This document shows, one piece after another, positions 1 to 64,000 of a stretch of DNA of 64,000 nt. The translations under genes were made by a program, and so were the position numbers. Origin of the DNA: Acidobacteriota bacterium (lineage in GTDB: Bacteria > Acidobacteriota > Terriglobia > Terriglobales > Acidobacteriaceae); NCBI GenBank assembly GCA_021803035.1, contig JAJZME010000059.1:62001-126000 (forward strand). Direction: 5' to 3'. The notes beneath the pieces are model-generated. The model was not told where the DNA came from and searched no databases. It was given only the letters and a program-made list of their open reading frames with translations. How positions within the stretch are numbered: position 1 is the stretch's first letter; each line of letters starts with the position of its first letter.

Positions 1-855
1 GCGGCCGCCGGCGACACCAACCACGCGGTTGACGCGCTTTAGCGCGGCCGGCTCGATCCCGATGACACGCTGCATGAGCGGCGATTTCACCGGCTCGCCT
101 TCGGCATCGAAGAAGCGGAAGCAGATGTCTCCTACCGCGCCCAGCCGGCTCAGCTCCGCGCGTTCTTCGGGCGAGAAGAAATTTCCGCTGCTTGAAAGCA
201 GGCGCGAGGGCTCCATGGAGCCAATCCCGACCAAGGCAATATCGAGATGATCGAAGAGCTCCATCGCCGCCCGCATCGAAGGGTCGCGGGACAGCACGCG
301 CTGGGCTTCGGTGGAGCCGACAACGGCCGGCGCCTGCAACAGCACGGGCGCTGCGCCGATGAGCGCAGCCAGTCGCTGCGCCAGATAGATGGCATAATGC
401 TCGGCGCCCACCTGGCCCACGCCGCCCAGAATCTGCACCACCTTGCCGCCGCGGCAGGTGTCACCCGGATGCAGCGCATCCACCATCGCGAACAGCGAGC
501 GGCTCCAGGAAGAGATGCCTATGGCCGCGCCCGGCTTCACGGTGGTTTCCACAAAATAGGCGACGGCCGCGCCCAGGTCACGGACCATTGGGCCTTCTTC
601 AATGGGGCAATCGACCACCACCGCGTCCTGCAACTGAAATTGCGCAACAAGCTGGTCCTCCATCTCAGCGAAGATGCCGGGAGGATTGTTGACGCTGATG
701 CGCACTAGGTTAGCCGCGCGCGCCCGCTTGAGCAGGCGCGAAACGGTCGACTGGTGAATCTGCAACCGCTCGGTAATTCCCTGCTGGCGAATGCCCTGCA
801 CATAGTACATGCGGGCGACCTTGGACATCAGACGAAGCTCATCTACGCGCGCCAT
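1..855 (-). CDS. SorC-family sugar-binding transcriptional regulator (partial, C-terminus beyond window)
   Basis: The reading frame starts at the ATG at 855 and stays open for 285 codons to the window edge, so the C-terminus is missing. Residues about 5-50 form a helix-turn-helix region (QGITERLQIHQSTVSRLLKR), followed by a sugar-phosphate-binding domain of the SorC/DeoR effector type (for example GAAIGISSWSRSL near residue 110 and IALVGIGSM near residue 205). Family members bind phosphorylated sugars and control adjacent sugar catabolic operons. It lies downstream of, and on the same strand as, the isomerase/permease/kinase/transketolase operon, with 145 bp between it and the isomerase stop. 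It is therefore the likely regulator of that operon, probably with a promoter of its own. Family assignment is firm; the effector is unknown. Confidence 0.9.
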   Translation of the reverse strand, partial: MARVDELRLMSKVARMYYVQGIRQQGITERLQIHQSTVSRLLKRARAANLVRISVNNPPGIFAEMEDQLVAQFQLQDAVVVDCPIEEGPMVRDLGAAVAYFVETTVKPGAAIGISSWSRSLFAMVDALHPGDTCRGGKVVQILGGVGQVGAEHYAIYLAQRLAALIGAAPVLLQAPAVVGSTEAQRVLSRDPSMRAAMELFDHLDIALVGIGSMEPSRLLSSSGNFFSPEERAELSRLGAVGDICFRFFDAEGEPVKSPLMQRVIGIEPAALKRVNRVVGVAGGR

Positions 856-893
856 ACTAAGCATCCTGCCACATTCGCCGCATGATTGGCGAA

Positions 894-905
894 ATTATGC
901 ATAAT
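894..905. promoter_or_regulatory. Perfect palindrome upstream of the SorC-type gene, candidate operator
   Basis: ATTATGCATAAT is a perfect 12-bp palindrome 39 bp upstream of the SorC-type start codon, in an otherwise GC-rich gap. A related AT-rich inverted repeat occurs at 7015-7026, upstream of the transketolase operon. Shared placement before the regulator and before the operon suggests an operator. This is inference; no footprint or alignment supports it. Confidence 0.35.
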
Positions 906-1000
906 CGCATCTGCATGCCTGTGCCGCTCTCCGGACGACCACGCTATACGACCGTGAATCTTGCATGCCCTGAAGCCGGGAGATGGAATCGCCGCGCAGG

Positions 1001-2437
1001 TCAGGGAATCGGCGGTAGATCGGCGGGGCGGTTGTGGTGATAAGTCTCCCAACCCATATACCGCGAGAGCGCCTCTGCCACGGGGGCGGCGCAGTGGCTG
1101 CCGTTCATGGCCGCGTGGTGCTCAAAGCCATTCTGGCAGATGGTGTGCATGAGCGACGGCAATCCAGCTACTTTTACTACGGCGCGCGTACCGAAGGTCT
1201 TTAGCGGATCATCAGTGAATTCGCCTTCGCCCACATAGGCGCGGATTTTGCCGTTCAGATCGTCGGTGCTGACGCGGCCAAAGGTGACCGGACCGGCTGG
1301 CGTGCGGCCTTCCAGCGCGCCCACGGTGTTTTCTTCACCCAGCACCGTGCCCAGAATCGGCGCGGTCCCGATGCGGATGTCGGGCAGAAAATCCTTGGCC
1401 CAGTTGCCGCAGTGGAAGAAGACGCACTTGTCCGGATCGCCGCCGTAGTTATTGTTCCAGTCGATGAGCGCGCTGGGCCGGCCGCTGGCCAGTTGCAACG
1501 CGTACATGCCCACCACGCCGGCGATATCCACCTCGCAGGCTGAAGGCAGCATCTGCTCGCTCATCATGGACATGATGGTGCAAACGTTCACGCCGAAGTT
1601 CTTCTGCAGCGAGCTCCAGCATTGGATGGCCGTGGCCGTGATGCTGAGCGAGCGCATCCAGTCATCGACCACGAGAGCGAACCTGGCCATGCGCAGAACC
1701 GATTCTTCAGGCGCGGCGGAGGCATCGGCGTAGGAGCGAATCTGCTCCACGCGCTGCCGCACGCGCGGGTCGGTGCTGTCGATTTTGGCGGCTTCGCCGA
1801 AAATCTCGGAGAGGTCGATGGTATTGACGGTGATGCCGGACAGCTCCAGCAGCTTTTCGCTGAAGCGTGTGGTATTGAACGCGTTGGGGCGCGCGCCCAC
1901 GGCGCCGATGCGCACGCGGCTCAGCCCGCGCACCACCTTGCAGGTCTGGACAAAGCGCGCCAGATCTTCGCGGAAGCGCGGATCGGAAATGGCCACGGTG
2001 TGATCGCGCGTGAGCGTGTACTTGATGCCGTATTGGCGCAGGTTATTGCAGACGGAAATCTTGCCGCAAAAGGCGTCGCGCCGGCGGTCAAGCCCGAACT
2101 GATCGAGGTCGTCCGGCGATGCCTGCACTAGAACAGGCACGCGCACATCGGCCAGGCGAATGGAATCGGCCACGCCCTTTTCATCACCGAAGTTGGGCAG
2201 GCAGACAAGAATTCCATCCAGCCGGTCGCGGTTGCGGCGCAGCAGTTCGCCGCATTGTTGCGCGTCGGCCCAAGTTTCCACGGCGCCAAGCTTGCTCTCG
2301 TTTGGCGAAAGCCAGACCGGTTCGATGGAAAGGACGGCGAAAAGTTTGGTCAGATCCCGGCGCGCTTCGGTAATCAGCACGTCGGGAAAGAAGTCGCGGT
2401 TGCCTACGATGACGCCCAGGGTCGCTGAAGTTGTCAT
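1001..2437 (-). CDS. L-fucose/L-arabinose isomerase-family sugar isomerase
   Basis: 478 aa with the fold of the fucose/arabinose isomerase superfamily, which interconverts aldoses and ketoses using a divalent metal. An N-terminal Rossmann-like part (GVIVGNRDFFPD) precedes a C-terminal catalytic part where the expected ligands can be seen: Glu302 in PSACEVDIAG, Asp326 in ALIDWNNN, and His440/441 in GFEHHAAMNG. The protein is shorter than typical L-fucose isomerases (about 590 aa), so the substrate cannot be copied from FucI. It is last in the operon before the regulator, 115 bp after the permease. Together with the FGGY kinase it would turn an incoming aldose into a ketose phosphate for the transketolase. 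A D-apiose, pentose or deoxyhexose substrate are all possible. Confidence 0.8.
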   Translation of the reverse strand: MTTSATLGVIVGNRDFFPDVLITEARRDLTKLFAVLSIEPVWLSPNESKLGAVETWADAQQCGELLRRNRDRLDGILVCLPNFGDEKGVADSIRLADVRVPVLVQASPDDLDQFGLDRRRDAFCGKISVCNNLRQYGIKYTLTRDHTVAISDPRFREDLARFVQTCKVVRGLSRVRIGAVGARPNAFNTTRFSEKLLELSGITVNTIDLSEIFGEAAKIDSTDPRVRQRVEQIRSYADASAAPEESVLRMARFALVVDDWMRSLSITATAIQCWSSLQKNFGVNVCTIMSMMSEQMLPSACEVDIAGVVGMYALQLASGRPSALIDWNNNYGGDPDKCVFFHCGNWAKDFLPDIRIGTAPILGTVLGEENTVGALEGRTPAGPVTFGRVSTDDLNGKIRAYVGEGEFTDDPLKTFGTRAVVKVAGLPSLMHTICQNGFEHHAAMNGSHCAAPVAEALSRYMGWETYHHNRPADLPPIP

Positions 2438-2552
2438 TCCACACCACCTGAAACTTTGCTTGTTGAATTACGTGCCGCAAGATGCCGCTCGGCATCAGCT
2501 TACGAATGTTTGCCGCCGCCTGTGATGCGCAATCTGCGGCGCATGCTTACCC

Positions 2553-3569
2553 TTACAGACGCGAGTATGTGATCAATGCAAGGCCCACCAGATAACACAA
2601 AAACATGGAGGAGAGCAGGCGGTTGGTGCCGCGCGGCGCCTGGGCAAACTCCTTCCACACCAGTACGCCCCACAGAATCGCCACCACTGGCGCGGCGTTG
2701 CTGAGCGCGTAGGAAATCGCGGGCCCAGCCGCGCCCACGGCAATGAAACTGGCGCTGATGCCGATGCTCCAGATGGCGCCGCCCAGCAGGCCCGTCAGGT
2801 GCGTGCCCCGGCTCCCCTTCCAATACTCGTTAAAGCGCACCGGTGAGCCTTCGACGGGATGCCGCATGAAGAACGGGTTGAAGAGAAACGTGGTGAGGAA
2901 CGCGCCCAGCGTGAAGAAGAACGCGCCGGTCAGCGGCATCAGCTTGCCCGCGCCTCCGGCAACGAATGCCGGATCGATCGACCTGACGATCAGGCCATAA
3001 AAGAACGCGATCAGAATGCCCGCGAACACCGACAGCAGAATGCCTTTGACGCTGGGCTTTTTGACCGCGCTGGCCAGCCGTCCGTAAGCCTTCATGCTGA
3101 GCAGAATGGCCAGCACGATCACCGCGACGCCACCAAAGAGCATCCAGGAATTGCCCGGATTGGTGCCGCCTTCCATGATGACCAGAATGAAATTGAGCAC
3201 GATGCCCAGCACCCACGCGATGCCGCCGCCGATGGGAAAGCCAATGGCCATGCCGGCCACCGCGATGGCGGCCACCAGCAGCAGATTGCCGAGGTTCCAG
3301 ACTGCACCGCCCAAGAGAGCCCAGCCGATGCTGGCCCAGTCGGCCTGCGCCAAATCGGCGAAGAACGTGCGTCCGGTGTGGCCCATCGAGCCGAGCGTGA
3401 GCGCCGCAATCAGCGAGGTAAGCACCAGCCCCGCGGCGAAATCCCAGTAGTAAAGCTCGAACCGCCAGGCGCGCGCCGCGAGCTTTTGCGTGTTGGCCCA
3501 CGAACCCCAGCAGATCATGGTCAGGACGCAGAGAACGACCGCGACAGGATAACTGTGGATTATCAGCAT
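2553..3569 (-). CDS. GRP/DMT-type sugar permease
   Basis: 338 aa, about ten hydrophobic helices, beginning MLIIHSYPVAVVLCVL with the CWGSWANTQK motif near residue 20 that is typical of the glucose/ribose-porter-like members of the drug/metabolite transporter superfamily. These import sugars with a cation across the inner membrane. The start chosen is the ATG at 3569; a longer reading from 3629 would add 20 non-hydrophobic residues inside the kinase gene. The ATG overlaps the kinase stop codon by 7 bp, which implies translational coupling. As the only transporter in the operon it probably brings in the substrate of the isomerase. RhaT-like rhamnose symport is an alternative assignment. Confidence 0.82.
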   Translation of the reverse strand: MLIIHSYPVAVVLCVLTMICWGSWANTQKLAARAWRFELYYWDFAAGLVLTSLIAALTLGSMGHTGRTFFADLAQADWASIGWALLGGAVWNLGNLLLVAAIAVAGMAIGFPIGGGIAWVLGIVLNFILVIMEGGTNPGNSWMLFGGVAVIVLAILLSMKAYGRLASAVKKPSVKGILLSVFAGILIAFFYGLIVRSIDPAFVAGGAGKLMPLTGAFFFTLGAFLTTFLFNPFFMRHPVEGSPVRFNEYWKGSRGTHLTGLLGGAIWSIGISASFIAVGAAGPAISYALSNAAPVVAILWGVLVWKEFAQAPRGTNRLLSSMFLCYLVGLALITYSRL

Positions 3570-5068
3570 GGCTTGCTTTCCTCTTTCGCTTCTTCGCGCA
3601 GGCGCGCGCGGCGCACTGCCAGACGCCATGAATCGCGCAATCGCTCACGCTCCGCCGCGCTCATGCGCGGCTCAAAAACGTCCACAGTCCGGGGCAATGC
3701 GGCCAGTTCGTCCGGCGACTTCCACCAGCCCAGCGCCAGCCCGGCAAGCATGGCAGCGCCGCGCGCGGAGAGATCTTCCTGGGTCGAGCGATGCACCGGC
3801 CGTCCAACAATGTCGGCCTGCATCTGCATGAGCGAACTGTTGCGGGTTGCGCCGCCATCGGCCAGCAACACGGGCAGATCCACGCCGGCCGCAGCTTCCA
3901 TGGCCTCAAGAACATCAGCTACCTGGAACGCGATGGCGTCCAGCGCGGCGCGGGCCAGATGCGCCGCCGTGTGCGAACGCTCAAGATTGGCGGCAACGCC
4001 GCGCGCAGCCGCGTCCCAATGCGGCGCGCCAAGCCCAACCATGGCCGGCACCAGCACCAGGCCGGCTGCGTCGGGAACGCTGGCGGCCAAAGCCGCCGCC
4101 GCCTCCGCCGGCCGCGGCAAACCCAGAAACTCGCCCACCCATTGCAGCGTCGCGCCGCTCATGGCGATGTTACCTTCCAGCGCGAAATGCACATCGCCCT
4201 GCGCCGACCAGGCCACGGTGCGGGCCAGGAGCTTTGTCTCCGCCACAAGAGCAGGCGTGAGCATCATCAGCGATGAGCCGGTGCCGTAGGTTGCTTTCAT
4301 GGTTCCCGGCTGATAGCGGCCGTGGCCCACCAGCGCGGCGTGTGAATCGCCGATCAGCGAAGCGATGGGAACGCCGGCGAGCACGGGAATGGCCGTGCAT
4401 TCGGCGCAGATCCCGCTTGAGGTGCGCACAGCAGGCAGCGCCGTGCGCGGAATATCAAAAAGGCTAAGCAGCCTGTCGTCCCAGTCCAGCGATTCCAGAC
4501 CGAGCAACGCGGTGCGCGAGGCGTTGGTGTGATCGGTTGCGTGCACGCGCCCGCCGCTGAGCCTGTAAACGAGCCACGAGTCGACCGTGCCGAGCCGCAA
4601 TTCTCCGGCTTCAGCCTGTGCGCGCAACTCGGCCTGCTGTTCAAAGACCCACGCCCACTTGGTTGCGCTCAACAAGGGATCGAGCGGAAGGCCGGTCAAC
4701 GACTGAATGACCGGAGCCTGCTCACGAAGCCGCTCGCAGACGGGCGCCGAGCGCCGGCACTGCCAGGTGATCGCATTGCCCACCGGCTCACCATTGGCGC
4801 GCCACGTTATGGCCGTCTCACGCTGGTTGCTGACGGCGATGGCCGCGATGGCGGCACCGCGAGCTTTTGCAAAGCGCGCGCATTCTTCGGCAACCTGGCA
4901 GACCGACAGCCACAGCGCAAGCGGATCCTGCTCCACGTATCCGCGACGGGGCTGCACAAGGTCGAGCGGAGCCGACGCGCGGAAGACGGTCTGGCCTTCG
5001 CGGTCGATCAACAGCGCCTTGGTGTTGGTCGTGCCCTGGTCAACGGCCAGAATCCATGCGCTTGCCAT
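3563..5068 (-). CDS. FGGY-family carbohydrate kinase
   Basis: 501 aa ATP-dependent sugar kinase. The N-terminal FGGY domain opens with the phosphate loop AVDQGTTNTKALL (residues 8-20), followed by YVEQDP and NQRETAITW. The C-terminal domain has the adenosine-site segment DGGATRNSSLMQMQADI. The N-terminal motifs look closer to glycerol kinase and ketotetrose/pentulose kinases than to xylulokinase, so the substrate may be a short or branched ketose. It begins directly after the transketolase C-subunit stop and overlaps the permease gene at its 3' end, so it is cotranscribed. It should phosphorylate the ketose made by the isomerase, giving the ketose phosphate required by a transketolase. An apulose, erythrulose, xylulose or rhamnulose/fuculose kinase role cannot be told apart by reading. 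Confidence 0.87.
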   Translation of the reverse strand: MASAWILAVDQGTTNTKALLIDREGQTVFRASAPLDLVQPRRGYVEQDPLALWLSVCQVAEECARFAKARGAAIAAIAVSNQRETAITWRANGEPVGNAITWQCRRSAPVCERLREQAPVIQSLTGLPLDPLLSATKWAWVFEQQAELRAQAEAGELRLGTVDSWLVYRLSGGRVHATDHTNASRTALLGLESLDWDDRLLSLFDIPRTALPAVRTSSGICAECTAIPVLAGVPIASLIGDSHAALVGHGRYQPGTMKATYGTGSSLMMLTPALVAETKLLARTVAWSAQGDVHFALEGNIAMSGATLQWVGEFLGLPRPAEAAAALAASVPDAAGLVLVPAMVGLGAPHWDAAARGVAANLERSHTAAHLARAALDAIAFQVADVLEAMEAAAGVDLPVLLADGGATRNSSLMQMQADIVGRPVHRSTQEDLSARGAAMLAGLALGWWKSPDELAALPRTVDVFEPRMSAAERERLRDSWRLAVRRARLREEAKEESKPC

Positions 5069-6043
5069 CTACCCCTCGTTCTTGACCAATTCCATGGCAG
5101 CGCGCTCGATGCCTGCCGCCGTCAAGCCAAAGTGCCCCAGCAAAAACTCTTCGGTTCCAGTGGGCGCAAACACATCCGGCACTCCAAGAATGCGCATTGG
5201 TGCGGGACGCTCTTGCGCCAGCACCTCCGCCACCGCGCCGCCCAAACCTCCGGCGGCAAAAGCCTCTTCGGCGGTCACAATGCCGCAGGTGTTGCGTGCA
5301 GCGTCCAGAATAGCCTCACGGTCCAGGGGTTTCACAGTGCTCATGTTGAGCACACGCGCTGAAATGCCCATGGCCGCCAGCGCCTGCGCGGCGTCCAGAG
5401 CACGCGCTACCAGCACGCCGTTCGCAATCAGCGTCACGTCATTGCCGTCACGCACTCGTACGGCCTTGCCTAGTTTGAACTCGTAATTGTCCCCGTGAAC
5501 GCGCGGCACCGGCATGCGGCTGATCCGCAGGTACATCGGCCCCTCGTGCATGAGCGAGTAGTACATGGCCGCGGCGGTCTCAACCGGATCGGCGGGCACC
5601 ACGACGGCCAGATTGGGCAAAACCCGCGTCCAGGCCATGTCTTCAATGGAGTGGTGTGTCGGGCCAAGCTGCCCATAGGCCATGCCCGGCGACATGCCGC
5701 ACAGCTTCACATTGGATTTGGAATAGGCAAGATCCACCTTCACCTGTTCCATGGCGCGTCCGGTCAGAAAACATGCCGCGCCGCAAACATAAGGAATCAT
5801 GCCGCCATTGGCCAGGCCGGCGCCCACGCCCACCATGTTCTGCTCGGCAATGCCCACGTTCACAAAGCGATCGGGGAATCTTTCGCGAAAGCTTTTCAGC
5901 TTGGCTGAAGAAAGCGAGTCGTTCGCCACCGCACAAACACGGCTGTCGGCAACCGCCATCTCTTCCAGGGCGTGGATGTACGCATCGCGACAATCAAATA
6001 GCTGCGGCGCCGGGACGCGCAGTGTCTCCGTCGAAGTCACCAT
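5069..6043 (-). CDS. Transketolase, C-terminal subunit (split enzyme)
   Basis: 324 aa containing the pyrimidine-binding and C-terminal domains of transketolase. It has the cofactor-activating glutamate region (FVNVGIAEQNMVGVGAGLA, residues about 60-78), the TK-specific GPTHHSIEDMA segment near residue 128, and a C-terminal Rossmann-like domain. It pairs with the N-terminal subunit encoded just upstream; their genes overlap by 7 bp. Split transketolases are common in accessory sugar pathways and in sugar-specific systems such as AptA/AptB of D-apiose catabolism. Starts MVTSTETLRV at 6043. The kinase gene starts right after its stop, so a single transcript is likely. Confidence in the family is high; the actual donor ketose is unknown. 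Confidence 0.92.
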   Translation of the reverse strand: MVTSTETLRVPAPQLFDCRDAYIHALEEMAVADSRVCAVANDSLSSAKLKSFRERFPDRFVNVGIAEQNMVGVGAGLANGGMIPYVCGAACFLTGRAMEQVKVDLAYSKSNVKLCGMSPGMAYGQLGPTHHSIEDMAWTRVLPNLAVVVPADPVETAAAMYYSLMHEGPMYLRISRMPVPRVHGDNYEFKLGKAVRVRDGNDVTLIANGVLVARALDAAQALAAMGISARVLNMSTVKPLDREAILDAARNTCGIVTAEEAFAAGGLGGAVAEVLAQERPAPMRILGVPDVFAPTGTEEFLLGHFGLTAAGIERAAMELVKNEG

Positions 6044-6903
6044 CCTACCTCCGCGCCCAGTTCTACCGCGGCCGCCGCCAACTGCTTATCGTTAGGAACG
6101 CCGTGATGCCAGGACGGTTGATTTTCGGCGAATGAAACGCCCTTGCCCTTGATCGTGTGCGCAATCAGACACGACGGCTTGCCTGGCTGAAAGGGCAAGC
6201 GGTCGAATCGCCCGAGCAACGCTGCCGTGTCGTGGCCGTCGATTTCCTCGACCGCAAACCCGAAGGCCGACCAGCGCTCCGCCAGCGGCTCCATGCGGAT
6301 GGTCTTCTCCGTGAAATCTCCTTGCTGGATGCGGTTCCTGTCCACAATTACGATCAGGTTGTCGAGGCCGTAGTGCTGGGCGGTCATGGCCGCTTCCCAG
6401 TTCGAGCCTTCCTGCAATTCGCCGTCTCCGGTCAGCACAAAAACGCGCCAGTTCTCCTTTCGCATGCGCGCCGCCAGCGCCGCACCCACGGCGATGGGAA
6501 GCCCGTGGCCGAGCGGCCCCGTGTTGGCCTCAACGCCCGGCAACTTGTTGCGGTCGGGATGACCGTTGAGCATCGAAAGCGAATCCATATAAGTCTGGAG
6601 CCGCTCCAGCGGAAAGAATCCGCGCGAAGCCAGTGTCGAGTAAAAGGCGCCTGAGCAATGCCCTTTGGAGAGGATGAAGCGATCGCGCTGCGGCCAGTCA
6701 GGCCGCGCCGGATCGATGCGCAGAATGCCACCGAGATAGAGCACCGTGAGAATATCGGCGGACGACAGATCACCCCCGGTATGGCCCAGCCGCGCATGAT
6801 GCGTCATGGTCATGGCACTCAGCCTGGTCCAGTTGGCCTTTTGCCGCAGCCATTCCGCCCGTTCTTTCTCCGCCAGCATCTCGTCAACTCCAGGGTGACC
6901 CAT
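6037..6903 (-). CDS. Transketolase, N-terminal subunit (split enzyme)
   Basis: 288 aa with the thiamine-diphosphate-binding domain: GHTGGDLSSADIL near residue 40, the TPP/metal motif GDGELQEGSNWEAAM (residues about 158-172) and the HTIKGKGV loop near the end. It transfers two-carbon ketol units between sugar phosphates together with the C-subunit encoded downstream. First gene of the isomerase/kinase/transketolase operon; the promoter should lie in the 218-bp gap 6904-7121, which holds a candidate operator. Starts MGHPGVDEML at 6903. Confidence 0.92.
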   Translation of the reverse strand: MGHPGVDEMLAEKERAEWLRQKANWTRLSAMTMTHHARLGHTGGDLSSADILTVLYLGGILRIDPARPDWPQRDRFILSKGHCSGAFYSTLASRGFFPLERLQTYMDSLSMLNGHPDRNKLPGVEANTGPLGHGLPIAVGAALAARMRKENWRVFVLTGDGELQEGSNWEAAMTAQHYGLDNLIVIVDRNRIQQGDFTEKTIRMEPLAERWSAFGFAVEEIDGHDTAALLGRFDRLPFQPGKPSCLIAHTIKGKGVSFAENQPSWHHGVPNDKQLAAAAVELGAEVGW

Positions 6904-7010
6904 TTGCTGCGATGCGCCGCAATCGCCGCTTTGGCCTGCTCCGGCAGGTCCGAAGCGCGTACATGGCGATACTAGTAGGGAGCCTGCTACCGGTCAACAT
7001 AGAATATCTT

Positions 7011-7034
7011 TATCGCATAAATATGCATTCAATT
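7011..7034. promoter_or_regulatory. AT-rich inverted repeat upstream of the transketolase operon, candidate operator
   Basis: In the gap 6904-7121 upstream of the minus-strand operon there is an AT-rich patch. It includes GCATA-AA-TATGC (7015-7026), a perfect 5-bp inverted repeat with a 2-bp spacer. Its core (GCATAA/TATGC) resembles the palindrome at 894-905 before the SorC-type gene. The rest of the gap shows no gene. Operator function is inferred from position and similarity only. Confidence 0.35.
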
Positions 7035-7121
7035 AGAGCAGCCCTATACGGTCCCGCCATGAACATTGGGAAAGGCGCGGTCCATTCCGGCTCGTTGATC
7101 CAATCGTTGTTCCCAGGCCTT

Positions 7122-7778
7122 TTACCGGCCGCAGGCAGCGAATACTGCGGTCAATCCCTCTTCCGGCTCGGGGCGCACGCGAAAGTCTGCGTGGGCTTCC
7201 GCAAGAATGATGCGGCCGTCCCGCGCAACAACGTAGGTGGCCGGCAGCGGCAGCCTCCAGCTTGGCTCACCGTTGATGAAAGGCAGGTTGACCAGGATGG
7301 ACAGGAAGTAATCGCGGTGGTACTCGGGAACCGTGTAGGCAAGCCTGAACTGTTCGGCTACCGCGCATTCGCGATCGGTAAGCACAGGAAAAGGGAACCC
7401 ATGCTGGCCAACCATGAAGTCGCTCTGCCGCTCCGTCTGCGGCCCAATGGCCACCAGCAGCGCGCCGCACTCGCGAAGGCGGCCATACAGGTCGCGCCAG
7501 GCTTCCAACTCGGTGATGCAATAGGGGCACCAGCGGCCGCGAAAGAACTTGATGACCAGCGGGCCGAGCGCGAGCAGGTCCGCACTGCGGACCAGCTTGC
7601 CGCGGGAATCCTTGAGCGCGAACTCGGGCGCCAGCGCTCCCACGGGTAAAATCCGCTCCTCGATGCCGGATGCAAAAAGCTCCGCAATGGCGCGCTCGCC
7701 CACGGCAAGCCGTTCGGCCTGCACCAGATGACGCGTGCTGGCGGTGATCTCGTCGAGTTGGTCCTGCAGTTGGATCAC
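7122..7778 (-). CDS. Peroxiredoxin-like (AhpC/TSA superfamily) thiol protein
   Basis: 218 aa. An N-terminal helical segment (about 45 residues) is followed by a thioredoxin-fold redoxin domain with the active site FFRGRWCPYCITELEAW, giving a CxxC at about residues 83-86. Family members reduce peroxides or act as disulfide reductases in the cytosol. It sits 56 bp downstream of the PduT-like gene on the same strand, so it is probably cotranscribed with the PduS/PduT electron-transfer pair. That association is unusual and could mean a redox-protective or cofactor-recycling role for the compartment. It could also be an unrelated neighbour. Complete, normal length. Confidence 0.8.
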   Translation of the reverse strand: MIQLQDQLDEITASTRHLVQAERLAVGERAIAELFASGIEERILPVGALAPEFALKDSRGKLVRSADLLALGPLVIKFFRGRWCPYCITELEAWRDLYGRLRECGALLVAIGPQTERQSDFMVGQHGFPFPVLTDRECAVAEQFRLAYTVPEYHRDYFLSILVNLPFINGEPSWRLPLPATYVVARDGRIILAEAHADFRVRPEPEEGLTAVFAACGR

Positions 7779-7834
7779 ATTTCAGCTTAATTGAAATTGC
7801 AGGGACTCACAGACGGCGCACGCCAAGCAGCATG

Positions 7835-8395
7835 TTAAATATATTCCCGGAACAGCTCCGGTGAAGGCGCGGGAATGACGCCGCGGCCCACAAGCATCCC
7901 GTCCTCCGCGGCAGCCCTGGAGCCGGCATCGACTGCGGCCTGCACGCTCGACACATCGCCAGCCATCAGCACAAAGCCCTTGCCGCCCAGCGCCATGGCC
8001 AGGTGAATACGCAGCAGCGTCACGTTTGCCGCCTTGATAGCCGCGTCGGCCACATCGATGATGCTGGCCGCAGAAAACGTCTCGACGACTCCGATCGAAC
8101 GTAGGTTCTTGGGATCGATCTCCACCGATTGTGAGATGGCCGCCAATACAGTCGGATGCACGCGCGCAATCTGCCGGCGCTCGATCAGCGACGCGCCAGC
8201 CACCGCCGCGCCCGCCAGCAATGCAGCCTGGACCGAGGTCACGTCGCCTGAAACCACGATGAGAAATTTGCCCGAGCAGATGCTGCGCGCCAGCAAAAGC
8301 TGCACGGACCCGGCCTTCAGCATGGTGTCCTCAACCAGGAATCCCGTGGCCACGCTCGACAACTCGATGAGTCCGATGGAATTGATTTCAGGCAC
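7835..8395 (-). CDS. pduT: BMC-T shell protein with two BMC domains, PduT-like
   Basis: 186 aa made of two BMC domains in tandem (residues about 5-85 and 98-180), forming trimers that act as pseudohexamers in the compartment shell. The segment SICSGKFLIVVSGD places Cys40 where PduT has the cysteine (CPGKFL) that coordinates a [4Fe-4S] cluster at the trimer's central pore. The second domain ends VIPAPSPELFREYI, as PduT does. The gene lies 27 bp after the PduS-like gene, its expected electron-transfer partner. An iron-sulfur cluster in the pore would pass electrons across the shell. Assignment by motif and context is strong; the cluster itself is inferred. Confidence 0.93.
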   Translation of the reverse strand: MPEINSIGLIELSSVATGFLVEDTMLKAGSVQLLLARSICSGKFLIVVSGDVTSVQAALLAGAAVAGASLIERRQIARVHPTVLAAISQSVEIDPKNLRSIGVVETFSAASIIDVADAAIKAANVTLLRIHLAMALGGKGFVLMAGDVSSVQAAVDAGSRAAAEDGMLVGRGVIPAPSPELFREYI

Positions 8396-8422
8396 TTCGT
8401 TTGCTCCTTCTGTATTGCCGCC

Positions 8423-9760
8423 TTACGCCTCGATCGTGATGGCATCCGTACCCACCGTCACCATGCCATCCATGCTGGCATGGATGCGCGCACCCAGCTT
8501 GCCCGCTTCGGGCGCGGCCAGCAGATCGCCCGTTCGCACCCGGTCTCCGCTTTTGACCACCGGCGCCGCCGGCGCTCCCGCATGCTGCTTCAGCAGTATC
8601 TTCACCGAGCGCGGCGCGAAGGCGTAATCCACCAGCGGGCCGGTATTGTTGAACTCGCCCAGGCCGAGCCGCGCAATCAGCCGGCGCATCGGCACGCGCC
8701 GGAACTCCGCCATCGGATGCGGCGTGATTGACTCCGGCGAGCCCTTGAACGTCAACCCGCGCTCGCGCGCCATCGGCTTCCATTGCACGCAAACACTCTT
8801 CGGGTCCAGATCCTCCGGACAGGCGTACATGGTGCACAGGTTACACTCGCAGCAGTAAAGCGTGGAAACCATGGCGTCGGCGCCCACCTGGAAGCCCAGC
8901 GATTGCATGGCCCGGTGCGGCTCGATGGGGTGGCCCAGCAGGAACCGCGGGCAAAACTCCGTGCAAAAGCGGCACTGGTCGCAGGAGGAGCGCCCGATGC
9001 GCTCGACGTGAATCCAAGGCGCATTATGACGGCGGATCAGGTTGTGCGTGGACGGCAACACGATGATCCCGCCGGTCGTCTTGGTCACCGGAATGTCCAG
9101 CCCCGCCGCCGGCTTGGCCATCATCACGCCACCCAGCAGCACACCGAAATCAGCCACCGCCGGGCCGCCCGCGGCCTCAATCACCTCGCCAATTGTGATG
9201 CCCACCGGAACCCGCACTGTAACCGGCGTGCGCACCGCTCCGGCCACGGTCAGATATTTGTGCGTAACCGGCCGGTCGAGGCCGATGTTCATCAGCGTTT
9301 CCACATTGGCGACCACCGTGTCCACATCCTTGGGCAGTCCGCCAGGCGGAATCACGCGGCCTGTCACCATGTGCACCAGGATGAACTCATCGCCGGCCGG
9401 ATAGACGTCGGGCAGTGGCACCACCCGCACACCGGCAGGCGCCTGCCGCTCCATGGCCTCAATGATCTCTTGGTATTTCTCCTTGATCCCGATCACACCT
9501 TCGCGCGCGCCCACAAGCTCCATCACCATGCGCAAACCGCGCAGAAACGGCTCCGAGTGATGCAGCAGCAATTCCTTGTCCTTGTGCAGCAGCGGTTCGC
9601 ACTCGGCGGCGTTGGCAATCACCATCGAAACTTTGGTCCTGAGTTTGACTGCGGAGGGAAAGCCGCCGCCGCCCGCGCCCACGATCCCCAGTTCTTCCAC
9701 GCGCTCTACCGAGGGGCTCAAGTGCGGCATTTCTCCCGAGCTGTCCGCTTTTGACGTCAT
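8423..9760 (-). CDS. pduS: PduS-like RnfC-family electron-transfer flavoprotein
   Basis: About 445 aa from the ATG at 9760; a TTG at 9778 would add six residues. The N-terminal Rnf-C/NADH-binding region has GIVGAGGGGFPSAVK. An SLBB-like middle (GITIGEVIEAAGG) is followed by two ferredoxin-type cysteine groups (SCDQCRFCTEFC near residues 260-270 and CCECNLCTMYAC near 303-314) and a C-terminal lipoyl-like domain. PduS oxidises NADH and can reduce cobalamin; in loci without a B12 enzyme, as here, it more likely recycles NAD+ inside the compartment through the PduT pore cluster. It is the first gene of the minus-strand BMC transcript and is divergent from the acetate kinase gene. Confidence 0.9.
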   Translation of the reverse strand: MTSKADSSGEMPHLSPSVERVEELGIVGAGGGGFPSAVKLRTKVSMVIANAAECEPLLHKDKELLLHHSEPFLRGLRMVMELVGAREGVIGIKEKYQEIIEAMERQAPAGVRVVPLPDVYPAGDEFILVHMVTGRVIPPGGLPKDVDTVVANVETLMNIGLDRPVTHKYLTVAGAVRTPVTVRVPVGITIGEVIEAAGGPAVADFGVLLGGVMMAKPAAGLDIPVTKTTGGIIVLPSTHNLIRRHNAPWIHVERIGRSSCDQCRFCTEFCPRFLLGHPIEPHRAMQSLGFQVGADAMVSTLYCCECNLCTMYACPEDLDPKSVCVQWKPMARERGLTFKGSPESITPHPMAEFRRVPMRRLIARLGLGEFNNTGPLVDYAFAPRSVKILLKQHAGAPAAPVVKSGDRVRTGDLLAAPEAGKLGARIHASMDGMVTVGTDAITIEA

Positions 9761-9797
9761 ATTCAGACTCTCTATCAAACTCTTCCAGAAATTCCCA

Positions 9798-9827
9798 TTG
9801 ACTCTGACCGAAACTATGGAATATCAT
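9798..9827 (+). promoter_or_regulatory. Candidate sigma-70 promoter of the plus-strand BMC operon
   Basis: TTGACT (9798-9803) and TATCAT (9822-9827) are separated by 18 bp, 26 bp upstream of the acetate kinase ATG. They lie in the 93-bp divergent gap between pduS and ackA. A minus-strand TTGACG (9846-9851 read in reverse) with a weaker -10 lies in the same gap, so the two promoters probably overlap and could be controlled together. Confidence 0.45.
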
Positions 9828-9853
9828 CCAACTTCAGTCAGAATCCGTCAACA

Positions 9854-11056
9854 ATGAAATGTTTAATCCCAAATATCGGCAGCACCTCCTTCAAGTATCG
9901 GGTCCTGGATATGCCGGAAGAGAAGGTGCTGGCACAGGGGCGGGTGGAGCGGATTGGTCAGCCGGGGGGTGAATGCGCCGATTATCCCGCCGCCATCCGC
10001 AAGTGTCTGGCTGAGATTGCCGGCCCGGGCAAGCCGCTGGCGAGCCTGAGCGAGATTGGAGCGGTCGGCTTCAAAGCCGTTCACGCCGGTCCGTTGAACG
10101 ATTCGCAGATTGTTGATGACAGGTTCCTGGCCGCAATGGAAGAGTTCACCTTTCTGACGCCGGCTCATAATCCCCCCTACATCGCGGCCATGCGCGCCTT
10201 CCGGCAGGAGTTGCCCGGTGTTCCGCTGGTCGCGGTGCTGGAGACCAGCCCCTACCGGCACATGGATGAGGCCGCTACCACCTACGCCGTACCCTACGAG
10301 TGGCGGCGCGATTTCGGGATCCGCCGCTACGGATTTCACGGAGCCAGCCACCGCTCGGCCAGCGAGCGCACCCGCGCCCTGCTCGGCGGCAGCGACATTC
10401 GCCATATCTCCTGCCATCTCGGCGGCAGCTCCAGCGTGGCGGCGTTTCGCAACGGCGTGGCTGTGGAAACGAGCTTCGGCGCCTCGCCGCAATCCGGCCT
10501 GCCGCAGAACAATCGCGTAGGCGACATCGACGCCTTCGCCGTGCTGCACATGATGAAGAAGCTCGGCCTCGACGCGGACGAGATGGCGGAGTTGCTGGGC
10601 AGCAAATCGGGCCTGGCCGGCGTCAGCGGCACCAGCGGCGACGTGCGCGACATGGCGGAAGCGGCCGCGGCAGGCAATCATACGGCGCAGCTTGCGCTCG
10701 ATCTTTTTGTACGCTCCATCCGGCATTATGTGGGCGCCTTCATGCTGGAACTGGGCGGACTGGACGCCATCACGTTCTCCGGCGGCATCGGCGAGAACAG
10801 CATCGAGATTCGCGCCGGCGTGCTCAAGGACCTGGCCGCTTTCGGCATCGAGCTGGACGAAAACAGAAACAAGACCATCAAGGGCGAGGGGCCAATTTCC
10901 ACGGATAAGTCCGCGGTGAAGATTCTTGTGGTCCCCGCAAACGAAGAAATCATCGTGGCGCGCGAAACCGCAGAGGTTGCGTCACGCGCTCAGTCTCCCA
11001 CCCTTTCCGTAAACAGCACGGAAGGGATGGGGCACCCACGCGCAGTGGTGAGTTAG
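9854..11056 (+). CDS. Acetate/propionate kinase-family acyl kinase, divergent active site
   Basis: 400 aa of the ASKHA acetate kinase family, which makes ATP from acyl phosphate. Conserved parts: N-terminal Asn in IPNIGSTSFK, RYGFHGASH (158-166), the Arg of NNRVGD (221), GGIGENS near 306 and ANEEIIVARET near 375. Deviations from usual acetate kinases: the GHRVVHGG segment reads GFKAVHAG (72-79), so the usual Arg is Lys; FDTAFH reads LETSPYRHM (129-137), so the usual Asp is Glu; HLGNGAS reads HLGGSSS. A 20-residue tail follows the normal end. First gene of the plus BMC operon; it should take the acyl phosphate from PduL. The changes suggest a non-acetate acyl phosphate (lactyl or glycolyl would fit) rather than loss of function. 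Confidence 0.88.
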   Translation: MKCLIPNIGSTSFKYRVLDMPEEKVLAQGRVERIGQPGGECADYPAAIRKCLAEIAGPGKPLASLSEIGAVGFKAVHAGPLNDSQIVDDRFLAAMEEFTFLTPAHNPPYIAAMRAFRQELPGVPLVAVLETSPYRHMDEAATTYAVPYEWRRDFGIRRYGFHGASHRSASERTRALLGGSDIRHISCHLGGSSSVAAFRNGVAVETSFGASPQSGLPQNNRVGDIDAFAVLHMMKKLGLDADEMAELLGSKSGLAGVSGTSGDVRDMAEAAAAGNHTAQLALDLFVRSIRHYVGAFMLELGGLDAITFSGGIGENSIEIRAGVLKDLAAFGIELDENRNKTIKGEGPISTDKSAVKILVVPANEEIIVARETAEVASRAQSPTLSVNSTEGMGHPRAVVS

Positions 11057-11072
11057 CAACACAGGATTGCTT

Positions 11073-11759
11073 ATGGCAAGCACAACGATTCCGGGTTCGA
11101 TTGGCGCCATCGACAGGTCGATGGTGGAGCGCATCGTGCGCCAGGTTGCTCTCGACTACCTGGGGCGCGGCAATAAGGGCGCGCCGCCGACGCTGGTGGT
11201 GCAGACTTCGTCGCGCCACATGCACGTTTGCCGCGCCGACATGGATACTCTCTTCGGGCCGGGCTCGGAGCTGACACCCGAGCGGGATCTCTTCCAGGAA
11301 GGCAACTTCGCGGCCAAAGAGATGGTCACCATCGTGGGCCCGCGCAGCCGCGTCATCTCTAACCTGCGCATTCTGGGCCCCATGCGCAAGGAGTCGCAGA
11401 TCGAACTGGCCTTTACCGACGCCATCACGCTGGGCTTCAATGATATTCCAGTGCGGCTGTCCGGCGATCTTGAAGGCACGCCCGGTGCCGTCGTGGTAGG
11501 GCCAAAGGGCGTGGTGGAGCTGAAGAAAGGCCTCATCCGCGCCGCTATTCACGTACATATGAATCCGGCCGAGGCGGCATACTTCGGTGTCAAAAAGGGC
11601 GACCTGATGAAGCTGCGCGTCGGCGGGTCGTCCGGAGTGACTTTCAACAACGTTCACGTGCGCATCGATCCTACGTCGCGGCTCAACGTCCACATGGACA
11701 CCGACGAGGCGAACGCATGTGGCCTGCACCTGACCAAGGACGTGGAACTGTTCAAGTAA
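11073..11759 (+). CDS. pduL: Phosphate acyltransferase of the PduL type
   Basis: 228 aa from the ATG at 11073, which has AGGA six bases upstream; an in-frame TTG at 11067 would overlap that site. PduL converts acyl-CoA and phosphate to acyl phosphate and CoA. Its two zinc sites are visible: SSRHMHV (His49, His51) and AAIHVHMNP (His160, His162), with LNVHMDTDEAN (His207) near the end. Residues about 8-30 can form an amphipathic helix ahead of the catalytic domain, as expected for an encapsulation peptide in BMC-associated PduL. It sits 16 bp after the acyl kinase and 24 bp before the first shell gene. Confidence 0.95.
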   Translation: MASTTIPGSIGAIDRSMVERIVRQVALDYLGRGNKGAPPTLVVQTSSRHMHVCRADMDTLFGPGSELTPERDLFQEGNFAAKEMVTIVGPRSRVISNLRILGPMRKESQIELAFTDAITLGFNDIPVRLSGDLEGTPGAVVVGPKGVVELKKGLIRAAIHVHMNPAEAAYFGVKKGDLMKLRVGGSSGVTFNNVHVRIDPTSRLNVHMDTDEANACGLHLTKDVELFK

Positions 11760-11783
11760 CACCAAGGGAAAAGAGAGGAAGCG

Positions 11784-12080
11784 ATGAAACAAGCGCTTGG
11801 AATGATTGAGACAAAAGGCCTGGTCGCGCTCTTTGAGGCGACCGACGCCATGCTCAAGTCAGCAAATGTATCCTTCACCGGCTGGCAGACCGTTGGCTCG
11901 GGCCTGGTGACCGCCTTCGTTGAAGGGGATGTCGCCGCCGTGAAAGCGGCCACCGACGCGGGCGCCGAAGCGGCGTCGCGCATCGGCGAGGTGGTCAGCG
12001 TGCAGGTGATTTCGCGCCCGCACGACGAACTGCCCTCGTTCGTCCAGCAGAATAAAACCGCAGCGGCCAAGAAGGCATAG
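11784..12080 (+). CDS. BMC-H hexameric shell protein 1
   Basis: 98 aa single BMC domain ([16 protein letters not shown] start) that forms hexameric tiles of the compartment facets. The pore loop carries Gly38-Ser39-Gly40. A 15-residue lysine/alanine-rich tail ([11 protein letters not shown]) follows the usual RPHDEL end. A ribosome site GAGGAAG lies 4-10 bases before the ATG. Very similar to the third BMC-H gene of this operon, suggesting duplication within the locus. Confidence 0.96.
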
Positions 12081-12128
12081 CTACGAAGCTGAAGGCTGAG
12101 AGCTAAAGGCTGCCAGCAAGGAGATGCA

Positions 12129-12398
12129 ATGAGTCAGGCAATCGGATTGATTGAAACCAGGGGCCTCGTCGGACTCGTCGAGGCAAGCGACGCGATGGTG
12201 AAAGCCGCCAGCGTGGAACTCGTGAAAACCGTGCAGATCGGCGGCGGCTACATCACGGCGATCGTGCGCGGCGATGTGGGCAGCGTGCGCGCGGCGGTGG
12301 ATGCCGGCGCGGCCGCGGCCAAGGTGGTCGGCGAGCTGGTGTCATCGCACGTCATTCCACGTCCCCACGATGCGCTCGTGGAGAGCATGTTGAAGTAA
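12129..12398 (+). CDS. BMC-H hexameric shell protein 2
   Basis: 89 aa single BMC domain ([15 protein letters not shown]). The pore loop is Gly38-Gly39-Gly40 ([13 protein letters not shown]), unlike the Gly-Ser-Gly of its two neighbours, which would change pore size or selectivity. It ends [13 protein letters not shown] 48-bp gap precedes it, with AAGGAGA shortly before the ATG. Confidence 0.96.
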
Positions 12399-12420
12399 GA
12401 CGGAAGCGAGGAGAACGCAC

Positions 12421-12693
12421 ATGGCGAATGAAGCAATTGGAATGATCGAGACCAAGGGCCTGGTGGCCCTGGTGCAGGCGACCGACGCAATGCTGAAGGC
12501 AGCCAGCGTCAAGTTTGTGGGCTGGGCCAAGGTCGGCAGCGGCCTCTGCTCCGTCTACGTCTCCGGCGACGTGGGATCCGTCCGCGCCGCGGTGGATGCA
12601 GGCGCCAGCGCCGCCCGCGCAGCCGGCGAAGTGCAGAGCGTGCACGTCATCGCCCGGCCGCACGAAAGCGTTGGAACCGTGTTGCCGAAGTAG
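12421..12693 (+). CDS. BMC-H hexameric shell protein 3
   Basis: 90 aa single BMC domain ([17 protein letters not shown]). The pore loop is Gly39-Ser40-Gly41 followed by LCSVYVSGD; the cysteine beside the pore (Cys43) is absent from the two paralogues. AGGAGAA lies before the ATG. It follows BMC-H 2 by 22 bp. Confidence 0.96.
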
Positions 12694-12733
12694 CGGCGGC
12701 GGCGGGTTTCCGCTGCGCGCGAGGTGAACGGGC

Positions 12734-13030
12734 ATGTTTATAGCGAAAGTTATCGGCAATGTTGTTTCCACCCACAAGAACGCGAAGTTCCGCGGGATGA
12801 AGCTGCTGCTGGTCCAACCCTACATCAGCAGGGAGGGCAAGCTGCAGATTTCAGGCAGTTCCGTGGTCGCGGTTGACAGCGTGGGAGCTGGCGTCGGCGA
12901 GTGTGTATTGTTCACGCAGGGCAGTTCGGCCCGCCTGACGCCCACAACCAAGGACGCGCCGGTCGACGCGGTGATCGTCGGCATCGTCGATGCCGTTGAA
13001 GTCGAAGGCGTGATTCTGGAGAAGCCGTAA
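12734..13030 (+). CDS. BMC-P (EutN/CcmL-type) pentameric vertex protein 1
   Basis: 98 aa. It begins MFIAKVIGNVVSTHKNAKFRG, the usual start of EutN/CcmL proteins, and keeps the VDSVGAGVGECVLF core. It forms pentamers that close the vertices of the shell. The stop codon shares one base with the start of the aldehyde dehydrogenase gene (TAATG), so translation is coupled. One of three BMC-P genes in the locus, a hallmark of the PVM-type loci. Confidence 0.95.
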   Translation: MFIAKVIGNVVSTHKNAKFRGMKLLLVQPYISREGKLQISGSSVVAVDSVGAGVGECVLFTQGSSARLTPTTKDAPVDAVIVGIVDAVEVEGVILEKP

Positions 13031-14505
13031 TGGAAGTTCAGCAGCAGGTAATCGCGGAGATCGCAAGGGAGGTTGTCTCGCGGCTTCGCGCTCAGATGCA
13101 GCCGTCGCCGGCCTCCGCCGCCGCGCAGCCCGCCAACGGCGCGGGACAGGCTGCCAGGAGCGCAGGTCCGGGGCTGGGCGACGGTATCTTTAACACCGTT
13201 GATGAAGCGGTGAACGCGGCTTACGAGGCGCAAAAGAAGGTGGAGGCGATGAGCCTGGCCGATCGCGGCCGGCTGACCGACATCATCGTCCGCATCTGCA
13301 ATGACCGGCGTGAAGAGCTGGGCCGCATGGAGCTGAACGAAACCAAGGTCGGACGCCTCGATCACAAAATTCAAAAGCTCACCAACATGCGCTTTGTGCT
13401 CAGCGTGGATGCGATGCGCAGCGATGCGCGCAGTGACCGCACCGGGCTGTGCATCATCGAGCGCGCGCCCTGGGGCGTCATCGGCATGATGACGCCGGTC
13501 ACACACTCGGTGCCCACGCTGGCCTCGAACGCCATCAACATCATCGCCGCCGGCAACACGGCGATCTTTGGACCGCATCCTTCCGGCAAGCGGGTGGCGC
13601 AGTACGCGATTCAGCTTTTCAATCGCGAGTTCGAGCGCGAGATGGGCGTCACCAACGTGCTGACCACCGTGCGCGAGCCGAGCCTTGAAGCCGCGGACCA
13701 GATTTTCAACCACCCCAAGGTGGCGCTGCTGTGCGTCACCGGCGGCCCGGCCGTCGTAAAAGCAGCCGCCAAGTCCGGCAAGCGCGTCATTGCGGCGGGG
13801 CCCGGCAATCCGCCGGTCGTCGTGGACGAAACCGCCGACCTCGAGCACGCCGCGGCATGCATCATTGCCGGCGCGTCCTATGACAACAACCTGCTCTGCA
13901 TCGGCGAAAAGGAGATCTTCGTCGTGGCGTCGGTGGCCGATGCCTTCATCGCCGCGATGCGCCGCAACGGCGGGTTCCAGATGGATGCGGCGGCTATCGA
14001 GCGACTGACGCGCGCAGCGTTCACCTTCGAGGGCGACGGCGGCGGGTGCGCGCGGGCGCACGTCAAGAAGGATTTCGTGGGCAAGGATGTCGCGGTACTG
14101 GCCGCGGCTGCCAGCGTATCGATTCCGCCCGATACGCAGATGCTCTTCGGCGAAACCGACGAGGACCATCCGTTTGTGGTGGAAGAGCAGATGATGCCGT
14201 TCATTCCGGTGGTTCGCGTCAAGGATGTGGATGCGGCGATTGCCGCCTCGGTGAAGGCCGAGCACGGCTACCGGCACACGGCCGTGATTCACACAAAGAA
14301 TGTGGACACCGCCACGCGCATGGCACGGGCCATGAACACAACACTGCTGATTCATAACGCGGCCTCGCCGGCCTCGCTGGGCGTGGGCGGACCGGGTTAC
14401 TTCAGCCACAGCATTGCCACACCGACCGGCGAGGGGATCACCACCCCGCTCACATTTACGCGCGAGCGCCAAATGGTTGTCGGCAACGCACTGCGGATTG
14501 TGTAG
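13030..14505 (+). CDS. pduP: CoA-acylating aldehyde dehydrogenase (PduP/EutE-like), BMC cargo
   Basis: 491 aa. Residues 1-23 (MEVQQQVIAEIAREVVSRLR...) form an amphipathic helix followed by a Pro/Ala-rich linker to about residue 48, the classic encapsulation-peptide layout. The catalytic aldehyde dehydrogenase domain follows, with the nucleophile Cys290 in DNNLLCIGEKE and an NAD-binding region (VIGMMTPVTHSVPT). It oxidises an aldehyde released by the class II aldolase to acyl-CoA with NAD+; PduL and the acyl kinase then make acyl phosphate and ATP. Lactaldehyde is the known substrate in PVM-type compartments for fucose and rhamnose; glycolaldehyde or another aldehyde is possible here. Confidence 0.95.
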   Translation: MEVQQQVIAEIAREVVSRLRAQMQPSPASAAAQPANGAGQAARSAGPGLGDGIFNTVDEAVNAAYEAQKKVEAMSLADRGRLTDIIVRICNDRREELGRMELNETKVGRLDHKIQKLTNMRFVLSVDAMRSDARSDRTGLCIIERAPWGVIGMMTPVTHSVPTLASNAINIIAAGNTAIFGPHPSGKRVAQYAIQLFNREFEREMGVTNVLTTVREPSLEAADQIFNHPKVALLCVTGGPAVVKAAAKSGKRVIAAGPGNPPVVVDETADLEHAAACIIAGASYDNNLLCIGEKEIFVVASVADAFIAAMRRNGGFQMDAAAIERLTRAAFTFEGDGGGCARAHVKKDFVGKDVAVLAAAASVSIPPDTQMLFGETDEDHPFVVEEQMMPFIPVVRVKDVDAAIAASVKAEHGYRHTAVIHTKNVDTATRMARAMNTTLLIHNAASPASLGVGGPGYFSHSIATPTGEGITTPLTFTRERQMVVGNALRIV

Positions 14506-14507
14506 CG

Positions 14508-14798
14508 ATGTATCTGGCACGCATTGAAGGAACGGTGGTGGCGGCGGCCCGGCACGCAACGCTTGGGGGTTGCCGCTATCTGGTGGCGCGGCGGCTTGAA
14601 CCCGACGGCACCGCGGCCGCCGAACCGGTGGTAGTGCTGGATTGGCTGGGCGCCGCGAAGGGATCTACGGTGATGGTTTCAACCGACGGCGATATAGCCC
14701 GCGCCAAATTCGGCAACACCACGCCGGCACGGCTGACGGTGGTGGGAATTGTGGATGTCGTGCAGTCGCTCGAAAAACCGGAAGGAAAAGTGGCATGA
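14508..14798 (+). CDS. BMC-P (EutN/CcmL-type) pentameric vertex protein 2
   Basis: 96 aa: MYLARIEGTVVAAARHATLGG start, WLGAAKGSTVMV core and VVGIVDVV near the end, all typical of the EutN/CcmL fold. Starts two bases after the aldehyde dehydrogenase stop and overlaps the third BMC-P gene by four bases. Confidence 0.94.
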   Translation: MYLARIEGTVVAAARHATLGGCRYLVARRLEPDGTAAAEPVVVLDWLGAAKGSTVMVSTDGDIARAKFGNTTPARLTVVGIVDVVQSLEKPEGKVA

Positions 14799-15082
14799 GG
14801 CTCGGTATTGTTCGCGGTCACGTGGTACTCAATCCGGCGATCGAGTCATTTGCCGGCAAGACGCTCGTGGTGGTCGAGCCCGTGACCATGGAGAACCTGC
14901 GCGCAAACAACGGCCGCGGCGGGGGCAAGGCGCTGATCGCGGTCGACGAGCTGGGCGCCGCCGATGGCCAGATGGTGGCGTTTACCGAGGGGCGCGAAGC
15001 GGCGAATCCGTTCTGGCCCGGATCGGTTCCCGTGGATGCCTATTGCGCGCTGATTGTGCACTCGATCGACGTAGGGCAGTAG
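14795..15082 (+). CDS. BMC-P (EutN/CcmL-type) pentameric vertex protein 3
   Basis: 95 aa from the ATG at 14795, which overlaps the previous stop (ATGA). It reads MRLGIVRGHVVLNPAIESFAG, then ALIAVDELGAADGQMVAFTEG and ends ALIVHSIDVGQ. A longer frame from 14642 only extends into the previous gene. The most divergent of the three vertex proteins, with a Gly-rich insertion (NNGRGGG). Three different vertex proteins could give mixed or alternative vertices. Confidence 0.93.
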   Translation: MRLGIVRGHVVLNPAIESFAGKTLVVVEPVTMENLRANNGRGGGKALIAVDELGAADGQMVAFTEGREAANPFWPGSVPVDAYCALIVHSIDVGQ

Positions 15083-15129
15083 AAAGCTGAAGCAGAAACG
15101 AATTTAGAGAGAATTCCCGAGGTGCGGAA

Positions 15130-16212
15130 GTGAGCGACGAAGCGAAGAACACCGATCTGAGAAACCGCAAGGTGCTGACGCTGCGCGATGTGCAGGAGGC
15201 AGTCACGGCCGGCGCAGGCCGCATTCTGGTTGCGGCCAACTGTGTTGTCACGCCTTCGGCCCGCGATCTGCTGCAGCAGCGCAATATTGTGCTGGATGCC
15301 GCCGGAGCCGCGAGCAGCGCGCCCACGGCCATTGTGCCCGCGGCGGCTCCTGCCGCCCTGGCGCCGTCCAACGCGCGTCTGTTTTCGACCCCCGAGGCCG
15401 AAGCCATCAAGAAAGAAATCTGTTCCGTTGGGCGCAAGCTTTGGATGCGCCAGTTTGTCGACGGCAACGGCGGCAACATCTCCTACCGCATCGGTCCCAA
15501 CGAGGTTCTGTGCACGCCCACGCTGGTAAGCAAATACGACCTCACGCCTGAAATCCTCTGCCTCGTCGATCTCGATGGCAACCAGATTGCCGGAGTCCGG
15601 CCGCGCACCAGCGAACTGCTGCTGCACCTGGAGATTTACAAGGCCGTGCCGGAGGCCAAGTCGGTGGTGCACTGTCATCCGCCGCACGCAACCGCATACG
15701 CCATCACCGGCAAAGTGCCGCCGAACATGGTGATTCCCGAGTTCGAGGTCTTTGTGGGCAAGGTGGCGATTTCGCCCTATGAAACCCCGGGGACAAAGGC
15801 CTTTGCGGAAACTGTGGTGCCTTATGTGCAGCAGCACAATACCGTTCTGCTGGCCAATCACGGCATCGTCTGCTGGGCGGACACGGTGACGCACGCGGAG
15901 TGGTACGCCGAAGTGCTGGAGACCTACTGCTGGACCCTGATGCTGGCCGCGCAGTTGGGCGCACCCATCTCCTACATCTCCGAGCAGCACGGCGCGGATC
16001 TGCTGGCCATCAAGAAGAAGCTGGGCCTGCCCGACATTCGCTTCGATGCCTCGCGCATGAAGGAGTGCCAACTTGCCGATGTGGAGGCGAATGGTTCAAT
16101 CGCGCTCAGTCCGGCGCGCTGCGAAGGCGGCGAAAAGTTGGCCGATGCCGATCTGGAGGCGCTGGTCAAGTCGGTGACCGACGCCGTGATGGAGACCATC
16201 GGCGCGAAGTGA
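15130..16212 (+). CDS. Class II aldolase (fuculose/rhamnulose-phosphate aldolase-like) with N-terminal extension, BMC cargo
   Basis: 360 aa from the GTG at 15130. The catalytic domain (about residue 86 onward) has GNGGNISYR (phosphate site), Glu162 in TSELLLH (acid/base), His181 and His183 in VHCHPPHA, and a later metal His in LLANHGIV. These zinc aldolases split a ketose 1-phosphate into dihydroxyacetone phosphate and an aldehyde. Residues 1-57 are an added domain (VLTLRDVQEAVTAGAGRIL and VVTPSARDLLQQRNI) joined by an Ala/Pro-rich linker (58-82); the linker layout resembles BMC targeting extensions. The aldehyde product would go to PduP. Substrate (fuculose-1-P, rhamnulose-1-P or a branched or pentulose phosphate) is unknown. 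Confidence 0.9.
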   Translation: MSDEAKNTDLRNRKVLTLRDVQEAVTAGAGRILVAANCVVTPSARDLLQQRNIVLDAAGAASSAPTAIVPAAAPAALAPSNARLFSTPEAEAIKKEICSVGRKLWMRQFVDGNGGNISYRIGPNEVLCTPTLVSKYDLTPEILCLVDLDGNQIAGVRPRTSELLLHLEIYKAVPEAKSVVHCHPPHATAYAITGKVPPNMVIPEFEVFVGKVAISPYETPGTKAFAETVVPYVQQHNTVLLANHGIVCWADTVTHAEWYAEVLETYCWTLMLAAQLGAPISYISEQHGADLLAIKKKLGLPDIRFDASRMKECQLADVEANGSIALSPARCEGGEKLADADLEALVKSVTDAVMETIGAK

Positions 16213-16283
16213 ATCAACCCGATATTCCGCGGCGCGCCTGGTGCGTGGTCCGCGCCACGGCCACTGTTCCGCGCTGACCAACC

Positions 16284-17042
16284 ATGAAGGCTGCTGAACG
16301 GCAACTCCGAATCCGGCAGATGTTCGAGTCCAGGGATTTCATCGACCTGGAGACGCTGTGCCGCGAGCTTGATGCCTCGGAGTCAAGCGTGCGCCGCGAC
16401 CTCGACATTCTTGAAGAGGAAAAGGCGCTGCGCCGCGTCTACGGCGGCGCGGTCTCTCTTCAAACTCCGCCCAGCCGCGCCTTCGACTACGCGGCTGAAA
16501 GCGAGCATCTGAGCGACGAGAAAAATCGCATCGCCAGGCTCACCGCCGGCCTCATCGAAGACGGCCAGACCGTCATTCTCGACGGCGGATCGACCGTGGC
16601 CGCGGTGGCCGACGAACTGGCGTCGAAATCGCTGCACATCATCACCAACTCGCTTCCCATCGCCGAGCGCCTGGAATCGGTGCGCAACATCGAGCTGACG
16701 CTGACCGGCGGGTATCTCGATCCGCGCCGCCGCGTCATGCTGGGTCCGTTCTGCGAGCAGATGCTGGGCGCCCTGCGCGCCGACGCCGTCATTATGGGCA
16801 TCGGCGGAATCTCCGAGACGGGCTTCAGCAACAACAACACCCTGGTCGTCGGCTCGGAGCAGAAGATGATCGAAGCCGCCGACAAGGTCATCATCGTCGC
16901 CGATCGCACCAAGTTCGGCCGCGGCAGCATGTTCCCCATGGCCCCGCTCAGCGCCGCCAACATCGTCGTCACCGACCGCGATCTCGCACCCGAAAACCTG
17001 GCCATGCTCCGCGCCCACGGCATCGAAGTCTTCCTCGCCTGA
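16284..17042 (+). CDS. DeoR/GlpR-family transcriptional repressor
   Basis: 252 aa. An N-terminal DeoR helix-turn-helix (about residues 3-58, with SSVRRDLDILEEEKALRRVYGGAV) is followed by the sugar-phosphate sensor domain (DGGSTVAAVADEL, ITNSLPIAERL, LTLTGGYLDPRRR). Family members release DNA when a phosphorylated sugar binds. Last gene of the plus BMC operon (71 bp after the aldolase), so it likely represses the BMC genes in response to a sugar phosphate. Two regulators of different families (SorC and DeoR) thus bracket the adjoining sugar and BMC operons. Confidence 0.92.
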   Translation: MKAAERQLRIRQMFESRDFIDLETLCRELDASESSVRRDLDILEEEKALRRVYGGAVSLQTPPSRAFDYAAESEHLSDEKNRIARLTAGLIEDGQTVILDGGSTVAAVADELASKSLHIITNSLPIAERLESVRNIELTLTGGYLDPRRRVMLGPFCEQMLGALRADAVIMGIGGISETGFSNNNTLVVGSEQKMIEAADKVIIVADRTKFGRGSMFPMAPLSAANIVVTDRDLAPENLAMLRAHGIEVFLA

Positions 17043-17150
17043 CAGCTTCCACCGCATGCCCGGCTAAATTGCCCGGACCGGCACCGGCCATCGTCGCGCC
17101 TTCTCTGCGAAAATGGACCCATAAGCCTCATGCTGCGCAAAGGAGCTGGA

Positions 17151-17780
17151 ATGAAGGTCAACGAGCACGATGTTCTTCTCGTTGTCGATGTGCAGAACGA
17201 CTTCTGCCCCGGCGGCGCGCTGGCGGTTGCGGGCGGCGATGAAGTCGTGGCTCCCATTCATCGCGCGGCGTCGTGGTTCGAGCACATTGTGCTCACCCAG
17301 GACTGGCACCCGCACGACCACTCTTCATTCGCCCCGGAGCATCCGGGCCGGCAGCCCTTCGAGTCCATCCAGATGCCCTATGGCGCGCAAACCCTGTGGC
17401 CTGCGCACTGCGTGCAGGGCAGCAAGGGCGCCGAGTTTCACCCGACGCTGCATCTGCCGCAGGCGGAGCTGATTCTGCGCAAAGGCTTCCACCGCGATGT
17501 CGATTCCTACTCCGTGTTCTTTGAAAACGACCGCGTTACATCCACCGGACTGGCGGGCTATCTGCGCGAGCGCGGCCTGACGCGTGTCTTTCTGGCCGGC
17601 CTTGCCTACGATTACTGCGTCGCCTACTCGGCTCTGGACGCCCGGCGCCTCGGCCTGCCGGTGGTGGTGCTGCGCGACGCCTGCCGCGCCATCGACCTGG
17701 AAGGCTCGACAGCCAAGGCCGGCGCCGATTTCGTCCGGACCGGCGTCCAGATCATCGAAAGCGGACAAATCTGCGCATGA
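17151..17780 (+). CDS. pncA: Nicotinamidase (isochorismatase-like family)
   Basis: 209 aa from the ATG at 17151, preceded by AAGGAG with 5-base spacing; the in-frame ATG at 17130 lacks such a site. Hydrolyses nicotinamide to nicotinate in NAD salvage. The triad is visible: Asp in LVVDVQNDF, Lys in LRKGFH and Cys in AYDYCVAYSAL. The metal-binding stretch DWHPHDHSSF and the following WPAHCVQGSKGAEF are nicotinamidase-specific. Stands alone between the BMC regulator and the QueD-like gene. Confidence 0.93.
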   Translation: MKVNEHDVLLVVDVQNDFCPGGALAVAGGDEVVAPIHRAASWFEHIVLTQDWHPHDHSSFAPEHPGRQPFESIQMPYGAQTLWPAHCVQGSKGAEFHPTLHLPQAELILRKGFHRDVDSYSVFFENDRVTSTGLAGYLRERGLTRVFLAGLAYDYCVAYSALDARRLGLPVVVLRDACRAIDLEGSTAKAGADFVRTGVQIIESGQICA

Positions 17781-17927
17781 TTCCGGCCGGAGCGCAGCCG
17801 AACGCCGCGGACAAGGCGGTTTCGCCCATCCGGCCTCCGCGGCGCAGCCCCTATAGCCGCCGCGCTTCCGCAAATCGGTAAAATGAAGAGTGGGATTTAC
17901 TTCCCCAAAGGAACGAGCCAACAGCGT

Positions 17928-18305
17928 ATGTATGAAGTCACCGTGGATGCCGATTTTTCGTCCGGCCACTACCTGCGCAACTACCGTGGCAAGTGCGAGA
18001 ACCCGCACGGCCACAACTACAAGGTGCGCGTGACGCTGGCCGGAACGACGCTGGACGAGGCCGGCCTGCTGCTCGATTTCAAGCTGCTCAAGCAGGTGCT
18101 GCGCCCGGTCATCGAGCGCATCGATCACAGGATGCTCAACGACCTGGAACCCTTCACGGTGCTGAACCCCTCGGCCGAAAACCTGGCCAAATACTTCTAC
18201 GACGAGACCAGTGTGCAGCTTGACGGCATGACCGGCGGCCGTGTCCGCGTTAAAGATTGCACCATCTGGGAGACGGACACCACCACGGCCACTTACTACG
18301 AATAA
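17928..18305 (+). CDS. queD: 6-pyruvoyl-tetrahydropterin synthase / QueD family
   Basis: 125 aa from the ATG at 17928 (MYEVTVDADFSSGHYL), the usual family start; an ATG at 17883 would add 15 residues and has no visible ribosome site. Zinc ligands are His in SSGHYL and the two His of NPHGHNY; the catalytic Cys is in GKCENPHGHNY. QueD makes 6-carboxytetrahydropterin for queuosine/7-deazaguanine synthesis; PTPS enzymes act in pterin synthesis. The Cys and short length favour QueD. No other queuosine genes are in the window. Confidence 0.9.
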   Translation: MYEVTVDADFSSGHYLRNYRGKCENPHGHNYKVRVTLAGTTLDEAGLLLDFKLLKQVLRPVIERIDHRMLNDLEPFTVLNPSAENLAKYFYDETSVQLDGMTGGRVRVKDCTIWETDTTTATYYE

Positions 18306-18477
18306 TGATCGCCGCGTGCGGTCCGCCGCGCATTGACGAGCTTCTCTGACAGCGGGCTGGCGACAACAGGCGGCTTTCAGCGCTCAGCTTTTGGCTGCTG
18401 TGCCGGCGGCCTGCCCTTGCGGGAGCCACATGCGAAGGTTGAGGGCCTGCGCGCGCAGGCGAGGACGGAAAAACGTG

Positions 18478-18857
18478 CTGCAATGCGGGAAGTGCGGCCA
18501 TCCGGATCTGCGTTTTTGGCTGGAAACGAAATTACCGGCAAAAAATCCTGTGGAAAAGAAAATATTTTTGAGGGGGGTGGGTGCGTTCACGGGTCCGGGG
18601 CCTTGGGCTCGCGGAATGCGCTCGTGCCTCCCGGAGCGACAACCGGGTTGCCCGCGATGGCAAGTGGCACTGAGCGGGCTGGCGGAAGCTTCCGCTGAAG
18701 CAGGAGGGATTGGCTCAGTCATGCTTGTGTCCTTTCCAGGGAGATGTTTGGAACTGTTGATGTTTCTATTCTGCGCGACGGAGGGGAAATTATCTGCAAC
18801 GGTAAGCTGATGAATGCGCAGAGGTTGGACCACACAGGGCTTGACAGCTCCTGGGGG
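18478..18857 (+). repeat. Dispersed intergenic repeat, copy A
   Basis: The 827-bp gap 18306-19132 holds no convincing gene. It contains a repeat also found at 33608-33850 (same strand) and 61528-61826 (opposite strand). Shared blocks are a TGCGTTTTT..GGAAA..GAAATTA segment, a GTGGAAAAGAAAATATTTT segment followed by a G-run and GGGT, and further on a TTCTGCGCG..GAAATTATCTGCAA segment and CAGGGCTTGAC. The motif GAAATTATCTGCAAA occurs twice within each copy, in variant forms. Function unknown. Confidence 0.75.
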
Positions 18858-18879
18858 ACGCCTCAAGATGAGGCGTTTT
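18858..18879 (+). terminator. Rho-independent terminator-like hairpin at the end of repeat copy A
   Basis: ACGCCTCA-AGA-TGAGGCGT is a perfect 8-bp stem with a 3-base loop followed by TTTTC. It lies 550 bp beyond the QueD stop and directly after the repeat, so it may end a transcript made from the repeat itself or a long readthrough. Confidence 0.6.
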
Positions 18880-19132
18880 CGGTTTCTCCGAGCGGACCAG
18901 TGCCGGCCAGCAGGCCGCGGGAATGGCGAAGCGGTTGCAGGGTGGGCTGCCAGGGTTGGGTAACCTCTTTACTTGAAAAGCAACTTTCTGTTGGGTGCTG
19001 AAAGATTCAGATAGCGCAACCGCAAGCGGAATTTTTAAGATATGCAGCAGCAGCTTGTCTCGACTCTGGGGCCGCTGCGGTTGCGGTCAGTGTGATTGCG
19101 CAATATGCTCGACCACGAAAACGGAGGCAACC

Positions 19133-19669
19133 GTGAAGCGGTTTACTTTTGTTGTGTTCCTCGGAGCATTGCTGTTCTCGTTCGCGCCGGCGGCTCAGGC
19201 AAAAGGAGTCAAGGCAGACGCCTACTTCGGCTATAGCCGCGTTGGCGCCAATATGTACGCTGTTAATACCCCCGGCATGAATGGATGGCAGCTTGCGGTA
19301 GATGTCAGGCCGATTCGATTGGTTGGCATTGAGGGTGACATTTCGCATTACAGCCAGAATGTTCAAGGTTTTTCTCAGCAGGTGCTGCTGGTCATGGCTG
19401 GACCACGTGTCACTGTCGGCGCCAAGGGTTTCGACGTCTTTGTGCATAGTCTCTGGGGAGTTGCCCATGAGAACGCCAAACTCACCAGCTTCTCCGGGGT
19501 GGGTTACGACGCTCTCAGCTACGCACTCGGCGGCGGGGGAGACATTCCCATAGCCTTCGGGCTCAAGCTGCGCGCAACAGCGGATTACCTGGGCAACGGC
19601 AGGGCGCAGTCGTCCCAATATTCTCGTTCGCACTTTAGTGCCGGCGTGGGCTTGGCCTATTACTTCTAG
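19133..19669 (+). CDS. Outer-membrane beta-barrel protein (OmpA-like barrel)
   Basis: 178 aa from the GTG at 19133, which has GGAGG five bases upstream. A Sec signal peptide (MKRFTFVVFLGALLFSFAPAAQA, cleavage before KG) is followed by alternating strands (DAYFGYSRVGAN, VGIEGDISHYSQN, GLKLRATADYLG) and a C-terminal aromatic YYF, typical of an eight-stranded barrel inserted by the BAM complex. No peptidoglycan-binding domain follows. Specific function unknown; such proteins are numerous in acidobacteria. Confidence 0.8.
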   Translation: MKRFTFVVFLGALLFSFAPAAQAKGVKADAYFGYSRVGANMYAVNTPGMNGWQLAVDVRPIRLVGIEGDISHYSQNVQGFSQQVLLVMAGPRVTVGAKGFDVFVHSLWGVAHENAKLTSFSGVGYDALSYALGGGGDIPIAFGLKLRATADYLGNGRAQSSQYSRSHFSAGVGLAYYF

Positions 19670-19830
19670 CTGTGCCACGCTCTCCAGCGGAGAGCGACTT
19701 TCCGGCACCTCGGGAATCTTGAAGTGACCGAGCCAGGAATTGCGCTCAAGCAGTCCGCAGGATAGGCCGAACTGCCCAAGAACGGCACCGGCAGCAGGTT
19801 TGGCGCGAAATTCGCGCAAGAAACCACACT

Positions 19831-19850
19831 CCCATCAGGCCACTGATGGG
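19831..19850. terminator. Hairpin between convergent genes
   Basis: CCCATCA-GGCCAC-TGATGGG is a perfect 7-bp stem in the gap between the convergent barrel gene and the secreted-protein gene. There is no T-tract, so terminator activity is uncertain. Confidence 0.3.
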
Positions 19851-19926
19851 ATGGCTCCATTCGCGCCCTTCAAAACAGGACTTTCAGCACGGGCTGCCAG
19901 GGATCGCGCCGGAGGCCGGAGTTTCC

Positions 19927-20580
19927 TTAATGCGTCTGCTTTGATTGGGCCTGGAGGTACTTGTCGAAAGGGACCTGGAAGGAAAACAGATCCTGGCCGT
20001 CGGCGTTGCGGATCTCGCTCACGTACAGGTGCGCGCCCCGCAGCGGATCCTGGATCCCGGAGACATCGTAGAACAGGAAGCCCGCCTGCGTGCTGTGCGG
20101 GTTCACCACCAGCGACTGGTACTCAAATGTATTGAAGTCCTGTTTGATCTTCTGGTAATAGTTCTTGTGTCGGAAATGAATCCCCGGGATGGGGCTGGGA
20201 GTGGGGATGCTTTGATCGAGTCCAGTCTGCGGCATTCTCCGCTGCACGTCTTCCGGTTCCGCGGCCTGAATCAAACCGCCTGATGCGGTCTGGAAGAGAA
20301 TGCGCGCATGGCTCAACGAGATGGGCCGGTTGCCCATGTTGGTAATCGTGAGCAGCACGGGCATGAAGCCGTATTTAAGGTAGTCCACGCGGAAGATCGA
20401 ATCCATCCGCTTTGTGTCATAGGGCTCGGCGGCAATGGCAACCTGCTCTTTGGCATGCACGTCTACGGCGGCATAGGACTGGGCCGGCCGCACTGGCGGG
20501 AGTTTATGATCGCGGGCCTCTGCGGGCAGGGTCGCCAGCAACACAAGTGAAATTACGGAAATTACACTCAATCGTCTCAT
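19927..20580 (-). CDS. Secreted or periplasmic protein of unknown function
   Basis: 217 aa from the ATG at 20580 (MRRLSVISVISLVLLATLPAEA, a Sec signal peptide). The mature part is a single beta-rich region with LTITNMGNRPISLSHARILF, reminiscent of an immunoglobulin-like fold. A DUF-type domain is likely but I do not recognise it. It is divergent from waaA, with 56 bp between their starts. No catalytic motif seen. Confidence 0.75.
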   Translation of the reverse strand: MRRLSVISVISLVLLATLPAEARDHKLPPVRPAQSYAAVDVHAKEQVAIAAEPYDTKRMDSIFRVDYLKYGFMPVLLTITNMGNRPISLSHARILFQTASGGLIQAAEPEDVQRRMPQTGLDQSIPTPSPIPGIHFRHKNYYQKIKQDFNTFEYQSLVVNPHSTQAGFLFYDVSGIQDPLRGAHLYVSEIRNADGQDLFSFQVPFDKYLQAQSKQTH

Positions 20581-20636
20581 CGTGCCCGACTGTATCATTT
20601 TAGGATTAGACACCGGAAAGCCGGATTCGGTCACAC

Positions 20637-21995
20637 ATGGTCCTGTTTTTCTATAATCTGGCCCTGCTGGCGGCGCTTGTGGCCGGTGCGCCGTGGTGGC
20701 TGTGGCGCATGGCCACGACCCATAAGTACCGCGCGGGCCTGGCGGAACGCCTGGGCTTTGTGCGCCTGGGGCGGGAGCGGCGCGCGGGCGGCGATTCCCT
20801 GCCCTTTGCGCGTCCCGTCATCTGGCTGCACGCCGTCTCGGTGGGCGAGGTGCTGGCGGTGGGCCGCCTGATCGCCGAGCTGGACCGCGACCTGCCGGAT
20901 TTTCAAGTGCTTATCTCCACCACCACGCGCACCGGCCAGGATCTGGCCCGCAGCCGTTTCGGCGCCGAGCGCGTCTTTTATTGTCCGCTCGACCTGCCCT
21001 GGGCCGTCCGTGCCTACCTCAACGGCCTCCAGCCGAGCTTGCTGGTTCTGACGGAGACCGAGTTCTGGCCCAATCTGCTGCGCGGCTGCATTCGCCGCCG
21101 CATCCCGGTGGCTGTGGTCAACGCCCGCATCTCCGACCGCTCCTGGCCCCGCTACCGGCGCCTGCGCTGGTTCTGGCGGCCCTTGCTGAGCGGGCTGGAA
21201 CAGGTGCTGGCGCAGAGCGAGACCGATGCGGAACGGTTCCGCGCCCTCGGCTGTGCACCCGACCGCGTCCTGGTCGCCGGCAATCTCAAGTTCGACGTGC
21301 GCGCGGCCGGGGAGTCGGAAGCCACACGCCAACTCAAGACTCTCGCCGGCGACCTGCGCCTCCTCGTTGCCGGCAGCACCCTGGAAGGCGAAGAATCGGC
21401 TCTTCTGGAAGCATGGCCGCGGCTGCTGCAGGCCGATCCGCGGCTTGTTCTGGTACTGGCGCCCCGCCATCCCGAGCGCTTTGCCGCCGTGGCCGCGCTC
21501 GTGCAGCGCTCCGGCATTCCCTGGGTCCGGCGCTCTGACTGGAAGGCGGAAGCACCCCGGCAGATCCTTGTTCCTGGTCAGATCGTCCTTCTGGACACGA
21601 TCGGCGAGCTGGCCTCGGTCTATTCGCTGGCCGCGGTTGCGTTTATCGGCGGCAGCCTGATTCCGGCGGGCGGCCACAACCCGCTGGAGCCGGCGCAATT
21701 CGGCGTTCCCATTGTCATGGGGCCACATTACGCCAACTTCCGCGCCATCACGGAAGAGTTGCTGGCCTCAAATGCTCTGCGCATCGCAGCCAAAGAAGGC
21801 CTGGGCGCGGCCCTCCTCGATCTGCTGGATAACCGCCCGGCCGCCGCGGCCATGGGCCAACGCTCCCTTCAGGTCTTCGCGCAGCAAGCCGGCGCGACCG
21901 GCCGTTGCATCCACGCGCTGCGCGAGTTGCTCGCTGCCGCTCAGCCTCAAGGACAGGCGGGACAGAGACAGCCTGGTCAGGAACTGCCGGTATGA
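20637..21995 (+). CDS. waaA: 3-deoxy-D-manno-octulosonic acid (Kdo) transferase
   Basis: 452 aa GT30 glycosyltransferase that adds Kdo to lipid A precursor at the inner membrane. One N-terminal membrane anchor (residues about 2-22) is followed by the Kdo transferase N-domain with WLHAVSVGEVLAV (the Glu of SVGE is the catalytic base in the family) and the GT-B C-domain with FIGGSLIPAGGHNPLEPA. The 3' end overlaps lpxK by four bases (ATGA), giving a lipid A/core operon. Complete and of normal length, so this organism makes lipopolysaccharide. Confidence 0.95.
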   Translation: MVLFFYNLALLAALVAGAPWWLWRMATTHKYRAGLAERLGFVRLGRERRAGGDSLPFARPVIWLHAVSVGEVLAVGRLIAELDRDLPDFQVLISTTTRTGQDLARSRFGAERVFYCPLDLPWAVRAYLNGLQPSLLVLTETEFWPNLLRGCIRRRIPVAVVNARISDRSWPRYRRLRWFWRPLLSGLEQVLAQSETDAERFRALGCAPDRVLVAGNLKFDVRAAGESEATRQLKTLAGDLRLLVAGSTLEGEESALLEAWPRLLQADPRLVLVLAPRHPERFAAVAALVQRSGIPWVRRSDWKAEAPRQILVPGQIVLLDTIGELASVYSLAAVAFIGGSLIPAGGHNPLEPAQFGVPIVMGPHYANFRAITEELLASNALRIAAKEGLGAALLDLLDNRPAAAAMGQRSLQVFAQQAGATGRCIHALRELLAAAQPQGQAGQRQPGQELPV

Positions 21996-23002
21996 GCCAA
22001 GTTTATCCCGCCCGCCGTTTGCTGCTGCCGCTGACGCCGCTCTATCGCGGCGCTCTGGCGCTGCGCGAGCTGCTTCTCTTCACCGGATTCGAACGCAAGC
22101 GCCGTTTGAGCTTCCCTGTCATCAGCGTCGGCAGCCTGTCAGCCGGCGGCGCCGGCAAAACGCCGCTCACCATTGCTCTGGCGCGGGCCCTCACGCGCCG
22201 CGACCGGCGCATCGATGTGCTTTCGCGCGGCTACGCCCGCCGCAGCGATCTGGTGGGGCACGTGGATCCCGGCGGGGTGGCCGAGGATTACGGCGACGAG
22301 CCGATGCTTATTGCGCGCGAGGCCGGCGTTCCCGTTTATGTTGGCCGGCGGCGCTATGAGGCCGGCCTGCTGGCAGAGATGGACAGCACCACCAGCCTTG
22401 CCGTTCACCTGCTGGACGACGGCTTTCAGCATCGCCAGCTTTACCGCAATGTTGACATCCTGCTGGTCGATCGCCATGACTGGCAGGCGGATCACCTGCT
22501 GCCCGCGGGCAATCTCCGCGAGCCCCGCTCGGCCATTCGCCGCGCCACCATCGTGGTCATTCCCGCCGACGGGGAAGCTCCCGGGCTGGAATCCGATCTC
22601 CGCTCCTGGGGCTGGGAGGGTCCTGTCTGGCGCGTGCGCCGGCGCCTCGATATCCCGGAAATTGACGGTCCGGTGGCGGCGTTCTGCGGCATTGGCCGCC
22701 CGGCCCAGTTCTTCGAGGGCCTGGAATCCGCCGGCCTGCAACTGGCCGCCCGGCTTCCGTTCCCCGATCACTACCCCTACACGGACCGCGACATCGCCCG
22801 GCTGATCGCCAGTGCGCAGCACGCCGGGGCCGCGGCCCTCATCACGACGGGAAAAGACCGTGTGCGCATGGGCAGGCTCGCCGAGTCCTTTCCGGATTTC
22901 CTTCCTCTGGCGACCGCCGGCCTGCGCATGGAAATTGAGGATGAGGATGCGGCAATGGCCTTTCTCATCTCCTGCCTCTGGACTGAGCCAATTCGCGCCT
23001 GA
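21992..23002 (+). CDS. lpxK: Tetraacyldisaccharide 4'-kinase
   Basis: 336 aa from the ATG at 21992 overlapping the waaA stop. LpxK phosphorylates the 4' position of the lipid A disaccharide at the inner membrane. Visible signs: a membrane-proximal N-terminal helix, the P-loop SLSAGGAGKTPLT (residues about 50-62), RGYARRS, and the Walker-B-like HLLDDGFQHRQL. The C-terminal domain has ALITTGKDRVRM. Translational coupling with waaA is expected. Confidence 0.95.
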   Translation: MSQVYPARRLLLPLTPLYRGALALRELLLFTGFERKRRLSFPVISVGSLSAGGAGKTPLTIALARALTRRDRRIDVLSRGYARRSDLVGHVDPGGVAEDYGDEPMLIAREAGVPVYVGRRRYEAGLLAEMDSTTSLAVHLLDDGFQHRQLYRNVDILLVDRHDWQADHLLPAGNLREPRSAIRRATIVVIPADGEAPGLESDLRSWGWEGPVWRVRRRLDIPEIDGPVAAFCGIGRPAQFFEGLESAGLQLAARLPFPDHYPYTDRDIARLIASAQHAGAAALITTGKDRVRMGRLAESFPDFLPLATAGLRMEIEDEDAAMAFLISCLWTEPIRA

Positions 23003-23041
23003 CGCCGGCCCTGGGGACGGTCCAGTGACGCGATCAGGCCA

Positions 23042-24250
23042 CTACACTTTTACAAAAATTCTCCTGCGATAGAGCATCCACACGGGGATGAAGCAAACCA
23101 GGGTATAGGTGGCGGAAAAAGCAAACGCCCTCCAGCCGGGATCGTGAATGCGCATGAAAACGTGGATATGAACCCATATCTCCGGGTTGGAGCGAACCCT
23201 GCCGTCAGTAAAGCGAATCAGGCCCAGCGCCCCCGGCAGCAGCTCGCTGGTCATGTACGCCACAATTGCGTTCGACCCGAAGACCAGCCACGGCCAGATT
23301 GACGCTTTTCCCCACCCCTCCCGGCACCAGCCCCTCTGCTCCACCGCCCAGAAGGCCAGCGCGAGCAACGCCAGCGACCAGCCGGCCGCCACCAGGACAT
23401 AAGAACTCGTCCACATCTGCTTGTTCAGCGGAAACCAGGCCGACCAGAGATACCCCGCAGCCAGGCACGCCGCCGCGCCCGCCGCCAGCCCCATGGTTTT
23501 GGCGGACGCGCTCTTTTGCCGGCGCAGCCAGAGTCCGGCAAGCAGCCCGATCAGCGTCGTGCCCACCGCGGGAAGATTGCTCAACAGCCCTTCCGGATCA
23601 CGCGCGTCATAGAGCGGCCGATCCTCATAAAGGTGGCCAGGCAACAGTTGCCGGTCAACCCACGCCACAATGTTCTGGTTCCGGTCGAGAAAGGGAATGT
23701 CGCGTCCAGGCACGCCTGCTCCCGGCACCGGAACCCAGCGCACCAGCACCCAATAGCCCACCAGCACCGCAGCCAGCAGCGCCACCTTGGTCCACAGACG
23801 CCGGTCGAGCAGATAAAGCAGCCCCACGATCAGATAGCAGACAGCGATCCGCTGCAAGACGCCATACACGCGAAAGTGCGCCAGCCTGAAGTAAGGGAAT
23901 CCATTGGTCAGAAGCCCCAGCCCGAACAACACCGCAGCGCGCCTTACCGTGTGCCAGGCAAGCTGCCTGCGCGTGTCTCCGCGCGCCAGCCGCGCCTCCA
24001 CGGAAAACACAATCGAAGCACCCACAACAAACAGGAATGCAGGAAAAACCAGATCTGTCGCGGTGCATCCGTTCCATGCGGCGTGTTGCATCTGCGTCCA
24101 CGCGCCCGGACCGCCGGGATCGTTCACCATGATCATGAACGCAATGGTGACGCCCCGCAGCACATCCAGCGAGAGCAGGCGCCTGGTGAATGCCGGCGCT
24201 GCATCCGGATGCTGCGCGGACATGGCGGTCAAGCTGGGGTTGGCCATCAA
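23042..24250 (-). CDS. NagX-like membrane acyltransferase (heparan-alpha-glucosaminide N-acetyltransferase family)
   Basis: 402 aa, about ten membrane helices. The N-terminal RRLLSLDVLRGVTIAFMIMVNDPG and FPAFLFVVGASI segments are the hallmarks of the YeiB/NagX/HGSNAT family, which transfers acyl groups to sugars across the inner membrane. Members with this start are usually linked to amino-sugar or cell-wall sugar use, but neighbours here (lpxK and an OPT transporter) give no firm clue. Convergent with lpxK. Confidence 0.82.
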   Translation of the reverse strand: MMANPSLTAMSAQHPDAAPAFTRRLLSLDVLRGVTIAFMIMVNDPGGPGAWTQMQHAAWNGCTATDLVFPAFLFVVGASIVFSVEARLARGDTRRQLAWHTVRRAAVLFGLGLLTNGFPYFRLAHFRVYGVLQRIAVCYLIVGLLYLLDRRLWTKVALLAAVLVGYWVLVRWVPVPGAGVPGRDIPFLDRNQNIVAWVDRQLLPGHLYEDRPLYDARDPEGLLSNLPAVGTTLIGLLAGLWLRRQKSASAKTMGLAAGAAACLAAGYLWSAWFPLNKQMWTSSYVLVAAGWSLALLALAFWAVEQRGWCREGWGKASIWPWLVFGSNAIVAYMTSELLPGALGLIRFTDGRVRSNPEIWVHIHVFMRIHDPGWRAFAFSATYTLVCFIPVWMLYRRRIFVKV

Positions 24251-24506
24251 TCTTCTCCGCCCGGATCAACAGAAGTGTTGCCAACCACCCTACGCGTATT
24301 GAGCCGGCTTTGCCAAGTGCGGCCTCAGGCGCAAAAAGCCCAGACCCTGTTCCTGGTCACTCCCGCGATCATCCGCGATCCGCCCCCGCACCGCGCCAGC
24401 CGGTCCGCTGGACCGGCCCCATTGTGCGCCCAAAGCCCTTCGCTGCTACACTCGCCCTTCAGAGAAATTCCGCAAGAATCGCCTTGTGTTAGCCCGGAGC
24501 CAACGG

Positions 24507-26678
24507 ATGTCCGACTTTCAGCCCTTCGTTCCGAATGCCGAAAAACGACCCGAGTTCACCTTCCGCGCCATCTTTCTGGGCAGCATCTTCGGCCTCATCT
24601 TCGGCGCGGTTACCGTCTATGTGGGCCTGCGCGCCGGCCTCACCGTCGCCGCCTCCATCCCCATCGCGGTGCTGTCCATCAGCATTTTGCGCGCCTTTGG
24701 CCGCGCCTCCATCCTGGAAAACAACATCGTCCAGACCACCGGCAATGCTGGCCAGTCGATCGCCGCCGGGGTGATCTTCACGCTGCCCGCGCTGATTTTT
24801 CTGGGCTTCGATCTCCAATACTCCCGCATCTTCATGCTCGCCCTCATCGGCGGCTGGCTGGGCGTCCTCTTCATGATTCCCCTGCGCCGCCAGCTCATCG
24901 TCGAAGAGCACGGCGTCCTTACGTATCCGGAAGGCACGGCCTGCGCCGACGTTCTCATCGCCGGCGAGCGCAGCGGTTCGTTCGCCAGCCGCGTCTTCAT
25001 GGGCCTCGGCCTGGGCGCGGTTTACACGCTCTTCCAGAACTCAAACCTGTTCGGCGCCTGGCCGGGCACGCCCGAGTACGAGCCCAATTTCGGCCCCAGT
25101 CACATTCTCAAAGGCGCATCCATGCAGCTGGCCGCCACGCCGGAGTATCTCGGAGTCGGCTACATCATCGGCGCGCGCGTTGCCGGAACCATCTTTGCCG
25201 GCGGAGTCATTTCCTGGCTCTTCATCATGCCCATGATCTACTTCTTCGGCAAAGATCTTCCCCATCCGCTCTATCCCGGCGTGGTGCCCATTGCGCAGAT
25301 GGGTCCCAATGAGCTTTGGGCCGCTTACATTCGCCCCATGGGCGCCGGCGCCGTGGCCGCCGCCGGGCTCATTACGCTGATCAAGACGCTGCCGACCATT
25401 GTCAGCGCGCTCGGCGCGGGCCTCAAAAACCTGCGTCCCGGCACGGTGACGCGCCCGGCGCCCGCGCGCACGGAAAACGACCTCTCGATGGCCGTGGTTG
25501 TCGGCGGCTCCATTCTGCTGGTGGCCTGCATGTTTGTCTTTCTCCAGTTCAGGCCCATTCCCGGGACCTTCGTAGGCTGGGAGGCCAACCTGGCCGCGGC
25601 GCTGCTGGTTGTCGTCTTCGGATTCCTCTTTGTCACCGTCAGCTCGCGCATCGTCGGGCTGATCGGCAGCTCGGCCAATCCCATCTCCGGCATGACCATC
25701 GCCACGCTGATGGCCACCGCCGCCATCTTCCTGGTGCGCGGCTGGACCGCACCGGCGTACGGCGCGCTGGCCATCACCATTGGCGGCGTGGTCTGCATTG
25801 CCGCGGCCAATGCCGGCGACACCTCGCAGGACCTGAAGACCGGCTTCATTGTCGGTTCCACGCCGCGCCTGCAGCAGTTGGCGCTGTTCGTCGGCGTCAT
25901 CGTCTCCACGGTCGCCATCGGTTTCACGCTCAACCTGATGAACAGCGGGCTGGAATCGTTCCGCGCCGCTTCGATTGCCTGGAACATCAACGTCCCTCAT
26001 CCCGGCGTAAGCATTGAAAAGAACGCGACCGGCTTGCCCAATCAGTTCACGGTTACCGGCCCCAACCACACGGAAACCCTCCAGCACAAATCCGGGTACA
26101 TCGTCCTGAACGCGATCGGCTCGCCGGTGCTGGCCAACGGCAAATATCTCTACTCCATCGCGAAGCAGCGGATCGAGGTGCAATGGATTCCGGGCATCGG
26201 CAGCGAGCGCGCCCCCGCGCCGCAGGCCCGGCTGATGGCTACGGTCATCAGCGGCATCCTGGGCCGCAATCTACCCTGGGGACTGGTGATGATGGGCGTC
26301 TTCCTGGTCATCGCCGTCGAGCTGCTCGGCATTCGCTCGCTGGCGTTTGCGGTGGGCGCCTATCTTTCCATCGGCACCACCGCGGCCATCTTTGCCGGCG
26401 GGCTCGTCCGCTGGCTGATTGACCGGCACGCGGAAAAAACGGGCGAAGCTCAGAGCGAAATTTCGCCCGGCAGCCTGTACGCCAGCGGCCTGATTGCCGC
26501 CGGCGGCATTGTGGGCCTGCTGGGCGTGGCCCTCAAGCTCTACGAAACCACCTTCGACAAGCCCAACATCCTCCGCTTCCCGCACACCTTCCTCGATCAC
26601 CAGTGGGTGGCGGTCTCGGCCTTCGCCGCCCTGGCTTTCTCGCTTTATCACTTTGCGCGCAAGCCGCTGAAGAAGTAA
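24507..26678 (+). CDS. OPT-family oligopeptide transporter
   Basis: 723 aa polytopic protein from the ATG at 24507 (MSDFQPFVPN). About 15 hydrophobic helices, with the family signatures ENNIVQTTGNAGQSIAAG near residue 70 and YPEGTACADVL near residue 140. A hydrophilic periplasmic segment lies at about residues 490-560. OPT proteins import peptides or metal chelates by proton symport. Monocistronic; 256 bp upstream of it contains no gene. Confidence 0.92.
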   Translation: MSDFQPFVPNAEKRPEFTFRAIFLGSIFGLIFGAVTVYVGLRAGLTVAASIPIAVLSISILRAFGRASILENNIVQTTGNAGQSIAAGVIFTLPALIFLGFDLQYSRIFMLALIGGWLGVLFMIPLRRQLIVEEHGVLTYPEGTACADVLIAGERSGSFASRVFMGLGLGAVYTLFQNSNLFGAWPGTPEYEPNFGPSHILKGASMQLAATPEYLGVGYIIGARVAGTIFAGGVISWLFIMPMIYFFGKDLPHPLYPGVVPIAQMGPNELWAAYIRPMGAGAVAAAGLITLIKTLPTIVSALGAGLKNLRPGTVTRPAPARTENDLSMAVVVGGSILLVACMFVFLQFRPIPGTFVGWEANLAAALLVVVFGFLFVTVSSRIVGLIGSSANPISGMTIATLMATAAIFLVRGWTAPAYGALAITIGGVVCIAAANAGDTSQDLKTGFIVGSTPRLQQLALFVGVIVSTVAIGFTLNLMNSGLESFRAASIAWNINVPHPGVSIEKNATGLPNQFTVTGPNHTETLQHKSGYIVLNAIGSPVLANGKYLYSIAKQRIEVQWIPGIGSERAPAPQARLMATVISGILGRNLPWGLVMMGVFLVIAVELLGIRSLAFAVGAYLSIGTTAAIFAGGLVRWLIDRHAEKTGEAQSEISPGSLYASGLIAAGGIVGLLGVALKLYETTFDKPNILRFPHTFLDHQWVAVSAFAALAFSLYHFARKPLKK

Positions 26679-26787
26679 CCCACGCTCCGCTTACCAGATC
26701 CTTTCTCAAGAGGCTGATCCACGGGGCGCTGGAACGGGAAGAGAAGCCCCGCTAGACAGGGCGGTTCACCAATTAAACTGAAACGTT

Positions 26788-28080
26788 ATGGCCACTCTGA
26801 AAGCTGTGCGCGGCACGCGCGACCTGTTGCCGCCCGAAACCGCGCTATGGAACCAGATCGAGGCAACCGCACGCTCGGTCTTTGCGCGCTACAATTTCGG
26901 CGAAATCCGCACACCCATCTTCGAAGACACGAGCCTGTTCTCCCGCAGCGTGGGCGAGGAGACGGATATTGTTTCCAAGGAGATGTACACGTGGGAAGAC
27001 CGCGCCCGCGCGCAGAGCGAAAAAGCGCAATCCCTCACCCTGCGTCCGGAAAACACCGCCGGCGTGGTCCGCGCCTACATCGAGCACAAGCTGGGCGAAA
27101 CCGGCCAGTTGCAAAAGCTCTACTACATCGGCCCGCAGTTCCGCCGCGAGCGGCCGCAGAAGGGCCGTTACCGGCAGTTCTACCAGATCGGCGCGGAAGT
27201 CATGGGCCCGCCCTCGGCCGGCAGCGAAAGCCCCCTGCGCGACGCCGAAGTCCTGGAGATGCTGGCCACATTCCTCGACGAGCTGGGCATCACCGGCTGG
27301 ACACTGCAACTTAATTCCGTCGGCTCGGCGGCCGACCGCGCCCGCTACAACGAAACGCTGCGCGCGGCGCTGGCGCCGCTGGCGCCGCAGATGTGCCCGG
27401 ACTGCCAGCGTCGCGCCGTCACCAATCCGCTGCGCGTGCTTGACTGCAAAGTGCCTGAGGATCAGCCGCTTATCGCCACGTTGCCGATGATCGCCGCTTC
27501 GCTCGACGACGCGTCGAAGGCGCACTTCGCCGCCGTCATGGCGGCCCTGGACGCGGCTGGCGTTCCCTACGTACGCAACGACCGCCTGGTGCGCGGCCTG
27601 GACTACTACACACGCACCACCTTCGAGTTCACGCACGGTGGGCTGGGGGCGCAAAATGCCCTGCTCGGCGGCGGCCGCTACGACGGGCTCAGCGAGTCCA
27701 TCGGCGGGCCCAAAGCGCCGGGCATCGGCTTTGCCATGGGCGAAGACCGGCTGGTGCTCACGCTTCAGGCGCAGCAAGCCGCAGAGACGCAGCTGGCGCA
27801 TGCCTACCTCGCTCCGCTGGGCGAAGCGCTCAACGCTCCGGCGCTGAGGCTGGCGCGCGAGCTGCGCCGCGGCGGCCTGCGCATCGAGCTGGGCGACGGC
27901 GGTTTTCGCCTGAAGAAGTCATTCGACGCGGCGGAAAAGACGGCCCGCCGCATCATCATCCTGGGCGAAGATGAGCTTCAATCCGGTATTCTGACGGTAA
28001 AGGACTTCGCATCCGGTGTGCAAACCAAGGTGCCTCGCGGGGAACTGGTTCGCTTCCTTTCCGCACCGACACATGAATAA
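26788..28080 (+). CDS. hisS: Histidyl-tRNA synthetase
   Basis: 430 aa class II synthetase. Start MATLKAVRGTRDLLPPE carries motif 1 context. Motif 2 is QFRRERPQKGRYRQFYQ (residues about 115-131), the histidine-specific loop is LVRGLDYYTRTTFEF (near 270), and motif 3 is GIGFAMGEDRLV. The C-terminal anticodon-binding domain is present though short. Forms an operon with aspS, which starts 12 bp downstream. Confidence 0.97.
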   Translation: MATLKAVRGTRDLLPPETALWNQIEATARSVFARYNFGEIRTPIFEDTSLFSRSVGEETDIVSKEMYTWEDRARAQSEKAQSLTLRPENTAGVVRAYIEHKLGETGQLQKLYYIGPQFRRERPQKGRYRQFYQIGAEVMGPPSAGSESPLRDAEVLEMLATFLDELGITGWTLQLNSVGSAADRARYNETLRAALAPLAPQMCPDCQRRAVTNPLRVLDCKVPEDQPLIATLPMIAASLDDASKAHFAAVMAALDAAGVPYVRNDRLVRGLDYYTRTTFEFTHGGLGAQNALLGGGRYDGLSESIGGPKAPGIGFAMGEDRLVLTLQAQQAAETQLAHAYLAPLGEALNAPALRLARELRRGGLRIELGDGGFRLKKSFDAAEKTARRIIILGEDELQSGILTVKDFASGVQTKVPRGELVRFLSAPTHE

Positions 28081-28092
28081 AGGACTGGGTTA

Positions 28093-29970
<1,878 letters not shown>

Positions 29971-29999
29971 ACGCCGCACCTGAATTGCTGCTGAAATTG

Positions 30000-30209
30000 T
30001 CAGGGCGCGGTTCGCGGCCGCTGCCGGTCCAACTCCGCAAACATCTCACTGAGCACACTGCGGACCGGCGTGCCCGGCACCAGCAGCTCGCCAATCCGCA
30101 TCTCGTTGAGCCGGCGCCCGGCATACCGACAGCCAAGTTGTGAGTTCGGGTCGATGATCCAGACAGGCTCGACGCCAATGAGCCGGTATTCCCAGGCTTC
30201 TTGTTGCAT
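30000..30209 (-). pseudogene. Uma2-family (DUF820) nuclease-like remnant, C-terminal fragment
   Basis: 69 codons with YRLIGVEPVWIIDPNSQL and a trailing LSEMFAELDRQRP, matching the C-terminal part of Uma2 restriction-endonuclease-like proteins, which are about 190 aa. The N-terminal catalytic part is missing, so this is probably a remnant. A short intact gene is less likely. Confidence 0.45.
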
Positions 30210-30283
30210 GGCGTGAAAGGAATGATCGCCAACGCGCAGGTGCGATCACAACTGATGGGGTTCCCGGGTTAGAGGCAGCAGTC

Positions 30284-30604
30284 CTACTCGCCGTCGATCA
30301 CGGGTCCGTCTTGGGGCTCGTCGTCCGTGTCGCCTTCGATGGAGATGCGCAGCGAGCGCAGGAAATCCCGGTCCTGGCGGGTGAACGAACCAGGCGCGGC
30401 GCCGGTTTCGCCTTCGCTTTCCGTCGCTTCGGCATTTTCGGCCGAAACCTCGTTGAGGCCAATTGTGGCTTCCAGCATGAGGAGCACGTCAAAACCGTGC
30501 CTGCGGATGGCCTGAACTACCCCGGCGATCTGTTCGCTCTCGATAACCGACTCGTGGATGGCTTCGCCGAGTTGTTGAATGAGTTCGCGCAAACGAGATG
30601 TCAC
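30284..30604 (-). CDS. Hypothetical acidic protein
   Basis: 106 aa (MTSRLRELIQQLGEAIHESVIESEQIAGVV...). An N-terminal helical half (1-50) is followed by an acidic, low-complexity half rich in Glu/Asp/Ser/Gly that ends in DDEPQDGPVIDGE. No signal peptide or membrane helix. I do not recognise a family. Codon use looks like the surrounding genes, so it is probably real. Confidence 0.55.
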   Translation of the reverse strand: MTSRLRELIQQLGEAIHESVIESEQIAGVVQAIRRHGFDVLLMLEATIGLNEVSAENAEATESEGETGAAPGSFTRQDRDFLRSLRISIEGDTDDEPQDGPVIDGE

Positions 30605-30764
30605 CGATTCCTCCAGAAGCGGCGGCCAGCGCGGTAAGAGATGACGCGGATGGCGGCTTAGGATCTCTCTACCTTATCTCCGATGCTGTCCGGGTGCAAC
30701 TCAGGAAGCCGCAAAAAGGTGAACCAACACCCGGCCGCACGCCGCTGGTACCATCATAAACGGG

Positions 30765-31187
30765 ATGAGACCGAAGACCATAGGCCGCACACTGGGCATC
30801 GGATTGCGCGTGGCCACCCGCGTGGCCAGCCAGCACATGGCCGCTCATGCGCAGGCCGCTGGTCATGCCCAGGCAAATCAGCAGGTTACAAATACCGGTT
30901 CGGCAAGCAGCGCGGAGGCGCAAAGCGCAGGTCGCACCCGGGGTAGCCTGGCCAAAGGCATTGGCGGCTTTCTAAGGCCTTTCGGCCGCGTGGGTCATGC
31001 CCTGTGGCTTGAGGTTATGGGGGTCTTCTTTCTATTGCCGGCGCTCATCTTTTCCCGTTTTCTGTGGCGCGACCGCGCCAGTTGGCTGCAAGGCCCGGAA
31101 CACGCCGCCTTTGTGGTTTCGGCCATCATCGTGGCGGTGTTTCTCTACCTCGGAATCAGCTCATTCCGGCGGGCCTGGCGGAAGTAA
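30765..31187 (+). CDS. Hypothetical membrane protein with two helices
   Basis: 140 aa. The first 75 residues are hydrophilic, rich in Ala/Gln/Ser/His (HMAAHAQAAGHAQANQQ). Two hydrophobic helices follow (ALWLEVMGVFFLLPALIF and AAFVVSAIIVAVFLYLGIS), and the end is basic (SFRRAWRK). Membrane location is evident; the role is unknown. Confidence 0.6.
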   Translation: MRPKTIGRTLGIGLRVATRVASQHMAAHAQAAGHAQANQQVTNTGSASSAEAQSAGRTRGSLAKGIGGFLRPFGRVGHALWLEVMGVFFLLPALIFSRFLWRDRASWLQGPEHAAFVVSAIIVAVFLYLGISSFRRAWRK

Positions 31188-31223
31188 GTCGCGGCAGCGC
31201 AACCAATCATTGCGGGCACCGTC

Positions 31224-31388
31224 TTAGTGCGGGTGATGCCCCGACCGGATGAGGACCAGGACGGTCAGCCCCAGCACAGCCGAGACAATTGCAAACACAG
31301 TCAGGCTGGTGGTCCGCCGGCTGACGTAGATCATGTTGATGCAGGCAAAATTCCGCGCCGCGAAAAAATTCAACCTTGAGGGCAGCAT
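31224..31388 (-). CDS. Small single-pass membrane protein, hypothetical
   Basis: 54 codons from the ATG at 31388, which has GGAGA about 4 bases upstream on the minus strand. One hydrophobic helix (LTVFAIVSAVLGLTVLVLI) near the C-terminus and a basic N-terminal part. Convergent with the two-helix membrane protein. Support is the ribosome site plus the clear helix. Confidence 0.4.
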   Translation of the reverse strand: MLPSRLNFFAARNFACINMIYVSRRTTSLTVFAIVSAVLGLTVLVLIRSGHHPH

Positions 31389-31717
31389 ATCTTCTCCAAT
31401 CGGCGGAGAGCACAACCTCGTACAACGCAGGCCTGGCCGCATGCGGGCGGCATTGCGCAACGCATATTTCCAGCATACGCGGGAATTGCGATTGAGGCCG
31501 CCCAGCCAGCCGCGGCGGGGGCTTGTTCCTGCTGGCTTGAGATGCGCAGATCGAGCACCAGCAGCATCATGGCCGCGGCAAGGATGCCGTCGCTCAACGC
31601 GCTACGGCGGCTGAGGTTGCGGCCCTGGATGCGGTTGTAGAGGGTGAACACGGGAAGCCGAATTCCTTCGCTATCCAAGATACCGCTCCGGCGCGCTGGT
31701 TGCTGCACCTTGCCGGA

Positions 31718-32893
31718 CTAAATTTTCTTTTCATGCGGCGCCCCCGCCTGACCGCGCACGATGGACGCGAGCAGCCGGCCTGCGGCGCTCACGGCGACGA
31801 GGTTGGCCGGCTGGCCTGCGGCGAGAGAGCCTGCCTCATCTTCTGCGCCGATCATGGTTGCCGGATTAACCGTCAGCGCCCGCAGCGCCTGCTCCAGCGG
31901 TGCGCCGGCGAAGGCGACGAGGTTGGCCAGCGCGCGATCGAGCGTGAGCAGGCTGCCGGCCAGCACGCCTCTGGCGATGGCACGGCCCTCGGCCACCTGC
32001 ACCGTGAAACCGCCGAGCTGATACTCGCCGTCCGGCATGCCGGCGGCGCTCATGGCGTCGGTTACCAGAATGGCGTGCTCCGGCCCTTTGGCCCGCCACC
32101 AGAGCCGCACCATCTCCGGCGCCGTGTGGATGCCGTCGCAGATCAGCTCGGCAAAGAGCGCGCTCTCGGTGAGCACCACGCCCAGAATGCCCGGTTCGCG
32201 ATGGTCCAATGCGCGCATGGCGTTAAAGGTATGCGTGGCGCTCACCGCACCGGCGGCGATGGCGGCGCGCGTCTCGGCCGCCGTGGCATCGGAATGGCCC
32301 AGCGATACGCGCACCCCGCGGCGGGTGGCGTGAGCGGTCAGCTCCGCGGCGCCGGGCAACTCGGGCGCCAGCGTCATCAGCCGCACATGCCCCTCTGCTG
32401 CCTCGAACAGGCGGTCGAAGGTGGTGATATCGGGGACCAACAGGTGCTCGGGCGGCTGCACGCCGCGCTTGGCGTGCGAGAGAAACGGCCCCTCCAGATG
32501 GATTCCCAACGGCTGCGCTACGGCTTCACGCGCCGGCCGGGCGATGAGCTTTGCCAGCCCGCTTACCGCCCGCAGCGTGGCGTCGAGCGGCGCCGTTACA
32601 GTTGTCGCCAGAAAGCTGGCCGTTCCGCGCGAGGCCAGGAAGCCGCCGATGGCGTCGAGCGCAGCGGGCGTGGCTTCCATGGCGTCGTGTCCCGCCGCAC
32701 CGTGAATGTGGACATCGAGAAACGCCGGAGCCAGCGTGGCGCCGGGAAAGTCGAGCACGCGGGCATCGGCAGGCAGGGCGCGGGCGGCGCGCGGCGAGAT
32801 CGAGGAGATGCGGCCGTCTTCAATCTCGACCACGGGATGATCGAGCAGGGTGGCCCCGTCGAAAAGCCGCTCTGCGGTGAGCACTGTGGGCAT
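31718..32893 (-). CDS. nagA: N-acetylglucosamine-6-phosphate deacetylase
   Basis: About 391 aa amidohydrolase; the start could be any of three close ATGs at 32893-32905 or so, and I chose 32893 (MPTVLTAERLF). It deacetylates GlcNAc-6-P in cell-wall and chitin sugar recycling. Metal-site motifs: DVHIHGAAGHD (near residue 58), LEGPFLSHAKRG (near 130), GHSDAT (near 195), THTFNAM (near 215), the substrate loop DGIHT, and the catalytic Asp in LVTDAMSAAGM. The deaminase NagB-like gene at 49954 is not adjacent, so the pathway genes are split. Confidence 0.93.
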   Translation of the reverse strand: MPTVLTAERLFDGATLLDHPVVEIEDGRISSISPRAARALPADARVLDFPGATLAPAFLDVHIHGAAGHDAMEATPAALDAIGGFLASRGTASFLATTVTAPLDATLRAVSGLAKLIARPAREAVAQPLGIHLEGPFLSHAKRGVQPPEHLLVPDITTFDRLFEAAEGHVRLMTLAPELPGAAELTAHATRRGVRVSLGHSDATAAETRAAIAAGAVSATHTFNAMRALDHREPGILGVVLTESALFAELICDGIHTAPEMVRLWWRAKGPEHAILVTDAMSAAGMPDGEYQLGGFTVQVAEGRAIARGVLAGSLLTLDRALANLVAFAGAPLEQALRALTVNPATMIGAEDEAGSLAAGQPANLVAVSAAGRLLASIVRGQAGAPHEKKI

Positions 32894-32954
32894 ACTCTGC
32901 ATCATAGCGGCAGACAAGACCCCGGCGATGAAGAAATTGCCGAAGAACCGAGGC

Positions 32955-33527
32955 TCAACAGGGCTGGCAGCGCGCGGCGATCAGCTCAACCGCATCGCCT
33001 GCGGAGGGGACCACGTGGAGCAATCCGCGATTCGCGGCCTTCAAAAATCCGGCATCCACGGCCGAATCGAGAAACTCGAGCAGTCCGTCCCAGTAATTGG
33101 CCGTGTTGACGAGCACGCAGGGCTTGGCGTGCAGCCCCAACTGCGCCCAGGTTACGGCTTCCAGCAGCTCGTCGAGGGTGCCATAGCCGCCCGGCAGAGC
33201 GACAAACGCGCCGGCCAGCGCCGCCATGCGGGCCTTGCGCTCGTGCATGGTGGGTACCGTTTCCAGGGCAGTCAGACCGCGGTGGGCAATCTCTCTGCCG
33301 TTGAGCACATCCGGCAGCACGCCGATGACTTCGGCTCCCGCGGCCAGCGCCGCATCGGCCACGGCGCCCATCAGCCCCACGCATGCTCCGCCGTAGACCA
33401 GTCCCAGCCCCGATGCGCCGATGGCGCTGCCCAGTGCCCGGGCCTCAGACAGGAAGGCTGGATCGTTGCCGCTTGAAGATCCGCAATACACCGCTACGCG
33501 GAGCAACTGTTTGTCGAGGATTGTCAT
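32955..33527 (-). CDS. LOG-family nucleotide phosphoribohydrolase (TIGR00730 type)
   Basis: 190 aa from the ATG at 33527. The signature PGGYGTLDELLE and the N-terminal VAVYCGSSSG match the LONELY GUY/YgdH-like family that releases bases from nucleoside 5'-monophosphates (cytokinin precursors or purine nucleotides). Cytosolic, no extra domain. It precedes nagA by about 60 bp on the same strand. Confidence 0.9.
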   Translation of the reverse strand: MTILDKQLLRVAVYCGSSSGNDPAFLSEARALGSAIGASGLGLVYGGACVGLMGAVADAALAAGAEVIGVLPDVLNGREIAHRGLTALETVPTMHERKARMAALAGAFVALPGGYGTLDELLEAVTWAQLGLHAKPCVLVNTANYWDGLLEFLDSAVDAGFLKAANRGLLHVVPSAGDAVELIAARCQPC

Positions 33528-33607
33528 TGCATCCAGCATAACGCGAATGCAGCGGGCTTTTCCGCTGCCCGGCGCTCTGTCAATTCAGGGCTGGTAAGGC
33601 GGGCGAG

Positions 33608-33850
33608 ACAGAGCAAACGCACTGCAATGCGGGAATTCCGGCCATCCGGATCTGCGTTTTTCGCGGGAAATGAAATTATCTGCAAAGTTTTCTGTGGAAA
33701 AGAAAATATTTTAAGGGGGGTGGGTAGGCGCCAGCAGGGGGGCGGACGAGCCAGATTTCTGACATGGCGGAGCGGTGAAGAAATTCATGACTTTATTGTG
33801 CGCCAAAGACGCGAAATTATCTGCAAAACGGCGACAGGATGGCGTGCGCA
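33608..33850 (+). repeat. Dispersed intergenic repeat, copy B
   Basis: Same element as at 18478 in the same orientation. It shares the CTGCAATGCGGGAA block, a CGGCCATCCGGATCTGCG block, TTCTGTGGAAAAGAAAATATTTT with the G-run, and GCGAAATTATCTGCAAA. It is shorter than copy A between the two GAAATTATCTGC motifs. The rest of the 475-bp gap 33528-34002 holds only a terminator hairpin. Confidence 0.75.
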
Positions 33851-33924
33851 GCCGCTTGCGAAGTTCTGGCCTGCCCGCCACGGCTATTCAAAACCAGAGC
33901 TTCACCATGGGCTCATCAATGGAG

Positions 33925-33968
33925 CGCCCCCACCCTTGACGCAATGGATTGCGTCAGGAATGGGGGCG
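33925..33968 (-). terminator. Strong hairpin downstream of the TonB-dependent receptor gene
   Basis: CGCCCCCA...TGGGGGCG outer arms (33925-33932 and 33961-33968) enclose a perfect inner stem TGACGCAA-TGGA-TTGCGTCA (33937-33956). It lies 35 bp beyond the stop of the minus-strand receptor gene. It lacks a long T-tract but the stem is very stable. Confidence 0.6.
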
Positions 33969-34002
33969 AGCCAGCTAATCCGGCTTCAGACAGCCACTGC
34001 GG

Positions 34003-37000
34003 CTAGAACGTGAGGCGGCCGACAAGCTGGAAGTTGCGCGGAGGGTTGGTCTGATAACTTACGGTGCCAAAGTTGGAAGAATCGATGTTCGTTGCGACCC
34101 CGCCGAAGTTGACGTTGTTGAAGATGTCGAAATCGTCGACTTCAAAGAGGAAGCCCATGCCATGCTCCATGGGGAAGGTGCGGCGGAGATCCAGACTCTG
34201 TTCCCAGGTTGCCGGCGAAAACAGTCCGTAGGGTGCGCTGCGCGTCATCGTCGAGAAGGTGTACGGCGCTATGTCCTTAAACGCATTCACGTTGATATAG
34301 TGCGTAGCATTCGGAACTCCCTGACCGCTGTGGAGTCCGCCGTTGATTTGGACCGGTCCCGAGAATGCCGGGTTCTTTTCCGGATAACATGCGCCTCCCG
34401 TAAACGGATCGACGCAGGCACTGGAGCCGATGCTGAGCGGATTGCCGGAGTGGTAGGTGTAGATGCCCGCCAATTGCCAGTGGCTGACGAGCGCGGATAT
34501 CACGGGGTTGCTGCCGCCGGCCCACTGCCCCTTGCCAAAGGGCAGAGCGTACAGGAACGTCACCGAAGCAACATTCGGCTCATCGATGGCGCCCAGCGCG
34601 TACTCGGCCTTCGGGTTGTATGCCGTCCGGCTGTTGGTAATGTTGTCCATTTCCTTGCTAAAGACGTAGGAGCCTTCGAAGGTCAGACCGTGCGACATCT
34701 GCTTGCGAACGATGATCTGGAAGGAGTTGTAGTTTGAGTTGCCAATGGATTCATAGGCGTCATTGACGCCGGCGTACTGCGGGAAAGGCCGCAGCATCTG
34801 ACCGATCGTGCCGGTGAAATTGCTGTACGGCAGTTGGATTCCCGGCATGACCTTGTCCGCTGCGGCAATATTGGCTGGAGTGGCCTGGTCATTGAGCAAC
34901 GTTTGGAGCTGCAGGTACTTTGGATTGATCTGATCGCTGTAAATGGGGCGACCGAGGGTGTCGTTCAGGTAATGGCCCTCGCTCGCGGAGTATGCGAGCG
35001 TAACCGACAGATTGGGGGTCAACTCTCTCTGGATGCCGAAGTTCCAGTTTTCATACATGGGGGTTCTTCCGCCGATGCGCGGCGCCCCATAGGTTATGCC
35101 GCCTCCGGTTGCCTGACAATTGGGTCCTGTACAGAAACCGGTGTTGAGCGTCGGCTTGTAGAACGGCGCGTGTATGAACGGGGGCAGGCCTTTGTCATAG
35201 ATGCCTGGGTAAGTTGTTTGTGCCGATGAAGGTTGCGGAGACCAGAAGAATGCGGGCTCGCCTTCAGTCGGATTCACGCTGACAAAGGTTGGATTGGCAT
35301 CGAAGCCCAACTGCCCGGTGGCCTGGTAGAGCGCGCCGCCGGTGCCGTTGCCGCGGGAGTACATGATCGCGAAACCGCTCTGAATAACGGTCTTGTGGTT
35401 AATGCTGTACTCCAGGCCGATGCGTGGACCCCAGTCATTCAGGTGTGCTTTCACTGGGGTTGCGCAACCGCAACTGTCCGGTCCGTACCCGGCGAACTCA
35501 AGCGCGCCGGGATATCCGCCGATGGCCGGGTTGGGCTCATTGGGGTTGAGGAAGGACATGCGATTAAAGACCATCTTGGCCACGCCCATGATGTCATAGC
35601 GCAAGCCAAGGTTGAGCGAAAGGCGTGAAGAGGCTTTGTAGTCGTCCTGCACCCAGCCCGAATAGTTGCGGAATCGCTCGCCGGTGTCGACGACCGAATT
35701 GTCGGTTGCGCCGGCGACGTCCACCGCTCCCAGCAGATAGCTGGCGTAGGAATTGCCGGTGTTTTCATTGAGGGTTGTGCTGTCAGGCTTAAAGCCCGCC
35801 GTTTCGTTATTACTGAAGTTGAAGAAGACATCGCTGCCGCCATCCGGGCTAATGTCGTTGTTCTCCAGCCACTCGATCTGACCGCCGTAGGTAATGGCGT
35901 GCTTGCCGTGTACCCACTGCAAGTTGTCCTGGAGGACGAAGGTGTTCGAGGCGTCATTGAAAGCGATGGAATTGGTACCCGCCCAACCGATAGGCGAGTT
36001 CGGCCCACTGAAGTTGGTGGTTGGAAATGCGGTCGAGGCCTGCCCTGCCGGCAAACCTGCCAGGCCAGCCTTCGTGGGATAGTCGCCCGGCGACGTGGCG
36101 CTGAGAATCGGCACCTGCAACCGGTTGAAGGAATAGGCGAGCTGGTTGATGAGGTTAGGCGTAATTGTATCCACATCGTGGATCTGACCCAGCGTGACAT
36201 TCTCCTGGACGATGCGGGATGCCGTGTAGGGCAGGGGCAACGCATCGGTTCCTCCAGAGACGCCGGCGACAGGGGTCGTTTCAAATCGCCCTCTGCTGAA
36301 GATGAAATAGGCCAGGTTCCTGCTGTTGACGTGCCAGTCGAGACGCTCCGTGGTGTCGAACACGTTTACACCGGTCGTAAAGTTGGTGAGGACGTTGTTC
36401 AGCAATTGGTTGTTCGTGGGCTTTGGCAGGTACGATTGCAGAGACTGCGACACCGGTGAGAGCCGTGCAGGATTGATCGCATTCGGCGTCCCATTGTAGT
36501 CAAACTGGCTTCTGGTGCAGCCCGTGGCGCTGCAGGTGGTGGTCAGGGGATCGTAAATTGGCTCCGGAAGGGCGCTGAAGTTGCCTTGCCGTTCCTGCAA
36601 GGTGGGAACTGTCTGCAGGGTGGCGTTGGTGGCCTGGCGGAAGTAGTAGCCATCGAAATCGCCGAAGATGAACACCTTGTTCTTTACAATCGGCGCTCCC
36701 GCGTCCGCTCCGAATTCATTCTGGTGCTCAACCGGGGTGACCTTGGAGAAATAGCCGGCCGCATCGAGGGCTGTATTGCGGAAGTACTCATAAGCGGTGC
36801 CGTGGATATGGTTGGTGCCGCTCTTGATGGTGAAGTTCTCCACGCCCTGTCCGTCGTACATAGCCGGAGCGTTGTTGGTGAGTACCTGGAACTGATTGAC
36901 CGCCTCGACGGATACTTCCTCCGAAAGGAAGCGGGTTTCGCCTTGCACGGCGGAGTCCGTGGTGGGCAAGCCCTCGATATAGATTCCGTTCTGGCGGGCC

Positions 37001-37572
37001 TGGCCACCGTTAATGGAGGCGAACTGGGTTCCCGCCGACTGTTGCGAGGTCGCCTGCACGCCGGGAACCAGCTTGACGAAGGACACCGGATTACGTGCCG
37101 TTCCATTCATATCCAGCGGCAGGGCCGTGTAGAGGTTGTTTCTCATCGTCATGCCCAGCGTCGCGCTTTGCGTTTGCAGGATCGGCGTCGCCGTCGTGAC
37201 TGTGACGGTGGAGGTAGCTGCGCCAACCGGGAGGGCAATATTCAGTGCGACCACGGCCATGGCATCCACGATGACTTTGGGGTGGGTGACGGTTTTGAAT
37301 CCCCGGGCAGTGACCGTGATCTTGTAGGTCCCGGCGGTCAGAGCCGGTACGGAATAGAACCCCGAAGAAGTGGTGAGTGCTTTTCTTACGGCGTTGGTGG
37401 ATATTTTAGTGACGGTGACGGTAGCTCCCGGCAGAGCCGCACCCGTTGTGTCGGTCACGGTGCCCTGGATGGTGCCTGTGCCGCCGATTTGAGCCGCCGC
37501 CCAGGTGGTGGAAAGCAGTCCGCACAGGACCAAGACCATGAGCCGGCCGGAGAACCTGGATAACGCTTTCAT
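34003..37572 (-). CDS. TonB-dependent receptor with carboxypeptidase-regulatory-like domain (Oar-like)
   Basis: 1189 aa from the ATG at 37572, with AGGA upstream; a longer reading from 37689 would hide the signal peptide (RLMVLVLCGLLSTTWAAAQ). After it comes a CarboxypepD_reg-like domain (GTIQGTVTDTTGAALPGATV, to about residue 110), a plug domain (NGGQARQNGIYIEGLPTTDSA and ENFTIKSGTN), and a long 22-strand barrel ending NFQLVGRLTF. Such very large receptors are typical of acidobacteria and take up oligosaccharides or other bulky ligands through the outer membrane. It is divergent from two oligogalacturonate-lyase-like genes, so pectin fragments are the likely cargo. Substrate is inferred from context only. 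Confidence 0.9.
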   Translation of the reverse strand: MKALSRFSGRLMVLVLCGLLSTTWAAAQIGGTGTIQGTVTDTTGAALPGATVTVTKISTNAVRKALTTSSGFYSVPALTAGTYKITVTARGFKTVTHPKVIVDAMAVVALNIALPVGAATSTVTVTTATPILQTQSATLGMTMRNNLYTALPLDMNGTARNPVSFVKLVPGVQATSQQSAGTQFASINGGQARQNGIYIEGLPTTDSAVQGETRFLSEEVSVEAVNQFQVLTNNAPAMYDGQGVENFTIKSGTNHIHGTAYEYFRNTALDAAGYFSKVTPVEHQNEFGADAGAPIVKNKVFIFGDFDGYYFRQATNATLQTVPTLQERQGNFSALPEPIYDPLTTTCSATGCTRSQFDYNGTPNAINPARLSPVSQSLQSYLPKPTNNQLLNNVLTNFTTGVNVFDTTERLDWHVNSRNLAYFIFSRGRFETTPVAGVSGGTDALPLPYTASRIVQENVTLGQIHDVDTITPNLINQLAYSFNRLQVPILSATSPGDYPTKAGLAGLPAGQASTAFPTTNFSGPNSPIGWAGTNSIAFNDASNTFVLQDNLQWVHGKHAITYGGQIEWLENNDISPDGGSDVFFNFSNNETAGFKPDSTTLNENTGNSYASYLLGAVDVAGATDNSVVDTGERFRNYSGWVQDDYKASSRLSLNLGLRYDIMGVAKMVFNRMSFLNPNEPNPAIGGYPGALEFAGYGPDSCGCATPVKAHLNDWGPRIGLEYSINHKTVIQSGFAIMYSRGNGTGGALYQATGQLGFDANPTFVSVNPTEGEPAFFWSPQPSSAQTTYPGIYDKGLPPFIHAPFYKPTLNTGFCTGPNCQATGGGITYGAPRIGGRTPMYENWNFGIQRELTPNLSVTLAYSASEGHYLNDTLGRPIYSDQINPKYLQLQTLLNDQATPANIAAADKVMPGIQLPYSNFTGTIGQMLRPFPQYAGVNDAYESIGNSNYNSFQIIVRKQMSHGLTFEGSYVFSKEMDNITNSRTAYNPKAEYALGAIDEPNVASVTFLYALPFGKGQWAGGSNPVISALVSHWQLAGIYTYHSGNPLSIGSSACVDPFTGGACYPEKNPAFSGPVQINGGLHSGQGVPNATHYINVNAFKDIAPYTFSTMTRSAPYGLFSPATWEQSLDLRRTFPMEHGMGFLFEVDDFDIFNNVNFGGVATNIDSSNFGTVSYQTNPPRNFQLVGRLTF

Positions 37573-38354
37573 GCCTGTCCTGAATATGGAGCTTCTTGCA
37601 TGACTTTCAAATTTTGGCTTGTCTCTGGGGATACAACATCTGCCGTTTGGTTGGATAGTTGGTTGTGGAAAGGATTGTTGACTATTCACGCAATTACCTC
37701 CTCATAAGGCACATCAAAATATTTTGTCTTGAATACATGCAGGGTGCTCTTGCTAGCCATTGAGCGCTCTTCACGCCTACCAAAGCGAACGAGGCCCTGA
37801 CTTTCGATCGAGCTAATGGATTGAGATCTGCCGGCCAGAGTAGAGAGTGGCCGCACCCAGGGGTCCTGATCTCTCAAAAGAATTTATGCGCCGGTTGAAA
37901 CGATTGTCAATAGAAAAATGTTTTCAATCATAGCGGCGTCCAGAGATGCGCAAAGCGGATCAAGAGTTGCTTGAGATGCACGAAATTGGCGGGATCCCAA
38001 GGCCCGGCGATATGCGATTTGGGGGCCCGGGCGCAGCTTTGGGGACACGCCGTAACGGCCGGCAATGCCCAGTTTACAGGCGGTATGGAAAGGCGCGAAG
38101 GGAATGGTTCCTTCGGCCACAGATTCTGAGATTCGTTTGCTCCCCGCAGAGTTGTGTCGCACCAGGTCGGACCACACCCGCTCATCCTTCCAAGAGACCC
38201 GTTTGCGCACCCATTGCCTCGAAGTGAGAAGAGAGTTTCGCCAGCTTCACAGCCCATGCGCCAAAGAACTTGCGCAGCAGGGCTGGCGCATCCGGTGGGG
38301 GTTGAAGGTACTGCGTGATGAGGTGGTCTGCCGTGGCGCGGGATGATTCTGATA
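37573..38354. other. Gene-free region between the receptor and lyase genes
   Basis: No open frame here is convincing: several 60-109 codon frames on both strands lack family features and ribosome sites. The region should hold the divergent promoters of the receptor and the first lyase. Operator-like repeats at 37895-37925 are listed separately. Confidence 0.5.
37895..37925. promoter_or_regulatory. Operator-like inverted repeats upstream of the TonB-dependent receptor
   Basis: Two AT-rich dyads lie close together: TTGAAACGATTGTCAA (37895-37910, with a central CG as in LacI-family operators) and GAAAA-ATG-TTTTC (37913-37925, perfect arms). Similar TGAAA/TTTCA elements precede both lyase genes. 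A shared regulator of receptor and lyases is plausible but unproven. Confidence 0.35.
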
Positions 38355-38394
38355 TGAAATCTATTTTCAATTGCATCCTTTGATGGTGTATAAA
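38355..38394 (+). promoter_or_regulatory. Promoter/operator of the first oligogalacturonate-lyase-like gene
   Basis: The dyad TGAAA-TCTAT-TTTCA (38355-38369) is followed after 19 bp by TATAAA (38389-38394), within GTGTATAAATC. The same arrangement, including a similar leader of about 85 nt to the ATG, precedes the paralogue at 40197. A TTTTCA/TTCAAT hexamer could be the -35. Confidence 0.5.
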
Positions 38395-38475
38395 TCCTGG
38401 GGGCGAGTTCGGGCTCGGCAAGAGCGCCGGTACGGTCTGAATGATCGCCTCAATTCCCTATCCAAGGACAACACT

Positions 38476-39939
38476 ATGCGCCGCATGGCCTTCGCTTTCC
38501 TTGCAGTTCTTACCGTCCTTACGCCGGTTGCCGCAATGGCCGCGCCGCCTGTCAAGCCTCAAAGCGAGGTGCCGAGAACATGGGTGGACAAGGATACCGG
38601 ACATCGCATCATTCGCCTGTCCAATGAGCCGGGCTCGCTATCGCTTTACTTCAACGTGAATGCGTACAGCCCTGACGGCAAGCTGATGGTCTACACCGCG
38701 CCGGACGGAATTCACGTGCTCAATCTGACCACCTTGAAGGAGCGGCTGCTGGTTCGCAACCCGCCGATACCGGCCGCGGCGAAGAAGAATCGCATGGCGC
38801 GGTTCATGTACGGGGTGCATGTGATCCAAGCGGGGTTCAAGACGCCCTCGGTGTTCTATACCAAGTACGATCCGGCGACGCATTCGAGCACGCTCTACAA
38901 GGCCAACATGTACACCGGCAAGGTGACTGAGCTGGTGCACCTGAAGCCGGGAGAATTCATCGGCACGATCAACGCCAACGAGACGCTGGGCGCCGGGGCG
39001 ATGGTTGTGGGCAATGCGGAGAAGATGGAACATCAGCAATTCCTCAACTTCATGAAAGATCGCAAAGAGCTGCCCCATTGGCAGGCGAAGGAAGAGATGA
39101 TGCAGCATCGCCTGGACGCCCATCTTCCGATGATTATCTACACGGTCAACCTGCAGCCTGGACCGGACCAGGGCAAGATGAAGATCCTTCTGCACACGAC
39201 ATCGTGGATCGATCACCTTCTGTTTTCTCCCACCGACCCGAACCTGCTCCTCTACAGCCATGAAGGCCCGTGGCAGGAGGTCAACCGCAGCTGGATCATC
39301 CACACCAACGGAACGGACAACACGCCCATTCCCATCCACAAGCGCACCATGGCCATGGAGATCTGGGGCCACGAGTTCTGGGGCCTGGGCGGCAAAACGG
39401 TCTGGTACGACTGGCAGTATCCGGAAAGCCAGGTTTTCTTCCTGGGGGGCTACAACGTGGAGACCCATCAGAAAGTTGCCTACCACATGACGCGCAACGA
39501 CTGGTCGATCCACTTCAACGTGAACCATGGCGCGACGCTGTTCTGCGGCGACGGCGGCGATCCGGGTCAGGTGGCTCATGCCAGGAACGGGGAGTGGATC
39601 GAGCTGTTCCATCCGGAGATGATTCCACTGGGCCATGCGCTGAATGCGCCGAGCTATTGGCAGCCGGGGGTCTTCCACGCTGAGCACCTGGTGAACATGG
39701 CGCACCACAACTACCGGCTGGAGCCGAATGTGCGTTTCTCGCCGAACGGGAAGATGGTCATCTTCAGGAGCAATATGTTCGGACCAAGTTACGTCTTTGG
39801 GGTCTACGTGGCGAAGGCAACGAACGTAAAGCCCTCGGAGATTCAATCGACCCCCAAGCTGGCGGCGGAGTTCAACCCCGTCAATCCCACGCCGGTGAAC
39901 CTTTTCCCGCCAAGCCAAACGCCAGCCACCACGCATTGA
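38476..39939 (+). CDS. Oligogalacturonate lyase-like beta-propeller protein (PL22 family), paralogue 1
   Basis: 487 aa from the ATG at 38476, eight bases after AAGGA. Signal peptide MRRMAFAFLAVLTVLTPVAAMA. The mature protein is a seven-bladed-type propeller opening with TWVDKDTGHRIIRLS, as oligogalacturonate lyases do. Family landmarks: WIDHLLFSPTDPNLLLYSHEGPW, GHEFWGLGG (the His of THEFW in characterised enzymes), and a C-terminal MAHHNYRLEPN / FSPNGK segment with metal-type histidines. It would split short pectin oligomers to unsaturated uronates, probably in the periplasm because of the signal peptide; many known enzymes are cytosolic. Tandem with a close paralogue. Confidence 0.82.
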   Translation: MRRMAFAFLAVLTVLTPVAAMAAPPVKPQSEVPRTWVDKDTGHRIIRLSNEPGSLSLYFNVNAYSPDGKLMVYTAPDGIHVLNLTTLKERLLVRNPPIPAAAKKNRMARFMYGVHVIQAGFKTPSVFYTKYDPATHSSTLYKANMYTGKVTELVHLKPGEFIGTINANETLGAGAMVVGNAEKMEHQQFLNFMKDRKELPHWQAKEEMMQHRLDAHLPMIIYTVNLQPGPDQGKMKILLHTTSWIDHLLFSPTDPNLLLYSHEGPWQEVNRSWIIHTNGTDNTPIPIHKRTMAMEIWGHEFWGLGGKTVWYDWQYPESQVFFLGGYNVETHQKVAYHMTRNDWSIHFNVNHGATLFCGDGGDPGQVAHARNGEWIELFHPEMIPLGHALNAPSYWQPGVFHAEHLVNMAHHNYRLEPNVRFSPNGKMVIFRSNMFGPSYVFGVYVAKATNVKPSEIQSTPKLAAEFNPVNPTPVNLFPPSQTPATTH

Positions 39940-39995
39940 GCGGGCAGGCGGGTGATACGGCGCCACATGGCCGGCCCGCACTGAACCGCAACATT

Positions 39996-40053
39996 GCCTG
40001 AAACGCCAGTGGGCGAGACTGTTCTTCCGGTCTCGCCCATTGGCGTTTCAGGC
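39996..40053 (+). terminator. Long near-perfect hairpin after lyase paralogue 1
   Basis: GCCTGAAACGCCA and TGGGCGAGAC pair with GTCTCGCCCA and TGGCGTTTCAGGC, giving about 23 bp of stem with one mismatch and a loop near 40020-40029. No T-tract follows. It separates the two lyase genes and lies just upstream of the second promoter. Confidence 0.6.
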
Positions 40054-40073
40054 GGCGGGCGCAAATTTCTATA

Positions 40074-40112
40074 CAAAAACTATTTTCACTTGTATCCGGC
40101 GGAGTGTATAAA
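40074..40112 (+). promoter_or_regulatory. Promoter/operator of the second oligogalacturonate-lyase-like gene
   Basis: CAAAAACTATTTTCACTTG (40074-40092) and TATAAA (40107-40112, within GTGTATAAATC) match the element before the first paralogue base for base over most of their length. The left operator arm is less symmetrical here. Confidence 0.5.
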
Positions 40113-40196
40113 TCTCTCTGGGGCGACATCGGGCTTTTGTACGCGCGCAAGCGGGGTCTGAGTTATCGCTTCCATTCCCTGCCAAAGGACACACTT

Positions 40197-41648
40197 ATGC
40201 GCCGCATGGTTCTGTTTGTTGTTGCTCTTTTTGCCGTTTTTGCGCCAATGGCCGCAGTGGCCGCGCCGCCCGTCAAGCCGCAAAGCGAGTTGCCGAAAAC
40301 GTGGGTGGACAAAGACACCGGACATCGCATCATTCGCCTGACCAGTCAGCCGGGTTCCCTGTCGTTCTACTTCAACGTGAACCCGTTCAGTCCCGACGGC
40401 AAACTGATGGCGTACACCGCGCCGCACGGAATCTACGTGCTCAACCTGACTACGTTGAAGACGCGGCTGCTGGTGCCCAATCCGCCGCTGCCCCCGGGAA
40501 TGGCGAACAATCGCATGGCGCACTTCATGTATGGGGTGCACGCGATCGTGGTCGGGCACAAGACGCCGTCGGTGTTTTATACCGAGTTCGATCCGGCCAC
40601 GCACACTTCGACGCTCTACAAGGCCAATATGTACACCGGCAAGATCACCAAGCTGGTGCACCTGAAGCGCGGCGAAAGCATTATCACCATCAACGCCAAC
40701 GAGACGCTTGGCGCCGGGACCATGGAAGTTGGGCCGCTGAAGCCGGGCGCGCGGCCGGGTTACTTCATGAAGCATCACCCGGGAATCACCCAGCGCCAGG
40801 CGAAAGGCGAAATGATGGAACGCCGCCTGGCTTCGCACCAGCCGATGATTCTCTACACGGTTGATCTGCAGCCGGGACCGGACCAGGGCAAGATGAAGGT
40901 CCTGCTTCACTCCACCGCGTGGCTCAACCATCTGCTCTTTTCGCCGACCGATCCCAACTTGCTGATGTATTGCCACGAGGGCCTGTGGTGGAAGGTCAAC
41001 CGCATCTGGACCATTCGCACCGACGGCACGCACAACATGCTCATCCACAAGCGCACCATGGCCAAGGAAATCGCCGGTCACGAGTTCTGGGGCCTGGACG
41101 GCGAGACGATCTGGTACGACTGGCAGTATCCCAAGAGCGAAGTCTTTTTCCTCGCCAGCTACAACTTGCAGACACACGAGCGCGTCGCCTATCACCTGAG
41201 CCGCAACGCCTGGGGCATCCACTTCAACGTGAACCAGGGCGCGACGCTGATGGCCGACGACGGAGGCGATTCGGGTCAGGTGGCCCACGCCAAGAATGGC
41301 GAGTGGATCGAGCTTCTGCGGCCGAAGATGATTCCCCTGGGGCACGCGCTGAACTCGCCCAGTTACTGGCAACCAGGGGTCTTGCACGCTGAGCACCTGG
41401 TGAATATGGCGCATCACAACTACCGTCTGGAGCCGAATGTCCACTTCTCACCGAATGGAAAGATGATTATCTTCAGGAGCAACATGTTTGGGCCGAGCTA
41501 TGTCTTCGGCGTTGACATTGCAAAGGCGAAGCATGCCAAGCCCTCGGAGATTATCTCGACGCCCAAGCTGGCGGCGGAGTTTAACCCTGTCAACCCGACG
41601 CCAACAAATGTGCTGCCGCCGTCTCGCTCCGCACCGGCCAAGCATTGA
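40197..41648 (+). CDS. Oligogalacturonate lyase-like beta-propeller protein (PL22 family), paralogue 2
   Basis: 483 aa from the ATG at 40197 after AAAGGA. Signal peptide MRRMVLFVVALFAVFAPMAAVA. Collinear with paralogue 1 over its full length and highly similar (TWVDKDTGHRIIRL, NANETLGAG, GHEFWGLDG, YGVHAI, MAHHNYRLEPN). It keeps the family landmarks, so both copies should be active. The differences are concentrated around residues 170-200 (KPGARPGYFMKHHPGI), which may tune substrate length. The conserved promoter shows that the duplication included the control region. Confidence 0.82.
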   Translation: MRRMVLFVVALFAVFAPMAAVAAPPVKPQSELPKTWVDKDTGHRIIRLTSQPGSLSFYFNVNPFSPDGKLMAYTAPHGIYVLNLTTLKTRLLVPNPPLPPGMANNRMAHFMYGVHAIVVGHKTPSVFYTEFDPATHTSTLYKANMYTGKITKLVHLKRGESIITINANETLGAGTMEVGPLKPGARPGYFMKHHPGITQRQAKGEMMERRLASHQPMILYTVDLQPGPDQGKMKVLLHSTAWLNHLLFSPTDPNLLMYCHEGLWWKVNRIWTIRTDGTHNMLIHKRTMAKEIAGHEFWGLDGETIWYDWQYPKSEVFFLASYNLQTHERVAYHLSRNAWGIHFNVNQGATLMADDGGDSGQVAHAKNGEWIELLRPKMIPLGHALNSPSYWQPGVLHAEHLVNMAHHNYRLEPNVHFSPNGKMIIFRSNMFGPSYVFGVDIAKAKHAKPSEIISTPKLAAEFNPVNPTPTNVLPPSRSAPAKH

Positions 41649-41734
41649 GGCGCATGCGCGGGCTGGACGGTTCCAATTAAGTAGCCGATTAAGCAGCCGA
41701 TCCGCAAGACAGCAATCTTGCACATGCGGCAGAG

Positions 41735-41769
41735 TGGGCGAGGTTGAAAGAAACGACCTCGCCCATTTT
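41735..41769 (+). terminator. Rho-independent terminator after lyase paralogue 2
   Basis: TGGGCGAGGT (41735-41744) pairs with ACCTCGCCCA (41756-41765), a perfect 10-bp stem with an 11-base loop, followed by TTTT. It lies between the convergent lyase and dctA genes. Confidence 0.8.
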
Positions 41770-41933
41770 AATGAGAATCGCGAGGACAAGATCGTCTTCG
41801 GCAAAGCAGGTTTTCAACACGCTGGGATAATCCAGGTCCTGCCGGATCGTTCTTCCGGCCCAATCCAGACGGCAATGCGCGCAAACACTGGGCGTGCTCC
41901 TGTACGGAACCCTGGCTTTAACAGCCAACCATC

Positions 41934-43250
41934 TTAGTCGCTTTCGACTGGCTGAATCTGGCGTGGAATGTTGTTCAGGACACTCGTTGCGCGTTCAGCG
42001 TCGAAGGCGTGCTCCCAACGGGAGACGATGATGGTGGCGACGCAGTTGCCGATGACGTTGACGATGGCACGTGCCGCATTGACGAGACGCTCGACGCCGA
42101 GCAGCAAGACCAGGCCGGCAGCCGGAATCTGATGCATGGTGGACAGCGCGGCAGCAAGGGTGACGAAGCCCGCACTGGCCACGCCCGCCGAGCCTTTGGA
42201 CATGAGCATCAAGACCAGCAGGATGACGATTTGCTGGCCCAGGCCGAGATGCGTATTGGTGGCCTGCGCTATGAAGATCGCTCCCATGCCCAGGTAGATC
42301 GAGGTGCCGTCGGCGTTGAAGGTGTAGCCGGCCGGCATGACCATGCCAACGATTCCCTTTTCGCAGCCGAGTTGCTCCAGCTTGAGCATCAGCGGGGCCA
42401 GCACAGCCTCTGATGCCGAGGTGCCGAAGGTGATCAGCAGCTCGTCGCCGATATAGCGCAACAGCTTGAAGAGATTGAAGCGGGCCATGCGCGCGATCAG
42501 GCCCAGCACGACAACGACGAACAGCAGCGCGACCAGCCAGACCTCGCCGGTGAATTCGCCCATCTCCACCAGACTGCCGAGCCCGTACTGGCCCACGCTG
42601 TAGGCCATGGCTCCAAAGGCGCCCAGCGGGGCCAGCACCAGGATGAATTCCACGATGGTGAACATGGCACGCAGAATCAGGCCGAGCAGATCAATGAGCG
42701 GCTGCGCCGCCTGACGGAACCGCGAGAGCGCCAGCCCGAACAGCACACCGATAAGAATGACCTGCAGCATGTTGCCGCCGGTGAAGGCGCCGGCCATGCT
42801 GCGGGGAATGATGTTCAGCAAAAACGCGACGAAGCTGGAGTGATGCTGGGCCGTTGCGGTGTATCCGGCAATGGCCTGGCTGTTGAGGGTGGCCGGATTG
42901 ATGTTCATGCCGTGGCCGGGACGGAGAACATCGACGGCGATGAGGCCAAGCAGCAGCGAAATCGAGGAGACCACTTCGAAATAAAGCAGGGCCTTGACGC
43001 CAACCCGGCCCACTTCCTTCAAATCGCCCATGCGCGCAATGCCCAGCACCACGCTGCAAAAGACGATCGGGCCCAGTGTCATGGTGATGAGCTTGATGAA
43101 GCCGTCGCCCAGCGGTTTCAACTTGTCGGCGGCGTGCGGGAACAGGCTGCCCATGACGGCGCCCAGGCCAATGGCCACCAGCACCTGAAGCCACAGCGGA
43201 CCCAGCAGAGGCCGCCGCTCGCGTTGATTGCCGCCGTGATTCTGCGTCAT
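41934..43250 (-). CDS. dctA: C4-dicarboxylate/cation symporter (DctA family)
   Basis: 438 aa with the dicarboxylate/amino acid:cation symporter architecture: about eight membrane helices and the re-entrant substrate region (TFGTSASEAVLAPLMLKLEQLG, then MPAGYTFNADGTSIYLGMG) and NVIGNCVATI near the end. DctA proteins import succinate, malate, fumarate or tartrate with cations. The gene starts 7 bp after the D-tartrate dehydratase stop, so both are in one transcript and tartrate is the probable substrate. Complete and of normal length. Confidence 0.92.
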   Translation of the reverse strand: MTQNHGGNQRERRPLLGPLWLQVLVAIGLGAVMGSLFPHAADKLKPLGDGFIKLITMTLGPIVFCSVVLGIARMGDLKEVGRVGVKALLYFEVVSSISLLLGLIAVDVLRPGHGMNINPATLNSQAIAGYTATAQHHSSFVAFLLNIIPRSMAGAFTGGNMLQVILIGVLFGLALSRFRQAAQPLIDLLGLILRAMFTIVEFILVLAPLGAFGAMAYSVGQYGLGSLVEMGEFTGEVWLVALLFVVVVLGLIARMARFNLFKLLRYIGDELLITFGTSASEAVLAPLMLKLEQLGCEKGIVGMVMPAGYTFNADGTSIYLGMGAIFIAQATNTHLGLGQQIVILLVLMLMSKGSAGVASAGFVTLAAALSTMHQIPAAGLVLLLGVERLVNAARAIVNVIGNCVATIIVSRWEHAFDAERATSVLNNIPRQIQPVESD

Positions 43251-43257
43251 ATCCGTG

Positions 43258-44421
43258 TCACTCCGCCAGCGCGCGCATTACGCCGATGAGATCGCTCTTG
43301 CCTTCAAAGCCGATGCCAGGCAGCTCCGGCATGGTGATGTGCCCATCTTCCACACGCACGCCGTCGGGAAATCCACCGTAAGGTTGGAAGAGATCCGGGT
43401 AGCTTTCGTTGCCGCCGAGACCGAGGCCGGCAGCGATGTTCAGCGACATCTGGTGGCCTCCGTGCGGAATGCAGCGGCGCGGCGACCAGCCCGCGATGCG
43501 CAGCGCTTGCAGCGTGCGCTGGTACTCGCAAAGCCCGTAGGAAAGCGCGCAGTCGAACTGCAGCCAGTCACGATCGGGACGCATGCCGCCGTAGCGCAGC
43601 AGGTTGCGCGCGTCCTGGTGGCTGAAGAGATTTTCGCCCGTGGCCATGGGGCCGGGATAGAACTCCGCCAGCGCGGCCTGCAGCGCGTAGTCGAGCGGAT
43701 CGCCCGCCTCTTCATACCAGAACAGCGGATACTCGCGCAGCATCTTTGCGTACGCAATGGCAGTTTCCAGGTTGAAGCGGCCGTTGGCATCCACGGCGAG
43801 GCTGGCCTGACTGCCGATCTCGCCGAGCACCGCCTCGATGCGCCGGCGGTCGTCATCAATCGGCACGCCGCCGATCTTCATCTTGACTACGGTGTATCCG
43901 CGGTCGAGATAGCTGCGCATCTCTGCGCGCAAGGCACCGAGGTCTTTGCCCGGGTAATAGTAACCGCCGGCGGCGTACACAAAGACGCGGGGATCGGCTT
44001 TAAGGCCATGGCGCTCGGCCAGCAGGCGGAAGAGCGGCTTGCCGGCGATCTTGGCCACTGCATCCCACACCGCCATGTCGATGGTGCCCACGGCCACGGA
44101 GCGCTCGCCGTGGCCGCCGGGCTTCTCGTTGCGCATCAGCGCGGCCCAGATGCGGTCAGGATCGAGGTTGTCGCCGGCGTCATTGAGCAGCGTCCTGGGA
44201 TCGGCCTCAAGCAGGCGCGGCGCAAAGCGCTCGCGGATCAGCCCGCCCTGGCCGTAGCGGCCGTTGGAGTTGAATCCGTAGCCGACAACCGTCCGGCCAT
44301 CCCGCTTCACGTCAGTAACCACGGCCACCAGCGAACAGGTCATACGCGAGAAATCGATGTAGGCGTTGGCTATCGCGGAAGAGATGGGAGCCGTTTTTTC
44401 GCGGATGTCGACGATACGCAT
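43258..44421 (-). CDS. tarD: D(-)-tartrate dehydratase (enolase superfamily)
   Basis: 387 aa enolase-superfamily enzyme. It dehydrates D-tartrate to oxaloacetate after abstraction of the alpha proton. Key parts: capping domain with NAYIDFSRMT and GYGFNSNGRYGQGG; KMKIGG (the Lys of the second motif, near residue 184); metal ligands in LAVDANGRF, WYEEAGDP and ATGENLF; catalytic His in CIPHGGHQMSLN (near residue 322). As remembered, the sequence is very close to the characterised Bradyrhizobium tartrate dehydratase over its whole length, which argues for the same function and for horizontal transfer. Operon with dctA. Confidence 0.88.
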   Translation of the reverse strand: MRIVDIREKTAPISSAIANAYIDFSRMTCSLVAVVTDVKRDGRTVVGYGFNSNGRYGQGGLIRERFAPRLLEADPRTLLNDAGDNLDPDRIWAALMRNEKPGGHGERSVAVGTIDMAVWDAVAKIAGKPLFRLLAERHGLKADPRVFVYAAGGYYYPGKDLGALRAEMRSYLDRGYTVVKMKIGGVPIDDDRRRIEAVLGEIGSQASLAVDANGRFNLETAIAYAKMLREYPLFWYEEAGDPLDYALQAALAEFYPGPMATGENLFSHQDARNLLRYGGMRPDRDWLQFDCALSYGLCEYQRTLQALRIAGWSPRRCIPHGGHQMSLNIAAGLGLGGNESYPDLFQPYGGFPDGVRVEDGHITMPELPGIGFEGKSDLIGVMRALAE

Positions 44422-44736
44422 GCATGCCTCACTGGCTATGTAAAGTTGTGCCTACATCATGAATTTTGCGGTCTCTCTTTTCAAGCAATCAATTGTATAG
44501 AGGACTGACCACTACATGATGCAGCAATGGAAGAATATCACCGGAGCCAGCGGCGGCAGCCATATGGGAGCATGATGCCGGCATTTTGTGGCGCACGGCT
44601 CGCTGGCGGGGCTCAAGACGAAGAAGTTGAAGGATTGCGAGCGCGACAACAACAGCGCTCTATCAGCGCACGATCGTCCTGATGCGCAATGGAGCAGAGG
44701 TGGGGTAGACTGAGGGAACAGAACGGCACCCCAAGC
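44422..44736. other. Gap upstream of tarD and the tRNA
   Basis: No gene recognised. The part near 44422-44510 should hold the tarD-dctA promoter, on the minus strand. The stretch 44517-44700 reads like a degenerate coding fragment in one frame, interrupted by stops, without an identifiable family. Confidence 0.35.
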
Positions 44737-44826
44737 GGAGGGATGGGTGAGCGGTTGAAACCGGCGGTCTTGAAAACCGTTGTGCCTGAAAGGGTACCGG
44801 GGGTTCGAATCCCTCTCCCTCCGCCA
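44737..44826 (+). tRNA. tRNA-Ser (anticodon TGA)
   Basis: The acceptor arm GGAGGGA (44737-44743) pairs with TCCCTCC, followed by discriminator G and an encoded CCA (44824-44826). The anticodon loop CTTGAAA gives TGA at 44771-44773. A long variable arm (GTGCCTGAAAGGGTAC region) and the T-arm GGGGGTTCGAATCCCTC complete a class II tRNA of 90 nt. Reads UCA and other UCN codons. Confidence 0.95.
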
Positions 44827-45400
44827 TATAACTAATTGCTAATAAATAGCTTAAATCACTAAACTATCTCTGCGCCCAAAATGGGCCCGGCACTCGACAG
44901 CACGCTCCAGAGATACGGCCGTTCCAATCATTTTCGTGGCCACTGCTGTGCGCATAGGCAGAGAAAAACGACGAGTTAAAGTAACCGACTACACGTCAGC
45001 GTAGCGTCGGCTCAGGCATCGCACTCTCATAAGCTCACACGCATTTGAAGGCCTGTGAAGCTGTTGTGGTCTGCCTGCCAGCAATTCGGAGGGGCCATTA
45101 GTGCGCCGTATCCGCGCGAGCGCCAATGGGCAGCGTAATCAGAGGAACAGCCCGCGGCAATGGATACGTATCCGGGCGCCTCAGCGGCTTCGTTCAAGGC
45201 GCTGTATCCACCGCGCCCAGCTTCCATGCGTCCGGGGACAATTTGACCTGTGGGCGCAACGGACGCAGCCCAAAAGCTTTATGAATGCTAATCTCGAACA
45301 TTGAGGGACTTGGTATTTGCCTTTGGATGTAACTGCATCCGGCATTTGTTGGCCAGGTCAAGCTGAAGCTTGAAATGACAATCTTTTTTGGGGGGTCAAA
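44827..45400. other. Gene-free region downstream of tRNA-Ser
   Basis: 574 bp, less GC-rich than its surroundings, with only short frames of unrecognised sequence on both strands and no integrase. No obvious repeat of the tRNA 3' end was found by eye. It may be the border of an inserted segment that continues to about 51.4 kb. Confidence 0.35.
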
Positions 45401-48400
45401 ATGATGAACCGGTATGAAGCCTCGCCGGCGCATTCCGTTCGCGGATCGCGCGGCATCAGGGTCGCTCTCGACTGCGCCGTCACAAAACTGGATATGTCAT
45501 CTCAAATAGCAATCTGTCTTGGCGGAGCCAGGTCACTGCTGCTTGCGGTAATCGGCGCCGCGGTCTTCAGCCTAGCCGCCTGCGGTACCGCGCATGCGGC
45601 GCAGGCAAAGCCAGCGGTTCCCGCCGGGATGCCCGCGGGATGTCCCTGGCTCAACCCCCATCTGCCGATCGCAACACGGGTTGCGATGATTATGCGCAAG
45701 ATGACCATCGGCGAGGAGATCTGGCTGGTCGCAGGCCACGGCACAAGACCGTATGTCGGAAACATAGCTGGGATCCCGGCGCTCTGCATACCGCCGCTCG
45801 GTCTCGAGGATGGGCCGAATGGTGTTGGAGACGGGCTAACCCTTGTCACCAACCTGCCATCAGGCGCGTCGGTCGCCGCAACCTTCTCGCGGAAGCTCGC
45901 CTATGAGTACGGACAGGTTATCGGCGCGGAACAGGCCGCCAAGGGATCAGCCGTGGATCTGGGCCCGACCGTGAATATTGACCGCGACCCGCGCTGGGGC
46001 CGCGAGTTCGAAAGCCTTTCGGAGGATCCGCGGCTGGCAGCGGATCTTGGCGTTGCTGCAATACGCGGCATCCAGATCCAGGGGACCATGGCGCAGGTCA
46101 AGCACTTCGACGCCTACAACCAGGAGACCTATCGCAACACGCCGAAGGATGACGTCATTGTCGGCCAGCGCGCTCTGCATGAGATCTACATGCCGGCTTT
46201 CCGCGCCGCGATTCGCAAGGCGAAGGTTGGCTCGATCATGTGCTCCTATGCGACGGTGAACGGCTATTACAGCTGCCAGAACCATTACCTGCTCACCGGC
46301 GTGCTGCGCGACGAGTGGAATTTCGACGGGTTCGTTACGTCGGATTGGGGGGCGGTTCACAACATCTCGGCGGCCGAGGCCGGCACCAATATGGAGGAGC
46401 CGGGCAACCGCTTCTTCGGCCTGCCGCTGGAGCATGCGGTGACCCAGGGCACGATCTCGCGCGCGGTGCTGAACACGATGGTCGAACCGATTCTCTACGA
46501 GATGTTCCGCTTCAACTTCTACAATCATCCGCCGTCAGGCTCGATCCTCAAGGTGGCGACAACACCGGCGCACCAGGCAATCTCAACCCGCATTGCCGAG
46601 GCCGGCACGGTTCTACTGAAGAACAAGGGCCAACTGCTGCCGCTGGGCACATCCGCAAAGATCGCGGTAATCGGTCCGGCGGCGTCGACGCAGGTCACGT
46701 ATGGGGGCGGCGGCAGCGCCCATGTCATCCCCTCTTCGACGGTCACGCCGCTGGCCGGCATCGAGGCGGTTATGGGCACGCCGAATGTCAGCTACACCCA
46801 GGGTTTGCCAAACAATGCACAACTCACAACGATCCCTGGCGCGGATTTGTCGACGCCCGCCAGCGGCACGAATCGCGGCAGCTCGTATTCCGCGACTCTG
46901 ACGGCGCCGGAAACCGGAACCTACATCCTTGGCCTGGGCCACGGCCACTACCGGCGCACGAGACTCGCCATCAACGGCAGGACGCTGATCAACGCTCCCG
47001 GCGGTTCCGCGGCCGCGACCTATTCGGCTGCCGTTCATCTGAACAAGGGCCAAGCCTATAAGGTGACTCTGGCGTGCGCGCCCAGTAACCTCGTCTGGGC
47101 AACGCCATCGACTGTGCGCGCCACGATTCAACAGGCCGTAAAGGCCGCGCAATCGGCAAAGGTCGCGGTGGTCGTGGTGGCGGACAATACCGAAAGCGAA
47201 GGCTTCGACCGGCCCGATCTGCGCCTGCCTTCGGCGCAGAACGCGCTGGTGAGCGCAGTGGCAAAGGCCAATCCGCATACCGTGGTCGTGATCCAGGCTG
47301 GCGCGCCGATCGTTATGCCGTGGCTCGATCAAGTGGCCGCCGTTCTCGATACCTGGTATCCGGGCCAGACCAACGGCACAGCGCTGGCCAATGTGTTGTT
47401 CGGCAAATTCGATCCGAGCGGTCATCTGCCGGTGACCTTCCCCATGAAACTCGCCGATGCGCCGGCGGCAAGTCCTGCGCGTTTTCCCGGCGTCAACGGC
47501 AAGGTCCATTATTCGGAAGGGCTCTTGGTCGGCTATCGCTGGTATGATGCGAAGCAAATCAAGCCGATGTTCCCCTTTGGCTTCGGCCTGTCCTACACGC
47601 GGTTCCGCTACAGTGATCTTCATCTGAGCCAGTCTGAGGTCGACGGCGTAACCCCGATCCAGGTGAGCGCGCGTGTGACCAATATCGGACACGTGGCGGG
47701 CGCCGATGTCGCTCAGCTTTATCTCGGCATGCCCGCCTCGACCGGTGAGCCGCCGCGCAAGCTGGTTGCCTTTCAGCGCGTCGCGCTGGCGCCCGGCCAG
47801 TCGCAAGTGGTCCATTTCACGATCACGCCGCGCGACGAATGGTGGTGGGGCCAAAGTGGCTGGACCGAAACCGCCGGCGCCTACCAGGTCTATGTTGGCG
47901 ACTCCTCGGCGCTCGTCAACCTGCCACTTACTGCCAGTTACAGGATGGAGACGGCGATCGGCAGCCGGCAGGTAACGGTCTCCGCGCCGAAGACCTTCAA
48001 GCCCGGCACCAGCACGGTCGTCCGCGTCTCGCTCAGCGCTGGCGGCAACGAGACGCTGCATGGAGTGCATTTGAGCCTGCAGGCGCCTGGCGGCTGGCGC
48101 GTAGCGCCGCTTGATGGCACGACACGCAACGAACTTGCGCCGAACGCGATGGCCGCGGCAAAATTTGCAGTGACGCCGCCAACCGGAGCGGTTACGCAGT
48201 ACGTGACCCTCTACGGCACAGCTGATCTCTCGCAAGGCGCCTGCTTGGGCGGTGATACGCATGCAGACGCAAACGGGGCCGGAGGTTCGCGCCGTCACGA
48301 AGGCGGCTCGGCATCCGCCCGTCATCGCCGGGCGATGGGGACTGGTGGGACACGCTGCGGCAGCGTGCGTCGCGACGGCGGCGAGACTGTTCTTCTCGGG

Positions 48401-48457
48401 CCTTTAACTGATCCCGCAGCCAGACAACCGGTCTCTAGCCGGTCAGTTCGGCAATGA
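45401..48457 (+). CDS. GH3 family glycosidase (beta-glucosidase/xylosidase type), aberrant C-terminal tail
   Basis: 1018 codons from the ATG at 45401; an ATG at 45494 would put the signal sequence (LLLAVIGAAVFSLAACGTAHAAQA, with a possible lipobox) at the N-terminus and may be the true start. GH3 N-domain with EDGPNGVGD, DRDPRWGREFESLSEDP and KHFDAYNQET; nucleophile Asp315 in GFVTSDWGAVH. A PA14-like insert lies at about 470-575, then the GH3 C-domain with ADNTESEGFDR, an FnIII-like domain and a NEW3-like domain (850-935). From about residue 942 the sequence becomes Arg/Gly-rich and non-homologous, suggesting readthrough over a deletion or frameshift. The catalytic part is intact. Confidence 0.87.
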   Translation: MMNRYEASPAHSVRGSRGIRVALDCAVTKLDMSSQIAICLGGARSLLLAVIGAAVFSLAACGTAHAAQAKPAVPAGMPAGCPWLNPHLPIATRVAMIMRKMTIGEEIWLVAGHGTRPYVGNIAGIPALCIPPLGLEDGPNGVGDGLTLVTNLPSGASVAATFSRKLAYEYGQVIGAEQAAKGSAVDLGPTVNIDRDPRWGREFESLSEDPRLAADLGVAAIRGIQIQGTMAQVKHFDAYNQETYRNTPKDDVIVGQRALHEIYMPAFRAAIRKAKVGSIMCSYATVNGYYSCQNHYLLTGVLRDEWNFDGFVTSDWGAVHNISAAEAGTNMEEPGNRFFGLPLEHAVTQGTISRAVLNTMVEPILYEMFRFNFYNHPPSGSILKVATTPAHQAISTRIAEAGTVLLKNKGQLLPLGTSAKIAVIGPAASTQVTYGGGGSAHVIPSSTVTPLAGIEAVMGTPNVSYTQGLPNNAQLTTIPGADLSTPASGTNRGSSYSATLTAPETGTYILGLGHGHYRRTRLAINGRTLINAPGGSAAATYSAAVHLNKGQAYKVTLACAPSNLVWATPSTVRATIQQAVKAAQSAKVAVVVVADNTESEGFDRPDLRLPSAQNALVSAVAKANPHTVVVIQAGAPIVMPWLDQVAAVLDTWYPGQTNGTALANVLFGKFDPSGHLPVTFPMKLADAPAASPARFPGVNGKVHYSEGLLVGYRWYDAKQIKPMFPFGFGLSYTRFRYSDLHLSQSEVDGVTPIQVSARVTNIGHVAGADVAQLYLGMPASTGEPPRKLVAFQRVALAPGQSQVVHFTITPRDEWWWGQSGWTETAGAYQVYVGDSSALVNLPLTASYRMETAIGSRQVTVSAPKTFKPGTSTVVRVSLSAGGNETLHGVHLSLQAPGGWRVAPLDGTTRNELAPNAMAAAKFAVTPPTGAVTQYVTLYGTADLSQGACLGGDTHADANGAGGSRRHEGGSASARHRRAMGTGGTRCGSVRRDGGETVLLGPLTDPAARQPVSSRSVRQ

Positions 48458-49322
48458 CCAGATCTCGTTCGGCAGGTTGTGCCCGCAAGGCTGCATTTCC
48501 AAACGTTGATGCCGCCTTTGGGGTCCGGCGCTGAGGCACTGGTGATCGGTGTTGCTGATGAGGTTGCCCGTTAGCGTGTAGTGCCAGTGCTGTGCACTCT
48601 GCGGACGGCAGGCCTGCATAGCCGGCTTGCCATTGGCGACAGCCAGGCAACGGGTCACCGGACGAAGCAGGGCTCTGCGGGCGGTAACCGTCCATCGCTC
48701 CGCGGCGGCGCCTCCGCAAGCTTCAACTGGTCCCGGAGATGCCAGGCAGCGAACGTAACCATCGATCTTTCCTGGATCTTCAGTCAGAGCATTCAACCGG
48801 GCTCCCGCATTAGCGGTGAGCGTGATCGTTCGGGTGCGCGACGGCTTTCCACATTGCGCGGAAGGGTGAATGCGCCAGATGACCGTGTCGTGTGACGCCA
48901 CTTCGGCCTGCAGTGCAGAGGCTGACGATTGCTCCTTGCCGTTCCACAAATCTCTTGTGTCCAGCACGCATCCGGATTGCACCGCAAACCCGAACTCGGC
49001 CGGATGCAGTTCGACCTTGACGGGTGCTTCGCTGCGGTTGAATACTGCTACGGCATCGTCACCGTCAGCCAGCCGTTTGAACAAGACGTCGGTTTTTGGC
49101 GTTCGCTGCACCAGCGTGGCCATTTGACCCAAGGGATCCTGGCCCACCGCGATCACGGCCTTGTTGCCGATGCCAGTCTGGAGTGCCCTGGAAGACCGCC
49201 GGGGCCTCTAAGATGAGGCGATGCCCGGTTGATGTGAGGGCCGCACGATAGGCGGCATAAAGCCTCCGATAGACAACCACTTTGCTACTGCCCTTCGGGA
49301 CGTCCATGTTGCGCACGTCCAA
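48443..49322 (-). pseudogene. GH27 alpha-galactosidase remnant with ricin-type lectin domain
   Basis: The frame 49156-48443 reads VIAVGQDPLGQMATLV and FKRLADGDDAVAVFNRS, typical of the C-terminal half of GH27 alpha-galactosidases, and ends in a ricin-like module (VTRCLAVANGKPAMQAC, then HQCLSAGPQRR). The catalytic N-terminal barrel is absent. Upstream, in another frame up to 49322, only a short piece (VVVYRRLYAAYRAALTSTG) looks related. N-terminal loss, an internal deletion and a frameshift make this a decayed gene. It is convergent with, and abuts, the odd tail of the GH3 gene. Confidence 0.65.
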
Positions 49323-49953
49323 CTTGGCTTAATCCACGCCCCAGGAAGCGAAAAGTTGCGCATCCTGCTCTAAGTGAGCTGCGAGCCCCCCACGACGGCC
49401 ACAGACAGCAAAAGGCGAATGATGGGCGGCAAGAGCTTGCAGCCGATCCGATCAAAACGATAGGGACGAATACGTTGCCGCCGAAACACGAAAGAGTACC
49501 TCCTGGGCCGCCGCACCTGGTTGACGTTTGGCCTTCCTGCGATGGCGTAGCGAATCTGGCAAGAATCCCTACGCTTCAGACAGGCAGTCATAAGGGAAAA
49601 TACCAAGCAAGCGCGTGTATATTTTCTCCTATCATGGAAAATATTCGATAAAGAAGCGTGCATTCTTGTAATTGCTTGCCTTCCCGGGGCGATCTGGCGT
49701 TGATCGCCTGATCCGGGCTGCGCGGAGGATTTGTAACTTGGCGGCAGCTCAGTTCATTCAAGGTCGCCAGAAACGGGTCTTGGAATCAGGACAGAGCACG
49801 ATCCAGGAAATGCAATGGAAGGTTGGGTTGTGGGATGCTACACCAAGGTGCGCGTCGGCTCTGGCGTGTTGGTTTAGCATGGGCCTGTGCAGAGGTTCTC
49901 TAAGACTCTCATTTACGTAAAGTGCTCTTACCTGATTCATCCCCAGGCGGCGC
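49323..49953. other. Gap with no recognisable gene
   Basis: 631 bp. Frames of 60-97 codons exist on both strands (for example 49370-49663 minus) but none matches a family I know or has a good ribosome site. The base composition is less GC-rich than the core genes. Probably decayed sequence. Confidence 0.4.
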
Positions 49954-50796
49954 CTAATTGGCCGCGCGCAATTTCTCCTTTGCAGGAATGCTTTCTCTTC
50001 CTAAAGTGCTCATGCCATTCAACTCCGATGCTGACTCTTCATCCAGATAGACGGTGGCGTCAGGATGACTTCTCAGAATTGTGGCTGGACACGCCGTAGA
50101 AATAGGACTCTCTAACATCTCCTTGACAATTCTCGCTTTACGAGGTCCCGGCACAGACACTATCAGCCTCGGAACGCGTAGTATCGGCGGAATGGTCAGT
50201 GTCAAGGCTCTCCTTGGAACTTCGCCGATCGATTTGAACCACCCCTCTGCCATTTGCTGCTGCCGGCACACCTTGTCTAGAGTAACTACCTTGACATCTC
50301 GGGCATCGTCAAAATCCGCTTCGCCGGGATCATTAAAGGCAAGATGTCCGTTTTCGCCAACCCCCAGCAAGCACAATTGTGGATTGCTCGAGCGCAAGCG
50401 GTTGCCATAGTCGATGCATACCTGGTCAAGATCAGAGGCGGTTCCATCTATTTCAGAAAACTCCTTCATTTGAACGCATGAGGTAAGGTTCTTTTGCAGG
50501 TAATAGCGAAAAGATGCCGGATGGCTTACCGGCAGACCGACATATTCATCAAGATGAAATCCCCTGATCTGACTCCAGGGAAGTCCCGGTAATTGGGTCA
50601 GCACCCGCAATGTAAGGAGTTGAGACACGCCGGTTGCAAAAATGACCCCGATATCGCTTGCCTCCTTACTTAGCGATCGCAAGGTATCAGCCACATAAGT
50701 TGCAGCAGCCGCGGCAGCGGCTGCAGGATCTGGATAAATCTCCAGTTTCAGGTTACCAACCCGCAGTTTGCGGACATTTGCATACGGTATTCCCAT
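49954..50796 (-). CDS. NagB-like glucosamine-6-phosphate deaminase
   Basis: 280 aa of the NagB/RpiA/6PGL fold. FHLDEYVGL carries the ring-opening Asp/Glu region, and GVGENGHLAFNDPGEADF the catalytic His; the Asp that precedes GH in classical NagB (NDGH) is Asn here, as in a common NagB-like subgroup. It should convert glucosamine-6-P to fructose-6-P and ammonia. An Ala-rich stretch near residue 28 is unusual but in frame. It sits beside a LacI-type remnant that may once have controlled it. GC content is lower than in neighbours, consistent with acquisition. Confidence 0.82.
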   Translation of the reverse strand: MGIPYANVRKLRVGNLKLEIYPDPAAAAAAAATYVADTLRSLSKEASDIGVIFATGVSQLLTLRVLTQLPGLPWSQIRGFHLDEYVGLPVSHPASFRYYLQKNLTSCVQMKEFSEIDGTASDLDQVCIDYGNRLRSSNPQLCLLGVGENGHLAFNDPGEADFDDARDVKVVTLDKVCRQQQMAEGWFKSIGEVPRRALTLTIPPILRVPRLIVSVPGPRKARIVKEMLESPISTACPATILRSHPDATVYLDEESASELNGMSTLGRESIPAKEKLRAAN

Positions 50797-50999
50797 GCGG
50801 TCCTTCTTACAGAAGTAAGATGTGTCTTGTCCCCACGCTGCGAGCGAAGCCTATTGAGTGCACAGTCAACTCGCACAACGCTTCAAGTCACTCCTTCTTG
50901 CTATACGCACGCAGAAGACCATAACGCCTGCAAGAGGTCCCAAGCGGTACAGGTGCACGCGGCCGGCAAACAAGCACGCTCAGTTTTATGTTCAAAGTC

Positions 51000-51330
51000 T
51001 CATGAATTAGCAACGCGAACCAATGGTTCAGGAGCCGCATTGTCTCTAAAGGAAGAGAGTGCACGGCACGAATCCCTCTTAATCAGTTCCGTGGGAATAG
51101 TAACACTCTGAGGAGGGAGTGCCGGATCGGCAATGCGGTTGAGAATCATCTCTGCCATCTGCTTGCCTATCTGCTCAGGAAATTCGCGAACGGGGGTTAG
51201 CCGCGGATAAAGAAGCGCGCCAATCGTATCATCACATCCTGCAACACTGATGTCGCCGGGAATCGTCAAGCCTTTATCTCGCACCCCCTTGTAGACGTCG
51301 TGTGGAACTTTGCGGCGGCTTTTGGCGCGG
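51000..51330 (-). pseudogene. LacI-family regulator remnant (C-terminal part)
   Basis: The frame ending at 51000 reads DVYKGVRDKGLTIPGDISVAG, GALLYPRLTPVREFPEQIG and PTELIKRDSC, the conserved C-terminal third of LacI-type effector domains. Upstream of about 51330 (GSRAKSRRK) the homology ends, and no helix-turn-helix is present before the KdpD gene at 51454. A truncated pseudogene at a junction is the best reading. Confidence 0.7.
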
Positions 51331-51453
51331 GATCCAGAGGGAGCCTCGCCATGCCCTTGCAAAGCACAGCTTCCGCCCCAGTCGTGGAAGGCCCGCGGCC
51401 CGTACAAGCCAATAAAAGCCGTTCCCGGCATCCGCAACTTTCGGCCCCGGTTG

Positions 51454-52581
51454 TTAAGTTGTGCGCCGCAGCGGCTTCTGCATCGGCACCACCTGCACGG
51501 TTACATCGCGCACTTCGCTGAGGAAGCGGTTCAGCACCGACCCGTGCAGTAAAATGTCCCAGCGCGAGCGGATGGGCTGCCCGAAGACCACGTGTGAGAT
51601 GTTCTCCTGCTGCGCAAAGCGAATCAGCGCGTTGGACACGTTGCGGTCGGTGAGCGAAACCACCTGCGCGCCCAGATCGCGCGCCATGCGCCGGTATTCT
51701 TCAAGCCGCTGAAAAGCTTCCGGATCGCTGTGCCCTTTGTCGTCCGGCCGTGTCACATACACGACATACCAGTTGGTGGCCAGCCGGCCCGCAATGCGCG
51801 CGCCCACGCGCAGCAGCCGCTCGCTGCCCGGGCGCGTGCTCAGGCAGACCATCACTTTTTCGGGAATCGGCGCCTGTTCCAGCCCCTGGGTACGGCGGTA
51901 CTCCGCGGCGCGGTTGCTTACCTGTTCGGCGGTGACGCGCAGCGCCAGTTCGCGCAGCATGTTCAGGTTGCCTTTGCGGAAAAAGTTGGCCAGCGCCTGT
52001 TCCACTTTTTCCTGGGGATAGATCTTCCCCTGGCGCAGCCGCGTGCGCAGCTCGTCCACCGTCAGATCGATGTTCACCACTTCGTCGGCGCGCTTTAAGA
52101 AGTTGTCGGGAACGGTCTCGCGGATGACGATGTTGGCCGAGCGGTTGACGGCGTCGTTGAGCGTCTCCAGATGCTGAATGTTGACCGCGGTCATGACGTT
52201 GATGCCCGCGTCGAGCAGCTCCAGAACGTCCTCGTAGCGTTTGCGGTTCTTGCTCCCCGGGACGTTGGTGTGGGCCAGCTCGTCCACGATCACGGTGTTG
52301 GGATGGCGGGCCAGAATGGCGTCCACATCCATCTCTTTCAGGTTCACGCCGCGGTAATTGATCACGCGCTGGGGAATGACCTCCAGGTCGCGGATCCGCG
52401 CTTCGGTCTCCTTGCGGCCGTGCGATTCCACAAGGCCGATCACCACGTCGATGCCTTGCTGATGGCGCATCAGGTAGGCATCGTTCAGCATCAGGTAGGT
52501 TTTGCCCACGCCGGCTGCGGCGCCGATGTAAATGCGCAGCTTGGCGGGCTGCGGTTTCTTTTCCAGCGTGATCTCCGCCAT
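51454..52581 (-). CDS. KdpD N-terminal sensor domain plus universal stress domain, without kinase
   Basis: 375 aa. The KdpD N-domain (residues about 13-222) has the Walker A GAAAGVGKTYLML (21-33), ESHGRKETE and VIVDELAHTNVPGSKNRKR. A Usp domain follows (245-370). In ordinary KdpD these precede four membrane helices and a histidine kinase in one chain; here the chain stops and the kinase-like part is a separate gene ending just upstream (3-bp gap). It would sense K+, turgor or cyclic di-AMP in the cytosol. No kdpABC genes lie in the window. Confidence 0.9.
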   Translation of the reverse strand: MAEITLEKKPQPAKLRIYIGAAAGVGKTYLMLNDAYLMRHQQGIDVVIGLVESHGRKETEARIRDLEVIPQRVINYRGVNLKEMDVDAILARHPNTVIVDELAHTNVPGSKNRKRYEDVLELLDAGINVMTAVNIQHLETLNDAVNRSANIVIRETVPDNFLKRADEVVNIDLTVDELRTRLRQGKIYPQEKVEQALANFFRKGNLNMLRELALRVTAEQVSNRAAEYRRTQGLEQAPIPEKVMVCLSTRPGSERLLRVGARIAGRLATNWYVVYVTRPDDKGHSDPEAFQRLEEYRRMARDLGAQVVSLTDRNVSNALIRFAQQENISHVVFGQPIRSRWDILLHGSVLNRFLSEVRDVTVQVVPMQKPLRRTT

Positions 52582-52584
52582 CGT

Positions 52585-53991
52585 TCAGCCCGCCTCTACC
52601 GGGTGATGCACCTCGGTGTTTGTCGCAATGGGCAGGGTGAAACGGAAGGTGGTGCCGTGACCGAGGCGGCTTTCCACGGCAATCTGCCCGCCCAGCGATT
52701 CCACAAGCCGCCGCACCAGAGCCAGCCCCAGGCCCGTGCCGCGCTCCGATGACGTGCTGAAGCGGTCGAAGATCGAGCTCAGCCTCTCGGCCTCAATACC
52801 GCGCCCGGAATCGCGCACTGTGAACTGCACAAAACTCTTGATCTCCTCGGCCGCCAAAAGAATTTCGCCCTCAGGCGGAGTGTACCGCAAGGCATTCGAG
52901 AGCAGATTATCCAGGATGGAGCGCAGCGCGCGGCGGTCGGCGTTGACCGCCGCCAGATCCGCGTAGGCGTTGACTTCCATGCGCACGTGGTTCTTGGCCG
53001 CCTCGTCGCAGTAGCGGTCGCGGGCTTCGCCCAGGGCCTGCAGCGGGCGCAGGCGCTCCAGCTTGAACTCCCGCTTGCCGGTGTCCAGCTCCGCCACTTC
53101 CACCAGGTCGCTCATCAGGTCGTCCAGGTTCTCCGCTTCCTTGCAGGCGGAGGCCGCCAGTTCGGCCTGGAGCGGCCGCAGATCGCCGCCAAAGCCCTGC
53201 GTCAGCGCATAGAGCCCGCGCCGCAACTGCAGTAGCGGATCGCGCAGCTTGCGGCTGGCCACGGCAATGAACTGCGTCTTGAAGCGGTCGGTATCCTGCA
53301 GGGTGGTCACGTCCTCCAGGGTGGTCACGGCGCCCAGCAGGCGGCCTTCCGAGTCGCGCATGGGCGTGGTCCGCAGCCGGTAGCTGCGCTCGCGGTCGCC
53401 GATACGCATGGGCAGCATGGAAGCCTCGCCCTCGGCCGCCACGGCCTTTTGCATGGAGACGGCGTCGCGAATGGCGCTCAGCATCTTGGCTCCGCCGGGG
53501 GTGTTGGCCAGTGCCATGCGGTCGGTCGCCGCTTCCCCCAGCAGTTCGGCCGCGGCCTGGTTCACCCGCAGCACGTGCCCCTTGCCGTCGGTCACGATGA
53601 TGGGCTCGAAGATGGATTGCAGCACCGCGTCGGAAAGCTGAAATTCCATCTGCCGGCGGCCGGCTTCCGTGTCCCGCAGCTCGCGCAGCCGCACCGCAAT
53701 CCGGTTCAGTTCGCTGGCGATGATGCCGAAGTCGTCGTGGCCGCGCAGGCTCACGCGGTGCTCCAGGTTTCCCTGCGCGATGCGGTTCGCGTCGCGGGCC
53801 AGCGTGTGGATGGGCCGCAAAACAAAGTAGATGGTTGCCAGCTCCACCAGCAGCGCGGCCACCACAAAAGTAGTCGCCAATCCGAGCTGCCCGGCCGCCG
53901 CCAGGGTCTTATGGGTGGCAAGCACCAACCCCACCGTCAGGCAGGCAAGCAGGACACAGCCGAGGATCAGACGTTGGGAGAAATTGAGCAT
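52585..53991 (-). CDS. HAMP-PAS sensor histidine-kinase-like protein lacking the phospho-accepting histidine
   Basis: 468 aa: two N-terminal membrane helices (8-30 and 36-58), HAMP (about 58-110), PAS (about 118-230), then a dimerisation helix and an HATPase domain. The ATPase boxes are good: NLLSNALRYTP (362-372), DSGRGI (394-399), IFDRF and GTGLGLALV (418-426). The H-box, usually VSHELRTPL, reads ASRKLRDPL (245-253), so the phosphorylated His is Arg247. It therefore cannot autophosphorylate in the usual way. It may act as a partner or scaffold for the KdpD N-domain protein encoded immediately downstream. Promoter expected in 53992-54208, which holds no gene. Confidence 0.9.
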   Translation of the reverse strand: MLNFSQRLILGCVLLACLTVGLVLATHKTLAAAGQLGLATTFVVAALLVELATIYFVLRPIHTLARDANRIAQGNLEHRVSLRGHDDFGIIASELNRIAVRLRELRDTEAGRRQMEFQLSDAVLQSIFEPIIVTDGKGHVLRVNQAAAELLGEAATDRMALANTPGGAKMLSAIRDAVSMQKAVAAEGEASMLPMRIGDRERSYRLRTTPMRDSEGRLLGAVTTLEDVTTLQDTDRFKTQFIAVASRKLRDPLLQLRRGLYALTQGFGGDLRPLQAELAASACKEAENLDDLMSDLVEVAELDTGKREFKLERLRPLQALGEARDRYCDEAAKNHVRMEVNAYADLAAVNADRRALRSILDNLLSNALRYTPPEGEILLAAEEIKSFVQFTVRDSGRGIEAERLSSIFDRFSTSSERGTGLGLALVRRLVESLGGQIAVESRLGHGTTFRFTLPIATNTEVHHPVEAG

Positions 53992-54208
53992 TGTGCGGTC
54001 CCCATGCCTGGGGGCCTTTCTTCATGTAAAAGTATCCATTTCTATTGTGTAGGGAAGCGGCCCCAGCGCGCAATGCAGTGAGGGCGCAGCGAAGGGCGCA
54101 ACGGGTGCGCCGGGGATTCACAATGTGAGATTCTGCGGCAATCTGAACCTGCGCGCTGCGCCAGCCGCATTTTTCTCCCAGTACCCCAAGGCGCCCTGAT
54201 TCCCGTCC

Positions 54209-55756
54209 TCAATGCGCCGACTTGCCGGCATGAGCCAGCAATAAAGCCGGTTTGTTCGGCTTTGCGGGCGGGGAAGGCATGTGGCAGACACTGAAGGATC
54301 CCCGCTGATACGGGCAACTCATTCCCGCAGGCGGCAGTCCATGGATAACCGTCCAGGAAACCACCGGATACTCCCTTTTGAGCTGACGGAACTGTGCCAT
54401 CGAAAAGTGATTCAGGCCGTAGGTCGCATTGGTCATCTGCTTCCATTCCACCGCAAGATTGGGAAAGAGCGACACCACGCCGCCATCCTTGTAGTAGTCG
54501 GCCAGCGCCGAGCGTTCCGCGATGGCGCGAAAGCCATGCCGGTCCACGACCGGCTCCAGGAAGTAGCGGGAATCGAGAGCAAAGACCGCGTCGACGGGTG
54601 TATTGCGCCGGATCCAGAGCAGCGTATTGATCCATGGATTGCTGCTGGTCGACGCCGGCAGTTCGATTTGCGGGCTATGCGGATAGGCCTGCCGGGCCGA
54701 GATAAACATGCCCAGGGCCAGCGGCACGCTGACCGCCGCAGGCACCCACGGTCGCCCTTTGCCAAGATACTCGCCCATGACGCCGGCGAGAAGAAGGACA
54801 AAGATCAGGGTGATGAGATCGAAGGACCGCAGCGGCTGGATGCGCACGAACATCTGCAAATCGGGAGACGAGCACAGCACCGCGGCGGCCGCAATCGAGA
54901 TCAGACCAAAGGGGATGAGGACAAAGCTGATTTCCTTGAAGGCCGGCTTTGTATTGCGAAGATCGGCTTTCCAGAACCACGCCAGAATGGCCAGCGGCGC
55001 AAGAAGCCCCAGCCAGTCATACCAGGTCCAGTTGTAAAGAAAGAAGTAGCCTCGTGAGAAAAGCGCTTCGCGATAAGGTCCGGTGGCTGGCGTAAAGGTG
55101 AATCCTGAGGGCAGGATGCCGAGGATGGAGGCCATCGCCGGCACGCGCGCGCGGACCCGCGCCTTCTTGAGTTCCGCCACCCACATCACGCCGAGCAGAA
55201 ACACCAGGTAGGTCGCCATCTGCGGATGGACCAGAAAGGTTAGGAGCGCGGCAACTCCGGCGCGCACAGGGCGTCGCTCCAAAGCGCTGGCCAGCGCGAA
55301 CAGCGACAGCGGCGTGGCAAGCGATCGGGCCGTCAGGTAACGATCCACCAGCAGCAGGCCGGTGTTGGCCGCCGGCATGGTCATAACCGCGGTGAAGACC
55401 AGCAGCGCGCTCCAGCGGGCGCGGGCTGACGAAAAACATGCGGCGACGAGCATCCAGGAGCAGGCGAGCGTGGCAAACAGAGTGGCGACATACCAGACAA
55501 AAAATGTCCAGTCCATGGACATGCGAGTCAGCCATCCGGTGGCGGCCACGATGGGACCAAACAGCGAAAGATGCGCGTGCGAGAGAAAGAATGCCCGCCC
55601 ATAAGGATAAAGATAAGGATGACGAAAATATCTCGCCGCAGGCAGATAAATCTCGCTGTCTCCAACGCCCAGATGGTAGCCGTTAATGACCAAAGCCGCG
55701 GCGGTCAGAGCTAAAAGACGAAGGATGGGCAAACGCCTATCCGGGGATTGGCTCAT
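54209..55756 (-). CDS. Large polytopic membrane protein, GT-C/DUF6798-like, paralogue 1
   Basis: 515 aa from the ATG at 55756, which overlaps the glycosyltransferase stop (ATGA); the frame continues upstream but inside that gene. About ten membrane helices. The N-terminal loop has NGYHLGVGDSEIYLPAARY, with the acidic residue after the first helix typical of GT-C polyprenyl-phosphate sugar transferases. The C-terminal soluble part has NPWINTLLWIRRNTPVDAVFALDSRYF. Similar in layout and several blocks (YNWTWYDWLGLLAPL vs YRWTWYEWLGALAPL) to the protein encoded at 56683-58386. Probably acts on a lipid-linked sugar supplied by the adjacent GT2. Confidence 0.7.
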   Translation of the reverse strand: MSQSPDRRLPILRLLALTAAALVINGYHLGVGDSEIYLPAARYFRHPYLYPYGRAFFLSHAHLSLFGPIVAATGWLTRMSMDWTFFVWYVATLFATLACSWMLVAACFSSARARWSALLVFTAVMTMPAANTGLLLVDRYLTARSLATPLSLFALASALERRPVRAGVAALLTFLVHPQMATYLVFLLGVMWVAELKKARVRARVPAMASILGILPSGFTFTPATGPYREALFSRGYFFLYNWTWYDWLGLLAPLAILAWFWKADLRNTKPAFKEISFVLIPFGLISIAAAAVLCSSPDLQMFVRIQPLRSFDLITLIFVLLLAGVMGEYLGKGRPWVPAAVSVPLALGMFISARQAYPHSPQIELPASTSSNPWINTLLWIRRNTPVDAVFALDSRYFLEPVVDRHGFRAIAERSALADYYKDGGVVSLFPNLAVEWKQMTNATYGLNHFSMAQFRQLKREYPVVSWTVIHGLPPAGMSCPYQRGSFSVCHMPSPPAKPNKPALLLAHAGKSAH

Positions 55757-56559
55757 GGAAGACTCTCCAGGGACCGCGATATTGACATGCCCCGCGCGTT
55801 TTGCGGCTTTAGTTGCGAGGGCGGGAAGTTGAAGATCGGTTTTCGGTACAGTCCAATACGCGCCGCCACGAAATCTGCCGTTGTCTTCAGCACGCCGCAG
55901 CCGTAGACAATGCTGCGCCGCAGATTGATCGAAGAGGCTTCGGGAAAGTAACGTGTCGGGCAGGAGACTTCGCCGATGCGCGCTCCGAGATATACGCATT
56001 GCGCCAGAAGCTGATTGTCGAAGACGAAATCTTCGGAATTGGCGTTGAAGGGCAGAGAGAGCAGCATTTCGCGGCTGTATGCGCGCAAACCGGTGTGGTA
56101 TTCCGAGAGCTTCGCGCCCAGGGCCAGATTCTGTGTCAGCGTGAGGGCGCGATTGGCGATGTATTTATAGCGGGGCATGCCGCCTTTCAGAGCGCCACCG
56201 CCCAGGATGCGCGAACCGAGCACAATGTCGTACACCCCATGCGCAATCATGCTCGCCATCGGTTCCACGAGCCGCGGAGAGTACTGGTAGTCCGGATGCA
56301 GCATGACAACCACATCGGCGCCCGCATCCAGGGCCGCCGCATAGCAGGTCTTCTGGTTTCCGCCGTAACCGCGGTTGCGCTCGTGCACGTGCACCTGCAA
56401 GCCCAGGCGGCGGGCCAGCACGGCCGTTGCGTCCGCGCTGTAGTCGTCCACCAGGATGCAGGTATCGACCTCGCCGGCGATCTCCCGGAATGTCTGCTCC
56501 AGGGTCCTTTCCGCGTTGTACGCAGGAAGAACGACAACCACCTTCTTGTTATTAATCAT
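55753..56559 (-). CDS. GT2 glycosyltransferase (polyprenyl-phosphate sugar synthase-like)
   Basis: 268 aa GT-A fold: VVVVLPAYNAERTLEQTF (N-terminal Rossmann), ILVDDYSADAT (first Asp), MLHPDYQYSP in place of the usual DxD context, and a C-terminal YRKPIFNFPPSQ region. No membrane helices, so it would make a lipid-linked sugar from a nucleotide sugar at the cytosolic face, as dolichol-phosphate mannosyltransferase-like enzymes do. It lies between two paralogous membrane proteins in one operon. Confidence 0.85.
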   Translation of the reverse strand: MINNKKVVVVLPAYNAERTLEQTFREIAGEVDTCILVDDYSADATAVLARRLGLQVHVHERNRGYGGNQKTCYAAALDAGADVVVMLHPDYQYSPRLVEPMASMIAHGVYDIVLGSRILGGGALKGGMPRYKYIANRALTLTQNLALGAKLSEYHTGLRAYSREMLLSLPFNANSEDFVFDNQLLAQCVYLGARIGEVSCPTRYFPEASSINLRRSIVYGCGVLKTTADFVAARIGLYRKPIFNFPPSQLKPQNARGMSISRSLESLP

Positions 56560-56682
56560 TTTCTCTCTTTGCCTTTCAAAGCACGCGGATTCTCACTTGG
56601 CCATGCGCATGGCAGCACTGGTGCCAGGCGGGCGGCAACCGGGGATTGCGGGTGCCAGCCGCGCGGCTGGCGGTGGGTGCGC

Positions 56683-58386
56683 TCATTGTTGTACTTGCGG
56701 TTTCTCCTTCGGCTGGCGCAGTCTTTCATCCATCTTCCGGAATTGGAAAACAGACAACGCTTCGTCGCGATCTCGGCCCTTTACCCGCTCATGTTGCAAC
56801 AGTTTCGCGCCCCGCAGATCACGATTCCGGATGCCGGATACGGCTGCATCGAAATGCGAACTCTGGTGACTGGAAACTGGGGGAATCTGGCAAACAGAAA
56901 GCAGACTGTTATGCCACTTACACTTTAGACCTTTCGGCGCCGGATAGGACACCAAAACCCAATTTACGCCGAACTCTCTCTTCAGCCGTTCAAAATCCGC
57001 CAGTTTGAAATGCGTCCAGCCGGCCTGGGCCTGCACCTCGCGATACCACACCGGAGCAAGCTCCGGAACCTGCGTCACAACCGCCGTATCTTTAATGCCA
57101 TCTGCAAGTTGGCTGCGTTCTGCCAAAGCACGAAAGCTGTGGTAATCCTCACCGGGTATCGCCATGTAATACGGATTGAGCGCGAAGTAAGCGTTTGTCG
57201 GAGTGTTGTGCCGAACCCACGCAAAGGCCTGCAACCAGGGGTTGCCCGGCTTGGTCCATGGCATTTCAAAGTGCGGACAACCCTGAAACTCCACCTCCTG
57301 CGCGCTGAGCATCGTTCCGTTCACCAGCAGAAGGAAAATGGCCCACGCCCAGATGCGCCGCCTGAGCAGGTACTGCCCGATAAGGCACCCCGCGAACAGC
57401 GCCATGAAATAGTAAACCAGTTGCAGATAGCGCATGGGCTGGAGGGGAACAAGCCGAATCCAGGCCGGCGGCGTCAGCATCACCACGGCAACCGCCTGCT
57501 GGAAAAGCCCGTAGACAAATACGGCAAAGGCAAAACGGGACAAGAGGGTTTGGCCGCGCTTCTCCGCCAGCCGCCACAGCAGCCAGAACAGAAAAAGCGG
57601 AGCCAGCGCGCCCAGCCACTCGTACCACGTCCACCGGTACAGGAAAAGATAGCGGCGCGTATCCAGGGCCTTCAGCCAGTCGCGGTTCGGCCCCTCAAAG
57701 ACCCAGGCCAGCGGGATCGCGGCAGCCGCGCCGCGCGCAAAAGCCGTGCGCAGATTGCGCAGCCACACATGCACCGGCTCCTCCAGCGCCGCGGCCAGAA
57801 AGAAGCTAAAGGAGATGCCCATCGCGGCCATGATGGGATGCACCGCAAACGCCGCCAGCAGCAGGGGAACAGCCTCCCAGCGCTTGCCCGCCGTGATCCG
57901 TGCCACCGCCGCCAGGACGAGCGCCGCAGCCAGATTGCGCGGAAGAAAATTCTGGTCGGCCAGGTAAATTGCCGTTCCCGCCACGGGAAGCGTCAGCATC
58001 GCGGCCACCATGGCCAGGCCGCCCCAGCGGGCCCGGGCATCGGGGAAAAAACGCCCGGCGATGCTATGGCAGGCCCACATGATCAGAAAAAGCGAGAGCA
58101 ACTGCCCCAGCAGCTCCGCCCACGGTACCGCAATGTGGGTGAAACGAACGAATTGGGCTACCACGCCATCAAAGACTGTAGCTTGCATCTGAAGCCGGAA
58201 AAATTCGGCATCGTGCGGGTAAAGAGCGGGGTGTAAATCGGAGTTGATCGCGGAAAGATAAACACCATCATCTTCATAGCCGGGGTGGTAACCCATTACG
58301 GCAAAGGCAATCAGGGTAAACAGGAGAACGGGCAGAATCTCACTGAGAAATTTGTTTCGCTTCAAACGAATGATCCCCGTTTTCAC
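56683..58386 (-). CDS. Large polytopic membrane protein, GT-C/DUF6798-like, paralogue 2
   Basis: 567 aa, about ten helices. First periplasmic loop MGYHPGYEDDGVYLSAINSDLHP has the acidic motif; YRWTWYEWLGALAPLF and NPWLQAFAWVRHNTPTNAYFALNPYY align with paralogue 1. A 55-residue charged tail (from about 512) has no match there and may be readthrough beyond the natural end. It starts the operon with the GT2 gene and paralogue 1. Function unknown; possibly glycan assembly on a polyprenyl carrier. Confidence 0.7.
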   Translation of the reverse strand: MKTGIIRLKRNKFLSEILPVLLFTLIAFAVMGYHPGYEDDGVYLSAINSDLHPALYPHDAEFFRLQMQATVFDGVVAQFVRFTHIAVPWAELLGQLLSLFLIMWACHSIAGRFFPDARARWGGLAMVAAMLTLPVAGTAIYLADQNFLPRNLAAALVLAAVARITAGKRWEAVPLLLAAFAVHPIMAAMGISFSFFLAAALEEPVHVWLRNLRTAFARGAAAAIPLAWVFEGPNRDWLKALDTRRYLFLYRWTWYEWLGALAPLFLFWLLWRLAEKRGQTLLSRFAFAVFVYGLFQQAVAVVMLTPPAWIRLVPLQPMRYLQLVYYFMALFAGCLIGQYLLRRRIWAWAIFLLLVNGTMLSAQEVEFQGCPHFEMPWTKPGNPWLQAFAWVRHNTPTNAYFALNPYYMAIPGEDYHSFRALAERSQLADGIKDTAVVTQVPELAPVWYREVQAQAGWTHFKLADFERLKREFGVNWVLVSYPAPKGLKCKWHNSLLSVCQIPPVSSHQSSHFDAAVSGIRNRDLRGAKLLQHERVKGRDRDEALSVFQFRKMDERLRQPKEKPQVQQ

Positions 58387-58425
58387 ATGTATGCCGAATT
58401 TCCGGCAAGGATAGGTCGACCTTCT

Positions 58426-59223
58426 ATGCTATTAGACGCGGGGGCAACACCGCTGGCGAAAGACACGCGCGAAAAAGCTCATACGCACGAAAAACTGGCG
58501 CTCGTGATTCCCACCTTGAATGAAAGCGGGAACATTTTCACCCTCCTGACACGCATTCGCGCCGTGTTGGACAGTGTAGGGACCACCTGTGAAGTTCTGG
58601 TTGTCGATGACGGCAGCCTCGACGGCACCGCCGAACTGGTCGCCGCGGTTGCGCAGTCCGATCCGCGCCTGCGTCTCATTGTCCGCCGGGGCGAGCGAGG
58701 CCTGTCGGGAGCCATTCTGCACGGCTGGGGATCTACGGACGCCGACTTCCTGGGCGTCATGGACGCCGATCTGCAGCACCCCCCGGAGCTGTTGCCATCG
58801 CTGCTTCAGGCCATCCGCGCCGGGCACGATCTGGCCATCGGCAGCCGCTACACCCGGGGCGGAAAAGTCGGCCGATGGAATCCCCTCCGGCGGCTGCTCT
58901 CCGCGACTGCGGTCTGGGCCACCTGGCCTCTGCAGCGCGACGGATTGCGCGCCAAAGATCCCATGTCGGGCTTTTTCCTGATTCGCCGGCACTGCCTCAC
59001 CAGCATCGCTTTTCAGAAGACAGGCTTCAAGCTTCTGCTGGAGATCCTGGTCCGCGGCCGGATGCGGTCCATCGAGGAAATCCCGATTGTCTTCGGCTCC
59101 CGCCATGCCGGCCGCAGCAAGGCCAATCTGCGGGTAGCCCTGGAATACCTCGCCTTGCTGGCCAGACTCTATCGCGTCCGCTTTGGCATTGGCCGGCCGC
59201 TGCGAGGCGCCGAGGCCGATTGA
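58426..59223 (+). CDS. GT2 glycosyltransferase (dolichol-phosphate mannosyltransferase-like)
   Basis: 265 aa from the ATG at 58426 (MLLDAGATPLAKD); earlier in-frame ATGs at 58285 and 58387 overlap the divergent gene. GT-A domain with LALVIPTLNESGNIFTLL, LVVDDGSLDGTAEL, GVMDADLQHPPELLP (DxD) and GFFLIRRHCL. Makes polyprenyl-phosphate sugar at the inner membrane. Divergent from the membrane-protein/GT2 operon, with 39 bp between starts, so the two transcripts probably serve the same glycan pathway. Confidence 0.88.
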   Translation: MLLDAGATPLAKDTREKAHTHEKLALVIPTLNESGNIFTLLTRIRAVLDSVGTTCEVLVVDDGSLDGTAELVAAVAQSDPRLRLIVRRGERGLSGAILHGWGSTDADFLGVMDADLQHPPELLPSLLQAIRAGHDLAIGSRYTRGGKVGRWNPLRRLLSATAVWATWPLQRDGLRAKDPMSGFFLIRRHCLTSIAFQKTGFKLLLEILVRGRMRSIEEIPIVFGSRHAGRSKANLRVALEYLALLARLYRVRFGIGRPLRGAEAD

Positions 59224-59233
59224 TGCACCAGGC

Positions 59234-59968
59234 CTAAGTGGCCGGCAGCAGCGACCGCAGCGCCAGGAACACGCCCACACCCAGAAAGAAAACCAGCGCC
59301 ATGCGGATCCCGGGCTCGCGGTTGACCTCCGGAATCAAGTCGCTGGCGCCTACGTACAGCGCCACACCCGTCGAGACCGGCAAACCAACCGGCAGCCAGT
59401 GCGGCATAAGCTGGATCAGCAGCACGCCCGCTATAGTGGCTGAGGCCTGTCCCACCGTGGCATAAAAGGCCGCGGCGCGGCTGCGCCCGCTGGCCAGCAT
59501 CACCGAAGCCATGGCGAAGCCACCCGGCGCCTTGTGCAGAATAATGGCCAGAAAAATCAGCCAGCCGAGGGCGCCGGAAACCTCAAACCCCGCGCCGATC
59601 GCCACGCCGTCGAAGAATGAGTGCGCGCACCAGCCGCCCAGAACGGAATAGCTGCGCCGGGAGTTGATAAATTCTCCGGGATGCGTCTCCTCGCCGTAGT
59701 GGAAGTGCGTGTTGATGGTGTGCTCCACCAGGTGCATCGCACAGTATCCCGCCATGATCAGGACGGCCCCGTAGCGTGGAAACAGGTGCACGCTCTCCGG
59801 CATCATCTCCAGCAGCGCCGCCGACATCAGAAAAGCCGCGCCCAACGCCACAAAGTACCGCAGGTACGGCTCCACGCCGCGCGCCCGGACCATCACCACG
59901 CCGCCCGCCACATTGGCCAGCGCCGCAACCACACCGAGAAAAATGGAAGTAGTGAACATATGTGTCAT
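59234..59968 (-). CDS. ZIP-family metal transporter
   Basis: 244 aa with about eight helices. The hallmark metal-binding TM4/TM5 motifs are visible: AHSFFDGVAIGAG and LHKAPGGFAMASVML. A histidine-rich loop (HTINTHFHYGEETHPGEF) lies between TM3 and TM4 as in other ZIP proteins. Imports zinc, iron or manganese. The start codon overlaps the ychF stop by four bases (ATGA), coupling the two genes. Confidence 0.88.
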   Translation of the reverse strand: MTHMFTTSIFLGVVAALANVAGGVVMVRARGVEPYLRYFVALGAAFLMSAALLEMMPESVHLFPRYGAVLIMAGYCAMHLVEHTINTHFHYGEETHPGEFINSRRSYSVLGGWCAHSFFDGVAIGAGFEVSGALGWLIFLAIILHKAPGGFAMASVMLASGRSRAAAFYATVGQASATIAGVLLIQLMPHWLPVGLPVSTGVALYVGASDLIPEVNREPGIRMALVFFLGVGVFLALRSLLPAT

Positions 59969-61050
59969 CCGCTGTGCCTTATATGCAGAACGTCCCCGTC
60001 CTGAACAACATACTCCTTGCCCTCAAGACGCAGCGTTCCCTTGGCTCGGGCTGCGGCCTCTGAACCTGCATCCAGCAGGTCGTTCCAGCGGATCGTCTCC
60101 GCGCGGATAAAGTGGTGTTCCAGATCGGTGTGGATGGCGCCGGCGGCCTGGGGCGCCTTGGAGCCGAACGGCACCGTCCAGGCGCGGCACTCGTCCTCGC
60201 CGGCGGTGAAGAAGCTGATCAGCCCCAGCAGCTCGTAGCTCTTGCGGATCAGCCGCACCAGTCCGCTCTCCTGCAGGCCGTAGCTCGACAGAAAATCCGC
60301 CGCTTCCGCGTCGTCCATCTCCGCCAGTTCCGCCTCCACCTTGCCGCAGATGGCCGTCGCCCCGGCATTCGGCCGCTGCGCCACCTCCTCCAGCTTGAAG
60401 CGGCTCGCAGCCGTCTCCAGGTCCGCGCCCAGCGACGTGCTCTCGCCCACGTTCAGCACATACAGCATCGGTTTCTGCGACAGGAACATGAAGCCCTTGA
60501 TCAGCTTCTTTTCCTCCAGCGTCATCTCCAGCTCGCGCAGCGGCTGCTCCTTTTCGAGCGACTCCTTCGAGCGCAGCAGCAGCGCGTGCTCCTGCTCCAG
60601 TTCGCTGCTGCGCATCTTGCGCAGGTCTTTTTCCACGCGCTCCAGCCGCTTTTCGATCTGCCCCAAGTCGCTGACCATCAGGTCAAATTCCACATTCTTG
60701 ATGTCGCGCAGCGGGTCGATGGGCCCGACATGCGGAATCGATTCGTCCTCGAATGCCCGCAGCACGTGCGCCAGCGCGTCCACATTGCGCAGATTGGCCA
60801 GAAATGCGGTCTCCTTCAGCGCCTCCTGACCGATGGCCGCCACGTCCACATATTCCACGGTGGCAAAGGTGGTCTTCTTGGGCGAGTAGAGCGCCGACAG
60901 CTTGTCCAGCCGCTCGTCCGGCACGCGCGCCACGCCGATGTGCGCCTCGCGCGGATTCGAGTAGCCGTGCTCGTCGAGTCGGGCTTTGGTCAGGATTTTG
61001 AAGAGCGAGGTCTTGCCCACCTGCGGCAGGCCGATGATGCCTGTTTTCAT
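59965..61050 (-). CDS. ychF: Ribosome-binding ATPase YchF
   Basis: 361 aa from the ATG at 61050 (MKTGIIGLPQVGKTSLFKIL). The Walker A GLPQVGKTS differs from the usual GLPNVGKST at two places but keeps Gly-x4-Gly-Lys-Thr. A coiled-coil insertion (about 130-200, LEEVEKDLRKMRSSELEQEHALL) and a C-terminal TGS domain ending YVVQDGDVLHIRHSG complete the fold. YchF binds ATP rather than GTP and associates with the ribosome. A longer reading from 61164 lacks homology. Operon with the ZIP transporter. Confidence 0.92.
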   Translation of the reverse strand: MKTGIIGLPQVGKTSLFKILTKARLDEHGYSNPREAHIGVARVPDERLDKLSALYSPKKTTFATVEYVDVAAIGQEALKETAFLANLRNVDALAHVLRAFEDESIPHVGPIDPLRDIKNVEFDLMVSDLGQIEKRLERVEKDLRKMRSSELEQEHALLLRSKESLEKEQPLRELEMTLEEKKLIKGFMFLSQKPMLYVLNVGESTSLGADLETAASRFKLEEVAQRPNAGATAICGKVEAELAEMDDAEAADFLSSYGLQESGLVRLIRKSYELLGLISFFTAGEDECRAWTVPFGSKAPQAAGAIHTDLEHHFIRAETIRWNDLLDAGSEAAARAKGTLRLEGKEYVVQDGDVLHIRHSG

Positions 61051-62064
61051 GATGATTCCATTATCAGCGATCAGAGTCAGGGATCGGCTCTCCTCTGGCT
61101 CCCGGTCAAGTTGGTCAGCGAACACCTCGAAGAGACTCGCCCCGTCAATCCTTCCAATTCCCATGGCCGGCTTGTGCCAATCACAACCACCCGTCGGCAG
61201 GCGGAATCGGTTTTCGGCGCAGAATCATGCCTGCAACAGCTCTCGGCCCCGCTGCTTCCTGATCTCTGATCCCGAGTGCAGGCCGCGGAAAATCTCGTCT
61301 CTTAATGACTGTTGCAGCCCCGGAACATGGGGAACAAGGCGTGACTTCAGCCGTGCCGCAATGTCTGAAATCTTGAGACTTGAGGCTTTGCAGCTCGCGG
61401 AAAGACTCCGTATTGGCGAGGCCCTGCTACACAGCATGTTTCAGCGGGCTGTTTGAATCATGGCAATCTCCGGCTTGCCGCCGTCCTGCCAGAACCTCCG
61501 CAAACTGTCTCACCCAAGGGCCCCCCCTACCATTCGTCAAGCCCTGCGCTCCGCAACCCCTGCGAATCCAGCCACTTACATTTGCAGATAATTTCTGCTC
61601 GGCCGCGCAGAATAAAAACATGGCCGCTTCCACACGCCAACCCGCGGAGAACACAACCATGACTGAACCCATCGCGCCTGCTTCATCTCAAGGCCCAGTC
61701 CCTCAGGTAGCACAGCGCACGCTCCGCCAGCCAAGCCGTCGGCCACGCTGCACCCCCCCCTAAAATATTTTTCTTTCCCACAGATTTTTTGCAGTCAATT
61801 TATTTCCGGCGAAAAATGCAAATGCCAATGAGCGTCTTGCCAGATTGTGGTACAGGAACAGAGATCGGTTTGCTCCAGTGATCCTTCGTGGATGTCCGGC
61901 GCGGCCCAAACTCACTCCGCTCTTACAACGCATAACAGAGAAGATTTGCGATGGCCTGCTCCAGGTCATCTGACCGCTTGAAGTGATACCAGGTGCGTTG
62001 CCTCATCCCGATTCTGGCGCCTGGAACTGGCAATCGCCAGGTCCAGAATCATCCGGCCGGAGTC
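61051..62064. other. 1-kb gap upstream of ychF containing repeat copy C
   Basis: Contains the dispersed repeat at 61528-61826. The flanks 61051-61527 and 61827-62064 hold only short frames without recognisable features. One frame within the repeat (MTEPIAPASS...) resembles one in copy A, but the block is more likely noncoding. Confidence 0.5.
61528..61826 (-). repeat. Dispersed intergenic repeat, copy C (opposite orientation)
   Basis: Reverse complement of the element at 18478. Read in reverse it has TGCATTTTTCGCCGGAAATA, GTGGGAAAGAAAAATATTTTA with a run of G, GGTTCAGTCATGGTTGTGTTC, TATTCTGCGCGGC, GAAATTATCTGCAAAT and CGCAGGGCTTGACG, all with counterparts in copy A at matching spacing. Its spacing is close to copy A's (about 300 bp). 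Confidence 0.75.
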
Positions 62065-62553
62065 CTAGCTTTTCTCGCTTTCCGCCCTGGCCACAAGCAC
62101 CACCGTCGCCAGGCCCAGCAGCAGCACGCCTTCCTCCACGAACTCGCTCCGGGTGTGCAGCTTGTTGAAGTTGGCCGTGATCGGACCGGGAGCCGACGGA
62201 TCAATCGTGCCGCCGGCGGCGATGCGGTCGCGCTCCATGGCGGGAATGATGACGAACTGCGAATAGACAGTCAGTCCCATCATCACCGCGATCAGCACCA
62301 TGGGCGCCAGCGCGGCGCGCGCCTTGTAAATGCCCCACGCCGGAGCCAGCGCCAGCAGCGCCACCGCAACGGCCCCGGAGACCAGCCCCATGCCGTGCAG
62401 AATGCGAATCAACTGCCCCACGATTGTTCCTGCCGCATGAATATCCGGCATCAGCGTGCCGAAGGTGACGGCCGCCGTGATCGGGAAGAAGATTTCCGCG
62501 CCCAGCCATACAATGAGCGCGAGATAAAGCAGGGTGCGGAAGACAGTCTTCAT
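62065..62553 (-). CDS. DUF4149-like membrane protein
   Basis: 162 aa from the ATG at 62553 (MKTVFRTLLYLALIVWLGAEIFFPITAA). Four membrane helices; the pattern WLGAEIFF and the late FNKLHTRSEFVEEGVLLLGLA resemble DUF4149 proteins. Role unknown; family members are small inner-membrane proteins. Divergent from the secreted protein at 62707. Confidence 0.75.
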   Translation of the reverse strand: MKTVFRTLLYLALIVWLGAEIFFPITAAVTFGTLMPDIHAAGTIVGQLIRILHGMGLVSGAVAVALLALAPAWGIYKARAALAPMVLIAVMMGLTVYSQFVIIPAMERDRIAAGGTIDPSAPGPITANFNKLHTRSEFVEEGVLLLGLATVVLVARAESEKS

Positions 62554-62706
62554 GGGAGTTAGCATACAGGGGCCAGGGACGGAGCGGCCATGGCAGGTTA
62601 CCACTTCCGATGCAGAGCCTTTGACGGATGGGACAGCCTCAGGAGTGCTGCGCGCATTCAGATCGGTGTAGAATTCGCTGGAGAAAGTGAGCACGAAGTG
62701 TGGATT

Positions 62707-63252
62707 ATGCCTGGACCGATCGTCAAAACTCTTTTACTCTCCGGAATTTTGATTGCGTTGCCAGCATTGGCTCAAGAGACACGCATGATCCCCGCCGGCA
62801 TTCCTGCTTGCGGGAATCTATCCGCCAGATTTGAGGTGAAGACCGGCAACGGCCCTCGTTCCGTGCAACCGGAACCAGGCAAGGCGCTGGTTTATTTCAT
62901 CCAGAATGACAGAAACTTCAATGCAATTCCCAAACCCACCACGAGGCTGGGCGTGGATGGCAAATGGCTGGGAGCCACGCACGGTGATTCCTATCTCTAT
63001 GCATTTGTCGATCCCGGCGTGCATCATCTCTGCGCAAGCCGGCAGTCTCGTGTCATCAAGGGCGTGGGGCTGGCGCTGGCTCATTTTAGTGCGAAAGCGG
63101 ATGGCGTCTACTACTTCCAGATCGAAGATGAGTATCTGCTCGCAGATACCTTCGGCGCCATCAACAAAATGACCCTGACTCCCATGGACAGCGACGAAGG
63201 GCAATTGATGACAGGCACATTCAAGCTCAGCACCTCGCACCTGAAACAATGA
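62707..63252 (+). CDS. Secreted DUF2846-like protein
   Basis: 181 aa from the ATG at 62707. Signal peptide MPGPIVKTLLLSGILIALPALAQ. The mature domain has GKALVYFIQND, VDGKWLGATHGDSYLYAFVDPGVHHLCA, resembling DUF2846 lipoprotein-type domains, but no lipobox cysteine is seen after the signal. Likely periplasmic; unknown function. Convergent with gpsA. Confidence 0.7.
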   Translation: MPGPIVKTLLLSGILIALPALAQETRMIPAGIPACGNLSARFEVKTGNGPRSVQPEPGKALVYFIQNDRNFNAIPKPTTRLGVDGKWLGATHGDSYLYAFVDPGVHHLCASRQSRVIKGVGLALAHFSAKADGVYYFQIEDEYLLADTFGAINKMTLTPMDSDEGQLMTGTFKLSTSHLKQ

Positions 63253-63348
63253 TCGCCGGGCGTTCCGCCTTTGGCGATGCGCGGCTTCACGCGCAGCGCC
63301 GAACAGCCTGCGGCGCATCTCATCCATTCCAACGTTTACCGTGCGCAG

Positions 63349-64000
63349 TTAGACTTCGTTCTTCCCCGGCCGCAGCATCAGCTCGCGAATGGCTTCGCGT
63401 GGGTCTTTGCCTTCGTTCAGAATCAGCTCCATCTGCTCGGCAATCGGCATCTCGACTCCGTATCGGCGGGCCAGCCCCAGCGCGGCGCGCGTGGTGCGCA
63501 CGCCTTCGGCCACATGCCCGCCCAGCGAAGCCAGAATCTCGGGCAGCTTGCGCCCTTGTCCCAGCGCCTGGCCCACTGTCCGGTTGCGGCTCAGCGAGCC
63601 GGTGCAGGTCAGCACCAAGTCGCCCACGCCCGAGAGGCCAGCCACCGTCTCGCGGCGCGCGCCGCAAGCCACGGCCAGACGTGTGATCTCCGCAATGCCG
63701 CGGGTAATCAGCGCCGCCGACGGGTTGAAGCCCAGCCCCGCGCCGGCCACAACGCCGGCCGCAATGGCGATTACGTTCTTGAGCGCACCGCCCAACTCCA
63801 CGCCGATCACGTCCGTCGATGTATAAAGCCGCATCGACTCCGACGAAAACCCGTGCCGGACGCGCGCGGCCACGCCGCTGTCGCTGAAGGCCACAGTCAG
63901 AGCTGTCGGTTGTCCCTCGGCCACTTCCCGGGCAAAGCTGGGGCCTGAAAACGCGCCCACCGGCAGCGCCAGCCCCGCCGGCTCCAGCACATCTGAAATC
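63349..64000 (-). CDS. gpsA: NAD(P)-dependent glycerol-3-phosphate dehydrogenase (partial, N-terminus beyond window)
   Basis: About 217 codons open to the window end. The C-terminal two thirds of GpsA: GPSFAREVAEGQPTAL, the catalytic Lys in ELGGALKNVIAIAAG, TRGIAEITRLAVACGA and GVGDLVLTCTGSLSRNR. It reduces dihydroxyacetone phosphate to glycerol-3-phosphate for phospholipid synthesis. The NAD-binding N-terminal domain lies outside the window. Reads normal through its stop at 63349. Confidence 0.95.
   Translation of the reverse strand, partial: ISDVLEPAGLALPVGAFSGPSFAREVAEGQPTALTVAFSDSGVAARVRHGFSSESMRLYTSTDVIGVELGGALKNVIAIAAGVVAGAGLGFNPSAALITRGIAEITRLAVACGARRETVAGLSGVGDLVLTCTGSLSRNRTVGQALGQGRKLPEILASLGGHVAEGVRTTRAALGLARRYGVEMPIAEQMELILNEGKDPREAIRELMLRPGKNEV

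Follow-up and report, generated by a model that had tools for sequence, protein, structure and literature searches.

In the 64,000-nucleotide stretch of Acidobacteriota DNA analysed here (the window), a stand-alone N-terminal half of KdpD (KdpD-N) is paired with a putative pseudo-histidine-kinase. Judged from its sequence, the latter, a protein of 468 residues, is an old pseudokinase that has kept the kinase fold and in which the loss of the phosphate acceptor is conserved. Family-wide absence of the histidine, retention of the ATP-site residues and a low dN/dS all argue for such an origin rather than for an error. The pair may represent the sensory arm of a KdpD in three pieces, with the pseudokinase and KdpD-N steering a DUF4118 histidine kinase in trans, a reading to which we assign a probability of about 0.55.

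The two genes lie on the minus strand. The pseudokinase gene (52585..53991), recognised from its open reading frame, Pfam domains, orthologues, a structure model and a fold search, is upstream of the KdpD-N gene (51454..52581; 375 residues), recognised through Pfam, NCBIfam and a structure match. By their reading-frame coordinates, only 3 bp separate them (52582..52584), and translational coupling across this gap is probable. These positions, the strand and the gap agree with a first-pass annotation of the locus. Full-length KdpD is a single polypeptide that bears its own histidine. The 375-residue protein has the make-up of a split KdpD N-half, with PF02702 and Usp domains present and the transmitter absent from the same protein. 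Its KdpD N-domain (51919-52545, minus strand; PF02702, 302 bits) matches structure 2r8r_A at E 4e-61, its Usp domain (51514-51861, minus strand) scores 33 bits in Pfam, and it contains a Walker-A-like GAAAGVGKT motif as well as DELAHTN. The best NCBIfam model is NF038185, 'KdpD-like non-kinase potassium sensor', which spans residues 11-365 at 411 bits, under its curated cut-off of 550; this family covers the protein and says nothing about a pseudokinase partner. No other PF02702 match was found in the genome.

The 468-residue protein has HAMP (residues 56-104; 53680..53826), PAS (residues 127-231; 53299..53613) and HATPase_c (residues 352-456; 52624..52938; 103 bits) domains above the Pfam cut-offs, all on the minus strand, while HisKA reaches 19.3 bits and falls below its cut-off of 26.9. 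Two N-terminal helices are read as transmembrane. In the predicted structure, the N-terminal helices are followed in turn by the helices of the HAMP domain, a PAS fold, a hairpin of DHp helices (residues 229-304; 53080..53307, minus strand; helices 229-264 and 273-304) and a HATPase domain. The model is of a monomer, with a mean pLDDT of 74, a pTM of 0.43 and an ATP lid below pLDDT 50, and is uninformative on complexes. As the first-pass annotation had proposed, the HATPase boxes (N, G1, F and G2) are all present, and the translation confirms that the H-box carries Arg247 (codon 53251..53253, minus strand) and no histidine. Alignments to solved structures place Arg247 at the phospho-accepting site: it faces the H-box in SrrB and CovS, for example, and the Tyr in the known pseudokinase DivL. 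DivL (PDB 4q20) is also the best match in a sequence search of solved structures (E 2.6e-31) and ranks twelfth in a fold search with the model, which histidine kinases head.

Histidine is missing from this position throughout the relatives. A same-genus search found a match in all 36 genomes (35 relatives and the genome of the window), and in 30 same-genus loci (L002-L031, L002 being that of the window) residue 247 is Arg in 27, Lys in three and His in none. A scan of public genome contigs, in which the best 80 of 116 relatives were analysed and some loci are the same records as L002-L031, gave 63 Arg, 8 Gln, 3 Glu, 2 Lys, 2 Ser, 1 Ala, 1 Leu and 0 His. Named hosts include Terracidiphilus gabretensis, Occallatibacter savannae, Acidicapsa dinghuensis, Silvibacterium bohemicum, Paracidobacterium acidisoli and Acidipila rosea. 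When 137 loci were combined in an alignment, 133 passed the coverage filter and yielded 90 distinct sequences including that of the window, with R in 67, Q in 11, E in 4, K in 3, G in 2 and A, S and L in one each. Conservation of the residue in orthologues thus holds in the sense that it is never His, but not for Arg itself, given the Gln, Glu, Lys, Ser, Ala and Leu found in its place. Tyr, which marks the DivL family, never occurs. Gly is found in two genomes of another family, G088 and G095, whose pseudokinase is longer and has a 4HB_MCP sensor domain. G153, from a third family, was excluded from the counts because its contig breaks off just past residue 247, which reads as an apparent Ala, and a frameshift is present.

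The residues around position 247 are more constant. Its variability ranks 16 of 69 among residues 236-304, and the H-box stretch is conserved except there and at a few other positions. The +1 position (248) is Lys in 88 and Arg in 2 of the 90 distinct sequences; a canonical H-box has Glu or Asp here. At +4, the place of the phosphatase Thr/Asn, Asp is found in 77 of 90. Two objections had been anticipated for the loss of the acceptor, and neither held. A sequencing error at the H-box codon is contradicted by the lack of His in every relative with a readable position. Another conserved histidine in the dimerisation helix was not found either: within residues 230-310 no column exceeds 12 His among the 90 distinct sequences (position 267), and the columns where His reaches 30% or more (27, 78, 139, 335, 445 and 463) all lie outside that range.

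The nucleotide site has been retained. N362, N366, D394, G396, G398 and G422 occur in 90/90 distinct sequences and G420 in 88/90. Across five comparisons, dN is 0.09-0.13 and dS 0.8-1.4 for the whole gene; for the CA region (five comparisons) the values are 0.10-0.14 and 1.0-1.6. By these measures, the ATP-binding residues and the DHp and CA regions are shown to be kept by purifying selection. A decaying gene or a sequencing error, which the lost catalytic residue and the HisKA score under the Pfam cut-off might suggest, is accordingly a very remote prospect: a non-His residue is common to 80/80 relatives (the best 80 of 116), dN/dS is low, and the 30 same-genus reading frames checked contain no internal stop. 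The family-wide non-His residue and the low dN/dS refute it.

In phylogenetic analysis, the pseudokinases (78 rows) form one clade with support of 100/98, apart from 18 KdpD C-half kinases, with long branches flagged. Their grouping in a single clade suggests that the histidine was lost once, long ago, in the family. A search of plasmids with the G088-type pseudokinase at 1e-30 returned a single match, a Parabacteroides kinase that has His in its H-box (SHELKTPI) and adjoins a sigma-54 regulator, with no KdpD-N among 18 neighbouring features; the corresponding search with KdpD-N did give matches. Since the Parabacteroides kinase joins the pseudokinases only through a long, flagged branch, no His-bearing ancestor of the family is identified. 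The tree also bears on the identity of the Arg protein. A role as the KdpD C-half was considered and rejected, as DUF4118 is absent from the protein according to Pfam and the C-half kinases fall in a separate clade. It is instead an extra HAMP-PAS kinase-like protein from a lineage other than that of the KdpD C-half. The earlier description of the locus as a split KdpD therefore stands for KdpD-N, which is a separate gene, but not for its neighbour, as the C-half is encoded elsewhere by a DUF4118 kinase.

The association between the two genes is tight. KdpD-N lies at most 300 bp downstream of the pseudokinase in 77 of 80 loci (the best 80 of 116 relatives), and in the remaining three the pseudokinase match reaches the edge of the locus. 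Among 30 same-genus loci including that of the window, the spacing is 3 bp in 25 and 4 bp in two, with a 1-nt overlap in three; one of these overlaps (L006) is spurious, with the KdpD-N match in the same record (L105) beginning 120 bp downstream. In the KdpD-N tree, the 28 pseudokinase-linked rows group as one clade apart from 45 others, with support of 100/100.

From the window, the first-pass annotation had envisaged either a sensor that binds ATP without phosphorylating or a dependence on a kinase in trans, and had suggested looking elsewhere for a third kinase or regulator. Both were found in the same genome, and this proposal is supported as far as gene content can tell. When a relative's DUF4118 kinase served as query, the best match (C4:32309-33730; 64%) was a protein with a DUF4118-HisKA-HATPase arrangement and an H-box with His, THELRTPL. 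Its best NCBIfam model is KdpD, over the kinase core only and under the full-length cut-off, and by its domains the protein is the real KdpD C-half. A KdpE-like regulator (C4:33855-34535; 80% identity) is divergent from it. The idea that this genome has no live kinase for the system was consequently rejected, given the His-bearing DUF4118 kinase on C4. No kdpABC lies in the window, as had been noted: the window falls within contig C31 and the sole KdpA match of the genome is on C37, where kdpA, kdpB and kdpC occur together (kdpB and kdpC confirmed by family models). Within 19.9 kb around this kdpABC, there was no match (E 1e-8) to the DUF4118 kinase, two KdpE-like regulators, KdpD-N or the pseudokinase.

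A different organisation is seen outside the family. In G088 and G095, the order on one strand is kdpA-kdpB-kdpC-pseudokinase-KdpD-N-DUF4118 kinase with His-KdpE-like regulator, the Pfam domains of the kinase and regulator having been checked in G088. This joint cluster is the strongest link, by gene order, between the pair and Kdp function. In G153, kdpC is upstream of the pseudokinase. In the genome of the window and the family genomes read, the pair is apart from kdpABC, mostly beside other membrane-protein genes.

The neighbour of KdpD-N changes with the presence of the pseudokinase. In 15 Acidobacteriaceae genomes without a pseudokinase match, a search for the DUF4118 kinase and KdpD-N found both in 13, with the matches less than 350 bp apart in 13/13 (distances between kinase, KdpD-N and kdpA were read by eye from match tables); G063 and G099 have neither. 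Among 22 genomes of the family with the pseudokinase, 21 have a DUF4118 kinase at E <=1e-50, the match in G018 at 29% identity only. In eight of these 21, a distance of 48 kb or more separates the paired KdpD-N from the best His-kinase match, and in 13 the two are on different contigs, the latter being weaker evidence because the assemblies are drafts. The paired KdpD-N is the only PF02702 match in 21 of the 22; the exception, G079, also has a canonical kdp locus that holds a second kinase and two KdpD-N genes. A kdpA coordinate was available for 16 of the 21, and in 14 of these no more than 3 kb separates kdpA from the best kinase match, the exceptions being the genome of the window and G079. 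In these family genomes, KdpD-N thus neighbours a His-kinase where the pseudokinase is absent, and the pseudokinase where it is present.

Co-occurrence with KdpA is also high. Among 399 genomes sampled across the class, the pseudokinase occurs in 25 (E up to 1e-60); KdpA is matched in 24 of these 25 versus 270 of 399 overall, uncorrected for relatedness. The same-genus genomes number 59, of which 32 reach a completeness of 90% or more with contamination of 5% or less, and 27 were set aside for quality. KdpD-N and KdpA are both found in 30 of the 32 (a few as fragments only), with neither in G063 and KdpD-N only in G071. The 27 lower-quality genomes comprise 19 with both, five with KdpA only and three with KdpD-N only. 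G274 (99% complete) retains the pair, yet gave a match neither to KdpA nor, at 1e-50, to the His-kinase.

A second neighbour is less regular. Upstream and co-directional is a membrane-protein gene (54209..55756, minus strand) with a weak DUF6798 match, a conserved neighbour whose product we read as glycosyltransferase-like. A similar gene, polytopic by appearance and again with a weak DUF6798 match only, occupies window positions 56683-58386. Upstream sequence exceeds 2.5 kb in 70 public-genome loci (from the best 80 of 116); in 53 of them, a co-directional gene resembling one of these two ends less than 1 kb upstream of the pseudokinase, and in 17 no such neighbour was found (L168, L171, L173, L174, L176, L177 and L179 included). 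G274 keeps the same upstream-gene order.

In the three-piece KdpD that we favour, the pseudokinase would bind KdpD-N/Usp and anchor it at the membrane, and its DHp would pair with the KdpD C-half as a hetero-dimer or hetero-oligomer. This contact could shift the C-half between kinase and phosphatase states and so tune KdpE, and then kdpABC. The PAS, HAMP, KdpD-N and Usp domains would sense the inputs, with nucleotide possibly among them. The pseudokinase would itself carry out no phosphoryl step, in the way that DivL acts on CckA or RetS on GacS. A more specific form, which we hold only tentatively and at somewhat under even odds, is a receptor kinase built from three genes, in which a soluble KdpD-N/Usp taking K+/osmotic input, a membrane pseudokinase that bears it and senses nucleotide or PAS ligands, and the catalytic KdpD C-half from another locus form an obligatory hetero-complex that controls potassium uptake. 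Counting against a three-piece KdpD are the pair in G274, without KdpA and kinase, the genomes among the 27 of lower quality with KdpA only or KdpD-N only, and the distance of the pair from kdpABC in the family genomes read.

Other roles for the pair have to be weighed. The pair may have left the Kdp system to serve the adjoining membrane glycosyltransferase-like genes or another target, for which the conserved upstream gene (53/70 loci) is the main support, together with the same gene order in G274. We consider this unlikely, as the pair holds the sole KdpD-N in 21 of the 22 family genomes that have it, KdpD-N is parted from the His-kinase in the family genomes where the pair is present, the pair sits inside the kdp cluster in G088/G095 and the upstream neighbour is not found in 17 of the 70 loci. 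Invariant or nearly invariant ATP-site residues and the low dN relative to dS of the CA region would also suit a donor without an acceptor, which in a hetero-dimer would use its ATP-binding domain to phosphorylate the DUF4118 kinase on its histidine. However, that kinase carries a complete HATPase domain of its own, it shares only ~26-36% identity with the pseudokinase over the aligned kinase cores, and a conserved ATP site equally fits a nucleotide-sensing or structural role, which makes such donation improbable. Slightly more doubtful still is a DivL-like reader working in reverse, in which the DHp would dock free or phosphorylated KdpE, or another regulator, and report its state to KdpD-N and the His-kinase. 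The rank of DivL in both searches and the conservation of the H-box stretch save position 247 and a few others are in keeping with this, but the DivL match spans the general kinase core, which His-bearing kinases match too.

Several known systems resemble parts of the proposed arrangement. In Deinococcus radiodurans, KdpD-N and the sensor kinase are separate genes, KdpD-N lying within the kdpBAC operon and the C-half kinase forming a unit with a response regulator in opposite orientation to the kdp genes (PMC5716572). The system described here likewise encodes KdpD-N on its own and the C-half kinase with a regulator in a separate unit; it differs in its second, histidine-less kinase, of which the available part of that source makes no mention. 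Full-length KdpD of E. coli and S. aureus combines the same N-domain and Usp with the membrane/kinase half, here in separate genes (PMC2714519, PMC4686210), and the N-half of E. coli KdpD interacts with the C-half (PMC2714519). DivL of Caulobacter, without kinase and phosphatase activity, works via CckA; Tyr (Y550) replaces its phospho-histidine, it belongs to the CckA/CtrA cell-cycle pathway and its nucleotide binding is reported to be weak (PMC4211667). It shares with the pseudokinase a DHp-CA histidine kinase fold, a replaced phospho-histidine and, as proposed here, action on a second kinase; a KdpD-N partner, as found here, is not mentioned for DivL in the available part of that source (PMC4211667). 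In Corynebacterium glutamicum, inactive ChrS promotes signalling by the paralogous kinase HrrS, with heterodimers seen for native ChrS-HrrS and not significantly for truncated ChrS; this inactive form is a laboratory-evolved frameshift in the CA domain (PMC9491836), unlike the old natural family described here. RetS-GacS of Pseudomonas is a further case in which a kinase-fold protein controls another kinase, through hetero-oligomers (cited in PMC9491836). RetS (6dk8) matches the pseudokinase weakly (E 6e-12). Its sensor differs from that of the pseudokinase here.

A literature search, mostly outside subscription journals, turned up no report of KdpD-N paired with a kinase that lacks its histidine. 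To our knowledge, a role is known for few natural bacterial pseudo-histidine-kinases, DivL foremost among them. The family described here adds an old and widely kept pseudokinase with a fixed partner and a candidate target, and the steering of a live kinase by a dead one could therefore be tested through kdp expression, a simple output. The exchange of the KdpD-N neighbour, between a His-kinase and the pseudokinase, provides a natural experiment. If the favoured reading is true, three genes can share the work of KdpD signalling. Under its more specific form, many genera of a single bacterial family would regulate their potassium uptake through an obligatory pseudokinase-kinase complex, in which the acceptor position could become almost any residue except histidine.

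The pair formed by the histidine-less pseudokinase and the stand-alone KdpD N-half (KdpD-N) is kept in genome G274, which is 99% complete (locus L269, G274:C9:103000-122900, at 7291-10275). Neither a match to KdpA, part of the kdpABC potassium uptake system, nor the His-bearing DUF4118 kinase was found in this 99% complete genome. Membrane-protein and GT2 genes lie upstream of the pair in G274, as they do in the window, where two related membrane proteins with weak DUF6798 matches (54209-58386, minus strand) flank a GT2-type glycosyltransferase gene (55753-56559, minus strand), all co-directional with the pair. A similar membrane-protein neighbour is present in 53 of the 70 loci of pseudokinase relatives with more than 2.5 kb of upstream sequence. 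In the window, downstream of the pair, lies an ORF (51000-51437, minus strand) whose sequence was read as similar to LacI-type regulators over their C-terminal region alone; it is apparently a truncated gene.

The same-genus genome G079 carries both the pair and a canonical kdp locus (L090, G079:C1:1881000-1900900) in which a second His-kinase accompanies two KdpD-N genes arranged in tandem. Two different KdpD-N genes in tandem were likewise seen in Acidobacteriota kdp loci L062, L063, L066, L068-L071 and L079, and the weaker-matching copies form a separate clade in the tree (support 100/100). In G018, which also carries the pair, the His-kinase adjoining kdpABC (L098, 6026-7519) is divergent, with 29% identity to the His-kinase of the window's own genome and an unusual H-box, AHDFLTPL.
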